A DNA stretch of 64,000 bases, from positions 21,250,386-21,314,385 of the forward strand of contig JAJEKV010000003.1 of NCBI GenBank assembly GCA_021234155.1, given 5' to 3'. The translations under genes and the position numbers were made by a program. The notes below the pieces were generated by a model, which worked only from the letters and a program-made list of their open reading frames with translations, had not been told where the DNA came from and did not search any database. Each line of letters starts with the position of its first letter. The first letter of the stretch is position 1. Origin of the DNA: Isoetes taiwanensis. Its lineage: Eukaryota > Streptophyta > Lycopodiopsida > Isoetales > Isoetaceae. Shown here piece by piece: positions 1 to 64,000 of the stretch.

Positions 1-10
1 GGAATTATAT

Positions 11-601
11 TTGGGCCAGCAATCACTGACCCGGCTCGGTTCGGCTCCAATCTCCAGTCCGGTTGAACCGGCACCCGAAAGCAAAGTCCGGTGGAGCACC
101 GATCTTGCAACCCCGGAGTACTTGGATCAAGTAATGATGATGGCAGCAGAGAGCGAGGGCAATGATAGATCGGGCTCGGGGCCCTTGCAATCGCACGGAG
201 GCTGGCCCTCTTATCTAATCACTTCAAGAATGCAGTACATGCAATTGATCGAGAGTGAATCTCACATCCGTCAGCTCGAGATTCAAAATGAGGAGCTGCG
301 GTTCTTAGTGGTTAGCCTCTATGCCCGGATGCCCCAACACGAACCACTACCACAAAGCGGTATAACGATGCAATGGAGATGGCTCAACCAATGGAACCAC
401 TACTGCAGGCGCTTATCACGATGCATTGGAGGTTCAACCAATGGAGCAGGAGGAGGAGCAAGAGGTGGAGGTGGAGCAGGCGGGGGAGGTGGAGCTAGAG
501 CCTGGTGTTTTTGCTGGGGTTTTACCTGATCAGTTCACTATGCCCAGCTATAGAAATGGGAGTATCGATAGCCCGGCTACTCGATGGTGGGCTTGAAAAC
601 G
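11..601 (+). pseudogene. Unrecognised coding remnant with coiled coil, frame-shifted
   Basis: An open stretch begins near the window edge without a clear ATG. A short helical segment rich in Glu, Gln and Leu (ESESHIRQLEIQNEEL) looks like a coiled coil. After about position 360 the coding sense seems to pass through two other frames. There a roughly 65-base unit is repeated (YNDAMEMAQPMEPL, then YHDALEVQPMEQ), followed by a Glu-rich tail ending at a TGA near 601. The acidic tail in the third frame reads more naturally than the Gly-rich tail of the first frame. I do not recognise a family; a retroelement capsid or a partial host gene are both possible. The 5' part lies outside the window. Confidence 0.3.
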
Positions 602-730
602 ATAGTCCGGGATTTTGTGCGGTTTATCCGGTTTATCCAGATTATATACAATTGTAAACTTTTTCCAATGAATACAACAAATTTTGTCTACTTCTATATT
701 TCTACAATGTAATACATGTTACATACCTTT

Positions 731-916
731 TTAAGCGGTTTCTTGGCCATGCAACAAATGTTCCAACACTTTCTCCAACCGTATCCCCATCGGGGTGTCG
801 TGAGGAGGTAAAGCTTCATCCATAGCGCAAAGATTAATCATCGTAACTTCGGACATACTTATCCCGGCGGAATTCCATGGCGGTTTCTGATCGGATCGAT
901 GGAGTCGATCTTGCAT
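731..916 (-). CDS. Small hypothetical reading frame, possible first exon
   Basis: A 61-residue frame starts with an ATG at 914-916 and reads toward the window edge. It is mildly acidic with no motif I recognise. It points away from the RGG-rich exon at 1420, so the two would share a roughly 500-base upstream region. The same head-to-head arrangement is seen at the right end of the window. It may be only the first exon of a longer gene, or chance. Confidence 0.25.
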   Translation of the reverse strand: MQDRLHRSDQKPPWNSAGISMSEVTMINLCAMDEALPPHDTPMGIRLEKVLEHLLHGQETA

Positions 917-1184
917 AATCCTACTTTCCTTTTACGGTTTTGTAGTTAACATGAAACATTCATCTTTGACACTGCAGAAAATTGCTATTCAGACACCTAC
1001 TATTGGAAATTAATGTTCAAGCTATTGGAATGAGATGAGTACCAGAATTCTGTAGCCATTCTTGAGAAGCTGATTTGAGTCTCTGAAGCTGATTTGAGAA
1101 GTTGAAGGCGCTATGGAAACTCTGGCGGCGGGGAAAAATTGAATTAGAAGAAAGATTAGGTTAACTACGTTTAGGCGGGATAAA

Positions 1185-1194
1185 TTTGGCGGGA
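1185..1194 (+). promoter_or_regulatory. E2F-like site between divergent frames
   Basis: TTTGGCGGGA matches the E2F consensus and lies in the AT-rich spacer between two head-to-head reading frames. A similar GGCGGGAT occurs just upstream, at about 1174. This is a sequence match only. Confidence 0.2.
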
Positions 1195-1419
1195 TACTTT
1201 TTGGGTAGATTGGTTTTTAAAAACTTAATGAAAGAAGTCGGCGGACGGGTCTTCGTCATTATTATTTGTATGTGTCAAGAATATTTCGAAACTGCATTTT
1301 GTGTTTTCTTGAAATTCAAATTTCTCTATTTCTCGTACAGGTAGAAAAAGCTATTTCTTCGAGCAGCTCGAGCGCGTATCCGAGCGACCTTCCGACTCTG
1401 TTACTAGGCGACTCCAGAG

Positions 1420-1524
1420 ATGTCTTCTAAAGCGAATTGAGGTCGAGGCGGACGGGGCAGAGGAAGCGGTGGAAGAGGAATCTCTAAACCCGGCTCTTCT
1501 CAAGTTTCAGAGGACGTTGATCAG
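1420..1524 (+). pseudogene. RGG-rich first exon of the ParB-like locus, copy 1
   Basis: An ATG at 1420 opens MSSKAN, then an in-frame TGA at 1438 interrupts, and the frame continues as a Gly/Arg-rich stretch (GRGGRGRGSGGRG) followed by Ser-rich residues and SEDVDQ. RGG boxes usually bind RNA. The early stop suggests a broken gene, a sequence error, or a start further downstream. It lies just upstream of the palindrome-rich block at 1525-2123 and the large exon at 2646. Assignment to the same gene is an inference from order and strand. Confidence 0.3.
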
Positions 1525-2123
1525 GGAATAAATTACTAATCGCATATTTCTTATTAGCCAGAATGACTTTAGCTAAACTTGCTCGATATTAATCCCAAAA
1601 CTTTCTGTGGTTTAGCTAAACTCTACACATTTTTCCTCTCATACTTTCTAGCATTTAGCTAAACTAACCCAAACATCATCCCAAAAATTTCTATGGTGTG
1701 GCCAACAGAAAATATTAAATCAAATTACTATACTTTTTTTCAATATATTCCACTTATTTTAGTCATTTTCTTTGTGAAAACATTCTAAAATAATGCAAAC
1801 TAGCAAAGTCTAGGACTCAAATTAATTAATAATGCTAAAAACTAAACTACTAATCATATATTTCATATAAACTAGAATGAGTTAGCTAAACTAGCCCGAA
1901 ATTCATTCTGAAAGTTTCTATGGTTTAGCTAAACGGTATAAAATTTCGCTCACTTATTTTCTAGCGTTTGGCTAAAGAGCTTCAGGATTGGTGTAGTCCC
2001 GAAAAAAGTTCAGCTAAAATTATAATTTTTTTCCCAATATTTTCCATTTACTTTAGCCAATTTTTTTTGAAAATGTGCTAAAAAATCGCCAAACAGCTAA
2101 GTTTAGCCCTTAAATTATTCCAT
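1525..2123. mobile_element. 599-bp insertion-like block with TTTAGCTAAA palindromes
   Basis: The block is bounded by a perfect 12-base direct repeat GACGTTGATCAG (1513-1524 and 2124-2135), as a target duplication would be. Inside are two diverged tandem copies of a roughly 300-base unit (about 1525-1830 and 1845-2115). Each has several copies of the palindrome TTTAGCTAAA or close variants (near 1571, 1610, 1655, 1870, 1925). No coding capacity is seen. It is either a non-autonomous insertion or an expanded intronic repeat. Confidence 0.4.
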
Positions 2124-2456
2124 GACGTTGATCAGAATACACAGAATACATAGAACCCTATTCAAGGTATTTAATTTGCCACAGAATACACACTGTGTGG
2201 AGAGTATTATGCTTGCATGAATTTGAGATATTTCCTTGCCTTCAGTTAATATGCTTTGCATGAATTTTAAGTATTACCATCAGTTAATGCTCTGATTGTC
2301 CGTTCTGTAGAACATAATTTTGCTCTGTTTTATATATAGAATATAGCGGTGTTAGACAGTTGGAGATAGCAATGTTCAATGAGGTTAAATAGTGTGAAAT
2401 ATGGATTCATGAAGGGTATATAGCTTAAAATGTGGATGCAAAATAATTTAGTTTCA

Positions 2457-2645
2457 AATTCACGCATAGCATGGTCAATAATAGGAGCTACCAACACGCC
2501 AAGCGTGATTTGTACTAATTTAGGTTTAAAATGCGCCAAAGCGTGATCTCTTGTTACGAAAAGTACTCTAAAAGTGCTCATCTTCTTTTTGCGATGCTCA
2601 AGAGGAAGAAAACCCCTAATAATTAGGGTTCTAATCACGCCAAGA
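2457..2645. repeat. Sparse CACGC/GCGTG palindromes before the ParB-like exon
   Basis: At least three variants of the motif occur here: ACACGCCAAGCGTGATTT near 2490, TGCGCCAAAGCGTGATCT near 2533, and a half site ATCACGCCAAG just before the coding stretch at about 2646. The same motif fills the next two introns of the locus, so this stretch probably belongs to the preceding intron. Confidence 0.4.
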
Positions 2646-3736
2646 AAGCAAGGGCGGGCGACCCGGATGCATTACCATATGATCTCACCTTAGATGATGA
2701 AGGGGCGATTCTTATAGCAACCACCCGACCGACCACCTAAGAGGAAATGGACAAAGGGTGCCGAGTGAATACGTTGACCTTGCCAAGACAAATGGCAAGC
2801 TCGACTTAACTCTCTTTCGAGGAAAAAGGAAGCGGAACAAGATGGCCAAACAAGGGATCCTAATCTCTTGTGAGGAAGAGGATGACACCAAGCGCAAATT
2901 GCTCTTGGAGATTACCGTAGCGAAGAAAGAAAGATCTGCTCGGACTTACTCCTTTGTAGAGCTACTGCATACAAGGATACGTTCATGAAGACAGATGTGA
3001 ACGGTGAGACATGTTTTAAGTATGGTTGGCCAACCAATGTAGCAGTTACGCCAATATCTATTTGCCAAGGGGTTACAGCTGTGCGTAGAGGCATGTTCAC
3101 TAAACCGATACCAAGTCACTATTTGCAGCAAGCTAGGGAATTAGCTGACTTGAAAGCTTCTAAGAGGGTCCTAGATCTAGGGAAGGATGTTCAACCTGCA
3201 GTTGTCGAAGGCATAGAGACTTCTGTTTTTGAGAATGAACAGGACAGAGTGGCGCAGCTAGAGGCCATGAACAAGCTGAATAAATACTCTGACCATTATC
3301 CATTGGGTCTTAAGGAAACTTTTGCGATCTATGTGAAGTCCCTCATCCGTTCACCAAGCTCCATTTATGTTAGCAGAAGATATGATCCAGCACATGCCAT
3401 GGAGATTGTTCAGAGCATGATTAGTAATCCAGGTCAAATGCCTATGCCAGCGGATGTGCTACCTTGGGATATGATCTCGAATAAGCTTGCTGTGTGGACG
3501 AACTTCCAGGAGATATTGTTAAATGAAAATATTAAATTCGTCGTCATCGACGGCAGCGATTCTGTTGAGGCAATGAAGGCCCTCATCGGCGGCGAGAACA
3601 AACAGGCCAAAACGCAGCGTTCTACAATCACTATGCGTATAGGAGGTGTGTATCTTGGATGCCAATACTTCACCGCAGATTTGGTCGAGATTAGTGCAAC
3701 TTTGAATGAAATGGGGAAGACATTTCTATACAAAAG
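2646..3736 (+). CDS. ParB-like domain exon, copy 1 (one internal frameshift)
   Basis: Coding similarity to the right-edge gene at 62761-63833 runs throughout. The shared landmarks, in order, are LISCEE-DD, KYGWP, QGVTAVRR/EGVSAVRR, LIRSP, DPAHAM/DPKHAM, DVLPWD, and VVIDGSDSVEAMKALI against IVIDGQHSVEAAKALI. The last motif resembles the DGxHR-x-A signature of ParB/sulfiredoxin-fold proteins, but the key Gln-His is replaced by Ser-Asp here. The stretch needs one frame change near 2985. It ends at a splice donor AAAAG|GTAACT at 3736, in the same phase as the paralogue. Function is unknown; ParB-like is a motif-level resemblance only. Loss of the core motif suggests this copy is inactive or diverged. 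Confidence 0.5.
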
Positions 3737-3770
3737 GTAACTAACTGCATTAGGATGTTAGCATTTTAAT

Positions 3771-4112
3771 ATTCACGCCAGTCGTGCTTTCAATTCAATT
3801 GAATTCACGCGCAGCCTAGTTTCATAAATTGAATTCACGCCAGGCGTGTTTTCAAATCAAACCAATTCACGCCAGATGTGTTTTCAAATCAATCGAATTC
3901 ACGCCAGGCGTGTTTTCAAATCAACCTGGTTTCATAAATTGTATTCACGCCAGGCGTGTTTTCAAATCAAACCAATTCACGCCAGGCGTGTTTTCAAATC
4001 AATCGAATTCACTCCAGGCGTGTCCGTGAATTGCATTAGTAACTTTATTCATTTCACGCCAGGCGTGATTTTTCTCTTGATCAATTCTATTCAAATCGCG
4101 CCCGGCGTGTTT
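3771..4112. repeat. Intronic array of the palindrome CACGCC-A-GGCGTG
   Basis: About ten copies of TTCACGCCAGGCGTG and variants, spaced mostly 28-55 bases apart, fill the intron 3737-4151. Linkers such as TTTTCAAATCAA repeat with them. Each core is a 6+1+6 hyphenated palindrome. The intron ends at TACTATTGCAG|T. Joining the donor at 3736 to 4152 rebuilds a Ser codon and keeps a frame open (SPYVEQLRHLRRQRW). The array lies entirely inside the intron. Confidence 0.75.
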
Positions 4113-4151
4113 CTATTCTATGATACTGATTCAATGTCTGTACTATTGCAG

Positions 4152-6170
4152 TCCATACGTTGAACAACTGCGCCACTTGCGCCGTCAACGATGGGTGGAA
4201 TATGGCTGCCCATTGTCCACCGAGCAGGCGCGGTTCAAAGTCCGAGGCATTCAAAGCTGCTTTGGAGCGGACTCTGTCGCGGAACAATTATCTGAGAGAA
4301 GAAGAAGGCGCAAGAAAATCAAAAGAAAAAGGTGGTGATGACATTGCAGATCCTTCCTCAAAGCTCATCTAGCGTGTCGGGACCAACGGACTTCGTATAA
4401 GATTGTGTTTTGTAAGGAGGCGGTATGGCTCAAGTGGAATGAATTCGGGACGCTTATGCACAAGGGAAGCTGCCGGATACTATGGGTAGGGTATGATGTA
4501 AGCATCTTTGACTTGAATGTGACAGAGATGAGAAAGACTTCGGGGGCTAGACCCATTATTTGAGACCATTTGGGTTTTAGACCGGTGCTTAAAGAAGGAA
4601 GTCTTATACAAGAAGGGTGCTTTCACCAAGGATAGGATGTCCTTCGTTGAGTCTTTGCAGACCATGTAAAGGATATGCGATACAATGAAGTCATTTGTAG
4701 GAGCTGAGTTACAAAGGCTATCGGGGGATGTGGCATTATCGAAATTGGATTCTTTGGACAAATACAAGGTCGAGAATGATGACATCAAGAAGTTTATATA
4801 TTCGGTCAAAGGGCGTCCTAAAAGAATTGGAAGGCTAAAAATACAAAACATAAGGAGACTCTACCCCTAAGGTCTTGGCCGAGTTGAGAAGAAAAGTGGC
4901 CCTTGTGAAGAAGATTCTTTGGAGAAGACGACGCGGCCCGAAGGTCTCCATTGGGTACAAAGGTCTCTTGCCGAATCAACCGGCCTTAAAAATATATCAC
5001 TCTTTGTGTTGGACGCCAGGGGTGGGAGAGGAGATATGGGCATGAACGGAAAGGACTCTGGCCCGGCTTCTTTACCGGTGTATAGGATTGACAACCGAGA
5101 GGTCCTTCACTATTGTCATCGTTTGTCCTTTGGTGAGTCACATCTGCATGCACTATCCGGTTGCTCATGATCCGGAGTGCCTCAAAGTTATTAGGGAGGG
5201 ATGCCTAATATATGATGTTAAGGATAATGAGTCTGCGAAGCAAAGACGGAAGATGGCACATGTGATCTTCATTATGATAGCCATGCTATCGGGGCAGCCG
5301 AATATGATATTGCTAAGGCCAAAGGGTGACAATAGCGGTGCATGGGAATGTTTTCTTCTAGATGATCGGACTTAAGAATTATATTCTTTCATACGGATCG
5401 AGGATCGGTCGAAACAGGATGAGTCGAAGAGGATGAGGATCGGACCCCCTCCTAAGTGGGGAAATCAAGGCACGAGCTACAAACTAAGGAGAAGGGCCCC
5501 TTAAATAAAAATGGATTTCCCCGTCTATGGCTGCTTACCTCGTCGAGGCATTTGCTCCAATTGATACAACCCGCTTGGAGCTTCATGTTGGAGGTTATAT
5601 TGCGAGAGGCTTATGGGTGCAAGAAGATGTCCTCGCTTTGTGAGTGATGAGCAGGCCAAAAACTTTCTTGAACCATTCCTCATGCATGTGCTTGCCAAGT
5701 CTCCTAAACGCCCTTATGGCAACTTTGAAATCATCAGCAATCAAAAGTCTCGTAGACTTGTCCAATTCGAAAGTGGACGTTTACGGAGAGGGAACTAGTA
5801 ATGTCTGGACCGATAAGGAAAGCGGTAATGAACAAATAGGCTGCTAAACCGGCTGCTCAAAGAAATCGCGGATGATGGCGAACTTAGGGAATATTTTTGC
5901 CCACATTGCGGGTGATGCAAGCAACAATAGAGTAGATTCACAAAAGTTAACAATGAACTAATTGACAGGGGAAAAAAAATGAAGGCAACGAAGGCGGCTC
6001 TAGTGATTCACAAGTTTGCCAAATCAATAGTAAAATAATGTCGGTTTGTGAAGGACTTGAAATGGAACTAATAGAAAATAACAATTCTAACAAATGTAAG
6101 AAGAGCGAAGATTAAGGGTGGCGAAGGGGAGAATGACGCCGATGATGGGCAAATAAACCGAAGATGATAG
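4152..6170 (+). pseudogene. Large exon of the ParB-like locus, many frame breaks
   Basis: Coding-like sequence runs for about 2 kb but changes frame repeatedly. The readable pieces are SPYVEQLRHLRR at the start; CRDQRTSYKIVFCKEAVW near 4375-4560; KSFVGAELQRLSGDVAL to about 4870; LDARGGRGDMGMNG near 5010; HDPECLKVIREGCLIYDV near 5165-5375; RCPRFVSDEQAKNFLEPF near 5615-5800; and NRLLKEIADDGELREYF near 5850. No family is recognised. The neighbouring exons at 2646-3736 and 6382-7018 are nearly clean, so the dense breaks here are odd: real decay or poor consensus. A donor-like AG|GTATGG near 6170 closes the exon. Confidence 0.4.
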
Positions 6171-6186
6171 GTATGGCCTCGCTTAC

Positions 6187-6325
6187 TAAATCGCGCCGCG
6201 CGTGATTTGATTTGTATTACCTTTGAATTAAATCGCGCCAAGCGTGCTTTGATTATTTTTCGTTGTCAAACTAAATCACGCCGAGCGCGATTTGGTTATG
6301 ACTATTTCGAACCATGCTTGGCGCG
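6187..6325. repeat. Palindrome cluster in the intron before the HAD exon
   Basis: Four variants occur in about 140 bases: AATCGCGCCGCGCGTGATTT, AAATCGCGCCAAGCGTGC, AAATCACGCCGAGCGCGATT and CATGCTTGGCGCG. They are the same family as the array at 3771-4112 but with CG for CA in some arms, so some stems need a G-U pair. The intron ends at TGATGTTTCAG|C (6381). Confidence 0.6.
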
Positions 6326-6381
6326 TTTGTATTGTTTGTGTTATCGTATCTTGCTGACCGGATACATGTTTGATGTTTCAG

Positions 6382-7018
6382 CTTCCATTGCGTTTCTAAG
6401 AAGGTTGTGGTGTTCGACCTAAACGGAGTCCTTTGCAAGACTTTTCTGAAAAATAAAGTGGCTAGAGAACAGTTTCATCAGACACCAGTAGAATCAAACA
6501 CCAAGTGGATCTATCCGCGGCCGCACTTGAAGGAGATGCTAGATGAGGCATTCAGGTTATTTCGAGTTGGTATTTGGTCATCCATGGAACTAAGGAACAT
6601 CAAGGATACTTTGGAGGCACTGGGGGAAATGCGTAGACATTGGTTGACCTTTTGGGATCAGAACAAATGTGTGAAGTTCACTAATCCCAAGGATCCAATA
6701 GGCAAGCCTATCTTCATCAAACACTTGAGTAACATGATGGACGAACTTGGTATCGAGAATAAGGATGATATAATCATAGTGGATGATGATGCTCTCAAAT
6801 GCTTCTACAATCAAACACAGGCCCTGAATCCACCATCTTACGATCCAAAAAACTTTGCGACAGATGATTTTCTACTGAAGTTTGTGTCTATTATGCATAA
6901 TTTGGCTATGGGGATGACGGTGGGTGAAGTGTTAGATTCGTACCCAGAACTGGATAGAACGGCTGACATGGAACCACACCTTGTTAAACACGTGGAAAAA
7001 CATGGATTGCTCCCTTAA
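6382..7018 (+). CDS. FCP1/NIF-type HAD domain, last exon
   Basis: The exon starts after an acceptor at 6381, opens with FHCVSKKVVVFDLNGVLC and runs without interruption to a TAA at 7016-7018, about 210 residues. FDLNGVL occupies the place of the DxDGTL catalytic motif of HAD phosphatases. WSSMELRNI fits motif II and IIIVDDDALKCF the acidic motif IV. PRPHLKEML matches the RPxLxxFL segment of the FCP1/small CTD phosphatase family. The second catalytic Asp is Asn, so phosphatase activity is doubtful; from memory, DLNG variants are common in a plant branch of this family. It could be a separate gene whose first exons I cannot see, but it shares strand and intron-repeat type with the ParB-like exons. 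Confidence 0.65.
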
Positions 7019-7354
7019 TGTTTTATTGGAATATATGATATTTTTGTATGATATTTGTGCCATGTATCGATAATTTCGAGTCTGGAATTGCCTCGCAAAT
7101 AATGCAATCTGTTATTATCAAACCTAATATTATCATCTATCGAGCAAGCAATTTTGGTCTCATCTATGTTAGCAACTTGCTCTTCATTTTTGCATATTTC
7201 AATTCGCATATGAAAAGTCACACGTGAATCGCAACCTTATGTTATTTTTGAAGTCCAAAAAAAAAGATTAAAAAAAAACAAAAACCCCCTAGAAGACAAT
7301 AGCAGGTTGGCGTGATTTTGGAGTTGACATAATCCCAATTTAATTGGATGATGG

Positions 7355-8627
7355 TTACTTCAATTTGAACTCATTCCACATCAACAATCTTGTCTCATTA
7401 TACCATGCAGATACTGTGAGCACACCCACTGCTTGCCATCGACGCTGCGTCAATGGATGGATGGAAGAGACCAGGGGACATTCCGCCTGGCCGTCACCCA
7501 AAGGGATCCACCAGCAACTGGCTGTAGGATTTGTATGGGCCATTGGATAGAACTGAAACAAAGTGCGCACAGTCTCCCAAGCAGCTAGCAACCCCTTGAA
7601 GAATGGAGATGCATTAGGATATGGAGAAAGTGGATAGAATAATGCCCATGGGAGGAGTGGCTTAATGGATGGCGAGCCAAAGGAAATGCACATTTGTAAA
7701 GACTGGTGAATGAGACACAGACCTAGATAATTATTATTACTATTTAGAATCCGCCATATGAACTTAGAAATCAGCACCTTGCTCTGGAGAAGAAAGTGAA
7801 TCATCCCCAGCCCTCCACAAAGTTTAGGCATAATGCACTTCGCCCAACTAATTTTAACATCAGCTCCTTCTTCAGTGCCATCCCAGGTAAAGTTTCTGAA
7901 AGTAAGAACAATGAGCTGCATCTTTGTCTGCGGTGCCAGCAATATGGATGCCATATAGACATGTGTACCACTCAGAACTGACTTTGCCACAGTTACGCGG
8001 CCAGCCATGGATAACTTAGCCGTGGACCACCAGAACAAATGCCTTTCCAACCCCTTAATAATAACATCCCATGCATCTCCAGATGAGAGGTGTATACCAA
8101 CTGGAATGCCCAGAAGCCTAGTTAACCTTTCATGGAAATGCAACCACAGAAGATGGCACTGGAGAGTCTAGGGCCCGCAAGGCAGTACACTTTTGCCATC
8201 CCACAAAAATACCAGAAGCCAAAGAGAAACTGTCCAACAAGGAAAGGGCGGTCTGAAAATTCTGCTCATCATCCGTTAAGAACAAGAAAGTGTCATCTGC
8301 GTACTGATTACAAATCTCTTGTGAATCATTATTCATGGGAAGACCATGCAATTCCTAAACTGCAAGAGAGAATACCTGAGAAAGAATCTCTGCCACAATT
8401 GTAAAAAGCAACGGTGCCAAAGGACAGCCCTGGCGAATGCCACGTCCCACCTGAAAAAATGTCGATGGTTCTTCTTGAAAAAGAACTGAAGAATGAGCAG
8501 AATAATGAAGTTTCATAATGTCTGTTGTGAACTGGGCACCAAAACCAAGACGTAAGAGGCACTGCTCGATGGGAATTCCAACTTTTGTACTAGTACATGT
8601 GAGACTGTACATAGAAGGACACAACAT
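7355..8627 (-). mobile_element. L1-type LINE fragment, reverse-transcriptase region
   Basis: Reading leftward, three overlapping frames hold RT landmarks. GIRQGCPLAPLLFTIVAEIL is at 8355-8450 and QYADDTFLFL (catalytic YADD) near 8300. A post-RT segment with AKLSMAGRVTVAKSVLSGTHVY and KLCGGLGMI runs to 7355. At least one frameshift separates the RT core from the tail. The endonuclease, the 5' end and the 3' poly(A) are missing, so this is an internal relic. It resembles the LINE at 38-44 kb in the same segments (SLAGRTVIANSVLASSHVY there) but is clearly diverged. Confidence 0.8.
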
Positions 8628-8639
8628 TATTGTTCAAGT

Positions 8640-9344
8640 GCGTGGGGAAAAATTTCAAGAGCTATAGTAGTTTAGCTGAGAATTGCTTATCTTTATGTCA
8701 GATGTGGTCAGAATGACAACTATTAATGGTATGATTGCAAGACTTTCTCAACGTGAATCTTGGATTCTCCAAAATACGTGGATTAAAGTGATGACAGAGA
8801 GAGGAGCATGGACCATGGAAACTGGAGATGAAGTCGCAAGTGGCTTGATTTGCAAAATGCATCAAAATCATGTTAGTATTAGCTAATGAAAATGTAAATA
8901 GTAGGATTGTGAATGATTATTAATAGTGGAGCCTGCTGGAGTTTTTCTGTAACACTAATTATGAATGCTAATAGGTCACGACCTACAAATTTGAAAACAG
9001 TTTTTCAATTTGCTTATTTACTCCTTTTAAAGGAAAGAGACGCACATCCTGTCTTTTGCGCTAATGCTTATTTTGAATTCTAGACTGTGCAAGTAACCTT
9101 TGGAGGTCGTTCGGTTGAAATGAATCATTGAACGGATGGAAGATGCTCTTGTCACCATTTTTGAACGTCAAAGTTGTTCTGGATCTATGATTCGAGTTGT
9201 GGGACATAAGATATGGAATTTGTTTTGATGTAATCTTTTGGTTCAGAGAAAAATATGAATGCATTATACTGTTCTTTTAAAGGTCTTCATAATCAAAATG
9301 TCTATCTAAAGTAAAACCATTTTGTGTTCTAAAATAATTTTTGC
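8640..9344. other. No feature recognised
   Basis: AT-rich DNA with scattered stops. A 67-codon frame at 8683-8886 has no recognisable motif, and I do not count it as a gene. Confidence 0.3.
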
Positions 9345-9653
9345 AATCGTTTGATTGAGAAGCATGCCAAGGCTGCAAATGAATACATGTACGAAGCAAA
9401 CAGCTATCCCTTGCCAATTGATGGTATGAAGGAAGTCACAGAAGGTTTCTTTAAGTGCATTTTGGGACTGAGCCATCTGTGCACAGTTTTTGCAGAAATT
9501 AATGAGGCATATCTTTAATAATCCCTTACAAACCAAGGCTACAGGTAAGGCAGCTTATATGGACATGTTTATCAAATATGATAAGAGAATCAGAGAGCAG
9601 CTTTCACATATACAAAAATATGTTAATGGGGAAAGAGAACAGGTCACCTGAGG
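9345..9653 (+). pseudogene. Unrecognised coding remnant in two frames
   Basis: From 9345 a charged frame reads NRLIEKHAKAANEYMYEA and so on to a TAA at 9516. One base over, the sense continues as NNPLQTKATGKAAYMDMF and then KYDKRIREQLSHIQKYV to a TGA near 9652. Composition and lack of stops look like protein, but I know no family. It is probably one exon or a decayed element with a single frameshift. Confidence 0.3.
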
Positions 9654-9659
9654 TTTTGA

Positions 9660-11769
9660 AATCAAAACCAAACAAAAATGGCATAATATTAGGTACGTAA
9701 ATTTGACCATTTCTTTGGTATCTCTTCACAATGCATCTTTATATTTGTTTACAAATATGCAGGAATGGGTCATAATTTTAATGATGGTTGTGTCAAAGTA
9801 CTAATGATCTTTTGTATTGCATCTATGATGTTAATAAATCGGGTTTTACATGTATGGAGGAATGTTAATAGTCTCAATTAACTTGCTTCGAGAGAGATCT
9901 CCATGAGCCAACATCTAGATCTGCTGTCATGTTTCGCTTTTCTTGCCTCTTTGAATATCAAAGTACAACAACTATTGATGTTCTTGATTCTATCAACATT
10001 ATTCAAATTGGACTAGACATGTTAAACTTCTAGCTTATGGATTGGATTACATATTGCAAGAATTGCTTTGGTAGGAGAGGTCGAGAAACAGGAAATGTAC
10101 TTGGACAAGAAGAGCAGGAATTAAGTACTTATAATTAGATAGGGGGCATTCTCTTACAAAGAAAAGCTCAGCCTTGGGCAAGGACTGGCAGAGCTAGAAT
10201 TTTACATCAAAATCCTTGTTTGATTGAAAGTTATCTTTTACTGTACTTCAAAAATTAATCTGCAAAGGATTAATCCCACTGTGTTCTCCATTGAAACCTC
10301 TCCAATACCAGCAATATCTGCGCTCACCTTCTACACCTCTGCAACATCAGTGTGTTACAAAGCGATTCATTGCACTACGATATCTTCAGGTTATAAAAAA
10401 GCCTAAGCTTTAGAAGCTATTCGTTGCACCTTATATATTCTGGCTAATAAAACACCAAAGCAAGCAAATAGCACACTGTCAAAAATTCGGAAGTAATCTG
10501 GATGCTTTTGTGGCTTATGCTAGGCAAAGTCGACAATACCACCGAAGATAGATCACATAAAACTGCAATTTATGTCATGTTGCTTTTTATCTTGTTTTTT
10601 CAGCCATTAGTTTATATTTGTATGTATAAATGTCGATGTTATATTGAGCACAACATTGATTTATGAAATTGAGTTTGTCACAATTGTCATTGCTATTTTC
10701 AAATCACTTTGCAAACCATCTTTACAAATATGATAAATCAAGCTTGAACTACGTCCAAAGCTATCTCCACAAAGAAAACAGTTCAATGCCCATTAAAGCC
10801 CAAATGTGTAATCTTCTAAGTCTTCTTCACGTAAATTGACTTGGCAAAATCTAGTCCTTTAAAAAAAAAAAGTAATCCCTTATTTCTTTTGTGGCTCGAT
10901 TTTTGTTAAGTACAGGTTGATTCTTCTTTATGCATGGTCGATTCTTGCTAAGGATGTGACTATCTCATGTCTAGGAAGTTTTTTCATTTAGAGGTTATAT
11001 TCTTGCATTAAACACGGTCTTTCAAAATGTTCAATTTTGCCTTTAAACTTAGAATGCTATACAGACGGAGAAGAATGCCAAATAAGATAAATAGATAGAC
11101 CATGATACATGATCTACGCATGAATATTTTAGATGAAGATACTGATGCATCAAAGAAGTCTCGAATTATATAATTTTGCACCAGAAATACCATAGTTTTG
11201 GGTCGCCTGCTCTTGAAAATCCTTGCATTGCCACTACCAACCAAGAATTAGCAACGACTTCAAATGACGAAGGCCACAATTATTTTCTTTTTATAAGAAT
11301 GTTTAAAATGGCAAAAATCACTACATACATATATTAGAAACATTTGAGGCATTATCTTAAAATCCCAAAATTGTAATTGCATTTACCAGTGAAGTGTAGG
11401 CTCGAAGTGATAAAAAAAAAAAAAAAAAAAAAAAAACTTGAGTCCATTCGATTGAGAGATTTACAACTCCAATGAGCATCTTAATATGTGAAAGCTTCAT
11501 GGAAAAGGTCTAAATCGTTACAAATTGCACTTGAAATACCTTTTTGCATCTTGCTATAGTATGTGCTAAGAAAATGAAGGAATCTTTCCTAATTACATTA
11601 GATAGTAAGAGAGAGGCCAACCTTGCCAAAAAAAGAAATATGCCTAATATTTGCCAAAAACACACAGATTTTGGATGTCCCTTGATGTTTTTCTCGTAAA
11701 AACTAATCTTTGGATTCTAAACTAGCCAAATTAACCTAATCTTTTGCCCCAAGCCTGCTTTTCTGCTAG
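9660..11769. other. AT-rich stretch without genes; 25-A run at 11412-11436
   Basis: I see no coding frame above background. A perfect run of 25 A lies at 11412-11436 and a shorter A run near 10861. The long run could be the tail of a retroposed copy on the plus strand, but I could not define its body or a target duplication. Confidence 0.4.
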
Positions 11770-11844
11770 TTATTAGTTGAGAGAGCAACCCATAGATAAT
11801 ATCCCATATGATAAGTCATGTAATCTAATTAAAGGCAAGGAGCT
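11770..11844. repeat. Left part of dispersed repeat split by the gypsy insertion
   Basis: From TTATTAGTTGAGAGAGCA to AAAGGCAAGGAGCT this matches 45651-45725 with a few substitutions. The match resumes at 24993 after the gypsy element, so the repeat was interrupted by that insertion. Confidence 0.85.
11840..11844. repeat. Target-site duplication GAGCT, left copy
   Basis: GAGCT lies immediately before TGTGACGG of the 5' LTR. The identical GAGCT follows the 3' LTR at 24993-24997. The unoccupied paralogous site has a single GAGCT at 45721-45725. Confidence 0.92.
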
Positions 11845-13480
11845 TGTGACGGTCCAGGGGAATATACGCCATAAATACGTATATTCCTGGATCCGTCACC
11901 ATACAAGTCTATCTTCATAGCCTTGTATACCATAGATTGTGGCACTAGGGGGCATGGCTAAGTTATTTCCATAACTTAGCCCACCATAGGTTAAGCCATT
12001 ATCCACGTGGCCTTAACCTATTGGGGCACCGCCACACAGGACTCACCCGATTGGTGCCACGTGGCATCCTAAGTGGACCTAACTTATATAGGCATAAACC
12101 CTAACCCTAGGCCTCTTTCCAGCTCTAGCACCCAGAGACTCACCTACTTGTTCGAAACCCCGTTTCGAACATCGTTCGTTGTGGCATAGGCTGGTGCAGC
12201 AGCCCCAGTAGGGTAGACCCGTTCTTGGAGGAGGAACAGCAGCTTGTGAGTCGAAGACTATGGAGGCGCCCGGATATGGAGGGAGAGCATCAGGAGCAGG
12301 TATGTAGGTAGTAGTTGTGATAGCTCATCTGGGATTAGCATTCCAGATGTGCTAGTATTTTGTATTTAGAGTAGAGCCATCCTAGAACCCATATTCAACA
12401 TCTTGAACCCTAATCAAGGAACCCTAACTATTGGTTAGTTGTATGATTAGGTTAAGATGTTCTTCTTATGATTATTCTCATGATGTGATGGTTATGTGAT
12501 GTTGGTTGATCATGTTTGCTCCTCTTGTATTGGGAAGGGGGGTAGAGACCTAGGGCCATATGTAGTATGTTCCTAGAGTAGATCCCTTAGTTCCTATTAG
12601 TTGCGGCTCAGGCATAGGAGCCCACCGGGCTATTGAGGCTATGATATGACTCAGCACGGATAACGGGGCTAGAGGGAAAGTGGAGGGAGGATCCCCGCGA
12701 GTGGGGGCCGGGGGATCCCATAGTGGGCTAGGCTTATGGTCTGGTCACTTAGGTGGGGCGAGCATGGGTCCGACACCTCCGGGGCAATGGTGTTGCCCCC
12801 GCTTCTCGGGAGCCGCAAGTGTTGGCTTGGCTCGTTTTGGGGGTCCGGTCAGTGCGAATCGTGTGTCGCCGTCCGCGATTCTCTAGCGCCCACGGCACCT
12901 CTAGACCACAGGAAGGGGAGATGCAACCCTTCCGCCTCATCCGGACCAGGGAGATGCAACACGAGTAGTCCCGATGGGTGATGCCATGGGATTGCGTATC
13001 CGGAAGGCTAGAGTCCTGTCAGAGCCTGATCTAGCCCATCTGCAAAGTATGCACAGGAGGGGCGGATGGAGTGGTCAACCCTAGCCATTGTTCTATGCCA
13101 GCCCTCGCCATTGCCATGACTCGGTCTGCTCTATCTTGAGACCTAGCCCGTCAGTCACCCTCCTTACGAGTCTGAGCCGGGGTAGGAGCTCTCCTGTTTT
13201 ATGGTTTGTGATTATCATCTATGCATTGGATTATGTGTGATGCCCTACCCTTCGAGGTAGTATTTGTATATGTTGATGCTAGTTCTGACGTGTTATCGCT
13301 TCCGCTGTTATAGGAGCCCATAGGGGAAGGGCGCGCAAGACACCTTCGTGTTCCCTTCCCGCACTAAGAGTCACCTCAGAGTGCGGGGTAGACGAAGGGC
13401 CCATGCGGTTGTTGAGCCGGATGGGGGATTTCCTGCCGAGTGTACGGCCGGGCGCCGTATGTTTAGCAGGGAGCGTCACA
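11845..13480 (+). repeat. 5' LTR (1636 bp)
   Basis: It runs from TGTGACGGTCC to GGGAGCGTCACA, with terminal inverted repeats TGTGAC/GTCACA. A direct copy lies at 23353-24992. Long stretches (the first roughly 310 bases, 12220-12605, and 13190 to the end) are identical or nearly so. Differences are crowded in two patches near 12150-12220 and 12605-13185. Confidence 0.95.
12084..12092 (+). promoter_or_regulatory. LTR TATA box
   Basis: TTATATAGG, about 240 bases into the LTR, is the best core-promoter match. The identical sequence occurs in the 3' LTR at 23592-23600. Transcription would begin some 25-35 bases downstream, making the first roughly 270 bases U3. Confidence 0.5.
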
Positions 13481-13481
13481 A

Positions 13482-13493
13482 TGGTATCAGAGC
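13482..13493 (+). other. Primer-binding site for initiator tRNA-Met
   Basis: TGGTATCAGAGC begins one base after the 5' LTR and is the usual plant PBS complementary to the 3' end of initiator tRNA-Met. Confidence 0.92.
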
Positions 13494-13955
13494 AATGTTC
13501 TTGGCTGACCAAGAACTAGCACTGACCATAACCATGAAGTAGTCTAACAGGCCTATAGGGGTGTGAAATAAACATTTCCACCATCGAACCGCGAAAATGG
13601 GGGAAAAATTTTCTCCTAGGTAGTGGGTCAGGACTTAGGTTAAGTGTTAGACGAAGGTTTGAGTGAGTCAAACGCACCTTCTAGTAAAATTGGAGTGAAA
13701 ATCATGCATCTGCATCAAATTTCACCTAAAATGGGTCGAAGAATCATGCCAATCAGAGACCCAGGTGAAAAATGGCGCAAATTCATAGATTACACTTCGA
13801 ACCACTAGAAAAATTCGAAATTCAAGTGTAATATCAATTAATATAGGTTTAATATATTTTAATAATTAAATAACTATTAAATAGGGTGTAATTAATAAGG
13901 GGGGCTAATAAATAGGGGTAATTATGGTAGGAGAATATTCTCAGGGACCCTCCTC

Positions 13956-13963
13956 TTTAAATA
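13956..13963 (+). promoter_or_regulatory. TATA-like box before the H3-like gene
   Basis: TTTAAATA lies about 90 bases upstream of the ATG at 14053, followed by a pyrimidine-rich leader (CTTTCCTCCACC, TTCTCTCTC). The layout is that of an ordinary plant core promoter and leader and suggests independent transcription. Confidence 0.35.
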
Positions 13964-14052
13964 TCTCTGACACCTCATTTTTCCCTCCAAACTTTCCTCC
14001 ACCTTCTCTCTCTTGACCAGCCTATCCCCACCCGTTTTCTAGACCGTTAAAT

Positions 14053-15144
14053 ATGGCCAGAACCAAACAGACCTACAGGAAGCCAGGACAGCGCCCCACA
14101 CTTTCGATGGCGAACCTAGCGGCGGGACGCCATGTGAAGAAGATCCCGGAGCACCTCCGACCCAAGAAGGGGGAAGAGGAGCTCCCCCCTACCAGCAGCA
14201 GCAGCGACGGCACCTATCACGATGCCGAGAGCAGCCCTTCGTCGGCAGGAACACAAAGAACCGACGAATCCCGCCACTTCGGGGCCACAGACACCGAAGT
14301 GGAAGAGCAGGAGGAGGAGCAGGTCCAGCAGCAGGTGGACGAAGCGGGGCCTTCAGCGCCAAGGAAGAAAGGCAAGGAGAAGGTTGCGGAGTGGCCAGAA
14401 GAGAGGGCCGCAAGGAGGAAGAGGGAGCGCGAGGAGGAGCTGCGGCGGCAGGAGCGGAGGACGAAGAGAAGAAACGACGGTCCCCGCCGAACCGTCGTGA
14501 TAGAGGAGCCTCCCCGGCGCGAGGAGGAGCAGGTGGAAGAGGAAGAAGAGCAGGAGGAAGAAGATGAGCAGGGGGAAGGAGCGGACCCGAGACCACCTTA
14601 CCCAGTGTGGCCCAAGCCACCTAAGGTGGTAAAGAAACAGAAGGCGGGCGAGCGGGCCTTCGCCTTGAAGGAGGACCGTCTCTACCGACGCCGCCTCAAG
14701 GCATACCAAGAATACCTTCGTCGGTGGACAAGGTATAATGATTGGTACTGCCGGCAGAACGTCCAGCGCACCGTGGAGGGAGGCCGGCCGCCAAAGAACC
14801 AGCCCAAGCCACCGCCGCCACAGCCCGAGAAGCCGAAAAAGACCCACCATGGGCCTAACTCGGTACACTCCCGTGTCTTCCGGGAGATTAGACACTTTCA
14901 ACAGTGCACTAATCTCCTTATTAGGAAGGCACCCTTTGAGCGACTCATGCGGGAGGTGATGCAGCAGTTCGTCACCGACTACAGAGTGACGTCGCTCACA
15001 ACTCGGGTGTTGCAAGTAGCCGCTGAGGCCGAGCTCACCCAGTTGTTTGAGGAAGGGAACCTCTGCGCGATCCACGCGAAGAGGGTGACCTTGATGCCCA
15101 AGGACATACACTTGGCGCGTCGCATCCGCAAGGAATACCCTTGA
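14053..15144 (+). CDS. Histone H3-like protein carried by a Ty3/gypsy element
   Basis: This is a 363-residue frame with an ATG start, uninterrupted. Residues 1-10 are [10 protein letters not shown], almost the canonical H3 tail: R2, T3, K4, R8 and K9 in H3 numbering are kept, A7 is Tyr and S10 is Pro. Residues about 45-260 are a long charged insert: acidic runs, a KR-rich block with [12 protein letters not shown], and a Pro/Lys-rich hinge. Residues 277-363 (from 14881) are a full H3 histone fold, including [39 protein letters not shown] and [10 protein letters not shown]. Loop 1 has the ordinary H3 length, so it is not an obvious CenH3. Normal H3 is about 136 residues, so this is H3 split by a roughly 220-residue insertion. 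The gene lies between the PBS and gag. It may enter chromatin, act as a decoy, or bind the element's own chromodomain; none of these is shown. Confidence 0.93.
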
Positions 15145-15812
15145 GGATGCATTTTTGTTTAAAAGTAATGTAATTATTAAAGTCTCCTATAAATATAAAA
15201 TTTTGTTGTAAATTGACCTCAATTCTTGTATGAAATTATGTCTAAATAGCTCAAATTTCACTTTAATTTTGACCATTAAAATTGTATTGTTGAAGGAAAA
15301 ATTAATTAGTTAAAAACCCTAGCTTAATTAGTTCAAAAACGCCAATTGGCTTAAACCGGTCAGCGTCGCTGAAAATGGGGTGGGGTCTCTAGCCCTTGAC
15401 GCAGGGCTACTTCTCGCGACGCCACCCGATTCCGGCATTTTTGATGCTAATAAATGTCCAATTTAAGTAAGAAAAGTTGCTAGTTAGGATAGAATCGTGC
15501 TGAAAGTCATGTTAGAATGTTTAAATTTCCTAAAATCCCTCGTAGAAAGTAAATTGACCCGAAACCGGGTCGCGTCATTAAAACCACCCCCGTGTGTCCT
15601 CGACGGAGAGCCAATTCTCGCGACGCCACCCGATTTCGCTCAATCTTGCCTAGATTGACCAATTTTGACCCAACAAACTCTCATGTAGTGTTTCTTGCTT
15701 TGATTTGTCTAGAATTGCACGTCATGGTAGCTCATTTGGACACCCAGGGCCATAGATTTGGAGTCTTCCCCATCAGGAACCTTTGTGCACGAAACCCGAG
15801 GCACCCCTAGTC
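15145..15812. other. Spacer between the two accessory genes
   Basis: An AT-rich 3' flank with poly(A)-signal-like AATATAAAAT follows the H3-like stop. Then come two related stretches containing TCGCGACGCCACCCGATT (near 15415 and 15615), a diverged direct repeat. No gene is seen. Confidence 0.45.
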
Positions 15813-15820
15813 TATAAAAA
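15813..15820 (+). promoter_or_regulatory. Strong TATA box before the second accessory gene
   Basis: TATAAAAA followed by GGGGCC lies about 115 bases upstream of the ATG at 15931, with a CT-rich leader. It is the clearest internal promoter match in the element. Confidence 0.5.
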
Positions 15821-15930
15821 GGGGCCTCATTTGTCATTTTCTCCCCATCAGAACTGCTCCTAGCTCCTGTGGCGATTTTCTAGCCCCTTGCTCAAATTCA
15901 GCAGCCATTTTTCATAGCCATCTCTGCTCA

Positions 15931-17434
15931 ATGGCGCCATCAAGCTTTCTTAGATGGTACAATGACTCTAATCATATCCGTGAACTCCCTGCTAAGCAAG
16001 CCTTTCATGTCTTCGATCATCTCTTTGATCTTCATGCCACCTTGACCAGAACCCCCTATTACACTGACATCATGTGTCAATATGATCAGCAAATTCTGCC
16101 CTCGGAAGTTAGCTTGCCACCTAGGGGAGGGAAATGGGTTTCTCTAGATTCTCTTGCTCAAGCCATAGGTGGGGGATCCAGGGGCAAGAACAAGCTGTGG
16201 GATAGAACTAGAAACATGCCAGACTACATGACCTGTAAGCATCATAGGCATAGGTATCTTTCAGGCCAAGCGGCCTTAACATTGTTCATGCAGTATAGGG
16301 CAGTTAACCAACCAGGGGAGCCATCAATCCAACCCTTGGATTTGGCACCACTCGACACCCGAGCAGCACAGATAAGCATTCAGGAGATCGAGACCTCAGC
16401 ATACGAACACTACGGCTCCACATCCGAAACACCTATGTTGCAGATCGAACACGACTATGAAGAGGAGGAGGAAGAGAACCCAAGTTGGGAGATGAGGGAG
16501 GCAGGAAGAATGGAGAGGCGATAGCTTCGACAACAAGAAGTTCTAAGGCGAGACTTTGAGCCACCAAGTAGGTATTACGGCCCTTACCCGGTGATTATCG
16601 GCCGGCGAGGAGTACATATTCGCCACCGACATCCTCAACCTTCCCTACTGTCAGGAGGAGGGCCTCAGGATCGACGAGCTTCTAAGCCTCATAGCACAAG
16701 AGCAGGGCAGTGACTTCATCGACTACTCCTACCAAGAGATCCCGGGAGGTAGCCGGCGACACTCCTATGCAAGGGAAACCATGTCGGACATCCGGTATCA
16801 ACAGATTAGGTACATGTTTCAAAGAGCCAGAACCCATCATCGAAGAAGAATTTCAAGAAATCCAAAGCGGGTTGTACAAGCCGGGGAAGAGGCCCAAGCT
16901 CCGCCCGACCCGGTCGCTCTCAGTATGCGCGAAGCATCTAGCAAGCATCAACTTGGAGAACGCGAACAACTATGTGGAGGGATCACGAAGATCTGATTGC
17001 ATTAGATGTGTTCGTGGCGGCACAAAGGAAGAGTACGGGGGAGGCGGGGCAGCAGCAGGGGGCAAATCACTCGGTACTACCTTAGGCCCTTAGTCAAGGC
17101 GGATGATAGTCTTCCACAAGGAATTCAGCCCAAGGGGGTGAAGAATCCGTGGGCTCCTCATAGCACTCTCGGGGGTTTGGACATCATGCCGGGATAGATT
17201 TTGGAATGGACCATGTGATACTCTTCAAAAGATCAAGTAGCCCTTCATGCCCTCGACCATGAGGGGCCACCTCGAGGAGATCGCGACTTGTCGGTAGTGG
17301 CGGCAAGCGCACGAGAACTCCCAAAGACCACCACGTGGTAGCAAGAGCATTGGAGGGGGGATCGGCGGCTAGAATCTTGCAGAACATGGGCAAGGGCACA
17401 GGATTCAAGAAAATCAAGAACTTCTTCAAGCGAC
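15931..17434 (+). pseudogene. Second accessory gene of the gypsy element, unrecognised, frame-broken
   Basis: An ATG at 15931 opens 197 residues (MAPSSFLRWYNDSNHIRE and so on) to a TAG at 16522. Segments include LPAKQAFHVFDHLFDLH, an acidic EEEEEEN run and a basic end. After the stop the coding sense continues in other frames: GEEYIFATDILNLPYCQEEG near 16595, FQEIQSGLYKPGKRPK near 16850, ITRYYLRPLVKADDSLP near 17070 and VALHALDHEGPPRGDRD near 17240. The intact gene would have been about 500 residues. I see no transmembrane segment, so an envelope role is not supported, and I recognise no domain. It has its own TATA box and lies between the H3-like gene and gag. Confidence 0.45.
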
Positions 17435-17766
17435 GCCATTGATGGAAGAATTGCTTGCTAACTTAATTAAAGTACATTGTAACTCCTTTTAAGTATTATC
17501 ATGAAGTCCATTAAATGTATTTCTATATACTAATTAATGTATTACCATGATTTTGACTTGTAAAAGAAATTTTCATATGATTTCTTTTGTACCTAACAAC
17601 AATTTAATTGTAAGCAAAAATGATCATCGCCTAACCTAATAACATGTATTAATGATCAATCCTTGCAGCAAGGAACTCAAGTGCAGGATCTCAAGATCAG
17701 CACCGACCACGCAATTGGGTACCAAGGAATCTGTTTGGCAGGGAACAAGAAGATGTAGAGCAGGAT

Positions 17767-18484
17767 ATGTCACCAGAGGCAGTCAACGCAAGGTTAGTGC
17801 AGATGAGGAATCAGATGCAACACCTCATCAACTGGGCGACACCTCTCATGAATGCAGGGAAGATGGTCACCCACCTCCACCTTGTTTTAGGGTGGTGGCC
17901 GAAGTTCCTCGGCCAGGAAGGGGAGGGCAAACGAGGGGAATGTCGGGGATAGGAGAAGGAAGAGGAGAACCGAGGAGTCCATCATCATCTAGCTCCGGCT
18001 CATCGGGCGAGCTCTTCCGGTGAGGACAGCTCTAGCTCGATAGTGACTCGCACACCTAAGGCAAGAAAAAGGGCAAGAAAAGGCAGGATGATTACGAGGA
18101 AAAAGGTGGATAGTGCTATGAGCAATGTATGGAAGACAAGGAAGGCTGGGCGGTTCGGGGAAAGACAGTCGAGGCATGGAAGCTGAAGCATGGCTTGATG
18201 AAATGGAAGAATTTGGTAACTCTTACGGGATGAAAGACAAGGATATAGGGAAAGTTGCTACAGCTAACCTCATTGGACCGGCAAGGATCTGGTGGAAGGG
18301 ATATGCTAAGTCTAACAAGCTGAAGAGGAACAATTGCAGATTTAAGACTTTTAGCAAGGCTTTCCGTAAGCACTATGTACCAAGGTCTCATACTAGTAGA
18401 CAGATCCAGCAGTTTTACAGGTTGAATCAGGGTACCTTATCAGTGGCTAAGTATTCCGAAGAATTTATGAGGCTCGAAATTTGA
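17767..18484 (+). pseudogene. gag capsid region, frame-broken
   Basis: An early piece MSPEAVNARLVQMRNQMQHL starts at 17767. After a low-complexity charged linker, 18125-18484 carries a Retrotrans_gag-like domain: AEAWLDEMEEFGNSY, IGPARIWWKGYAK, FKTFSKAFRKHYVP and LNQGTLSVAKYSEEFMRL. The W-W and YxxxF-xxL spacing is usual for Ty3/gypsy capsid. A stop at 18482 and several frame changes separate it from the zinc knuckle. It would form the virus-like particle; this copy could not without repair or help in trans. Confidence 0.75.
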
Positions 18485-18759
18485 ATGTTCACGGAGTCTC
18501 GGAGAGGCAAGCCGTGGATACTTACATTGAGGGTTGAACAGCAATATCAAGAGGCTTGTTAGAGCAATCAACCCGAAGTCAGTCGCGCAGGCAGAAGATA
18601 AAGCTATAAGTTTGGAGGAGGCACCAGCAACTCCAGCAGAGAAGCGATCAACCGAGGGGTAAGAGTTGAGGCGTGCTCGGGGACAATATCGGGGTAAGCA
18701 ATCAGCGGCTACACCATCGAGGGGAGTCGGCAGCAAGGTAAGGATAAGAGCAAAGCTTT

Positions 18760-20052
18760 TTGGGGACCGTAAGCCCTGGGGAATGCATCGGGGGAGCGGC
18801 GGCTCTTAAGCGTCTCCTAGACAGTCTGCCGAAGGAAAAGAGACAGGAATGCATTGAGAAGAAGTTATGCTTCAGGTGCTTCCAGCCAGGGCACCGGACA
18901 CATGATTGTCCATTCGTCATGCAGTCAGCCTTGGCAGAACTCTTGGATTGGGACTCTCCAACAGAAGCGGACGAGGACGATGACCAGCAGGAGGGCCACG
19001 ACTTCATAGATGGTGAGTGTCACATATGTGCAAACATTGAGTCAGATGAGATAGAGAATCAGTCAACTGTCATCGCGGCTGATGGGATCATAGATAGTAA
19101 TCCTTATGTAGTCCTCATAGATACAGGTAGCTCTCATAATTTTGCATCTCCTAGATTGGCTGCTCTAATGAAGAATAAGGTATTGAAGTCTAAGCCAAGG
19201 CCAGTAGCTATGGCAAATGGCGCCATTCGGCACACTAAGGGGAGGAGGATCACCTTTGACATAGACCTTAGTGGGGCTAAGTGGCCGATGGGAGCAGAAG
19301 TCATGGATATTGGAAGGTATGATCTTATTGTGGGAATGGAATTCTTGAAGCCAGCTAAAGCAGTAATTGATTGTGACCGGAACGAAGTCACCATGACGGC
19401 ACCGGACGGCAACAAGTTGATAGTCAAAGGTAAGAAGCTAGATTCTCCTATGCAGTGTATTTCTTTGAAGCAGCTAAGGAGGAGTATAGAAAGGAATAAG
19501 GTGGATTACATCTTGAGGATGGAATCAGTGGAGCCAGGCAGACAGGATGGAAGTGACATAAAGGGAAATCAGTTGCCCAGGCAGATAGCAAGGCTTATTT
19601 CAGAGTTCAAGGATGTATTTCCGGATGAAATCCGGCAGCTGCCACCTTATAGGGGTGTGGAATGTGAGATCACATTGGCTCCGGATGCGAAGCCTACCAG
19701 TAAGGCACCATATAGAATGAGCATCCCAGAATTGACTGAGCTCAAGAAACAGCTGCAGGAATTGCTCGAGCTTGGATTCATAAGGGCAAGTGTGTCTCCT
19801 TTTGGAGCACCTATCCTCTTCGTAAAGAAGAAAGACGGGAGCTTAAGAATGTGCATAGACTATCGCCAGCTCAACAAGCAGACGATAAAGAATAAGTATG
19901 CATTGCCGAGGGCAGATGACCTAATGGATCAGCTACAAGGAGCAAAGGTATTCTCTAAGATTGATTTGAGATCAGGATACCATCAGATAAGAATTAAAGA
20001 AGAGGATATCCATAAGACCGCTTCGGAAGCGGTATGGTCACTTGAGTTCTGA
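18760..20052 (+). pseudogene. gag-pol: CCHC knuckle, protease and N-terminal half of RT
   Basis: One 430-residue frame. The zinc knuckle [14 protein letters not shown] is at residues 37-50. The aspartic protease motif [12 protein letters not shown] has its catalytic Asp at about residue 121. RT begins with [17 protein letters not shown] and continues through [33 protein letters not shown] and [14 protein letters not shown]. The frame ends at a TGA just after [13 protein letters not shown], where related elements continue unbroken, so small indels lie at about 20020-20052. The first Met call is nominal; the frame is open upstream of the knuckle. Confidence 0.88.
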
Positions 20053-20054
20053 TA

Positions 20055-20345
20055 ATGCCCTTTGGATTGTCGAACGCTCCCGCAACGTTTATGCGCCTCA
20101 TGAACGATATCTTCAGAGACTTCTTGGATGAGTTTGTTATTGTCTTCTTCGACGACATCCTAATCTACAGCAAGTCCCTTGAAGAGCATTGTCAGCATCT
20201 CAGGAAAGTGTTGGAAAAGTTGAGACGTCATCGGTTGTATGGGAAGCTCTCTAAGTGCCACTTTGCAACAGGTAGGGTGGAGTACTTGGGGCATGTAGTA
20301 ACATCGAGGGAATCTCCACAGATCCATCTAAGATTGAGGCAATAG
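20055..20345 (+). pseudogene. pol: C-terminal half of RT
   Basis: In a different frame from the preceding piece. [17 protein letters not shown] is followed by [14 protein letters not shown] (the catalytic Asp pair) and [16 protein letters not shown]. The frame is lost at 20325-20345 through what looks like loss of one G in a GGGG run. Connection-domain sequence (FVKDFAKWASP) is readable in scrambled frames to 20586. Confidence 0.88.
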
Positions 20346-20586
20346 TTGATTGGCCAGCTCAAGGAATGTGGGAAGTAAGAAGCTTTTCGGGTTGGCGGGG
20401 ATACTACTGAGAAAGTTCGTGAAGGACTTTGCTAAGTGGGCGTCCCCTCCGCCGGGGACCTCACTAAGGCCAAGAAGATTAAGGATTGGGCTAGCCATTG
20501 GTTAGAAAGTCCAAGCTTCTTTTGAGAAGCTTAAAGAGGCCTTAACAACACACGGTGCTTGTTCTCCGGATCCGAGTAAGGATAAG

Positions 20587-22116
20587 TTGGTGGCAACAGA
20601 TGCAAGCAAGATAGCAACAGGGGCAGTCTTGATGCAAGAAGGAAGGGTAGTCGCCTACGACTCGAAGAAGATGAACGACGCCGAGCAACGCTACCCAACC
20701 CATGATCAGGAGCTGCTAGCCATTGTCAGGGCATTGAGGATATGGAGGCATTATTTGCTGGGAAGGAAGTTTCAGTTAGATACTGATCACCAGAGCCTTC
20801 AGTATCTTTTCACCCAGCCACTCCTCAACTTAAGGCAAAGGAGGTGGATGGAATTCCTTGAGGAGTACGATTTTGATATTATATATAAGCCTGGTAAGCT
20901 TAATGTTGTAGCAGATGCCCTCTCTAGGAGGCCATTTCAGGCAAGGACGCATTGTAATGCGATTTCCACTCTTTCGAGTGAGTTTGGCAAGAAGATTGAG
21001 GAGTCCTTGCCAACCGATGTGGACTTCAAGGAGGTGTGGGAAAGCCTCTCCAAGGAAGCCAGAACAGACAAGGAGCGGGAAGCCTTCAAGCATTTTAAAA
21101 AGGAAGGCAACCTGTTGTACCACAAGCATAAGTTGTGTGTGCCCGAATCTTCAGGGGTAAGGAAGTTAATTCTTCATGACACACATAACAGCCCAATAGC
21201 GGGGCATGCTGGCTTCATGAAGACCTATTTCAAGATTCGAAGTAGTTACTTCTGGCCAGGAATGAAGAGGCAGATAGCTGCATATATTCGGGATTGCCAG
21301 TTATGTCAGCAGACCAAGGCGGAGCAACTTCGGATTCCGGGTGCTTTAGAGCCATTGGGGGTGCCAAATGCAAAGTGGGAGGTCATAAGCATGGATTTCA
21401 TCACAGGACTCCCTAGAACTCTTCGAGGCAAGGATGCATTGATGGTTGTCGTAGATAAGTTATCTAAGATGGCACATTTCGTGCCTTGCAAGACGACAGA
21501 CACCGCATTAGACACTGCCAAGTTATTTGTAAGGGAGATTTTTAGACTCCATGGCATGCCTCGGGAGATAATATCTGATAGAGATTCTAAGTTCATGAGT
21601 GCCTTTTGGCAGGATCTCTTTAGCACCATCCAGACGAAGCTCTCCATGAGTACGGCGTATCATCCTCAAACAGATGGCCAGACGGAAAGGACCAATCGGA
21701 TCATTGAAGACATGCTTCGAAGCTATGTGTGGAACAAGCAGTCCAAGTGGGATGAGTACATCCACTTGGTGGAATTCGCCTACAACAGTGCCAAGCAGGA
21801 GTCATCGCAGATGTCTCCTTTCATGATAAATTATGGCTACCAGTGCTTAACCCCGGATACCTGGCACAATCCTGTGTCCAAGGTAGAAGTATCCCAGCAG
21901 ATGTTAGGGGACATGCAGCAGCTAGTAGAGGAAGTAAGGGGTTATTTATTGGCAGCAAGAAGTCGGCAGAAGAGTGTAGCCGACAAGCACAGGACCGTAA
22001 GGGAGTTTAAGGTGGGCGATACCGTTTGGTTGAAGATCAAGGTGAAGCAAGCCAAGTCTTGGATTGGGAGCTGCAAGAAGCTTGCCCCTAGGTGGGCTGG
22101 GCGTTCAAGATTTTAG
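20587..22116 (+). CDS. pol: RNase H and integrase
   Basis: A 509-residue open stretch. RNase H is at residues 1-115 (VATDASKIATGAVLMQ with Asp5, THDQELLAIVRALRIWRHYL with Glu42, DTDHQSLQYL with Asp66). The integrase zinc finger is at residues 197-240 (HDTHNSPIAGH then CQLC). The catalytic core has Asp270 (SMDFITGLP), Asp331 (ISDRDSKF) and Glu367 (GQTERTNR), with the usual 35-residue D-E spacing. It ends at a TAG at 22114, where a lost C and a lost GA near ILERVG keep the later frame but create the stop. All catalytic residues are present. Confidence 0.92.
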   Translation: MVATDASKIATGAVLMQEGRVVAYDSKKMNDAEQRYPTHDQELLAIVRALRIWRHYLLGRKFQLDTDHQSLQYLFTQPLLNLRQRRWMEFLEEYDFDIIYKPGKLNVVADALSRRPFQARTHCNAISTLSSEFGKKIEESLPTDVDFKEVWESLSKEARTDKEREAFKHFKKEGNLLYHKHKLCVPESSGVRKLILHDTHNSPIAGHAGFMKTYFKIRSSYFWPGMKRQIAAYIRDCQLCQQTKAEQLRIPGALEPLGVPNAKWEVISMDFITGLPRTLRGKDALMVVVDKLSKMAHFVPCKTTDTALDTAKLFVREIFRLHGMPREIISDRDSKFMSAFWQDLFSTIQTKLSMSTAYHPQTDGQTERTNRIIEDMLRSYVWNKQSKWDEYIHLVEFAYNSAKQESSQMSPFMINYGYQCLTPDTWHNPVSKVEVSQQMLGDMQQLVEEVRGYLLAARSRQKSVADKHRTVREFKVGDTVWLKIKVKQAKSWIGSCKKLAPRWAGRSRF

Positions 22117-22119
22117 AGA

Positions 22120-22479
22120 GTGGGCTCTCAAGCCTACAAGTTGGATCTTCCAGCCCATCTTAAGGTCCACAAGGTCTTCCACGTAAGTTTATTAAAAGGC
22201 ACAATCCTAACCACGAGGGAGGTTTTGGATACTCCAACCTTGTTGGAAATGACGGAGGAGCAAGTAGAAATAGTGCCCGAGTTACTTCTTGATAAGTCAT
22301 TCAAGAAGACTAGGAGGTCTCAGTTCCTCCAATATTTGGTTAAGTGGAAGCACTTACCCGTGGAAGATGCGACATGGGTATTGAAGCAAGATTTGGAGAA
22401 GCAATACCCAGAGTTTATGAAGGAATTTGATGGGCGAGTCGTCTCCGACTTGGTCGACCCCGACTTGCCAGGTGGTTAG
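22120..22479 (+). CDS. Integrase C-terminus with chromodomain
   Basis: Same frame as the integrase, after one stop. SQAYKLDLPAHLKVHKVFHV is the usual linker. FLQYLVKWKHLPVEDATWV, then LEKQYPEFMKEF, is a chromodomain with the YLVKWK-xx-Ts-ATW pattern. Such chromodomains are thought to steer integration to methylated H3, and this element also encodes an H3-like tail. Confidence 0.9.
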   Translation: MGSQAYKLDLPAHLKVHKVFHVSLLKGTILTTREVLDTPTLLEMTEEQVEIVPELLLDKSFKKTRRSQFLQYLVKWKHLPVEDATWVLKQDLEKQYPEFMKEFDGRVVSDLVDPDLPGG

Positions 22480-22562
22480 CTAGTATGTTGTTAGTTAGCT
22501 TTGAGCCTGGCGCATGCATTCTAGTTAGGAGGGTGCATGTGCCAGAACCTTGGATCGTGTGG

Positions 22563-22975
22563 GCGATGATGGGATACGCCTTTAGGGCATTCTCTAGGCC
22601 ACACGCGCACCAAAGAGGTGCGCATGACCATTAGGGTCATGCAGTGAGGAATGAGGCATGGTGGGCGATGATGGGACATCGATCGGATGATCTCTATGCC
22701 ACGATCGCGGGAAACGCACACCTGGCCGATAGGGGAGGGTCATGGTGAAGCTTAAGTGATCATGCGCGATGATGGGATCGTGAGGCGTTCCCCTAGCTAA
22801 AACCCCGGGGCATGATGCCTTTGGGGTGTACTCGATCCGAGGGGGATCGTGTACAAGGTAGCACTCGATCATGGGCAATGATGGGAGCATCTTAAATGAT
22901 CCCTAAGCTCAAATCCGAAAGGGCCATGATCTTGGGCAGGGTAGTAGGACAACCTTGAGCCAGTAGTTCGGCTCA
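22563..22975 (+). repeat. Four diverged repeats of about 102 bp in the 3' untranslated region
   Basis: GCGATGATGGGA or GCAATGATGGGA recurs at 22563, 22665, 22766 and 22875, each in a similar GC-rich context with CATG-containing stretches. The spacings are 102, 101 and 109. No coding function is seen. Confidence 0.6.
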
Positions 22976-23341
22976 AGGAGGTAAGGGGGGTGGTCCCCTA
23001 AAACCACAAATTATTAACTAAACTAACGTAATGTGCTCCTTTTGCAGGCAAGTAGAAGGAGGACTTCAACGAGGAGCGCGTTACGAGAAGATAGGGGGAG
23101 CCATAATTAGATTATGAACCCTAATAATTCTTATAATAGTATTTTGAATTATTATAAGAAATAACGATGTTAAGGCTATATAATTTTGTATAAGTACAAA
23201 TATGGCCTAAAATTTTGACTTGAACTAATAAAAACTTGATTGCTAAGCTAAGCTAAAGGTTATGACATGTTGTTGTGTTTGCAGGCATAAGGTAGGTTCG
23301 TCACCTTAAGCAATAATCTTTGAGGACAACGACATTGTCCT

Positions 23342-23352
23342 AAGGGGGAGAA
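23342..23352 (+). other. Polypurine tract
   Basis: AAGGGGGAGAA directly abuts the TGTGAC of the 3' LTR, the expected primer for plus-strand synthesis. Confidence 0.9.
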
Positions 23353-24992
23353 TGTGACGGTCCAGGGGAATATACGCCATAAATACGTATATTCCTGGAT
23401 CCGTCACCATACAAGTCTATCTTCATAGCCTTGTATACCATAGATTGTGGCACTAGGGGGCATGGCTAAGTTATTTCCATAACTTAGCCCACCATAGGTT
23501 AAGCCATTATCCACGTGGCCTTAACCTATTGGGGCACCGCCACACAGGACTCACCCGATTGGTGCCACGTGGCATCCTAAGTGGACCTAACTTATATAGG
23601 CATAAACCCTAACCCTAGGCCTCTTTCCAGCTCTAGCACCCAGAGACTCACCTACTTGTTGAAACCTGGTTTTGAACATGCTCGTTAATGGCATAGGCTG
23701 GTGCAAAGAGCCAGTGAGAGGTAGACCCGTTCTTGGAGGAGGAACAGCAGCTTGTGAGTCGAAGACTATGGAGGCGCCCGGATATGGAGGGAGAGCATCA
23801 GGAGCAGGTATGTAGGTAGTAGTTGTGATAGCTCATCTGGGATTAGCATTCCAGATGTGCTAGTATTTTGTATTTAGAGTAGAGCCATCCTAGAACCCAT
23901 ATTCAACATCTTGAACCCTAATCAAGGAACCCTAACTATTGGTTAGTTGTATGATTAGGTTAAGATGTTCTTCTTATGATTATTCTCATGATGTGATGGT
24001 TATGTGATGTTGGTTGATCATGTTTGCTCCTCTTGTATTGGGAAGGGGGGTAGAGACCTAGGGCCATATGTAGTATGTTCCTAGAGTAGATCCCTTAGTT
24101 CCTATTAGTTGCGGCCTGTGCATAGGAGCCCACCAGGCTATTGAGGCTATGATATGACTCAGCACCAGATAACGGGGCTAGAGGGAAAGTGGAGGGAGGA
24201 TCCCTGCCGAGTGGGGGCTTCGGGGGATCCCATAGTGGGCTAGGCTTATGGTCGGTCACTTCGTGTGGGCCGAGCATGGGTCCGACACCTCCTGGGGCAA
24301 TGGTGTTGCCCTGCTTCTCGGGAGCTGCAAGTGTTGGCTTGGCTCTCGTTTTGGGGGGTTAGTCGGGTACGAATCGTGTGTCGTCACGATTCTCTAGCCG
24401 CCCACGGCACCTCTAGACCCTGGGAAGGGGAGATGCAACCCTTCCTGCCTCATCGGACCAGGAGATGCAACTGGAGTAGTCCCGATGGGTGATGCCATGG
24501 GATTAGCGTGATCCAGGAAGGCTAGAGTCCTGTCGAGCCCTGATCTAGCCCATCCGCAAAGTATGCACGGGGAGGGGCGGATGGAGTGGTCAACCCTAGC
24601 CATTGTTCTATGCCAGCCCTGCGCCATTGCCATGACTCGGTCGCTCTATCTTGAGACCTAGCCCGGTCCCCCCTCCTCCCACAGTCCGTAGGGGTAGGAG
24701 CTCTCCTGTTTTATGGTTTGTGATTATCATCTATGCATTGGATTATGTGTGATGCCCTACCCTTCGAGGTAGTATTTGTATATGTTGATGCTAGTTCTGA
24801 CGTGTTATCGCTTTCGCTGTTATAGGAGCCCATAGGGGAAGGGCGCGCAAGACACCTTCGTGTTCCCTTCCCGCACTAAGAGTCACCTCAGAGTGCGGGG
24901 TAGACGAAGGGCCCATGCGGTTGTTGAGCCGGATGGGGGATTTCCTGCCGAGTGTACGGCCGGGCGCCGTATGTTTAGCAGGGAGCGTCACA
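23353..24992 (+). repeat. 3' LTR (1640 bp)
   Basis: A direct copy of the 5' LTR with the same ends. The patches that differ (about 23660-23730 and 24114-24690) contain many single-base insertions and deletions in GC-rich sequence, while the rest is virtually identical. Confidence 0.95.
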
Positions 24993-25372
24993 GAGCTATT
25001 TTGATATGAAAGGCAACTGCCTACTAAAAAAGGCTAAAGTCGTGGAGAGATCTATAAATAGAAGCTGAACTTCAGTTGGAAATATCTCTGCAACCAGAGC
25101 TCCAATTGAGGCGACCTTTACTTCATTGGAACCGGCTCGGAGCCTAGTTTCCGAATTGGATGTCTTATAATTCATCCGTATGCGGGAGTAATGGCTGAAA
25201 ACGTGACAAGGGGTCACAAATTATTGCTATAGGGACATTACAGATTTGCAATTGCTTTCTGATCTGTGGCTACTTGGAGTAGTGAAATTATCCTGGAGGG
25301 CTAATAAGCCAGATGCCAGAGCTTTGTATTTGCCATAGCACTTGTGTTTTGCCTTGTATTTGTCATAGCACT
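24993..25372. repeat. Right part of the split dispersed repeat, with GAGCT duplication
   Basis: It begins with the target duplication GAGCT and continues GAGCTATTTTGATATGAAAG, matching 45721-46150 through TTGCCATAGCACTTGTGTTT. Homology fades after about 25372. Together with 11770-11844 it forms one interrupted copy. Confidence 0.85.
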
Positions 25373-25480
25373 TAAGCATGGTTTCGTTAATTGGAGAGAA
25401 TAACGTGATTTTGAGAATTTTAACCTCAGCTAATCTAGTCAAGCAAGAGTATTTTCTCCTACTTCTAAAGCACGAGTATT

Positions 25481-25612
25481 GATACATACACCACTATTAT
25501 TAATAGTAGATACATACACCACTATTATTGATAGTAGATACATACACCACTATTATTGATAGTAGATACAGACATTATTATTGTTGATAGTAGATACATA
25601 CACCATTATTAT
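25481..25612. repeat. 28-bp minisatellite, five units
   Basis: GATACATACACCACTATTAT units begin at 25481, 25509, 25537, 25565 and 25593, an exact 28-base period, with small changes in the fourth and fifth units. Confidence 0.9.
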
Positions 25613-25614
25613 TC

Positions 25615-25932
25615 ATGGGTATAAATATATCCGCACTTGAGTGCAGGAAGCATTCATTTGCAATGTCTCGACAGTCAGGATCTGCTACCGATAGAGCATG
25701 GTTGCCTGCTCCTGCTACCGATATCGAGACCATCACTTGCTCCATGACTTGCAATGAGCTGGTTAAATGCATCCAGGCAGGCATCCAGCTTGATCCATAC
25801 TTGCTGTCCATAGCTAATCGCTGCGAGATGGATTCTCTTGGTTACCACCGTGTTGTTATTCATCTCGTATGGTTTCATGAGCGCTACGCCTATGAGATTA
25901 ACTCCATATGCCTGCGTGGTCACGACGAGTAA
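25615..25932 (+). CDS. Hypothetical 105-residue frame, weak
   Basis: An ATG at 25615 immediately follows the minisatellite and the frame ends at 25930. No motif is recognised. It lies beside a decayed minus-strand gene and may be chance. Confidence 0.2.
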   Translation: MGINISALECRKHSFAMSRQSGSATDRAWLPAPATDIETITCSMTCNELVKCIQAGIQLDPYLLSIANRCEMDSLGYHRVVIHLVWFHERYAYEINSICLRGHDE

Positions 25933-26089
25933 CTGTTGTGATATAACTGTGCTTTAGGTGTATGTATCACCTATTCAGCAATGTACAATGTAGTGATGTT
26001 CTGGCATATAAGATATAGTAATGTATAAGAGCTCTTGTATTAATCTGAAAAATGCAGAGAGTAATGAAGAGAGAGTAACTTGCTTAGTT

Positions 26090-28760
26090 GTCCTCGTCAC
26101 CTTCAGTTGCCTCTTTAGCCAGTAGTTCCTGCAGTTGTACACCTACATTTGCAGGGATTATTGTGAACAATGGCTTGGCCTCAATCACCCAACCATAGTC
26201 TATGGTTTTGAGAGGCTGATAGCGTGGTCTGTCATTAGGATTCGGTCTCCATTTTTTATGCTAGCAATCCCGATATTGTTGAGCATATGTAGTACCTTTC
26301 CTAGCAACTGGCTCCCACCAAGACACAAGAACCTCTTCATAATGTGGAAGAGCCGGGTCTTGTACAGGGTCCTCTTCTGCATATGCTACCCATGCAGGAC
26401 ACGCATCTCCCGGCCTGACAACCAAGAACATGCCTTTCTGAACATCCTAGTATGGGTCGAATATTTCCACTGCATTTTTAAGTTTATCCTTTGCAGGTCC
26501 CACGTAAGGTGGGGAAACATTGTATTCATCAACTACAATTGGATCTGGCTCGGCTAATGGTTCTTGCCTTGTTTGAGGCCAAAAGCTATGTATGTTAGTA
26601 TTGCCAGGGGGAACATCCCCTAGTACACGCATCAGATCAGACCAGTAGTCAACAACTTCACTCATGTAAGAATTGGACCATGAGTTCACTCCAGCCCTAG
26701 AGATATTAGCCCAATGCATCATGTACTTTGAAAAGAGAACCTCAAAGCATCTATGTCCTTTAGGCTTGCATATGGCTTCACAGACTTTGGAGAGCCAATC
26801 AGTATCATGGGCACAACATTGTCATCGGCTTTCCACATCCGAATACCCTTATCTGGCAACCATTCTCTATGGCCTGGTCTCATCTTGTAATACATTAGTG
26901 GCCATCCATCCTTCATGCAGAACTTGAACAATAAGGGCTCCAAATGACCAACCAAGCGCTCCTTCTTATCAGGAATGTATCCTTTTACGAAAGACTTCCA
27001 ATCAGGAACTTCTGTAACAAGGTATGGTGTTGGTGCCTTGGTGCTACATTCTTGAAAGAGTCGCCTTAGCTCTAGAATAGTAAGTGCATTCGACCTGCGC
27101 ATTAAAGTGGAGTAGTTACCAAAGAGTGCATCAATATCATCATGGACATATCCAACCATCATAAAACCTAGCTGTATTTGTTCAAAGACACCAATCAAAC
27201 AAGATAGGAAAGATAAGAGAAGAGATATATATTCTTGTTCTGGCCTGAGCAGTTGCCTAACTGCAAGTATAGCCTTCTGGGTAACTTCTTAAGTTGAGCA
27301 TTTTGCCATGGGGTGCTATAAGTTTTTTGGTTCTCAACCCAATGCTATTAAGAAGTGTTAATCCCCAAATGCACTCAGGGCGGCCTTCTTCTCTCAAATG
27401 GCCCCAGTTGTCTTTAGAAGTATCCTCCAAAGTTTTGATAGCGTGATTCAAAGAACCAACATGAAAATTCGAATCATCCTTCCAAAGGTCGATTGAGAAA
27501 TGACCTGTGACTGTGATCGACCAACATGAAAATTCGAATCATCCTTCCAAAGGTCGATTGAGAAATGACCTGTCCCTCACACCATCGACTGTGATTTTGG
27601 ATCTATGAGGCATAGTTTCTGCATTCTCGTCTATGTACATAGATAGCACAACGTTACCTGCAAGTGTATGAGATCTTATTTTCTTAGACCCCATATTCCT
27701 ATGCTCAGCTACTCTGTGACCACCCAAGAAAAATTTTCTCCACTTGTAGATAGACATTGGTATGCCGTAGGCCCTATGCCAAGCTTTTAAGCAAACTTCT
27801 TTATTATTTAATATGACTTTCTTGACCTGTCCATTAACTGAACAAACATCTAGCATATTGTAAGCAAATGTAGTCCTATCAGCTGCTTTCATATTCCAAT
27901 AGAATTTTCTTATTTGTATAACCTCATTGGAAGAAAAGCTGGCACAACACCTCCTCAAGCAACACAATGAAGACTTGAAGTCTAAGACAGCACTGGTCGT
28001 GGTTTTCCTTTCACATTTAGTTGGGAGGGGAGGTGATCTCAGCGTTCGATTTACCATATTGTATGGCCTCTTCCTTCCATGAGCTATTTCTGGCTTTATT
28101 GCATAGTGTTCCACCTCTCTGTCCTCCTTGACTACAGCCGTTATAAGCTTCGATACAGGGACGCTATCAACCAGCACAAGAGAAGTCTTCCATCTGACTA
28201 AGTCATGCATTTTCGGCGTTTCTGTACAAGCTTGACACCTCATCGATGGCTTCTCTGGCATAGGCCGCAGGCTCATTATAGTAGCAGCTATACAATCTTC
28301 ACCCAACCGCATATCTGAAATGGCGTGATTGGGGTCGGTGAAAACAATTGCATCGGTGGGATATGGGATGTCTGAGCATTCATGCAGAAGCGTACAAGCA
28401 CGATCGATAAGGTCCCTTGACATGGCTTTAGGGGCGTCCGCATCACCTAGATGAATCGGCTCCACTGGGTCTTGCCATACTATCGCTTTGATCGTGCCTG
28501 CGGCGCGGGGGGTTTGAAAAATCTTGCACCTCGCCTGCCATGTTAGCTATGTCCTTGGTGGGCCATAAAATAAAGGCACCTTTGGAGTCCAATAGGGTTC
28601 TGTTTCAGGATACGGCAACGGGAAAATCTCTTCCAGAATACATTCCAGGGACACAACTGCACATCTTTCAGGCAAGGGCAAATTGTGATGCCTGATGTAA
28701 TCGTGCATCTTCCCTTCTGCAACCTTCCTGCCATTGATAATCACTGTCCATCGCAACAAT
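26090..28760 (-). pseudogene. DUF7869-type transposase-like gene, decayed
   Basis: Reading leftward from about 28760 the coding sense is continuous but frame-broken. It starts with WTVIINGRKVAEGKMHDY. A 308-residue open piece at 27539-28465 contains IRKFYWNMKAADRTTFAYNM, CLKAWHRAYGIPMSIYKWRK and a HRNMGSKKIRSHT motif. Then comes MMVGYVHDDIDALFGNYS (26719-27198), which matches the MVGHTHEDIDxxF signature of DUF7869-type proteins, followed by WKSFVKGYIPDK. After a C-terminal stop the sense continues as FLVVRPGDA and VLVSWWEPVA toward 26090. From memory such proteins form large, transposon-associated families in non-seed plants. A 64-bp tandem duplication at 27457 adds another frame break. It is probably an inactive copy. 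Confidence 0.6.
27457..27585. repeat. 64-bp tandem duplication inside the decayed gene
   Basis: CCAACATGAAAATTCGAATC starts at 27457 and again at 27521, and the following 45 or so bases are the same. 64 is not a multiple of three, so this shifts the reading frame. Confidence 0.8.
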
Positions 28761-29029
28761 GCCTCCTATCAAAGTCACTAAACTCTTTGAAATTGCAAGT
28801 CCAAGTCCTGTGCCACCATATTCGTGAGACACAGAAATGCGTGGAAAAGCCGCCCTTTGTAACTAGATCAATCCCAACACGTGCCTTGGTGGCTATTGCT
28901 CCCCACGTGGCGTTATGAATTACAAAGACCTATTACAATTTCTTGCAATCTTTATATGCAATCCCTCTTTTGAGAGGAGGAGCTCGACCCATCTGCAAGG
29001 GCATACTTGAAATATGAATATGAAATATG

Positions 29030-30158
29030 TGGGTGTTGTGATAGCCGCCATGTAGGGTCTCGACGCGGTTTTCTTCATAACTTCTGGCTCGAGTGTCAGA
29101 TTCGGGTGTTTTTTAGTGTGTCGGAAAGCTAGAGATTTGAGCTTTCCATTGGTGTTTTGTTGTGTCTATCTGGGCCGGATTGGAGTTTACAGATTTCGGC
29201 TACCATGGCAAACCCTAGTTTGCCAGCTTCCGAAACACGTTCGTCAGCCAAGAAAGTGGTAGGTGATTCTGCTTCTTCTTTTGCACATGATATGAATTCT
29301 CCTTTTCCACTTCCTAATTTACCCAATAATTCTCGCCTCAATCCTCTTGCTTTTGACCCTTCTCCTCTTGATATGAGTACAAGCTTGCAACACTTTCCCC
29401 TTCTTTCTAAATCTGCACCTTTATCTACCTCTCAAGTAGAGATCACTGTAAATACTTCTACTGTTGCTTTTGCTTCTTGTTTGCCTACTTCTGCGGGGCG
29501 TGTCTCTGCTCCTTCTGCTCCTTGGGGTTCTTCTGATGTTGTGGCTAGAATGCCTTCTACACGATTTAGCGATTGGATCAAACGTGATTTGACATCTAGT
29601 GTGCAATCCGCTCGGCACTAGTTAATTTGCCAGTATAACCAGCTCTTGTGCCTTCTTCTCTAGCTATTTCTGCACCATCGCCTTCTTCTAGTGTATCTCC
29701 GTCTCAGTCTACATCAGTAGACCCTCTTAATGAGGATCAACACTCTCGTCTTCAGGACATTGCTCACAAGCAAGAATTATTGGAAGAAGGATGGTCTACT
29801 CCATGCTTGAAGAAGCTTACACGTCGCAAAAATAGCTCGGCTCCTCAATCTGTGGTAGTTCACTCTGTAGCTCAAGTATCTGCTACGATTGTTACAGCAG
29901 ATGTCTCTGATTCAGTGGCATTGAGACACCAGGGAGCAGATCAAGTTGTTGTTAATGATTCTATGGATGTGGAAGTTTGACCTGGTTAAAGTAACTTTTC
30001 TATAAATATGATTATATATTATTCTTCTCTTTGTAGGAGAGGAAAATAATGTGAAGTTGGATCTAATTGTCGACTGGGTTTTTTATTCCTGTCTCTGCAT
30101 TGTATTATGTATTATGATGGAGTGTTATTAATAAAGTCTGAAATCCTTCAAAAAAAAA
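29030..30158 (+). mobile_element. Internally deleted LINE-derived element with poly(A) tail
   Basis: It has a 5' leader, an ORF1-like Ser/Pro-rich protein in two pieces, then directly a short 3' untranslated region with AATAAAGTCTGAAATCC and an A run ending at about 30158. The whole ORF2 (endonuclease, RT) is absent. It would need another LINE for mobility. I could not find convincing target duplications. Confidence 0.5.
29205..29621 (+). CDS. ORF1-like Ser/Pro-rich protein of the deleted LINE
   Basis: An ATG at 29205 opens MANPSLPASETRSSAKKV; the 138-residue product is Ser/Pro/Thr-rich and ends FSDWIKRDLTSSVQSARH. A second piece, 29648-29980, continues the same flavour (QDIAHKQELLEEGWSTPC, basic KKLTRRKNSSAP, acidic end NDSMDVEV). 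No RRM or zinc knuckle is present, unlike full plant LINE ORF1. The identity rests on the poly(A)-ended context. Confidence 0.4.
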   Translation: MANPSLPASETRSSAKKVVGDSASSFAHDMNSPFPLPNLPNNSRLNPLAFDPSPLDMSTSLQHFPLLSKSAPLSTSQVEITVNTSTVAFASCLPTSAGRVSAPSAPWGSSDVVARMPSTRFSDWIKRDLTSSVQSARH

Positions 30159-30159
30159 A

Positions 30160-30878
30160 AGGCTCTGCCTTGATGACGCTATGTAGAATACCAATTAAAT
30201 AGAGAAAGAAATAGCTAAAAGCTGAGTGATATATGTTGCTTACCCTGTGCCATGCACATACCAAATAAAATTAATTAGCAGATGGCCATTGTTTTAGCTG
30301 TAATGAATTGAAGAAGCAAAACCTCAAGAGAAAAGTAGCATTCGGTTCCAACTTGGAATCTAAAATTCGGAGGAGAACATGTAAACGGAACCGAGATGCT
30401 AGAATCCGAAACCCTAACAAACCACAAAAATGTTTAGAGCTTGATGTCGATTTTTGTGTTTCGAATAAGAGGGGTTGTTTCGGCATACCTGAGGCTGCGG
30501 AAAACTCCCTAATTCCTACAGCAACAATCCCGAAATGCCATAGCCTAGGTTTCAAAAATCAAGATCGATGTTGGTAGAAGTGGTAAGCAAATCTTCATGA
30601 AATAGATGGGAAAAATTGATTTTGGCTGAGGTGGCTTGCTACGTGGATAGCCAGAAAATGTTGTAGGGGGGTACGCAGAAACTTTTGTAGGGGGTTAGGC
30701 ATAAAATGTTGTTGTGGGGGGTTTGGCAAGCCTGTTAAAAACTTTAAAAGAAAAATATCAAGGATCAAATAAAACAATGTTGGCGCCATCAATATTTAGA
30801 TGAGCGCTACCAATATCTACTCGATCTATAAAGAAAAATGCTACTCTAGCATGTTGCAGTGGTAGGGCACCATTGCCG

Positions 30879-30880
<2 letters not shown>
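30160..30880. other. No gene recognised
   Basis: An 89-codon frame at 30308-30577 is basic, with no motif. A G-rich stretch with TTGTAGGGGG repeats lies near 30660-30725. Confidence 0.3.
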
Positions 30881-30935
<55 letters not shown>

Positions 30936-31075
30936 TAGATAGATAGATAGATAGATAGTATTTTTACGTCATGCCACATTGGCAGCATCCATGAGGACAT
31001 ATGACGGACCCCCAGAGACTTGAACACAAGATCTCTTAATTGCTAACCCAATGGACTAGCCACTAAACCGAACAA
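30881..31075 (-). mobile_element. tRNA-derived SINE with (GATA)n tail
   Basis: On the minus strand, TTTAGTGGCTAG fits an A box and GTGTTCAAGTCTC a B box of RNA polymerase III. A short body follows, ending GACGTAAAAATACTATC and then the tetramer repeat, seen on the plus strand as (GATA)n at 30881-30959 with one GATTA interruption. The end before the tail resembles the LINE tails at 31840 and 58000. Confidence 0.55.
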
Positions 31076-31512
31076 AGGGGAACAAAAAAAAAAAGAAAGA
31101 AAAAGACTAAAAAGAAAATAGATTTTTGTCCAGCTAGCTGCCACCGCTAGTCCGATAGTCCAAGTGCGTGAACCCACTCGATTTTTGACGTGATATTGGC
31201 TTCCACCAAGAGGTTCCCTAGCACATACTCTTCCATCTATATATAAAATTAGTCAGTCAAAATCCTTGCTTGTTGGCTTCTAGACCTGCTCATTCTAGCA
31301 ATATTTCTCCCTTTTGAGCTAATTCTTCAATGTATCTAGCCAATGGATAAACAGACATGCTGCGCACAAAATGTGGAGTGTTCCCGAAGTAAAGAATGAG
31401 TATTATAAGCGAGTAGTGAACCCTACCTTACAAGGAGCTTCTTACCACAAAGAAGGGATTTCCATGAAACTTAGGAATATCATTAGTAGAATGAGGCTCA
31501 GCTCCCATCATC

Positions 31513-31909
31513 TTGGAGTTGAAGTTGGGCGTCCCTCATGAGCTAAGAACAAATGCAATTGAAGATGAGGAGCATGTAATCCTGCATTGTCCGACTTACA
31601 AATGTTGTAGATGTAAGCACGGTATTTTGGTTGGGGAGTTGACACAGTTTTTTGAGCTTCCTGCAACTTTAGTTGGAAAATTTCTCGTTGAGATATTGCA
31701 GATAAGAGAAATGAGTATTCGGAAATTGAAGTTGATGACAACAATAGATGAAAATTATGCAGAAGATAGAGCTAGTATATTCCTACCAGAGGACATTCCA
31801 GATGAACTAATTTACGATGGAAATTATGTATTTTGAACGTCTTCTAGACCCGATGGTCTCATAGACGTAGTAATAAACAAAACATTTCATTTCATTTCAT
31901 TTCTGACCA
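31513..31909 (+). mobile_element. 3' end of a non-LTR retrotransposon with CATTT repeats
   Basis: The frame 31513-31836 contains EDEEHVILHCPTYKCCRCKH, typical of the Cys/His end of ORF2 in non-LTR elements. It continues to a stop at 31834, then a 3' end with GATGGTCTCATAGACGTAG and AATAAAC, and a tail of CATTTCATTTCATTTC to about 31909. The rest of the element is missing. Confidence 0.6.
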
Positions 31910-31999
31910 TTTTTTAACATCTGAATATTAACCTTTAGCTATAGATTGTTTTAAAGCCAATCTAGAAATCGATCGCAATTCATATCAAACACCCTATTG

Positions 32000-33260
32000 A
32001 CATAGGTTATGGTCCTGCAAAGAGCTTCTACCTCTAATGGAAGCATGCCCACCTCTACCAATAACATTTCGTATGGTATTTGGGGTTTTACCCCAAATTC
32101 TCCAAAGAAAGACCTCTTTTGCACTTTCTCATTTTCATTCCAACTCTTCTTTGGTAAGCCTGGCCCTCAAATTGGATACCATAAAGGATTACTGGCTTCA
32201 TTTGAACACCAAATAGCAATATTCTCAAGTTCTAGTCGATGATCAAAATTATTGATTCTACACTGGTGAAGCATATTGTATAAAGCATACATGCCCCCAG
32301 AGCCATATTCTAGACTGCCACATTCCATCTATAGTTCTATGATATTTCAATATCAAGATATTTATACTCACTTACTTTTTGTAAGAGTATTCCTCTAATA
32401 GATAAAATTGTAGTATCATGATCGTCAAATACCATAATTTTTCATTTATTGGCGTTGATGCATATTCATTTTACGCAGAAAGCATCAAGCACATTTAAAT
32501 GTTGTTGTAAACTAAAATTAGCACTATGTCATTTGTGAATAACAAAAGTAACATATTTTCCAAGTCTAGCTTCAACTCCACCAAGTCTAGCCAATCAGCT
32601 CTCAAACTCATCAATAAATAACTCAAAAAGTGTAGGGGGACAAGGGCAACCCTATTTTATACCAATTGTATTTGCAACTTTTTCTGCTCCAACGATGGAA
32701 AAGAGAGTTCTCTAAGACCTGGTTATACAGACAAGCTACAACATTTCCTCTCCGACCTTTAGATCATTTTATCTCAAAGCAAGCTCTTTTCCATTACCAT
32801 GTCAAATGCTTTTATTAAATCGATAAAAGTCATGTACCTTTATTCCCAGACCCTTTTATCCCCTCTGCCATTACCCACAAAGTAGTAAAGTGATCTAATA
32901 TTGAGTGACCACCCTGGAAGCATGCCTGCCCAGCACCTCCACTATCATGTTCATCAGCCCAAGAGGAGATTTTGTTTTCAAGCATAGATGCAAAAAGGCC
33001 TGGCAAAAATAATGTTTATCAAGGTTATTTGCTAGTTCCTCACTTCATTATTGCTTCTAGATTTATAGATAGAAATTGTTCTATTGATAAACCATTCACC
33101 TGGAAAATTGCCCTTCATAAGCCATTTATTGCATAAATTAGTCAGCAGCACATGGAATTTATAACCCTCTAGAATGAAGTAAAGGAAAGATATTACATAA
33201 TACAAGTGGAACTCAACTAACTTATGAATCCATAAAAAATTGCAATCCATGAACCACAAG
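32000..33260 (-). mobile_element. Decayed non-LTR RT relic
   Basis: Reading leftward from 33260, WLMKGNFPGEWFINRTISIY matches the early RT block. FIDLIKAFDMV matches block A, a worn block with VALVPLHFLSYLL replaces QGCPLSPTLF, and LLLFTNDIVLI stands where YADD should be. Stops occur in every frame. It is related to the element at 33.9-37.8 kb rather than to the L1-type LINE. Confidence 0.6.
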
Positions 33261-33269
33261 CAAGATCAA

Positions 33270-33890
33270 CCACAAGAAACTACTATCACAATCGGGATTT
33301 CTCTCTTTGCCTAGTTTAACTACTTACATACATAGCTTTTGTAGCGACGATAATGACATCGAACAATCTCTGCTACTGAGTACAACTGATTTGTCTACTT
33401 TCTAATGTATAAACTCTCAAATTAAGGGCAATATCATGAAGGATGATTCTAACAAGAAGAATTAGCACAGTCTTACAGTTGTAGACAAATGCAAAGTTTG
33501 CAGGAAATGACTTGCAGGAATGGTTTTTACTTGGCCCAATGTATACTCAGCCTCGGTACAATTATATACTCGTAACAAGTGATGGTGTGGTTCTTATTAG
33601 GATCTACTTTTGCATAAATTATGATGCAATCTATATGCTGTAAATATGCAGATTCTCTATCTTCTGTAAATAAACAAATAAGTTGTAGCAAAAAGGAATA
33701 GTTATGCTGCCTGAGTTAGGAAAATACGCATCACCTCAATAGTGATGGTTGGATCAAGGCTGTAAAAGAAAGGAAAGGTATGAGAGAGCAGGCTGAAAAG
33801 GTTAGGAAGCAAAAAGCAGAAGAGAAGACAGAGAAAGCAAGAGAAATAAAGGAGAGGAAACTTATGAGGCAACTACGCAAATAAGAGAGT
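33270..33890. other. No gene recognised
   Basis: AT-rich DNA. A lysine-rich stretch is readable on the plus strand near 33760-33880 but is short and not supported. Confidence 0.3.
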
Positions 33891-35304
33891 AGAGTAGAGT
33901 AGAGTAGAGTAGGCCTTTATCATCCACTGAGACCAATCAGCCTACGGGACCCAAAAAAGAGAGCGCAGCAGACCTATTACTGCCCGGGTTAAAAAAAACC
34001 TCGTCCCGAAAGGTCTTCAAGGGAAAAACAGTGGCAATAATAAGAATATTGTCAAACTGTACAAGTATACATATGAGACAATATTGTCATGTGTGTGTCC
34101 TGGGACAGAGTTGGTCCCGCAGATCCATTACTTCCTAGAGGTATGATCCCAGCATCTGGACTGAAGCCGCACTGAGTATGACGTATAGCAACTGGCCAGG
34201 CCTGATCAACTCAGCATATCGCGCCCAGATTTGGCCATATGCTGAACATTCCTGTATAGCATTTATCTTCAATGGCTCCCATTTGAAAGCATCTACAGAG
34301 CCTGTACTGTCGTGGTTTCCCAATCCATCTCTTGTCTCAATGCAAAGATAGTATGTACCTGTGCAGATTGAGGCAAGGAGTCTGCGTTTTTTCATAGGCA
34401 GATGTGTACGCAGGTAACATTGCAGGGCCTCGCTTCAATGAGGGATTCACGTGGCGTTAGTAATGTGCTGTCTTGGCCTGTTCAAGAGCGTCGGCATCCT
34501 AGAGCTTGCTGGCGAAGCATGCATTAAGGTACTATCTTAAGCTGTACCAATCTGCCTCTATTTGCACCTTTATGCACGTGTGCTCCTGCACATATCATCT
34601 GAAGAACCACTAGGCTCGTTTTTTCTTCCAACAGGCCTTGATGCATTGTGGCCCCATTGCAACAGCATAAGCTAGGTTAGGGACGCGAGCATCATCTATA
34701 GTGACCACTTTCTGAAAGTAGGCGATGTGCCAATCTAGAGCTGCCCTTTGAAGAGGTAAGAAATATGCCTCCTATAACAGGATCTGATATGGGACCGTGG
34801 ACTTCACCCCTAGTGTTTGGGCCAAGAATGCTTTCTGTACCTGCTCCAAATCATTCCAGATAGCAAGGACACCATGGGGCCCCAGACCTCGACCCTGTAT
34901 AAAAGGACAGGCTCCACCAAGACCCTGAATAGGTGCGACTGATGGGCCCAGCTATATAACTCTACTCATTGACTGTTGTTGTACATGGCATACAACATCT
35001 TCCTGCCCGTTGTCGCCCTTAGATGGATAGAAATACCCCACTGCATACTAGAGAAAAACTCCACTCCCAAATACCTGTAGGTGGATGTCACTTTCACATT
35101 TTGCCCCTGGTAACTGAAGGAGCAGACCCCTGGCTGATGTGAGGATGATATGAAGACCACCTTAGTCTTGGCTAGGTTGACTCGCATGGCAGTCACCTGG
35201 CAGAATATGTCCAGAGCGTCGAGATGGCGCTGCATGTCTATCGGAGTGTAAGCAAGGAGTTCCACGTCATCAGCATATATGAGCTGCCTGACAACCTGAT
35301 GCTT

Positions 35305-35439
35305 GGGATCAAACCCAGAACCTCTTGCTTGCAAGAAGTACTTGACCACTGAGCTACCGGCCCTTTGATGCGCTTTCAGCACTCTTCCACTAAGTCATTA
35401 TTCATGTGTGCCCATTACATATACTCCAACATTCCAACA
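35305..35439 (-). repeat. 3' LTR of the TRIM-like element, truncated
   Basis: It matches the first 135 or so bases of the 177-bp repeat with several substitutions, including the tRNA-like part (GGTAGCTCAGTGG, CTTGCAA, GGGTTTGATCC), and stops where the LINE sequence resumes. Confidence 0.65.
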
Positions 35440-35450
35440 TCCCCCCTTAA
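35440..35450 (-). other. Polypurine tract of the TRIM-like element
   Basis: TTAAGGGGGGA on the minus strand directly precedes TGTTGGAATG of the second repeat. Confidence 0.7.
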
Positions 35451-35619
35451 TGAACACACCAATATATTCCAGCCTTCACACAATCCACAAACTCCCCTCC
35501 TCGGGCAACTCCACCACTGCGGGAGTTGGGCTTTCCACTGGCCAAGCTTTGTTCATTCTCATCTCTACATCACTGGAGACTATCCCAGTGCGGTTAAACA
35601 CCCTTTACTTGATACTATG

Positions 35620-35631
35620 GCCCTGATACCA
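35620..35631 (-). other. Primer-binding site of the TRIM-like element
   Basis: TGGTATCAGGGC on the minus strand directly follows the LTR end CAACA. It differs at one base from the usual tRNA-Met site TGGTATCAGAGC. Confidence 0.7.
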
Positions 35632-35808
35632 TGTTGAGAAATGAGACTTCTATGATTGGATGGGCAGGCTGGGGATCAAATCCAGGACCTCTTACTTGCA
35701 AGCCAAGTATTCTACCACTGAGCTACTGGCCCTTTGAGGGGCTTTCGGCACTCTTCCATTGAGTCATTCTTCATGTGTGCCCATTACACATACTCCAACA
35801 TTCCAACA
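35632..35808 (-). repeat. 5' LTR of the TRIM-like element (177 bp)
   Basis: It contains, on the minus strand, AGTAGCTCAGTGGTAGA (an A box) and GGATTTGATCC (a B box), with an anticodon-loop-like CTTGCAA between. If folded like a tRNA the anticodon would be UGC (Ala). No genuine acceptor-stem closure is evident, so it is tRNA-like rather than a tRNA gene. Confidence 0.7.
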
Positions 35809-37954
35809 GAGGTGAGCTTCGTTGCCCCCATTTCCAGTAAGCCAGCTCTCCAATTGGCCAATGTACAGTCCAAACAATGTAGGAGACAGAGGGCATCCCT
35901 GCTGGATCTTAATACTGTTGTCAAATGGCTTGGTTGTCAAATGCAATCAGCCTGGATATGTCTCATACAACCTGTACAATGCATTCTGCAAATCTACAGG
36001 GATCCCTAGGTCTTGCAATCTTGCCCATAGCTTTTCCCGAGGCACCATGTCAAAAGCATTTGCAAAGTGCACAAAGCAGCAATACATGTCTCGCTACCAG
36101 TTCCTGCTTTCCTCAATCAGGGTCTGCAGGGTGAAGATGTGATCAATAGTTGAGTGTCACGGCCTGAACCCTGCTTGTGTGAGGGACCGAACGCCTATTT
36201 CTCCTGTCCAGGACGTCAACTATTGCTTTAGAATGCCTGTAAGCAATTTTGCGAACATCAAGCTGACCATGCTTGTTCGGTAATTGGCTGGGCAGTGCGG
36301 GTCATCTGCCTTGTATATGGGGACAACTCAGATAGTGGTGCACTGCGGGGAGAAATCATCTTGTAGAGCCCTTTTGAACATGATAACCAACACTGATATT
36401 ATGAATGGTCCTGCTCATTTAAGAAACTCCACCTGCATACCATCCAAGTTTGGCACTTTTGCATTGGATAGATGTTGTAGGCCCTATCTGCCTCTGTGAT
36501 TTCCAGCATTGGGCCGTTTGTGGAGGCACCATCGCCTGTGCTCCCTAAGGATCATAAAGCTACTGCAAGTATTGTCCTCACTGTTTGGACGTGATATTCC
36601 GTATAGGCTGGACTGGCTTTCTGAATACCCTTTGCCAGAAGGCCTTTTATGGTGGTCCAGGAGGAAGAACATTTCCTCTGATGGGGCGCGATGTACCTGG
36701 CCTTCTTAGCCTTAAGGAGGAGGCAGTATTATCTGACCGTGCATGGGCGTAGAGCTGGGCCTGTGACTTGGCAGAGCTAGCATTTGTGTTCCTTTCACCA
36801 CATCAAATCAACGGTTATGTGAGAAGGTCGTGGCTCCCGTGGTCCGTCGGGGATGGCTTCTCCCAAAGTACCTTGCTGCTGCCAATCCGAGCACGTCAGT
36901 CAGCTTGTCTATCTGTTAGTCCAACGTAAGGGATTGCAAAAAGTCTGTCAAGTCATCTGTGAACATCCTGGCATAAGCCTCTGCATACTTATAGTCCAGT
37001 CGCAGCTGAGGCATGCAAGGGGGTGTTGCATAAGAGGTTGGGACAACCTGCCAAGCTAGTTGCAAGTAGAGTGGTAGGTGGTTCGAGTCCACCTCCTCAT
37101 CTCTACTATCCGTTCCCACTTGATACTAGTCCACCACACTAGATCCGCCCTCTTGGTTCTTCTACCTACATACATGTTTGCAAGACGATGGTCAGTGTGC
37201 CAATCCATTGCAATTACGAGATCAAAGATATTGCACAACAGCACCAACTGCCTACCCTATCACATGACCTGATTGTCATCTGATAACCATGGCCAAGCTC
37301 CTTTTGAGGGGTGTAGTTGCAATACATCTTCAGCCAGGGGTCAAACCTATAGGTTGTTCCTTGTCAGTGCGCACATCGAAGTCTCCAACAAGCATGACTC
37401 TACCCAACTGCCTGTGTTGTTGGATGTCATCATATAGATCGACATAAGGGTCCAGCCTATCCACATCCGTGTGGGTGTGGCAGAAGTTGCTCTCGGCATG
37501 TGGGAAGTAGCAGGCCGCCACAAAGCGAGGGCTATCACTGCAGTGCTTGCACCCACAGATACCAGTTCTGCCTGTCCGTCTCACATAGAGAGACTGGCTG
37601 TGCCAAGGCTGCCTGATAGTAGTAGGCGACCCCTCCGTATCCTTTCTTTCAGTGACTCATTGAAGACAGAGCAGCGCTTGTATCCTGGCAAGTCGGGTAA
37701 CCTGTGTTCTGCATGCTCCCACGTTTCATGTGAAGAAGATGAAGTCCATATCTGCAGCAACTGAGTTGAGACTATCTGCCATCTGCCATCTGCCATGGGA
37801 AACCCTAATAATTCTAGGAGACCATGGGGAGGCACAATCCCTATTTGCAGTTAGAAGTTGCGGCTACTGATTCAGTGGAGACTGCATAAGAAGGGATGAC
37901 AGAGGTGGAGGCAATCATTTGTTTAACTAGTTTTAATGGTGTGAAGAAAAAACA

Positions 37955-38899
37955 ATGCCTTCTCAGTGCCAAAAATGTTTCCAAAGACATTTCTGGTACT
38001 CAGAGTGTAAGTCTTCTACAGAACTTCAGCAAGATGGCAGATTGAATGGCAGATTGAATGTGAAAGCTGGTGAGAAAACTGGGGATCTCCCTCCTCATAT
38101 TGGAGGTAAAGTAAATGAAAAGTCATCCAATGGGGATGTTACTCAGGAGAACAGCATCAAGGATTTGGAAACATTTCAGAAGTTGCCAGAAAATGATAAT
38201 TTCAAATGGACAAAAGTGAATGGCAGTTACAGAAGGATTCAGAAACAGAAAGCAGCAAGGGAACAACTCAAATCCAAAGAAAAAAGTCTTGAAGACAACT
38301 CCTTCTCATACAAGAGAAGTAATGGAATTACAATTGGGGAACCAAAACTTCTGGTCAAGGGGGTCATGCCTGAAAAAGCTAAACAGGCCACTCATGACCT
38401 ATGTTTGACATTGACCAACATCATCAAGGATGCCAAAAGTCTAGAGAAGGGTCAATGTTCCTACAGTCTAATGGACTTCCCCATCAAAAACATAAGCAAA
38501 GATGGGTCATTAACTATGAAATCTCAAGGCAAAGTTAAGCAAAAGATAAATCCTACTTCAAGGATTTCACAGACTTCTTCCACTCATTCAGCAAGTCTGT
38601 CCCTTCCAAAAGTACCTTCTAATGTGCCTACTAATGGTTTGGGTATGGACTTGACTAAACCCTCAGCTCAATCCAATGATGTGATCTACATGGATAATCA
38701 GCAACATCAAGAAAATCAGCAACATCAAGTTAAGCAGGTTCAACAGCAAACTGATCAAAATGATCTGCATATCGACTGCCAAAACCCTTTTCAGGTATTA
38801 TCTGACCTAAACAATAATCTAGATGTAGATATAGATAAGAGCAGAGAATGCTTGTTCTCAAAAGCCATTCCACCTTCACATCCTTACAAAGCGCCATAG
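37955..38899 (+). CDS. LINE ORF1, N-terminal part with CCHC-type knuckle
   Basis: A 314-residue frame beginning MPSQCQKCFQRHFWYSEC; C-x2-C-x3-H-x5-C is a slightly irregular zinc knuckle. The rest is Lys/Ser/Gln-rich, with a KLPENDNFKWTKVNGSYRRI stretch and a QQHQ-rich run (QENQQHQVKQVQQQTDQ). It would bind LINE RNA. After about 38899 the sense continues in another frame. Confidence 0.6.
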   Translation: MPSQCQKCFQRHFWYSECKSSTELQQDGRLNGRLNVKAGEKTGDLPPHIGGKVNEKSSNGDVTQENSIKDLETFQKLPENDNFKWTKVNGSYRRIQKQKAAREQLKSKEKSLEDNSFSYKRSNGITIGEPKLLVKGVMPEKAKQATHDLCLTLTNIIKDAKSLEKGQCSYSLMDFPIKNISKDGSLTMKSQGKVKQKINPTSRISQTSSTHSASLSLPKVPSNVPTNGLGMDLTKPSAQSNDVIYMDNQQHQENQQHQVKQVQQQTDQNDLHIDCQNPFQVLSDLNNNLDVDIDKSRECLFSKAIPPSHPYKAP

Positions 38900-38902
38900 C
38901 AT

Positions 38903-39470
38903 ATAACTCTATTTCACTCACTACTCCCCCATTGAGACCCCTCTCCCATCATTAATTGATCTGGACTCACCAATTGTGGAAGAGCCTTTCAGTCCTCCAA
39001 GAATATCTAGTAAGGTGGCTGATCAGCTAGCTTCCCTGCAAATGCAAATGGTTCAGGACACAACAGATCAAGGTCTCTCTAAGGTTACTGAGCTTAATGG
39101 GATAGCTTCTTCTGACTTTGTTCCTGAGACTCCAGAGGATAAACAAAAGCAAATGGAGCTTCAAGAAAATTCAAGGCAAGTACTAGATTCTATTTTATTA
39201 AATACTCTTGATAATAACTCTATGTTTCACTTTTATCCTGGTGGTTGCTCTGACTATAATGATTGTGAAGATTATGTAAAGGATAAAGAAAACTGGAGTA
39301 AGGAAGACTATCTTATTGATAGCACAGTTAGGCCAGATGTTGATCTTCCTAGTAAGAAACATGCTAAAAAAGCTAAAAAAGCCAAGAATAACATAGGGAA
39401 GGCCCTAATGAACAAGACTCCTGCCCAAAATACTAGGAGTAAAAAGAAATCTAAAATATCCAGAATTTGA
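38903..39470 (+). CDS. LINE ORF1, C-terminal part after a frameshift
   Basis: Open from about 38903 (PSLIDLDSPIVEEPFSPP), through an acidic middle (YNDCEDYVKDKENWSKED), to a very basic end (KKHAKKAKKAKNNIGK, NTRSKKKSKISRI) and a TGA at 39468. The basic tail and its position just before ORF2 fit ORF1. ORF2 begins 25 bases downstream. Confidence 0.55.
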
Positions 39471-39494
39471 TTTCCCTGATTACCCTTTCTCTTT

Positions 39495-42400
39495 TTGGAT
39501 ATGAAGATTTTATCCTGGAACCTTAGAGGCATCAAAGGCCCTCTTAAAAGGAGACGAGCCATTGCTCAGATGAAATTATACAATGCTGACATAATTCTTC
39601 TCCAAGAGATCAAGTTACCATCATTTGAATGTAGCAATTTAGGTGAATGGATCCTCCCAAACTCCTCCTCTGTTTGGATTGAGTCTGTTGGAACTAGTGG
39701 TGGTCTTGCTATAATATGGAAAAGTGATATTACTCATATCACTATTCATAATGGTCCCTCTAAAACCTGGCAAGCTGTCATTCTCTCCATTTCCAACTCT
39801 ATCTTTGGGGTTGTTAATGTCTATGCTCCCACTTCTCCAAGTGAAAGAGAACCTGTTTGGAATGAGATTAACTCTTGGCTGTGTACCCAAAATCTGGATA
39901 ATTGGATTCTTGCTGGTGACTTTAATAATACACCATCCTGGGAATTAAAGTTAGGGAATAAGATCAATATGACTAGATCTGAAAAACAGGCCTGGGATTC
40001 TCTTCTAAATGACAATGGCCTGATTTACATCCCTTCTTCCACTGCTACTTATACCTGGTCCAATAAACAGAAAGACAAAGCCCGTGTGTATTGCACTTTG
40101 GATAGATTTTATGTGTCCAATCCTGCCACCTCTTTCTGGGACAATAGCTATGTTTCTAGTGATGAAGGAACCTCCATCTCTGACCATCAACCTCAGTTTC
40201 TTCACACTTCTCATGTCACTAAAATCCAGAGGCAAGGTAGTACTCCTTACAAATTCAATATCTCTCTTTTAGACAATGAGAACTTTTGCTCTCATTTTGT
40301 TGCCTTCTATGAGAACCTAACTGAGAGAATGAATAGTTCGGATGTTAATAATGGTAATATGCAGCATAAGAATACCTTTTACTCTAAAATTAAAGCTGTG
40401 AAGTCTTGGATTAAAACTTGGTCTAAAAACATGCACCTTAATAGCTGTGAGGAAAGAAACCAACTTCTTAAGTTCATGAAAGATATCAGGTCCTTACTTC
40501 AGCAGGATCCTACAAATCTAAATCTGCAGATAGGTGAGGAAATTTTGGAAAGGAAAATTAGAAGCATTGAAGAGATTGAGGCCAAGGGTTCTGCTATCAG
40601 ATGCAAGATAAAATACACCAATAAAATGGACTCTGGTAGCTCTAAATTTTTCTTTAGGGTAGCTAAGAGTAGAGTGTTGAGAAATTCTATTTCTGAGGTC
40701 ATTGATGACAATGGCTCCATGCAGTCTTCTCATTCTGACATTGCCACTTTCTTCAAGCATAAATATATGGATATTTTCCAAAACAAACCTATTCCTCCTA
40801 ATGAATTGGTAGAGGCAAATGAATTTAGAGATATAGTGAATAATATTTTGCCATCTGCTCCTGAAGTGATGAATGATTCCATGGTTACTCCTCCTTCTCA
40901 ACAGGAGATTCTTTCCACTCTATCCTCTTTCAGTAAGGGTAAATCTCCTGGTCCAGATGGCTTACCTGCTGAATTCTATATAAAGTTCTGGGATATCTTC
41001 AAATCTGATCTTACCTCCATGGTTCGTGAATTTTGGAATAATGGTTATCTTCAGACCTCCATTGCTAGTGGCTTTATCTCTCTGATTCCAAAAGTTGATC
41101 ATCCCTGCAAATTCCAAGATTGGAGGCCCATCTCTCTTACCAACACCACTTACAAGCTGTGTGCCAAAATCATTGCTCTCAGAATTAACAGCTTCGTGCA
41201 GAGAAATATAAGTCCAAGTCAATCAGCCTTTCTCCCTAATAGATATATTCTTGACAATTATGTGGCTGCTATGGAAGGTTTGCACTGGAATAAAATTTCT
41301 AATCAAAATTGCATTCTTCTTAAGCTGGACTTTAAAAGAGCCTTTGATTCAGTTAGATGGGATTTCCTACAGTTTGCTATGGTTAAACTTGGTTTCCATC
41401 CTAAGCTTATTAATCTTATTCTTGGTCTAAATCGAGATCTAAGTCTCATTGTTCTTGTTAATGGTGTACCTTCGAGTTTCTTCTCCTTATCTTGTGGTGT
41501 TAGGCAAGGCTGTCCCCTTGCCCCATATTTGTTCCTTGTAGCAGCTGAAATGTTATCCAGAGTCATCTCCTATTATCAGGATAACGGATTAATCAGAGGT
41601 CTCAATCTTCCAGACTCAGATGATCACCTTACAATGCTTCAATACGCTGATGACACTTTCTCTTTCCTTTATGCTGATCTGGCCAATATTGACTGTTTTC
41701 TTAATGTTATCAAAAAATTTTCAGCTGCTTCTGGTATCTATCTTAACATCAACAAAAGCCTTATTGTAGGAGACATTCCTGATCACCAACTGCTTGGTAT
41801 TAATGTTCTCCCATCTGGTCATGCCACTAAACTCCTGGGGATGCCTTTATCTCTAGATCATAGTTTAAAAGGTCTTTGGGAGCCTATTATTCAAAGAATA
41901 AAGAAAAAGCTGAATAACTACAGGAATTACCTCTCCCTAGCTGGCAGGACTGTTATAGCAAACTCTGTCCTTGCAAGTTCTCATGTTTACTTCTCCACTG
42001 CTCTTGTTGCACCTAAATGTGTTTATATGGATCTAGAAAAAATTATCAGGAATTTCATTTGGAAGGGCAGTCATCTAGTCAACTGGAACTCCATTTGTAA
42101 GCCAAAAAGTATTGGGGGTCTTGGCTGCAAAAATCTCTTCCTCCAAGCTCAAGCTCTTGCAGGTAAATTTGTTTGGAAAGCTATTTATGGGAACCAATCC
42201 CCAGCCTACAAGTTTGTCAGATACTGGATCAATCAGAGTCGACCTTCTGGTCACCCATCTATTCAGCACTTATTGCCCAATTCTGCTTTCTTTCATCTGA
42301 AAACTGCTCCCAACACCTCTCCTCTAATGAGCAATATGATTAAAGCTTGGAATTCAATTTCTCAGCACTTTCAATTCATCTCTGCTGATAAACTTCATTG

Positions 42401-42908
42401 TGATACCCCTATTTTTTGGAATCCTATTTTAGCTGATCATAGATCCTGCTTTCTGGCCATTAAACATCCCAAAATCTGTAAGAAATGGCATGATGCTGGG
42501 TTCTACTTCATCAGAGATCTGTTTGTTGGAGATAGAATTATCTCTTGGACTGCTTTAAAACACATTATTAGGGGTACCTCTTCTGATAGAAAGATCTATT
42601 CTCTTATCAAGCCTTTTCTCTCTAATCTTTCTCCTAACTCTGGGAAAGGAGACTGGTCTTTGAACGATAAATTTGATTACAAAGTGAAAAATGTGTACAC
42701 TGCTATAGCCACTGGTCCTTTTGATAGCAAGGCTATAACTAAATGGGCATTAATCATGATCAGCTTAAAGTTCTTTTCAAGAATGTCTGGAATTCTTATT
42801 GCCCTCCTAGAATCTCCTATTTCATATGGCTTGTTGCTAATGGCAGTCTTAACAATTTACATTCTATGTCTAAGAGATATCCAAATACTGTGGCCAACTG
42901 TCCTCTAA
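39495..42908 (+). CDS. LINE ORF2: APE-type endonuclease and reverse transcriptase
   Basis: Starts at 39495 (TTG) or at the ATG two codons on (39501); the endonuclease domain begins MKILSWNLRGIKGPLKRR. Endonuclease landmarks are LLQEIKLPS (Glu), VNVYAPT, WILAGDFNNTP and ISDHQPQ (His). RT follows: SKGKSPGPDGLPAEFY, LIPKVDHPCKFQDWRPISL, LLKLDFKRAFDSVRW, GVRQGCPLAPYLFL and LQYADDTFSFLY (catalytic YADD), then SLAGRTVIANSV of the thumb. The frame is correct to about 42745 (AITKWALI), after which one lost base moves the sense to the next frame. Nearly all catalytic residues are intact, which is unusual among the relics here. Confidence 0.93.
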   Translation: MDMKILSWNLRGIKGPLKRRRAIAQMKLYNADIILLQEIKLPSFECSNLGEWILPNSSSVWIESVGTSGGLAIIWKSDITHITIHNGPSKTWQAVILSISNSIFGVVNVYAPTSPSEREPVWNEINSWLCTQNLDNWILAGDFNNTPSWELKLGNKINMTRSEKQAWDSLLNDNGLIYIPSSTATYTWSNKQKDKARVYCTLDRFYVSNPATSFWDNSYVSSDEGTSISDHQPQFLHTSHVTKIQRQGSTPYKFNISLLDNENFCSHFVAFYENLTERMNSSDVNNGNMQHKNTFYSKIKAVKSWIKTWSKNMHLNSCEERNQLLKFMKDIRSLLQQDPTNLNLQIGEEILERKIRSIEEIEAKGSAIRCKIKYTNKMDSGSSKFFFRVAKSRVLRNSISEVIDDNGSMQSSHSDIATFFKHKYMDIFQNKPIPPNELVEANEFRDIVNNILPSAPEVMNDSMVTPPSQQEILSTLSSFSKGKSPGPDGLPAEFYIKFWDIFKSDLTSMVREFWNNGYLQTSIASGFISLIPKVDHPCKFQDWRPISLTNTTYKLCAKIIALRINSFVQRNISPSQSAFLPNRYILDNYVAAMEGLHWNKISNQNCILLKLDFKRAFDSVRWDFLQFAMVKLGFHPKLINLILGLNRDLSLIVLVNGVPSSFFSLSCGVRQGCPLAPYLFLVAAEMLSRVISYYQDNGLIRGLNLPDSDDHLTMLQYADDTFSFLYADLANIDCFLNVIKKFSAASGIYLNINKSLIVGDIPDHQLLGINVLPSGHATKLLGMPLSLDHSLKGLWEPIIQRIKKKLNNYRNYLSLAGRTVIANSVLASSHVYFSTALVAPKCVYMDLEKIIRNFIWKGSHLVNWNSICKPKSIGGLGCKNLFLQAQALAGKFVWKAIYGNQSPAYKFVRYWINQSRPSGHPSIQHLLPNSAFFHLKTAPNTSPLMSNMIKAWNSISQHFQFISADKLHCDTPIFWNPILADHRSCFLAIKHPKICKKWHDAGFYFIRDLFVGDRIISWTALKHIIRGTSSDRKIYSLIKPFLSNLSPNSGKGDWSLNDKFDYKVKNVYTAIATGPFDSKAITKWALIMISLKFFSRMSGILIALLESPISYGLLLMAVLTIYILCLRDIQILWPTVL

Positions 42909-43325
42909 AATGTAATGCTGTTGAAGATATGATTCACATCTTTTGCTGTGACAAGTTGTCAGTTTTACGGGATTGGATTCTTTGAAAAATTTGGTATTTT
43001 GTATGATGGTAATTTTCTTTCTTTCATACAAAAAAATGACAGCTTCAAGAACACAGTCATTTTCATTGCTCTTTGGAATATTTGGAAAGCTAGAAACCGT
43101 GTTTTGTTTGGAAAGAAAAGGCCCTCTATTTTTTGGATTAAGATGAATTTCCAATTTGACTTTGAGACTATTGCCACTGCTTATAAAAATAAAAATATTG
43201 GAGCTAACATTGACAGGAACTGGGAGAATCATGGCGCTTTTAGGGGTTACTATAATTTATTTGCTTCCAATCTAAATGTGGTGGATTCTAATGCCTTTCT
43301 CTCGGATGATTCTAGAATATCTTAA
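42748..43325 (+). pseudogene. LINE ORF2 C-terminus in two further frames
   Basis: From 42748, INHDQLKVLFKNVWNSYC and ISYFIWLVANGSLNN are followed by the zf-RVT-like CPLKCNAVEDMIHIFC, to a TGA at 42983. After another shift, ALWNIWKARNRVLFGKKRPS gives the characteristic ORF2 end, to a TAA at 43323. These are direct continuations of ORF2 with one indel each. Confidence 0.8.
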
Positions 43326-43767
43326 CTTTTTGCGTGGAGAAGGAGCTCGGAAATTTGATGATGTTTCGCCTTACACCCAAGGTTCCAGAGATAAGGTTAT
43401 GAAGAATGACTTGGCTACCTCCATGGAATCCTTCCTCATGAAGAAAGGGCACATCAGCTATCTGAAAGACAGTGAAGATCTTTGGGCAGCTATATTCTGC
43501 AGGGAAGTGGTACAGATTCACTGTCTTTGGGCCTTTCTGGCCAATAATAATTTCATCCTCACAGAAAGACAGTTGATCAGATACAGAACCATGTATTACA
43601 ATCATAAACTCCTAGCTGATCTATATGGTTCCCTTCTGATACTTCTGGAGGACAAGGATAAATTTCGGCTCTTCTACACAAACAATTGGGGTCCAAACCA
43701 GTACTATTTCGGATCCACGGACCAATTCAATGCCTATTTCAATGACATTTTCTTCTCTGATCACTGA
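43306..43767 (+). CDS. Extra frame at the 3' end of the LINE
   Basis: An ATG at 43306, overlapping the end of ORF2 by 20 bases, opens 153 residues: MILEYLNFLRGEGARKFDD, then KVMKNDLATSMESFLMKKG, DLWAAIFCREVVQIHCLW and YTNNWGPNQYYFGSTDQF. It ends at a TGA at 43765. It reads like a folded globular protein (aromatic-rich, no stops), yet I recognise no domain. It lies well before the poly(A) tail, so it is inside the element's transcript. It could also be the true end of ORF2 after another frameshift. Confidence 0.45.
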   Translation: MILEYLNFLRGEGARKFDDVSPYTQGSRDKVMKNDLATSMESFLMKKGHISYLKDSEDLWAAIFCREVVQIHCLWAFLANNNFILTERQLIRYRTMYYNHKLLADLYGSLLILLEDKDKFRLFYTNNWGPNQYYFGSTDQFNAYFNDIFFSDH

Positions 43768-44102
43768 TCCTCATGCCCCCAGCCTACTCCTAAATATGCC
43801 TCTGCTCTTATCTAATCTTCATCTGGTTTGTTTTTGGGAAAGACTGTACTTTTTGCAGGTGTTTTTGGTGGATACAGAGCTTCAGTTTCGTCTTTTTGGA
43901 GCTTCATCGAACTGTTCATATCCGAGATCTTACTATCTATTGGCACGTTGTTAACATTCTGTTCTTCTATTTTGTGCTAGAGCTCATAACTTTAATATGA
44001 AGCTCTATGCTCATCATCTTTTCAAATGTGCTTCTCTATAAAGCACATTCACGCTATGTATCTTGAGATTCTATAATTAATGACAAAACCACCTCTTGCT
44101 TT

Positions 44103-44136
<34 letters not shown>

Positions 44137-44246
44137 AATGCTAGTGAATATGATGTTATGTGTTAAGTTGATTCTTGAATGATTATCAAATCTGATAATG
44201 ACCTAACTAGCAATCAACATCATTTAATATCAAAGCGGGTTTAGCA

Positions 44247-44838
44247 AATGTACAAATGTGGCTCTGGATTCCAAGTTTGGAAAGAGAAGATTGAAGACGT
44301 TTTGAAGATAGAAGGCTTATGGAAGATAACAGAGGAAGAAGAGTCTAATACAATGATTGCTCAGATAAGTAGCAAAGGAAAATCCTATGCAAATGTGCTA
44401 CTTTAGGGACTGTTGGAAGTTCTGGAAAAGATGTAGGTGGAGGGATAAGCTCCATGGAAGTGACGAGCGCTTCACTAGATATTTTCCGTTAAGGCAAAGA
44501 TTTTGGAAGCCAAGGCTGTCATCAAGACTAAATTAAGTTCCAATATATTGTTAAGAATGAGAAACATGGCACTAGAGGAGATTTGGACTTATCTCTTGAA
44601 AACGTATCAGATAAAAACTTCATTTCAGTTGAATGTTTTAGACAAGGAACTACGGGACTTGAAGTATAAAGAAGGAGAGGATGTCAAAGATTTCTTTGAA
44701 AATGGTGATAATGTAATTATTGATCTTGAAGCTATTAGAGTTCCCAGCACAAAGAAGTATCAGATCATGTTATTGGCAAAGGCATTTTCCAAAAACAAAA
44801 ATCTGTCTGCCTTGGTAAGCAATGTTGCTAAAAAATAG
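44247..44838 (+). pseudogene. Copia-type gag (UBN2-like) remnant
   Basis: GFQVWKEKIEDVLKIEGLW at about 44265 matches the N-terminus of Copia gag. After stops near 44405-44500, a 111-residue open piece has AKAVIKTKLSSNILLRM, ALEEIWTYLLKTYQIK, LKYKEGEDVKDFFEN and the usual MLLAKAF end. No protease, integrase or RT follows. An LTR-like repeat at 45651-46290 on the same strand may belong to the same deleted element. Confidence 0.7.
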
Positions 44839-45650
44839 AGAAGATTCTGAAAACATGTTGCTTTGTTGCATGATGTATATTTTTGAAAAACAGTAATTGT
44901 GGTTGCAACACAATAGACTTGACAAAAAGCTGCAAAATTAACGCGGAGATACAATTTTTTCGTAGAGATTAAAAGAAAAGAAACATGGAGGTGCCAAAGA
45001 AATATGGTACAGTGGAAGTACAATAACATATATAATTGTTTTTTGAGTTCGCAGGTTTGAGAAACTTTCAAGTTCATGTTGATCGTGGAATAACCACCTT
45101 GAGAAGGAATGGACCAAATTGGAGCGTACTTGGACAATCGCGGAAGATCTTTTTGAGAAGGGATAGATTGATATGGAGCAAGCACGGGGGAGTGGTCCAC
45201 GGCGAATGGGTTATTGGAATATGGCAAAAATTATGGAAAATATTATGTAAATGTTATTCCTAAGGTCACCTAATTATATAAAGGGGCTGAGCTATAACAT
45301 CAAAATCAAGGGAAACGTCGAACACAGTTATAAGAACCACCCGGGGGGTGCGCTCAGTAAAAACCATAGAAAACATGTGAGTGTACGGGAGGGGGTTTTT
45401 TTGGGGCCAAAACCGTACCCATATATGGGAGGGGGTATTTTTCTTGCTTGAATTCCGTATAAATATAAGAGAAATATGGTAGGGGTATACAAAATATGAG
45501 GTATATTTTCTTAGGAAATTTCCATATAAGGGATAATTTCTCTTAACCCTAGTATGCACGCACATGCCATATAGACTTTATATTAGGTGCATCCCCAGGG
45601 AAGAACCATTGATATTTATGGAAGGCGTCGATGCACTATCATTGAGATGA

Positions 45651-46150
45651 TTATTAGTTGAGAGAGCAGCCCATAGATAATATCCTATATGATAAATCAT
45701 GTAATCTAATTAAAGGCAATGAGCTATTTTGATATGAAAGACAACTGCCTGCTAAATAAATAGAAGCTGAACTAGAAGCTGTTAGACATATCTCCGCAAT
45801 CAGAGCTCCGATTAAGGCAACCTTTACTTCATTGGAACCTGGCTTGGAGCCTAGTTTCCGAATTGGGGTACTAATCTCGTAGTTCATCTGTATGAGGGAG
45901 TAATAGCCGAAAACGTGACAAGGGATCACAAATTACTGCTACAGTCATATTACAGATTTGCAATTGCTTTCTGATCTGTGGCTACTTGGAGTAGTGAGAT
46001 TATCCTGGAACAGTTACATTACAGATTTGCAATTGCTTTCTGATCTGTGGCTACTTGGAGTAGTAAGATTATCCTGGAGGGCTAATAAACCAGATGCCAG
46101 AGCTCTATATTTACCATAGCACTTGTGTTTTGCCTTGTATTTGCCATAGC
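45651..46150. repeat. Unoccupied copy of the dispersed repeat (empty site)
   Basis: It matches 11770-11844 joined to 24993-25372 across the gypsy insertion, with a single GAGCT at 45721-45725. It contains a tandem duplication (CAGATTTGCAATTGCTTTCT at about 45953 and 46022). It may extend to TGTTGTTACAACA near 46289, which looks like an LTR end, so the repeat may be a Copia LTR; its start is not clearly TG. Confidence 0.8.
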
Positions 46151-46619
46151 ACTTGTGTTTTGTCGTAACCCTGTGGATCCGGTTGGGTGGTTAATGGAGC
46201 TGCCATATCAATTGTGCATGAATAAAGTTTCTTTAGTCCAGTGTTCTGTTATTTTATTGTGGGTTCGATGATTATGTGTTGTTACAACACCCCAAATATA
46301 CATGAATCGTATCAGAGTTCTTGAACTCATAGAGCTACTGTGGCCGAAATGACATTTCAAGAACACTTGATATTCAACTTGTGGAACTTGGGGAAATCGA
46401 ACATAGACGAATGCAAATGATTCAGGATAAAAGGAGCAAAAAATATCAAGTTAATTAACTCCTTTGCTATGACTATGGATTTACCATCGTCTTTCTCAAC
46501 TGTCGAAGCATGTAATTGGGAAGAGTTCACATTCGCTGAGAACTGAAATCGCCTATATCTGGAGGATGGTTCACCTGGGATTTCTGTGAGCGCCAAGAAG
46601 AAAGTGCCTGACAGCACGC

Positions 46620-46766
46620 ATGCGCCTTGCAAAGTTTCTGCCTAGGCGCCAGAGAAAAGCCGCGCGCCTTATGCGAGCGACATCTGAAATAAGCAGGCGG
46701 ATTCAAAAGCGCCTAAACCGTGCACGAAAACGTCTGCGTCGTACCATGGTCGCCTTAAGAGGGTGA
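46620..46766 (+). CDS. Arg-rich 48-residue frame
   Basis: An ATG at 46620 opens MRLAKFLPRRQRKAARLM, then SRRIQKRLNRARKRLRRT, to a TGA at 46764. About a third of the residues are Arg or Lys. Such a composition could bind nucleic acid or be a chance product of GCGC-rich DNA. It lies just upstream of the exon at 46815. Confidence 0.25.
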   Translation: MRLAKFLPRRQRKAARLMRATSEISRRIQKRLNRARKRLRRTMVALRG

Positions 46767-46814
46767 TCGGCGACAGAGACAGAGCTTTAAATGCAAAGTA
46801 ATATTTTAAAATAA

Positions 46815-48077
46815 GCGGACGATTCAAATTTGCATTGCACAGTGGAAATTGGCAAATCTGGAGCTCCTGAGGCTGTGGAGACAGCGGCTAGCGCCCTGTC
46901 AGGCTCAGGTATGTTGCCTATTTGTATGGTTTCTTGTTTGTTTGTTCCAAATGGCGCCATAAGTTTTGCGCGATTTGTCCTAATGGCAAATGGCTTAACC
47001 ATGGTCGCCATGATAACCAGTTCATCTACAAATGGCGCCATGGCGCCATTTGCTTGTTAGAGTGCTTCATAGATGGGTGTCAATAAGCTCAATGAACATA
47101 TCCTACTGGGCTTTCACCAAGCAAATGGCGCCACGACGCCATTTGCATATACATTGGGCGTATTAAGACGCGTCTATGAAGCATTCTAGCAAGCAAATGA
47201 CACCATTTGCTTGTCAACTGATTATAATGGCGACCGTGGTCAAGCCATTTGCTTATTAGGACAAATCGAGCAATTCACAAGCAAATGGCACCATGGCGCC
47301 ATTTGCTTGGTAGATTGCTTATTTGAATTGGGCGTATTGACACCCATGGATAAGCAATCTACCATGGCGCCATTTGCTTGTGAATTGCTTCTTATTGGGT
47401 TTTTGTTCACCATGGGTTTTTGTTCAAACCAGACGAACAAGCAGGCAAATGGCATGGCGCCATTTGCATCAGTTCAATCTATAAACACTCATGGAAGCAT
47501 TTGCATATGCATTAGCTATATTGACATGAATATAGAACGCAAAACACAATAAGAAGCGGCGCCATTTGCTTGGTAGATTGCTTATCCATGGGTGTCAATA
47601 CGACAAATCCCCAATAAGAAGCAATCTACCAAGCAAATGGCGATGCTTCATATTGTGTTTTGCGTTCTCTATTCATGTCAATACAGTTTCCATGAGTGTT
47701 TATACATTTGCCGACTTGCTCATCTGGTTTGCCTGCTTGTTCGTTTGGTGCCATTCCTGATGCCTCTTTGTTTCAGCTGCGTTACACGTGGATCCACAAT
47801 TTCAATCCAAGCAGACAATCATGCTGATAGACAGGAGCTGGTGCATGGAAGTAATGCGGGTGAGCACGTCTGCTCCTATAGGCTCGAAAGGAGACTGCAA
47901 AAGAGAGCTCTGCTTGCTTATAAGGGAGATGTCTGGAGAATCAGAAGGAATTTACCAGCCGGGTATCCTCGTGAACATGAAGAAGGTTACCAAGAGCGGT
48001 CGCGATGATTGGCTCTGGGTGGTCCTTGAGGACACTAATGAGCAGAGAATAATTATCTATTATGTGGACTGCTGCTA
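46815..48077 (+). CDS. Two-exon hypothetical gene with a palindrome-filled intron
   Basis: Exon 1 (open from 46815, start unresolved) reads VEIGKSGAPEAVETAASALS and ends at a donor GGCTCAG|GTATGTTG near 46910. Exon 2 follows TTTGTTTCAG near 47775 and reads ALHVDPQFQSKQTIMLIDRS, then NMKKVTKSGRDDWLWVVLED and a stop at 48077. The splice joins G with CT to give Ala and keeps the frame, which supports the model. No ATG is found in frame for exon 1, so an upstream exon or a lost start is needed. No domain is recognised. The roughly 865-base intron is the inverted-repeat nest. Confidence 0.45.
46949..47640. repeat. Nested inverted repeats centred on AAATGGCGCCATTT
   Basis: At least eight copies of CAAATGGCGCCATTTG or half sites occur. 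One is a perfect 24-base palindrome at 47030-47053. Unique arms around them are also inverted: TTAGAGTGCTTCATAGA at about 47058 against TCTATGAAGCATTCTA at about 47173; GGTAGATTGCTTAT against ATAAGCAATCTACC at 47310-47356; and a 22-base pair of arms at about 47567 and 47611. A further pair, ATTGACATGAATA at 47519 against TATTCATGTCAAT near 47680, encloses the last. The block could fold into a large cruciform. Confidence 0.8.
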
Positions 48078-48079
48078 AG

Positions 48080-50040
48080 AGAATCATTCCATTTTGCATT
48101 GATGCTTTCAATATTTATATGCTCAACACTGAAATTACTATTAACAAAGACAAACATTTGCTTTTCCATTCTGATTGTTTTCATCTTAGTAGTAGAAGCC
48201 TGCTTTGAACCACAAGCAAAGATGTTTAAACCATCCTCATGCTTTGCATGGCGAAGCTCATCTTGGATGTTATCGATTGTACAATTTTAATAGCAGGCCG
48301 GCCTTCTTATTGATGTCCCTCTTATGCAAAACAAAGCTAAAAGTGGTTTGCGATAACTATTCCCAAAATTCTGCTTGCCTATTTGTGGCAAGACTTGGTG
48401 TTGCATCTGGACCTTATTTTTATGCAGGCAGGTGCTTAAGCTAATGAACGAGAATGAGGCTTTGTTTATTCAACATTTTGCATGTAAAAATTGTAAATAT
48501 GGAATGTCATGCGTCAGACCAGCAAATAGAAAGCCTTTCATACCATAACATTACTTCTTGGCATCCATATGATTATTGTTTAATGATTTAAGTATAAACG
48601 GAGGTTAACTATGTATCTTGGCAGTGCATGGCTTTTTTTGGAATGTCCATTGCATTGTTTGCTCATCTAAGTGGCGAATATATCTACGCATTTTTACATG
48701 ATTCACCTTTCAATGTAGTATGTTGGCTTTGATACTTCTTCACATGTCCATGTATGGCTGGAATATTTATCTTCGAAGGCAAGCACAAATTGATGCATTT
48801 TTGCACCTGGAACTGAGTTGTGTCATCAAGAAATCTTGGTGATGACTATGGGTCTGACAACAATTTTGATTGCTAGAATGGTGGTCCATCTAATATAACA
48901 TGCAAAAGGAAAGCCATCTTTCCTAATTGACTTGATTCCTATAGCTCAGGTATGTATTTACTGTTCATGTATGATATTTCAAATAGAATAGAGAGCAAGA
49001 AAATATCTGTTGTCCGCTAGTTTACATTGCAAAATATGATTAAAAAACAGTTCATCATGGTTCGTAAGAAGTAACGGACATATATGCAATTGATTTCAAG
49101 CATGTTAATCTGTTTTTTCTAGATATAACAATGCATTGAAGGCTGTTATAAGTTATAACTCAGTGACAACATTCTAGTTTCCTTGTTGGATTGTATTATG
49201 TGTCCTTTACATGGAATACCCTATGGTCTGAAGGACATCGTTGCAGTTCCAGCTACATAACTACTTGGGGTTCAATTACATTTAAAGATCAGATACCCAA
49301 TGAGGTATTGTTACCTTTCCATTTTAATGTAAAGTGTTTCTATTTACCTGATCACAAACATGGTGATTATAATTGTCTTATTGAGTGGGCTTATTGAAAT
49401 TGTTCAAGATGGCTAAATGCTACAAACTACTGGTTGTGAGTAAATATTATTGTACTCGCCTGTTTATGGAATTTGCTCTACTTGTTGTGAGCAAATATTA
49501 ATTTACTCGTCTATTCATGGAATTTGCTCAAATTTGTTTTCTATTATGGATATTTCCATGCATTACATGCTCTCTGAATGCAATTGAGCTATTTGGGATG
49601 CCCACTCCATGGGAGTATTACAATAGCCAGGTATTACATGTTGCATAACAGTGCTTCACATGTTGGTCTATCCATATGATAACTAAATCTAATGTTTCTT
49701 TTCGGTTGGCAGGAGGTCTTTGGTGACTAGGTGTTTGCTTTGTGTATTATTGACAATGATGCAGCAGCATTGATGTACTATATGATGTCTATATATGTTT
49801 TGTAAAAAGTGTTTACAGTTAAAAACAAAAAACAGTGCAAAATGTATGTAAACATTTTCACATACTGAATGGGAAGTGCTTTTTATATGTAGTAAAAATT
49901 TTCATATTGTTCTCTAATAGACGCCTTTCAATAATATATATTATTATTATTTGTGTACAATCACCATCAAGTTGCTTATCACTTTGATTAACTCGATTTT
50001 CCATCAATTCAACAAAAACCTTGACTGGCAGTAAGATCTT
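48080..50040. other. No gene recognised in about 2 kb
   Basis: AT-rich, with short frames only. A near-duplicate phrase, GAATTTGCTC preceded by ACTCG(C/T)CT, appears at about 49455 and 49505. I cannot assign a function. Confidence 0.4.
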
Positions 50041-50052
50041 TATGATGAAAGT

Positions 50053-51905
50053 AGTGATTATCTGACGAAATTTTGTGACGTTTTTTGTGACGAGTTTGCT
50101 GACGAATTTTTCGACGATTATCCTGATGATTTTTCTGACGAACCTTGACCAACGTTGGGAAAACTCCGGGGCAGAGGCAAATATGCCGTTTTAAATTGCC
50201 AATTCTCCGTCCAGCGTGGCAGAGTGGTGGAAGACCATCCTCTCAAAAAATAGTGATTTCCAGAATATTGCCGACAGCAAAACTGCAAACCGGCACTTAC
50301 TACATCTTGTGTTCTTGTAGTTGTTGTCCTACTCCTACTGTAGCAACAAATTTGTATGTGTGTTTGTAATAACAAATCGAATCGTCGGCCATTGAAAATC
50401 CCACCCCCGCTGCAAAACTTTAATGCATTTTGGGCACAGGCCAACAAACGAAGAAAAGGAGGGAAACAAAAAGCTCCTTTTCCTTCTCCAACGATTCTCT
50501 ATAATGGCGGGTCTGCGCCATGGTTGATGAGATGAATCAGGTTATCAGAGTATCAGACGAGTAGCCATGAGGTTCCGATGGGGGCTGTGTGGCACCGGGA
50601 AGGTTCAGGCAGATCTTCTCTTGAAATTTCTCTCTTTCCAACTTCCTAGTGACAGATTTACTTCATTAGGTTTGTTTCGACCTCTGCTCCATATCTCTGG
50701 TTTCTTGATGCCGTTCTGAATGCATGTTGTGAATGTCGTTCTGAGGCGTGTTGCTCTCAATCTGTCTGATTAACCAAGCAGTGTTATGAATGCGTTGCAA
50801 AGCATTATATCCAGGACACACAGAAAACAAAAAACGGCTCATGCATGCCAAGTGTTTGTAGAATCAGACAGAGAAAATATCCGACCATTTTAGGCCCCTT
50901 CACAGCAAGAAACTCATAGAACTTGAACTCCAGTGGTATTAAAAAACTATGGAAATGGAGACATGGAATGAAGACAAATGGATTTGGCTTATAAGCTATT
51001 GATGCACACAGGTCGCCTAGCAAGCTTCATGAAAATCAAAACTCGTCACTTTAAAGCTGCAACTAGTACACGGTTTAACTAAGATCAATCGTCCTATTAC
51101 TGCCTCAAAGGTAATCCCTCTGCCATACCCAAGGTCACGGGTTCAACGCCTCGTTGTGAAAGTGGCCATGCAATGTAAAGTTGGTGGGGGAAGGACCCAC
51201 TTCAGCAATGTAAAGTGGTGGGGGCAGGACCCATCTGGGTGTGTTGTAAAGTGTCACATGTCCGATAGGACGCTGCCTTGTGGCGTGACGTTAAAATCTC
51301 TTCTTCTTCTTCTTCTTCTTCTTCTTCTCTCTGTATTTTGTATAATAAAGCCACTGTTACTGCATTCTTAGCATTTTTAGAACCCATTGAAATATGAAAA
51401 TACTTATAATGATTAAATATATTCCCAGCCCTTTAGAAGTAATCCACATCTGTAGTGTGATGTATGTTATCACTATTGTGCCGAGGTCCCAATAAGCCCA
51501 TCTACTTCCAAATAAACTACTATGGCTCACTTTCTTCCTTTCCTCTATGTTAATTCTTGCTTTCTAGCATCCAATAATTTATTCTCGTTATTGTATCTTA
51601 TTGTTTGATTTACTACCATGTTTTGAGTACTTGGTGAATAGTGACAATAATTGATTATAGTATACTTTAATATTTTTATTTTTTTTGTCTTAGAAAAATG
51701 GGATCCGGTTATGAATTTTGTTTGCAGGAACGATCCTATTCAAGATTATAATTTCCGATTGAGTGTGAAATCTACAGGAAATTTTCCGATAGGAGGAAAA
51801 AGGTTTCCCCAACGCTGACCTTGACTTTTTTCTGATGATTTTCTTGACGCTTAATTGTCAGAAAGATGATGATTTTTCTGTCACTGCATCGTCAGATAAT
51901 AAACG
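50053..51905. mobile_element. Candidate non-autonomous DNA transposon with TGACG subterminal repeats
   Basis: The left end (50053-50150) holds TTATCTGACGA followed by many TGACG/TGACGA units and CTTGACCAACGTTGGGAAA. The right end (about 51800-51905) holds the same pieces inverted: TTTCCCCAACGCTGACCTTG, TGACG units as CGTCA, and TCGTCAGATAA. This matches the subterminal-repeat style of CACTA or related TIR elements. No transposase is readable between the ends. The exact termini and a target duplication are not established. The interior contains a SINE-like sequence. Confidence 0.5.
51080..51335 (+). mobile_element. SINE-like sequence with (CTT)n tail
   Basis: GGGTTCAACGCC near 51140 is a perfect polymerase III B box (GGTTCRANNC). 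A 60-base near-repeat (GTAAAGTTGGTGGGGGAAGG and GTAAAGTGGTGGGGGCAGG) follows, then GACGTTAAAATCT and (CTT)n to about 51330. An A box upstream is weak. Confidence 0.4.
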
Positions 51906-51970
51906 TCAAGTAAATCGTTGGCAAGTAGGGTCTAGGCAGTTGTCTATTTTGTGAAGACCATCCGACGACG

Positions 51971-51988
51971 CAGAACCCTCATTCTCTT
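51971..51988. repeat. 18-bp target duplication, left copy
   Basis: CAGAACCCTCATTCTCTT is identical to 52423-52440 and flanks the truncated LINE between. Confidence 0.9.
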
Positions 51989-52422
51989 TTTTTTTTTTTG
52001 AAGAACTGTGTCATCAATATATTAAAAGAAATGGTAATGTTACAAAGCAAGTGAGGAGGAAAGAAAATTGCCCCAAAGAGACAGCGATACCTCGACACTC
52101 CACAACAAACTCACAAAAAAACTGCAACTCTACTGCTGTACAAACCGACCATCACCATCTACAACACCCAAGAAGTCCCGCCAAATGGCAAACTTCCGCT
52201 CTACTAATCCCAGGAACACCAGAAAGCTTTGAAATAGCTTGTACCTGAGTTGAGGAATCAGAGAGGTTGCAGGCTGCTGAATCCCCTGAAAGATCCACAA
52301 CCGCCGCCGCTTCCAAATCAACCACACCAACCAAGCCACGCACAGATGCAAGGCTTGTTGCTGCAAGAGCGGCCAAGCACCAGGATACACATGAAGCAGC
52401 AACTGCTGGCTAGTCAATCTCA
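51989..52422 (-). mobile_element. 5'-truncated LINE insertion, 434 bp
   Basis: On the minus strand the insert ends in poly(A) (plus strand T run to 51999) preceded by TATTGATGACACAGTTCTTC. Its interior encodes LCVAWLVWLIWKRRRLWIFQ, the ORF2 C-terminal signature. An 18-bp perfect target duplication flanks it (51971-51988, 52423-52440). It is a clean example of target-primed reverse transcription. Removing it would rejoin the host sequence at CATTCTCTT|GTAGTGG. Confidence 0.92.
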
Positions 52423-52589
52423 CAGAACCCTCATTCTCTTGTAGTGGCTCAAGGAAATATTTTGCACTGACGAGGTTGTTAAGTTAGAGCACTTCATCCA
52501 ACTAATTAATGACTTCCTGTTTACTCAAGTTTATCCAAGGGGATGCTGTTTACGCGGATATGCTTTGAGAGAGGTAGGTAGAGGATACA

Positions 52590-52973
52590 GTGCATGTACC
52601 TATCTATCTTTCTTATCAAATGAGAAATGATACCGTGCACTGGCGAATTGGCGTCTTAGTAGCAAAAAAACTCACATGTGTTGGAATATGTAATGGACCC
52701 CATTTTAAGGTCTACAAATCATTTCTTCCTGAGGCGGTATCTGATTCCATCATACGAGTCTATCTTCGGGATGAGTTGTCTCATGTGTTTGATAGTCGTG
52801 AGACATTGTGGCCAGTTCGAATCAATGACTCGCCCATGCATTTCACTTTTACCCCGGCTAAGATGTTATCTGTCGGAGAAGTGAAGATATCACAGGAGCA
52901 TCCAACAAAGTACAATATTAGGCCCTTGGTAATGTGCGCTATGTGGAGATACATATTTAGAGTTCCATCATGA
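52590..52973 (+). CDS. Hypothetical 127-residue frame
   Basis: It reads MRNDTVHWRIGVLVAKKL, IIRVYLRDELSHVFDSRETL and KISQEHPTKYNIRPLVM, to a TGA at 52971, without recognisable domain. Upstream, 52450-52570 reads EIFCTDEVVKLEHFIQLIND in another frame and could be a preceding exon joined at GAGAG|GTAGG. Composition is protein-like. Confidence 0.35.
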   Translation: MHVPIYLSYQMRNDTVHWRIGVLVAKKLTCVGICNGPHFKVYKSFLPEAVSDSIIRVYLRDELSHVFDSRETLWPVRINDSPMHFTFTPAKMLSVGEVKISQEHPTKYNIRPLVMCAMWRYIFRVPS

Positions 52974-53282
52974 ACTAAAATACGTCAATTAGCCAGAACA
53001 AAATTTTGTATTTTGAATTTGTGTACCTATTCTTTGTTAGTGTACTTTACTTCTAAAGGTGACACTTTAAGCATAAGTTTTGGATTCGTCTTTCCAAAAT
53101 TTCATATTTAGAGGTAGATTTAACACATTTGTTATAAAGCATTGTTTTCTTTGTTAAAATTGATAAACTCAAAGCTAATACATTGATGATACTGTCATTG
53201 GACAATTTCAATAACAAAAGTATTTACAAAAGCAAATATTGTCTATTCTTGCCTATATTATAACATGTATATGGGACATTAA

Positions 53283-53343
53283 AGGTCAAGCAAAAACACA
53301 AGCCAGGTCATTAGCACGGCAACGACGGGCACATGTTTACTAG
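53283..53343 (+). mobile_element. Helitron-like 3' end
   Basis: ATTAGCACGGCAACGACGGG followed within 15 bases by ACTAG|T resembles plant Helitron 3' ends (short GC hairpin near CTRR, inserted before T). A related end, TTAACCCGGCAATGCGGGCA then CTAG, is at 53701-53714. The preceding 150 or so bases of both copies are also similar (TACATTGATGAT...). The 5' ends are not identified. Confidence 0.35.
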
Positions 53344-53790
53344 TCTACTTACTTAAAAAGTTTTTAAGTCGGTGCGCTCACACTGGTGTGCGCTTTTTTC
53401 TGGCTTGAGGGTGGTACGTAAGAATGCCAAAGATTGCACATGGAAATAACGTGTCCCCCTCCCCCCACCGCCAAACACCACACACACATTTCTTATATAA
53501 GGCATTTGTTTTAACTACTAAGATTCCCTTTTAATGCAAAGTTAATACATTGATGATATTGTCGTTAGACATTTTTAATAAAAAAATAATTACAAAAGCA
53601 ACTAATGTCCATTTTTATCGGTATATGTTGTCGTCCAAAGTTGCACATATGGACATACATATATGGACGTTAAAACCGAGTAAAAAAAAATATGTCATGA
53701 TTAACCCGGCAATGCGGGCACTAGGCATCGAAAAACTAGGAGTTAGTCTCCTAAATTTCCGGTCCCCATCCTTATTTTCCGGTTTGAATT

Positions 53791-53878
53791 TTTATTTGCC
53801 GGCAAATAAATTGTAGGAAATTGTGGGGTTTCCTTTTATTTGCCGGCAAACAAATTGTAGGAAATTGTGGGGTTTCCT
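53791..53878. repeat. 44-bp tandem duplication
   Basis: TTTATTTGCCGGCAAATAAA at 53791 recurs at 53835 as TTTATTTGCCGGCAAACAAA, with the same TTGTAGGAAATTGTGGGG following. The core TTTGCCGGCAAA is itself a palindrome. Confidence 0.85.
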
Positions 53879-54048
53879 TCAAAATCCAACAAATAATTTT
53901 GTGTTTCTATTCAAAATCCTTTGGAGCATGACACTTACCGGCAAATTATCTGGTTAGAGCTACTGGGGATTTCGAAGCCTGGCGGGCACATGTTTACGAG
54001 TGTTAACTAAATTATTAAGAAGGGGCCAAAAGAAAAGGTACCCAAAAT

Positions 54049-54580
54049 TCACCTCAGGAAAGAGGTAATGTGGCCGTGCGCCTTGCCTAGTATCAGGAGA
54101 TAGGAGAGGAACCACCAAGAAGGGCTACCACCATAGCCACCTAAAAGGGATTCGCCAGCATTGGGGGATCCTCCAGAACTGGGCGACTCAGCACCAGAAG
54201 GTGTTTGGAACACTGGAGAACCCCTATGATGCACATCAGTGTCGTGGTGCCCAGAAACCGTTCTTTCTGAGCTGAGGACGGAGAATGGCCGGATTAATCA
54301 CATGTAAAGACACGAGTGGTGGGTAATGTTTCACAGAAGTGGTCGATGGTCCTATGGGTTCTTCTTTTCACCAACAAGAGTGATGACTCGACATGAGTGC
54401 CATAATATAAAAATGTTATTTTGCAAATTAAATTGCAATCATATTATGCTCAAAGAGGCCGCAGCATAAAGAAATTTCAGCTGATACAACTTCCTTATAT
54501 TGTTTAAGAGTAATGGCACTCGTGGATCATCAAATTAGAACAAAATGCAAGTTATTTTAAGCTGATGGTCCAGTAATGGT
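54049..54580. other. No gene recognised
   Basis: A 61-codon minus-strand frame at 54049-54234 is Gly/Ser/Pro-rich with no motif. The rest is the 3' flank of the beta-glucosidase-like gene. Confidence 0.3.
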
Positions 54581-54585
54581 CATAG

Positions 54586-57019
54586 CTATAGAGAGCTTAC
54601 AAGGTCTAGTTGATTATTAATTGTCAAGAACCTTTTGTACCATAAAGCAGAGTCCTTTGGCTGTCTGACCATCGTTTTCCTGTCCACGGAATATATGCCA
54701 TATACCCAATCGACACCCCACTCCCATCCATCCAAGAATGACCACACAAAGTATCCTTGAACATTTACACCATCCCTGTTCGAGTGAAATTCCAATAATC
54801 AGTCAATGTTTCCCCCTCCACATATGCCATTTCATCTGTGAATTACCTCAAGGCAGCATGTAGGCAATTAATATAGCTACTTATGTAGTCAGTTCTTTGT
54901 GAGTCCCTCACAGAAGATGTGTTAATCTTGGTTGGCATGCCTGAGTAGAACCATCACCAAAAATCAAGCTGTAAATTGAGGCAATACCATACAAAATGGG
55001 GGGAGCATACCATTTTCGCCAATTATTACTGCCATATTATTGTAGTGTATCTTGATATAGTTGAGAAGCCTGCATAGTCCCCATGGAACCATGTCAAACC
55101 CAGTCATGTTCAATGGATCGACTCCTATTACTGGTATTCCCATCTCGACACCATTCTTCTGTGCTGGAAGAACATCAAGCTTCATGTCAATTACAGAGAT
55201 TATCAGATACTCATCTACCCTGACCATTAAAATAGATGGTTAATGCTTATAGAAGTAAAATCTCACTTGTGACAGACACCTGAGCTTCAGCAAGGAAATT
55301 AAAAATAGGTGAATTGCCAGAATAAATATTTGTGGCATAAAAGGAACAATAATGATTAAGAGCCACGAAATCTGCAGAACCCTTAATAATGGAAGCTTCC
55401 TCTTCAGTAAATATTGGCAAACGATCCCCAATCATTTGCCTCATTGAAAGAGGATAGTTCCCAAACACTATAGGATCCAAAGACCTGCATTAATTTGGAC
55501 AAACACTTAACCTTTCTGGCTATTAGTTTAGACCTCCTTTTTTGCGCAGAAGGGTGCGAAATTACCATCCTAGTTGAAAATCAAGGGCCCTCTGAGCTGC
55601 TTCTGCATCCTCATCAGTGTCACTGAGGGGTTCATACCAGAAGCTAAGCAGATCAATTCCAATGTATCCCATCTGTTTTGACTGCACACTAGAATAGTGA
55701 GGTGGAATCCAAACCAAAGCAGTTGATTCTGGGCTTGAAACTGTGAAGTTATAGTGGCTGATAATGGGTGGCCAGAAATACCACAAAAAGAGTCCGGAAA
55801 TACCACATCCCGTCCGGACTCTAAATACGGCGGTCCGGAAACTTTGCCTATATATGCGCGCTGCATGGGCATGTGCAAGCAGCATATTATGATGTGCAAG
55901 CTTCGTGGTGGCATGTAAAGCAATGCCAAATTTTGACTTAGCAGGATCACAAGGACCTGGATAACAAGTATCTCTTTAGTCTACTGAATAACTGCCATGC
56001 AGGTTTGAACCCATCACAGTTTCAATTCCCTTTAACTCTTATAAAGCAAGATAGATAATTCCGTACCTGCACTCATAGAAGGTTCATTTATTGTTATCCA
56101 ATGCTTCACACGATCCCCAAAGACCTCAAAACATATTTTGGCGTAGGCTGCAAAATCTTCACTGAACAATATTATAAAAAGTACGTCATTTCTGATCCTG
56201 CTATGGTAATGACTCACATAATTCTTGTCCCTGATATGAGTTTTCAAGTGCAAGCGGCAAGTCCCAATAATACAATGCCACATATGGTTGAATACCTAGG
56301 TCATGAGCAAGAATATTAAGGAGAATAAAGTCCTCTCTGAATATTAAGGAGCCTTACCTTTGTCCAACAAGCTGTTTATCACATCATTGTAGTGTCTGAT
56401 ACCCTCCATATTCACATCTCCTCGACCCTCTGCATCACAAAAGTAGATGAACATAAATTAGTAAACTGTGGTAACTTTCTTTCTTTTCATGATACAGACC
56501 TGGTAAAATCCTAGTCCATGATAAGGAAAGCTTATAGGCATCAACACCCAAGTCATCTAGGAGATCCGCATCTTCCTGCATCAAGAAATTCTATGAGAAC
56601 AACCTTCAAAACTACCATTGAAATATTCATAAACCTTATAGAGGTGATAGCCGTCATCTGCTATTTCGGAATTGATACTGCTTTTGCTCCCTGAGGTACA
56701 AAATTAGCATTTGCAGTATGAGAATATTTCGATTGTGACAATTGCAGCTAACCTTTGATACATCCATCCACAATTGTGATGCCTTTGCCGCTCTCTTGCA
56801 GAGCTCCTTCAATCTGCAGGCACAATTTTAACAAGTTTTAACTGAAATCCCATATACGTTTGCCTGCAATTCATCTATGCCTGATACGCTGATGAAGCAA
56901 CGCCAAAGGTGAAATCCTTGGGGAAAACCATGCGAGTTATAGCATTGCCACCCAGTTGGCCACATTGCGGAATAGGAGATGCCTAGAAAAAAAATTAGAA
57001 GCATGCAAATCCGAGACAT
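54586..57019 (-). CDS. Beta-glucosidase-like GH1 gene, about ten exons
   Basis: Reading leftward the GH1 order is complete. The start region is [15 protein letters not shown] (57019, signal-peptide-like), then [15 protein letters not shown] (about 56900), [25 protein letters not shown] (about 56540), [31 protein letters not shown] (acid/base Glu at 56081-56100), [59 protein letters not shown] (nucleophile Glu at 55009-55030; the usual TENG is GENG), and [17 protein letters not shown], ending at 54586. Exon edges match GT-AG sites at several points. Oddities are the Thr-to-Gly change beside the nucleophile and an unusually long stretch 55696-55838 with a poor donor. The start exon and FPKDF lie in different frames, so an intron or indel separates them. 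Substrate is unknown; product likely secreted or vacuolar. Confidence 0.82.
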
Positions 57020-57182
57020 GCTTAGATGCTGGACAATGCAAGCACATCAGTTAGATAAGTAGTCTGTGGTTCCTAGCAGACTCATGAAGAAGCTGAGGTT
57101 AAAAGACAGGAATTAAACGAAAGAAGAGTCAAAGTAAAAAAGAAAAGATGCCGCCTGATGCCCGTGGTATATCCGTCTCTTT

Positions 57183-57270
57183 GGCATGTTATAGCCACGC
57201 CAAAAAAAGATTACACCGCGTTTTTGTGGACTGTGGATTTTTTGCCATTTAAGGCTGGCTATAACATGCC
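57183..57270. repeat. Short inverted repeat, 14-bp arms
   Basis: GGCATGTTATAGCC at 57183-57196 and its exact complement GGCTATAACATGCC at 57257-57270 enclose 60 bases. It lies in the upstream flank of the GH1 gene. Confidence 0.75.
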
Positions 57271-57337
57271 CACATCCGACATTTACCTGGTTTGATGCTG
57301 ACTTTACTGCTACCGATTATAGGTTCCACCCATAAGT

Positions 57338-57531
57338 GCGAGCGTCTTAAATATTATCCACTGTCATGTTTCAACCAGCGTAAAATTTGAAAATCTCCGT
57401 GTTTTTTTTTTCCTTAGTTTTGGCTTTAACATTACAATACAAAAAAAACTTGCTGTCCACGAAAATGTCGTGTATTTTATTTGGTTCAAATTGGTTTAAA
57501 CATGACAGTGGATGATATTTAAGACGATCGC
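57338..57531. mobile_element. MITE-like inverted repeat, 34-bp arms
   Basis: The arms at 57338-57371 and 57498-57531 are complementary over 34 bases with two mismatches (core TTAAATATTATCCACTGTCA). They enclose 126 bp of T-rich DNA with no coding. CATAAGT borders both arms on the same strand (57331 and 57532), a possible target duplication of 7 bases. It lies in the 5' flank of the GH1 gene. Confidence 0.7.
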
Positions 57532-57984
57532 CATAAGTAGCGCCATCCGAAGGTTCCTTTTAGAAGGTTCCTTTAGAGGTTCATTCGGGCCCAGAAATTT
57601 CCCACCGTAATGCAACTTGTTCAACCTGTCCAAACGATCAATCTGTATTCTATTCAATATTTAAATAAAATCGATGGCATCCATACTCATCAGTAACGAA
57701 ATGTGATCTCAGGTTTTTCCTTGTAGTGACACTCTTATGAGGGATGAGTTTTAGATTGAATGGTAGGAATATAGTACAAGGGTATGTTTCATTATCCCAA
57801 ATTCTAGTCAATATTCAATTGTGCCGGTTAAACACATTTAAGCCATATAAATCAAATCAACTATGAGGTATTGAACTTTAGGCTCACTGGCCTTTTCAAA
57901 GAAGGAATGTCTCCAATCCCATACTCTGGAAAAAATTAGCCAGTTGAGTCTACAACCTTAAAAATCCGCTCTTCACAAGATGAA

Positions 57985-58055
57985 AGAAAGGAAATAAAGA
58001 ATAGAATAGAATAGATTTTTAGCGTCCACGGAGACCCCAAGACTAAGAATAAACA
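57985..58055 (-). mobile_element. Retroposon 3' end with TATTC tail
   Basis: On the minus strand, GGGGTCTCCGTGGACGCTAA runs into AAATCTATTCTATTCTATTC. The end is closely similar to the LINE ends at 33.9 and 31.85 kb, with a different pentamer tail. The body to about 58200 is not assigned. Confidence 0.5.
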
Positions 58056-58244
58056 ATGTTCTATATGATCCTCATAACTATACCCAAGTGACCTCCTAAT
58101 GCCTCAATCTCCATTAAAACGGGGTTGGCTAACTTGGACAAGCTCTAAGTGTGGGGCCGCTGCCATTAAGACATAAGCCTGCTTCAGCCTAAGGCATGAT
58201 ATTTGAAGGCATTCATAATGCTGCTCAAATAATCATATATCACA

Positions 58245-58781
58245 TCATACTACTTGCCTAATAGCCTCTGTAGGTCTTCTTGAAAGTAAGGAGCAAATCC
58301 TTAGCGTCATTGTGAAGTCCATGCTGCAATTGATCCTTGAGTGCTTCTTCATCCCAAAGAATATCACATGCAAGTAGATGACCAACCAATCCAACTCGAC
58401 ATCAATTGGATATTGAGTGGGATGCATTAAAGGTACCATGCACCAGATTCAAGAATCCTCAAAACTGAGACCGAGCACTATCGAACTTCTTCAGAAGACT
58501 AATCTTGGGTCCTTCAAAGTATTCTGTGCTCTAAAAGACTATTGCCTTGAAGATAGTAAGGCAATCTCTAACTCGTGAACATGCTCGTACAATTCCTCAT
58601 GCTCCTGTACCTTTTCGACACTCATTTGTTGTAACTGCACAAGCAACCTTTGGTTCTCTAGCTCCAGTGTCGCAAATTTTGGTCGTAGGCACTCAAGACC
58701 CGAGAAATATGCAAAAATATTGTTCGAGACTATTTGCGGTATAAATCTATACTGTATGAACTCTTGGCATGCTATGTCCAC
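58245..58781 (-). pseudogene. Ty3/gypsy-type gag remnant
   Basis: Leftward, a coiled-coil piece (LELENQRLLVQLQQMSVEKV) lies at 58540-58690. Then, in another frame, come GPKISLLKKFDSARSQ, RVGLVGHLLACDILW, and EALKDQLQHGLHNDAKDLLL. The order PxxxLPEKFDGxRxxF, then VGFVxxLLxG, then ALxxQFYxGL is that of gypsy gag. Stops and frame changes mean it is inactive. It is unrelated to the gag at 18 kb. Confidence 0.5.
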
Positions 58782-59302
58782 ACATCACTATCTATTATGG
58801 TATAAATTTATGCCACCTAGAAATTTATTTGAAGGAAAAACTAAGGACTACAAAAAAAAGGAAAAAAAAAAATTGGAAACTTTGAAAAAGTCTAGATTGG
58901 ATATTTTGTTTAGTCCTTGACAATATTACTATTTCTCGAGCAAAACTTGGGGGCTAAAAAGGGTATCAAACAACTTTGAATGGAAGCTAAGTTTGAATCC
59001 TCCCTCAAAAATGATATCTAAAGTTTTCAAGTTGTCACACTCATCACAATATACCAAGAAAAGAGACCTTTTTTGAGGGAATTTTAGGGGATCTTTCAAA
59101 GATTTCTTTTAAAGCGGGTTTGGAGCAAATTGTGTGTTTCAATTTAAACTTTGTTAATCGCAGACTGGGATCCAGGAGGCCGGCTACAAGGTGAGACAAT
59201 TCTTTATGAGGAACTGTTGCTATGTTTGAGAAGGGAAATCCAGTGACTTCTGCCATGTTGTTGATGGTGAGAACATAAAAAAGATAAAGTTTACCCTTGT
59301 CA

Positions 59303-59594
59303 CAACAAGGTTGTCTCAAGCAGTCAAGCGCTGCTGCACAAATACAAGCAACTAGAGGATTGGGAGCCAACAGTCCCCAGGATGCTCGGGTAATACATGT
59401 CAATAATCATTAAGTTTATGTTTTTTTATTGGCTTTTAACATGCCAAGATTTCAGACATGTCGTTTTATGTTGCAGGCACAAGAAGCTCAATAGAAAATG
59501 AATATTTATCCAGCTTGCTACTGCTGCGCAATCTCCAACTACAGCTCTTCAAGCTGCGGCTATGTTGGGGAGCCATTCTGGTCCAGTTGCCTAA
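59303..59594 (+). pseudogene. Gln/Ala-rich exon remnants
   Basis: From 59303 the plus strand reads QQGCLKQSSAAAQIQATRGL, then GANSPQDAR up to a donor-like CGG|GTAATA. After TTTATGTTGCAG at about 59476 and a short stretch, QLATAAQSPTTALQAAAMLG and SHSGPVA lead to TAA. Low-complexity Q/A-rich protein sequence is likely real, but I do not know the family. Confidence 0.3.
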
Positions 59595-60257
59595 ATTAAC
59601 TTGTGCAGTTGTTGTAGCCAAAGAGGTATTTAGATTGTCCAATCTTATGGAAAAAGTTTTGGAAATGGAAAAATGGTTTTTAGCATGACACGTACGGGTT
59701 TGATGAGCCACAACAAGGTTATTCCATCAAGAAGGATGAATGTTTGCAACATGAACCAACACACCCATATGTATAGATTGGTTGGAACCCTTCATAGCTC
59801 ATGGATGCATCTCATAGCAGGTGCCTCTCTTGTCTATGAGGAATGCTAGCTTGTTTCTGGTGCTCTTAACTTTCCCTCTACAATCTTATCTTGGAAAATA
59901 AAGTGAACCTTTTTAAATTACATGGGGGAGAAGTTGGAGTCATTGCAGCTAATGCTTGTTTCCAATGTATTCATCAGAGTTGGTCAGAATTAAGTTGGCA
60001 TATTTACATGCTGAAATTGTACTAGACCAATGCATGTCCATTGCACCATTCGTATTGATAGAGATACATGCTTTGAATAATGTGATTTTGCATGGTTGCC
60101 CATCATGGGCATATAAAAGAACCCAACACGAATATCACATTTCCTTTATTGATTTGATTATTACAAAATATTGTAGATCAATGCAAAGAAGCTCTGACAT
60201 TGTAGCCATGTGCTTGGTGCAGCACATCACACTCAATCGCCATGTTGCAATATAAAA

Positions 60258-60362
60258 GGCATTTGCCTTGAAATGAAGCATTGTAATTCAAAGGCATTTG
60301 TCTTGGAATGAAGCATTGTAATTCAAAGGCATTTGTCCTGGAATGAAGCATTGTAATTCAAA
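60258..60362. repeat. 35-bp minisatellite, three units
   Basis: GGCATTTGCCTTGAAATGAA begins at 60258, 60293 and 60328, with one or two changes per unit. A fourth, separate partial copy lies at 60441-60470. Confidence 0.88.
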
Positions 60363-60699
60363 GAAAAAAAGAAAGATGAGCAAAATACAACAAGGCTCAA
60401 GTCCTTCATAAAAAAAACACAACAATGGTTTTACTTAAGGCATTTGTCTTGGAATGAAGCATTTGAACATCGCTATATCAAAAAAAGGGAGAGAAACAAA
60501 GAACAAAACATGACAAGTTCTTTTGACATAACTAGGGCTAGCATGTCTTACCATATTGGAACCACTAAAGCTTGTGTCAAGTTTAACAAATTAGAGATAG
60601 TTCGATAATAAGCAATTAAATCTTCTAATGATGCTTTCCTGTGTTGTAGAAGGATCTTTCAAAAACCTAAGGCAACAACGTTCCATTTAGGATGTAAGG

Positions 60700-60885
60700 A
60701 TTGAAACCTTTAATGCATGATGGAATGAGGTCTATTGGAAACCTTTGGATATAACAAACACTGCCAAGACTAGGATGAAAATAGTCAGCCAAGTTTAAGA
60801 TGCATGATGGAAAGGAATATGTTAAAAACCTTTGGATACAATAAACATATCCAAAACGAGGATGAAAATAGTTAGCAAAGCATGA
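60700..60885. repeat. Diverged direct duplication of about 95 bp
   Basis: TGCATGATGGAA, then AAACCTTTGGATA, then GAGGATGAAAATAGTTAGC or close variants, occurs twice in a row (near 60712-60785 and 60801-60878). Confidence 0.6.
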
Positions 60886-60899
60886 GATTTCATCTAAAA

Positions 60900-61600
60900 G
60901 TGTCGATGTAGGCGCTGTGGAGAAATGGTTGTCATACGTACACGACACACAAGCCCCCAAACACCCAAAGACACGCGTAAATGCAGCGAAACCATCAATC
61001 TATTCATCTCCGCTATGAGCTATCGAACATGGCATATTCTAACAACATGCAACAAAGTTACATGTAAGCTATGTAATGGATATGCACCACAAATATGATA
61101 GTGGTAGCTTTAGCCATTATCTTCAGTACAAAATACTACGAATGTCCATGCATGATATTTTTTCATTTTTATTATTGCTACCTTTACATCCACTGTAGTG
61201 ATTGAACACCAAAATAAAACTTGCTCAATCAACAACCACCCTTTATGTAATTGTTTCGCATAAGTGCAAAAATGGAACTTCTATACACATTAGAATTCAA
61301 CACGACATTTCATCTTAAAGCACACTAAAATATAGCTTCTTTTGCATACCTATAATTCATATTTGTTGTAGCTAGTCAACACTTCTTATTTGCTGTATCT
61401 ACAATTGGCACAATGTTGTAACGTCTATTTGAATACTACAAAAATTGAATAACAAACATCTTGTTTGTCATTAACAACATTACATATGAAATGAAACCAT
61501 CAATATAATCTTCTATATCAAAGTCCTTTCAGCATCTAAACAAACCCTAAAGATTTAGAAATGTGGATCCTTAAATTTCCTTTCTCCACTTCTTCCATAT
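60900..61600. other. No gene recognised
   Basis: AT-rich DNA downstream of the DUF8039-like frame. It may include later exons of that gene but I see none clearly. Confidence 0.35.
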
Positions 61601-61685
61601 GGACATCCTAAGGGTGACACGTGAAATATGTTACAGTAGCTACAGTAAAGAGCAACAGTGCTACAGAAAATTTTTCAGTACATAC

Positions 61686-62093
61686 CTCTCTGAGTAGTGT
61701 TGTTGGCCAAGCCAAAAAACTCCCTACTGATTCTCCAAGTGTTTCTGCTCCTGCATGTGGTCTTTGTAATGGATGAGTGGCAGCATAGCAGTCTGTCAAT
61801 CTAATTCTAATATAATCAGGTCCCAAGGGCACTCCATGGCATGCTGTAGGTGGTGCCATGTTATCAACAATGCCCTTGCCAATGACATCTTTCCTGTTTT
61901 CTGCTAACAAGAAGCATGCCTCTCCAATGGAAATTTTCATTTCTCCTGCTTGATTGTTCATTTCCTCGACCTGCAAAGCTTTATTAATTAAGTTGCACAA
62001 GTCATGGCGCCTCAATCCACTCACTTGATAGAGAACTACCTGAGATTCGGCAGCCTGATCCAGTGCTTCAACAAGCTTCCTTCTTGGCGACAT
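61686..62093 (-). CDS. DUF8039-like protein, first two exons
   Basis: Exon 1 (62093-62040) is MSPRRKLVEALDQAAESQ, ending CTCAG|GTAGTT. Exon 2 (61970-61686), after TTTGCAG, reads VEEMNNQAGEMKISIGEACF, NMAPPTACHGVPLGPDYIR and TLGESVGSFLAWPTTLL, ending GAGAG|GTATG. Both junctions are phase 0. The CHGxxLGPxxxxV...TLGxAVGSFxxWP pattern recalls the DUF8039 domain of proteins tied to plant CACTA elements (from memory). Whether this is a host gene or part of an element is open. It is head-to-head with the ParB-like copy 2, about 650 bases apart. Further exons are not seen. Confidence 0.6.
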
Positions 62094-62456
62094 CCCAAAT
62101 TCGAATTAAAACACTGCAATAAAAACACAGTTCTTGTGTTTCTCTAGGCGCATCAGAGAAACACAAATTCTATGATCCAATGCGAGGCCAAGAACACAAA
62201 TTAAATGGCGGGCATTTTTAAAATAGACGGTTAGTACAGGCCAATGATTGAAAAGTACTTGCGAAAAGAGATATTCGTGGGCGGCGGGCTAAAAGATTTT
62301 AAATTTTAAATTGTGGGCGGGATTAATTTTCTTGTTTAGCTAAAAAAGGATAAGGGTAGTACAAGCTTTCAATGGCAGGCGTCTATTCATTAATTGTTTG
62401 TACGACGCGTATAATAGTCACATTTTCTAATTTGGTCGTAATTTGAAGCTCAAGAT

Positions 62457-62696
62457 TTCTCGCGCTTAGCGCGAGAAGTTCAGATTCTATCGCTCTTAAT
62501 AAGCGTAAGAGTAGGGTTGTTGAGGTCATAGTCTCTTCGCGAGGAGAGTAAGAGAGATGGAATGTGAATTCTTGCCCTACACGCGAGTAGTCACATTCCA
62601 TCTATCTTACCGTCCTGGATCATTCGACTCGCGCTATGCGCGAATCCTAAAATATTGCTCTCGGAATTTATAAACTTCTCGCGCCACGCGCGAGAT
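62457..62696. repeat. TCGCGC-N3-GCGCGA hairpins upstream of ParB-like copy 2
   Basis: Three strong hyphenated palindromes: TTCTCGCGC-TTA-GCGCGAGAA at 62457-62477 (9-base arms), TCGCGC-TAT-GCGCGA near 62628 (6-base arms) and TCTCGCGC-CAC-GCGCGAGA near 62677 (8-base arms). Weaker ones (CTCTTCGCGAGGAGAG near 62533) lie between. Stems are constant while loops vary. They precede the acceptor TTATTTTACAG at 62760, so are probably intronic. Confidence 0.75.
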
Positions 62697-62760
62697 GCTG
62701 GTCAAGTTGCTTAACACAAAAATACTTTAGCAATGTCTAACTTGATTATTTATTTTACAG

Positions 62761-63833
62761 CTTCCAAGAGAGAACTAGTTACATCATCTTCTGCACCATC
62801 AAAGAAACCCAAGAGGAGATAGATCGAACTCTTGGCATAAAGCTAATTGATGACAGCAGAACATGCGAGCTAAGTTAGGACTTGCCAGAGACAGTATTTG
62901 TTGAGGGGTCTGAATGGTATGTTACTGTGAGCAGGGCAGAAAGTATGACGTGGTCCTGTATTCAAAGGAGAACAAAGACACGGCCTTCAAAAAAGCAGGG
63001 TTGATCCTTTCATGCGAGGAGCTTGATGACCACATCTGTGTCTTCATAATAAAGAAGACCGTAAAGAAAAATCTCAGCATTTCCAAATACAATGCAGGTA
63101 TAGATGGATTCAGGCCAGATAAGACAGCTGACGATGTTACAAAGTATGGCTGGCCCATTGAAGGCTCAAACCATACAGTTCGTTCTGTACGTGAAGGAGT
63201 ATCTGCAGTCCGACGAAGTTTGCAGAAGAAACCATCTTCAAGCTTCTACATATCTAGTTTTGGTGGTAGTGGCGATGCACTTGAGTCAGAAACTTTCCCC
63301 CTAGTACCTTTGCCAAAGCCAGTGAAGGAAACGGATATTGAAAAGAAATCAAGGGTTGATGCTGTAGACAAGCTTATGAAATTCAAGCAATGGTATCCAC
63401 TTGGTTTGGATGTCACAAAAAGGATAGCTATTGACAAGCTGATTAGATCTCCTAGAGCATCTTTCATATCTAGGTTCTTTGATCCCAAACATGCCATGAG
63501 GATACAGAAGTCCATGGTTGAATATCCCACCACAGTACCAAATCCAGCTGATGTTCTACCATGGGACTCAGTGAATGACAAGCCATACCCATGGAAGACA
63601 CGGGATGACCTAAGGAAGAGCGACACGATGCGCTACATTGTCATTGATGGGCAGCACTCAGTTGAGGCAGCGAAGGCGCTTATAGAGAAAATGGATAAGA
63701 TAGGTGCCAAGGAGTACATGGAGCACTTCAGTTACAGGCAATGGCGAATCCTTAGTCATTACATGCCTCAACTTGCACTGACTACAATAAGTGCAGACTT
63801 GAACACAACCGCAAGGGTAGTACAATACAACTC
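62761..63833 (+). CDS. ParB-like domain exon, copy 2 (gene continues beyond the window)
   Basis: After TTATTTTACAG the exon begins with a basic piece (SSAPSKKPKRR) that soon meets stops. From about 62914 it is open for 307 residues: GRKYDVVLYSKENKDTAF, LILSCEELDDHICVF, DVTKYGWPIEGSNHT, VREGVSAVRRSLQKKPSS, LIRSPRASFISRFFDPKH, NPADVLPWDSVNDKPYPW and YIVIDGQHSVEAAKALIEK. DGQHSVEAA is a good ParB-like signature (DGxHRxxAA). It ends ISADLNTTARVVQYNS at TC|GTAAGT (63833), the same phase as copy 1. ParB-fold proteins bind CTP or DNA or act as nucleases in bacteria; no role is known to me for this eukaryotic branch. One or two frame slips near 62800-62914 may hide the true N-terminus. Confidence 0.55.
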
Positions 63834-63858
63834 GTAAGTGCCATTGTTTCTTATTAAC

Positions 63859-63946
63859 CTTAGTCGCGCTACGCGCGAGACTGCAGACCAATGTTGGGCT
63901 GCAGATCCCAACATTGGTCTGCAGTCTCGCACGTAGCGCGACTAAG
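63859..63946. repeat. Near-perfect 40-bp inverted repeat in the intron of copy 2
   Basis: Arms 63859-63898 and 63907-63946 are complementary over 40 bases with one mismatch, with an 8-base loop. The outer part of each arm contains CGCGCTACGCGCG or its variant, so the hairpin grew around the same short palindrome found upstream. A degenerate further copy (CTCGTGCTACGCTCGA) is near 63972. Confidence 0.85.
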
Positions 63947-64000
63947 CTTTTTACTTTCTCTATTCGGAATGCTCGTGCTACGCTCGAAATGGATATCTAT

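Follow-up and report, generated by a model that had tools for sequence, protein, structure and literature searches.

The window that we analyze here is a stretch of 64,000 nucleotides from Isoetes taiwanensis (contig JAJEKV010000003.1, positions 21,250,386 to 21,314,385), and it includes a Ty3/gypsy element whose first long open reading frame (ORF1) encodes a histone H3-like protein. The initial annotation, made from the letters alone, had described a single element complete with LTRs, target site duplication, primer-binding site (PBS) and polypurine tract, and all of these are found at the positions collected in Table 1. We take the primer-binding site to be of the initiator tRNA-Met type. 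Pfam matches give the order gag, protease, reverse transcriptase, RNase H, integrase, and then chromodomain, in interrupted frames. Because the first five are present together with a chromodomain, the element is, from domain content and order, a chromodomain Ty3/gypsy.

Table 1. The element around ORF1, in positions of the window.
Feature	Positions	Strand	Evidence
Target site duplication GAGCT	11840..11844 (5' copy), 24993-24997 (second copy)	+	present in two copies
5' LTR, TGTGACGG...GCGTCACA	11845..13480	+	LTR pair; end recurs upstream of C copies
Leader, LTR to H3 ORF	13481..14052	+	matched in 11/11 further C copies, 82-95% identical
Primer-binding site TGGTATCAGAGC	13482..13493	+	exact core also in A/B and C copies
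ORF1, histone H3-like protein, 363 aa	14053..15144	+	ORF, Pfam and solved H3 chains
H3-like N-terminal tip, Met and H3 residues 1-9	14053..14082	+	comparison of 21 C copies
H3 histone fold, residues 265-363	14845..15141	+	Pfam, solved H3 chains, omega
ORF2, distant relative of other H3 elements' ORF2	15931..16524	+	hhalign E 4e-6; hmmsearch 15.8 bits
gag fragment	18122..18484	+	PF03732 E 3.8e-13
Protease and start of reverse transcriptase	18748..20052	+	PF08284, PF00078
RNase H and integrase	20506..22116	+	PF17917, PF17921, PF00665
Chromodomain	22117..22479	+	PF00385 E 6.1e-12
Polypurine tract AAGGGGGAGAA	23342..23352	+	adjoins 3' LTR
3' LTR	23353..24992	+	pairs with 5' LTR

The element resembles plant chromoviruses in its LTRs, its tRNA-Met type PBS, its gag, the protease-RT-RNase H-integrase order and the chromodomain, and differs from them in that a histone H3 ORF and a second additional ORF, in this order, separate the PBS from gag. 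Other plant Ty3/gypsy elements, Ogre/Tat and Athila, also carry an additional ORF (upstream of gag in Ogre), but they are not known as chromodomain elements, and we know of no histone fold in their extra ORFs. SM-Tcn1 of Selaginella is a 5.7 kb element with gag and pol only (PMC2864245).

Differences between the two LTRs are clustered, at 12139-12238 and at about 12538-13323, and there are mismatch-free stretches of about 160-300 bases. Because of this clustering and these long identical stretches, we regard the insertion as probably young and the sequence as locally erroneous; the patches in which 11845-13480 and 23353-24992 disagree look like local assembly error, not age. The breaks in gag-pol of this copy may in part be sequence errors as well. 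The initial annotation had read an intact H3 frame next to a broken gag-pol as fitting selection on the family or a recent capture. Both halves of that observation stand, but as evidence for selection the contrast within this one copy is weak, because some of the gag-pol damage may come from errors in the sequence. The evidence for selection given below comes from the family and not from the window copy alone.

Elsewhere in the window, a LINE-type ORF of 1142 codons encodes endonuclease and reverse transcriptase in a single open frame (39480-42908), and there is an NLI-interacting-factor-like phosphatase domain of host type (6374-7018, PF03031 E 2.2e-15). Two further open frames (2886-3740 and 62914-63837), neither matching Pfam at 0.001, have PADVLPWD in common by eye, and are perhaps an unnamed repeat family.

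The H3-like protein of ORF1

The intact ATG-to-stop frame that the initial annotation had proposed is present; an A at -3 and a G at +4 flank its start codon, and other ATGs occur in the leader ahead of it. So is the full H3 fold claimed for its C-terminal part. Residues 248-359 match the Pfam core histone family PF00125 with 104.1 bits, against a cut-off of 26.4 (E 7.6e-30), and the best PDB matches of the protein are H3 chains (E 6.1e-30). Over 95 fold residues, ORF1 has a mean identity of 59% to eight host H3 loci. Chance similarity to H3 was rejected as an explanation of ORF1. CENH3, which has a longer loop 1 than H3, was rejected as its identity: there is no longer loop 1 in ORF1, and residues 276-361 of the fold align to H3 without gaps.

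The layout of the protein is an H3-like tip, then a long charged insert, then the H3 fold. In the alignment to solved H3, residues 239-250 pair ungapped with H3 8-19, and residues 276-361 pair ungapped with H3 48-133, with three extra residues ahead of the first helix. Because residues 239-250 align gap-free to H3 8-19, the insert lies inside the H3 tail. The earlier description, a tail separated from the fold by about 220 charged residues, was right about the charged insert, which has about 230 residues, and needed correction in its position, which is within the tail. Judged by its sequence, ORF1 is an H3 with the tail opened after about residue 9 by this insert. The direct joining of tail to fold (ARTKQTARKS) is absent: the tip is there, the insert comes next, and S10 is replaced. 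Models of the fold, made from the domain alone and together with 21 H3-type proteins, have low confidence (mean pLDDT 52.5 and 50.3), and we take the helices in them to be placed as in H3.

A family of elements that carry H3

We refer to the subfamily of the window as C, and to two more distant subfamilies as A and B. A genome search with the window protein finds at least 112 relatives of ORF1, the window included, with 74-100% identity (the best candidates were scored, 112 among 25,999 first-look candidates, so that the counts are lower bounds). Residues 1-363 are covered fully by 91 of the 112, and 77 have no stop. Our C sample consists of 21 copies, that is, the window and 20 copies fetched at steps down the ranked list, two of them with a stop.

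A second search of the genome, with the histone family, gives at least 150 matches (150 scored among 8705 first-look candidates, all of them matching). Fifteen cover the profile from position 2 and are host-H3-like, and the eight of these that were fetched are plain H3. The other 135 begin later in the profile; in 130 the match is free of stops, and 36 are in open frames of at least 400 codons. One match that starts at profile position 6, in a 139-codon open frame (G000:C1064:3399639-3399992), is perhaps a divergent host H3 variant. The initial annotation had proposed looking for further elements with this frame, and had allowed that it might exist in only this copy. The latter is contradicted by the at least 112 C relatives and the 135 further H3-like matches, among which are the A and B copies described next, and a single-copy artefact is rejected as the source of ORF1.

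From the 135 we took 20 with long open frames, a choice that favors intact copies; 18 belong to subfamily A and two to subfamily B. All 20 have element-type sequence ahead of the H3 fold, and in all 20 the fold ends the open frame, with the frame of one copy (L019) extending 22 residues beyond. The N-terminus is complete in nine A copies (MPRFKLT or MSRFKLT) and in one of the two B copies (MEEVKQV). Both subfamilies have a different N-terminal domain ahead of the fold, and their fold is closer to H3 than that of C. In the A copy that we scanned, the histone family alone exceeds the Pfam cut-off, and residues 1-345, compared with the 1480 proteins out of 5.8 billion that came up as candidates through shared words, have no match at E <= 10.

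The H3 ORF has a constant place in the element. The LTR end and the leader precede it in all 11 further C copies examined (the plus-strand ones of the 20), with the exact primer-site core in 10 of them. For A and B, the exact PBS core is found upstream in 14 of the 20 copies and is not exact in six; where an exact core and a complete N-terminus occur together (eight copies), the ORF starts 678-721 bases past the core. These positions contradict the alternative, named in the initial annotation, of a host pseudogene inserted secondarily into the element; a host H3 pseudogene with its own flanks is excluded by copy number, by the low omega reported below and by the constant place in the element.

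A second ORF follows the H3 ORF in 19 of the 20 A/B copies, L013 being the one without it (for this count, L011 and L028 were read through the longer tiles L029 and L031). This ORF2 has about 290 codons (L029:6630-7505 and relatives). We aligned 14 of the 19, four of the five left out matching in pieces only, and 12 of the 14 have no stop in the stretch that matches. The ORF2 of the window is related to it at a distance: it scores 15.8 bits, where the highest of 500 shuffles reaches 5.0, and a plain tblastn search at 1e-4 misses the relationship. Another conserved stretch lies between ORF2 and gag (L029:8011-8388, EYEERI...); it is matched in 17 of the 23 sequences searched, itself included, and may be part of a spliced or longer product.

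Further downstream, the A copies L017/L033 and L013/L034 have gag through chromodomain and a second LTR, while gag and protease are matched in L029/L030 and gag only in L031/L032. The RNase H-integrase of the window is 79-83% identical to that of L017/L033 and L013/L034. No long ORF lies closer to the 5' end than the H3 ORF, which precedes gag, in the window's element or in these four A/B copies. At least three subfamilies of a chromodomain Ty3/gypsy lineage carry an H3 gene, as their first long ORF, between PBS and gag.

As for its origin, a tree that includes the 21 C copies groups A, B and C with support 90, and A with B with support 95 (95 sites taken as ungapped slices, an H3 set of two host and five other sequences, and nine of the 18 A copies). 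In an earlier tree with the window as the sole C sequence, the window was placed beside tardigrade H3, probably a long-branch effect. The codon identity between groups is near what codon usage would lead us to expect, and silent sites neither support nor exclude one capture. From the tree, we favor one capture of H3 that would then have diverged into A, B and C. Compared with the window, C copies (L035-L065) are 86.5-97.0% identical in their LTR ends and 82-95% in their leaders, versus often about 50% at third positions of the ORF, and some of them show abrupt shifts in identity from one part of the ORF to the next. This contrast would be explained if element lineages had exchanged modules. 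The mosaic silent sites of C copies suggest template switching between element lineages; because of this mosaicism, dates and trees are approximate.

We looked for relatives outside this genome and found none among the best 120 of 1726 proteins with the whole ORF as query, nor among the best 120 of 4745 proteins with residues 285-459 of an A copy, in protein collections that may lack the host's own proteins. By name, the listed matches are histones or uncharacterized proteins with histone domains, and the five sequences that we read carry more than one H3; among 211 proteins, only those of the window and the A copy have a single C-terminal H3 fold. A scan of viral contigs with the A copy gave 29 pattern matches, none of them confirmed as a relative. 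A literature search, whose scope left aside most subscription papers and preprints, found no histone-carrying retrotransposon in the listed titles and openings of abstracts.

Selection and conserved residues

Differences among the 21 C copies follow the codon, with 0.14, 0.11 and 0.39 at first, second and third positions of the ORF (0.38 at third positions in a 12-copy subset), and the leaders of the same 12 copies, split by phase in the same way, have 0.13, 0.12 and 0.12, that is, no phase. Since mutation is blind to codon phase, the phase of the ORF differences indicates selection on the protein. First and second positions vary about as much as the leader, so there is no constraint visible relative to the leader, and it is against silent sites alone that the strength of selection can be gauged. 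We ascribe this parity to modules of different age.

The initial annotation had suggested computing dN/dS for the histone fold across copies, and the result is an omega of about 0.04 for A/B and 0.06-0.08 for C, values that are rough as silent sites are near saturation. For the A/B fold (20 copies, 190 pairs) the median dN is 0.029 and the median dS 0.72; restricted to dS values from 0.05 to 5, which leaves 154 pairs, the median omega is 0.041. Within the nine full-length A copies, the fold has the lowest pooled omega (0.044), against 0.12 for the basic stretch, 0.13 for the N-terminal domain and 0.22 for the linker. The C fold has an omega of 0.080 pooled and 0.062 as the median (125 usable of 210 pairs, 21 copies); pooled values elsewhere in C are 0.106 for the tip, 0.130 for the linker, 0.119 for the basic stretch and 0.113 for the whole. 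The bias towards high-scoring copies lowers dN somewhat, but it would not yield an omega of 0.04-0.1 for neutral copies with this much silent divergence. Protein changes are selected against in the H3-carrying lineage.

Which residues are kept? Of the 95 fold positions, 35 are the same as in host H3 in all 41 element copies compared, and they include N108-V117, M120, K122, D123, L126-R131, R72 and R83. R116 is kept in 41 of 41 copies, R69 and T118 in 40, and R63 in 39. We take the kept positions to include the H3-H3' surface, which also binds ASF1, together with the arginines that contact DNA (R63, R69, R72, R83 and R116). As to change, C departs from host H3 by 22 near-fixed differences that lie at position 48 or beyond (26 if the start of the fold is counted, four of which sit in a stretch misregistered by the three-residue insertion), and A/B has ten. 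They include position 87, in both C and A/B, and position 90, in C, presumably within the stretch that sets chaperone preference.

The N-terminus is MARTK in all 21 C copies. The tip reads MARTKQTARK in 13, where it is identical to that of host H3, MARTKRTYRK in one, and has another form in seven. A1, R2, T3, K4, T6, R8 and K9 are invariant in the 21 copies, K4 and K9 being kept despite silent change; the codons in use number three for A1, four for R2, two for K4 and four for T6. Either A or Y occupies position 7. At position 10 there is P, Y, A, T or F, and serine in none of the 21, so that the C copies differ from host H3 in lacking serine 10 as well as in having the tail opened by a long insert. 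The ARTKQT tip is absent from the ten full-length A and B copies, and tail mimicry is therefore not general. A derivation of the A (MPRFKLT) and B (MEEVKQV) N-termini from ARTKQT is not supported, as the alignment is ambiguous.

What the element's histone may do

Three features, a fold under strict conservation, DNA-contact residues that are retained and a tail that differs, point to a protein that goes into nucleosomes or tetrasomes and alters the signals of the tail. We give somewhat better than even chances to a protein that pairs with H4, enters tetrasomes or nucleosomes, and alters chromatin marking and silencing. The H3-like protein would be made from the RNA of the element; its fold would pair with host H4 into tetrasomes or nucleosomes, on element DNA or in host chromatin; and the element-specific N-terminal part would substitute for the normal H3 tail and so change marking or silencing. 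Met would be removed, as it is before Ala, and the writers and readers of H3K4 and H3K9 would then find a substrate or ligand in the free end of the C protein, ARTKQTARK (or ARTKQTYRK). This exposed end would present K4 and K9 in their natural setting, but serine 10 and the sequence that normally follows in the tail are missing. It is plausible that the element acts on host chromatin. Binding of H4 by the C fold is predicted and not certain, because of its 22 near-fixed differences from host H3.

The kept residues have other possible explanations. The protein could be a soluble decoy that titrates H4, ASF1, or proteins that modify or read H3, and weakens silencing without entering nucleosomes; we regard this as a serious minority possibility. 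A decoy would keep the same residues, because the H3-H3' surface also binds ASF1; the C tip retains the portion of the tail seen by the K4 and K9 enzymes and readers, and the long charged insert could obstruct packing. However, a decoy would have no need of the DNA-contact arginines, which are kept in 39 to 41 of the 41 copies, and the full-length A/B copies have no tip and yet keep the fold even more strictly. It is unlikely that the fold serves replication instead, as a basic packaging protein that condenses or escorts cDNA or RNA, or brings the pre-integration complex into the nucleus. Its place as the long ORF nearest the 5' end, before gag, would suit such a cofactor, as would the strongly charged insert of the window's ORF1, but generic packaging leaves unexplained why the H3-H3' surface is conserved in 41 copies and the K4/K9 tip in 21.

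The incorporation into chromatin that we prefer has also to be weighed against a pairing of the histone with the integrase, whose chromodomain would read the element's H3, or its chromatin, and direct new copies to chromatin held by the family. We find this quite improbable. The window's element and two A copies do have a chromodomain, and there is a precedent in MAGGY, whose chromodomain binds H3K9me2/3 and is said to target integration (PMC3350952). However, the two A copies combine a chromodomain with no K9 tip, and the chromodomain of the window seems to lack the aromatic cage when read against the HP1 residues. Barely credible is a functionless passenger, the element having picked up a host H3 gene or pseudogene. 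Pieces of host genes are commonly captured by plant retroelements, but at least 112 C matches, the A and B subfamilies, a constant place in the element and the suppression of protein change relative to silent change all speak against it; for the family, this reading is contradicted by the evidence for selection.

More speculatively, the element could run its own chromatin: an H3 with K4 and K9 and without S10 would pack the element's DNA or its surroundings, so that host marks are used, silencing is escaped and the site of insertion is chosen, perhaps as read by the chromodomain. We would not expect this to be right, but if it were, a mobile element would be writing part of the histone code with its own histone.

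Other mobile genomes encode core histones. Giant viruses carry histones, and a bracovirus carries an H4 with an added N-terminal tail; those are DNA viruses, unlike the LTR retrotransposon here, in which the histone is an H3 and the extra part is within the tail. The influenza protein NS1 has a short peptide that copies the H3 N-terminus, at its C-terminus and with no histone fold, whereas the window's element has tip and fold in one protein. An H3 kept by an LTR retrotransposon is new to us; the element itself is an ordinary chromovirus, and the claim of novelty concerns the histone that it carries, not the type of element.

The carried copies form a natural series of H3 that shows which residues tolerate change, with 35 of 95 fold positions constant in 41 copies. 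H3 is among the most conserved proteins of eukaryotes, and it is central to the silencing of transposons. An H3 kept by a retrotransposon, with a selected fold and, in C, a selected K4/K9 tip, would show that silencing can be attacked or used at the level of the nucleosome.
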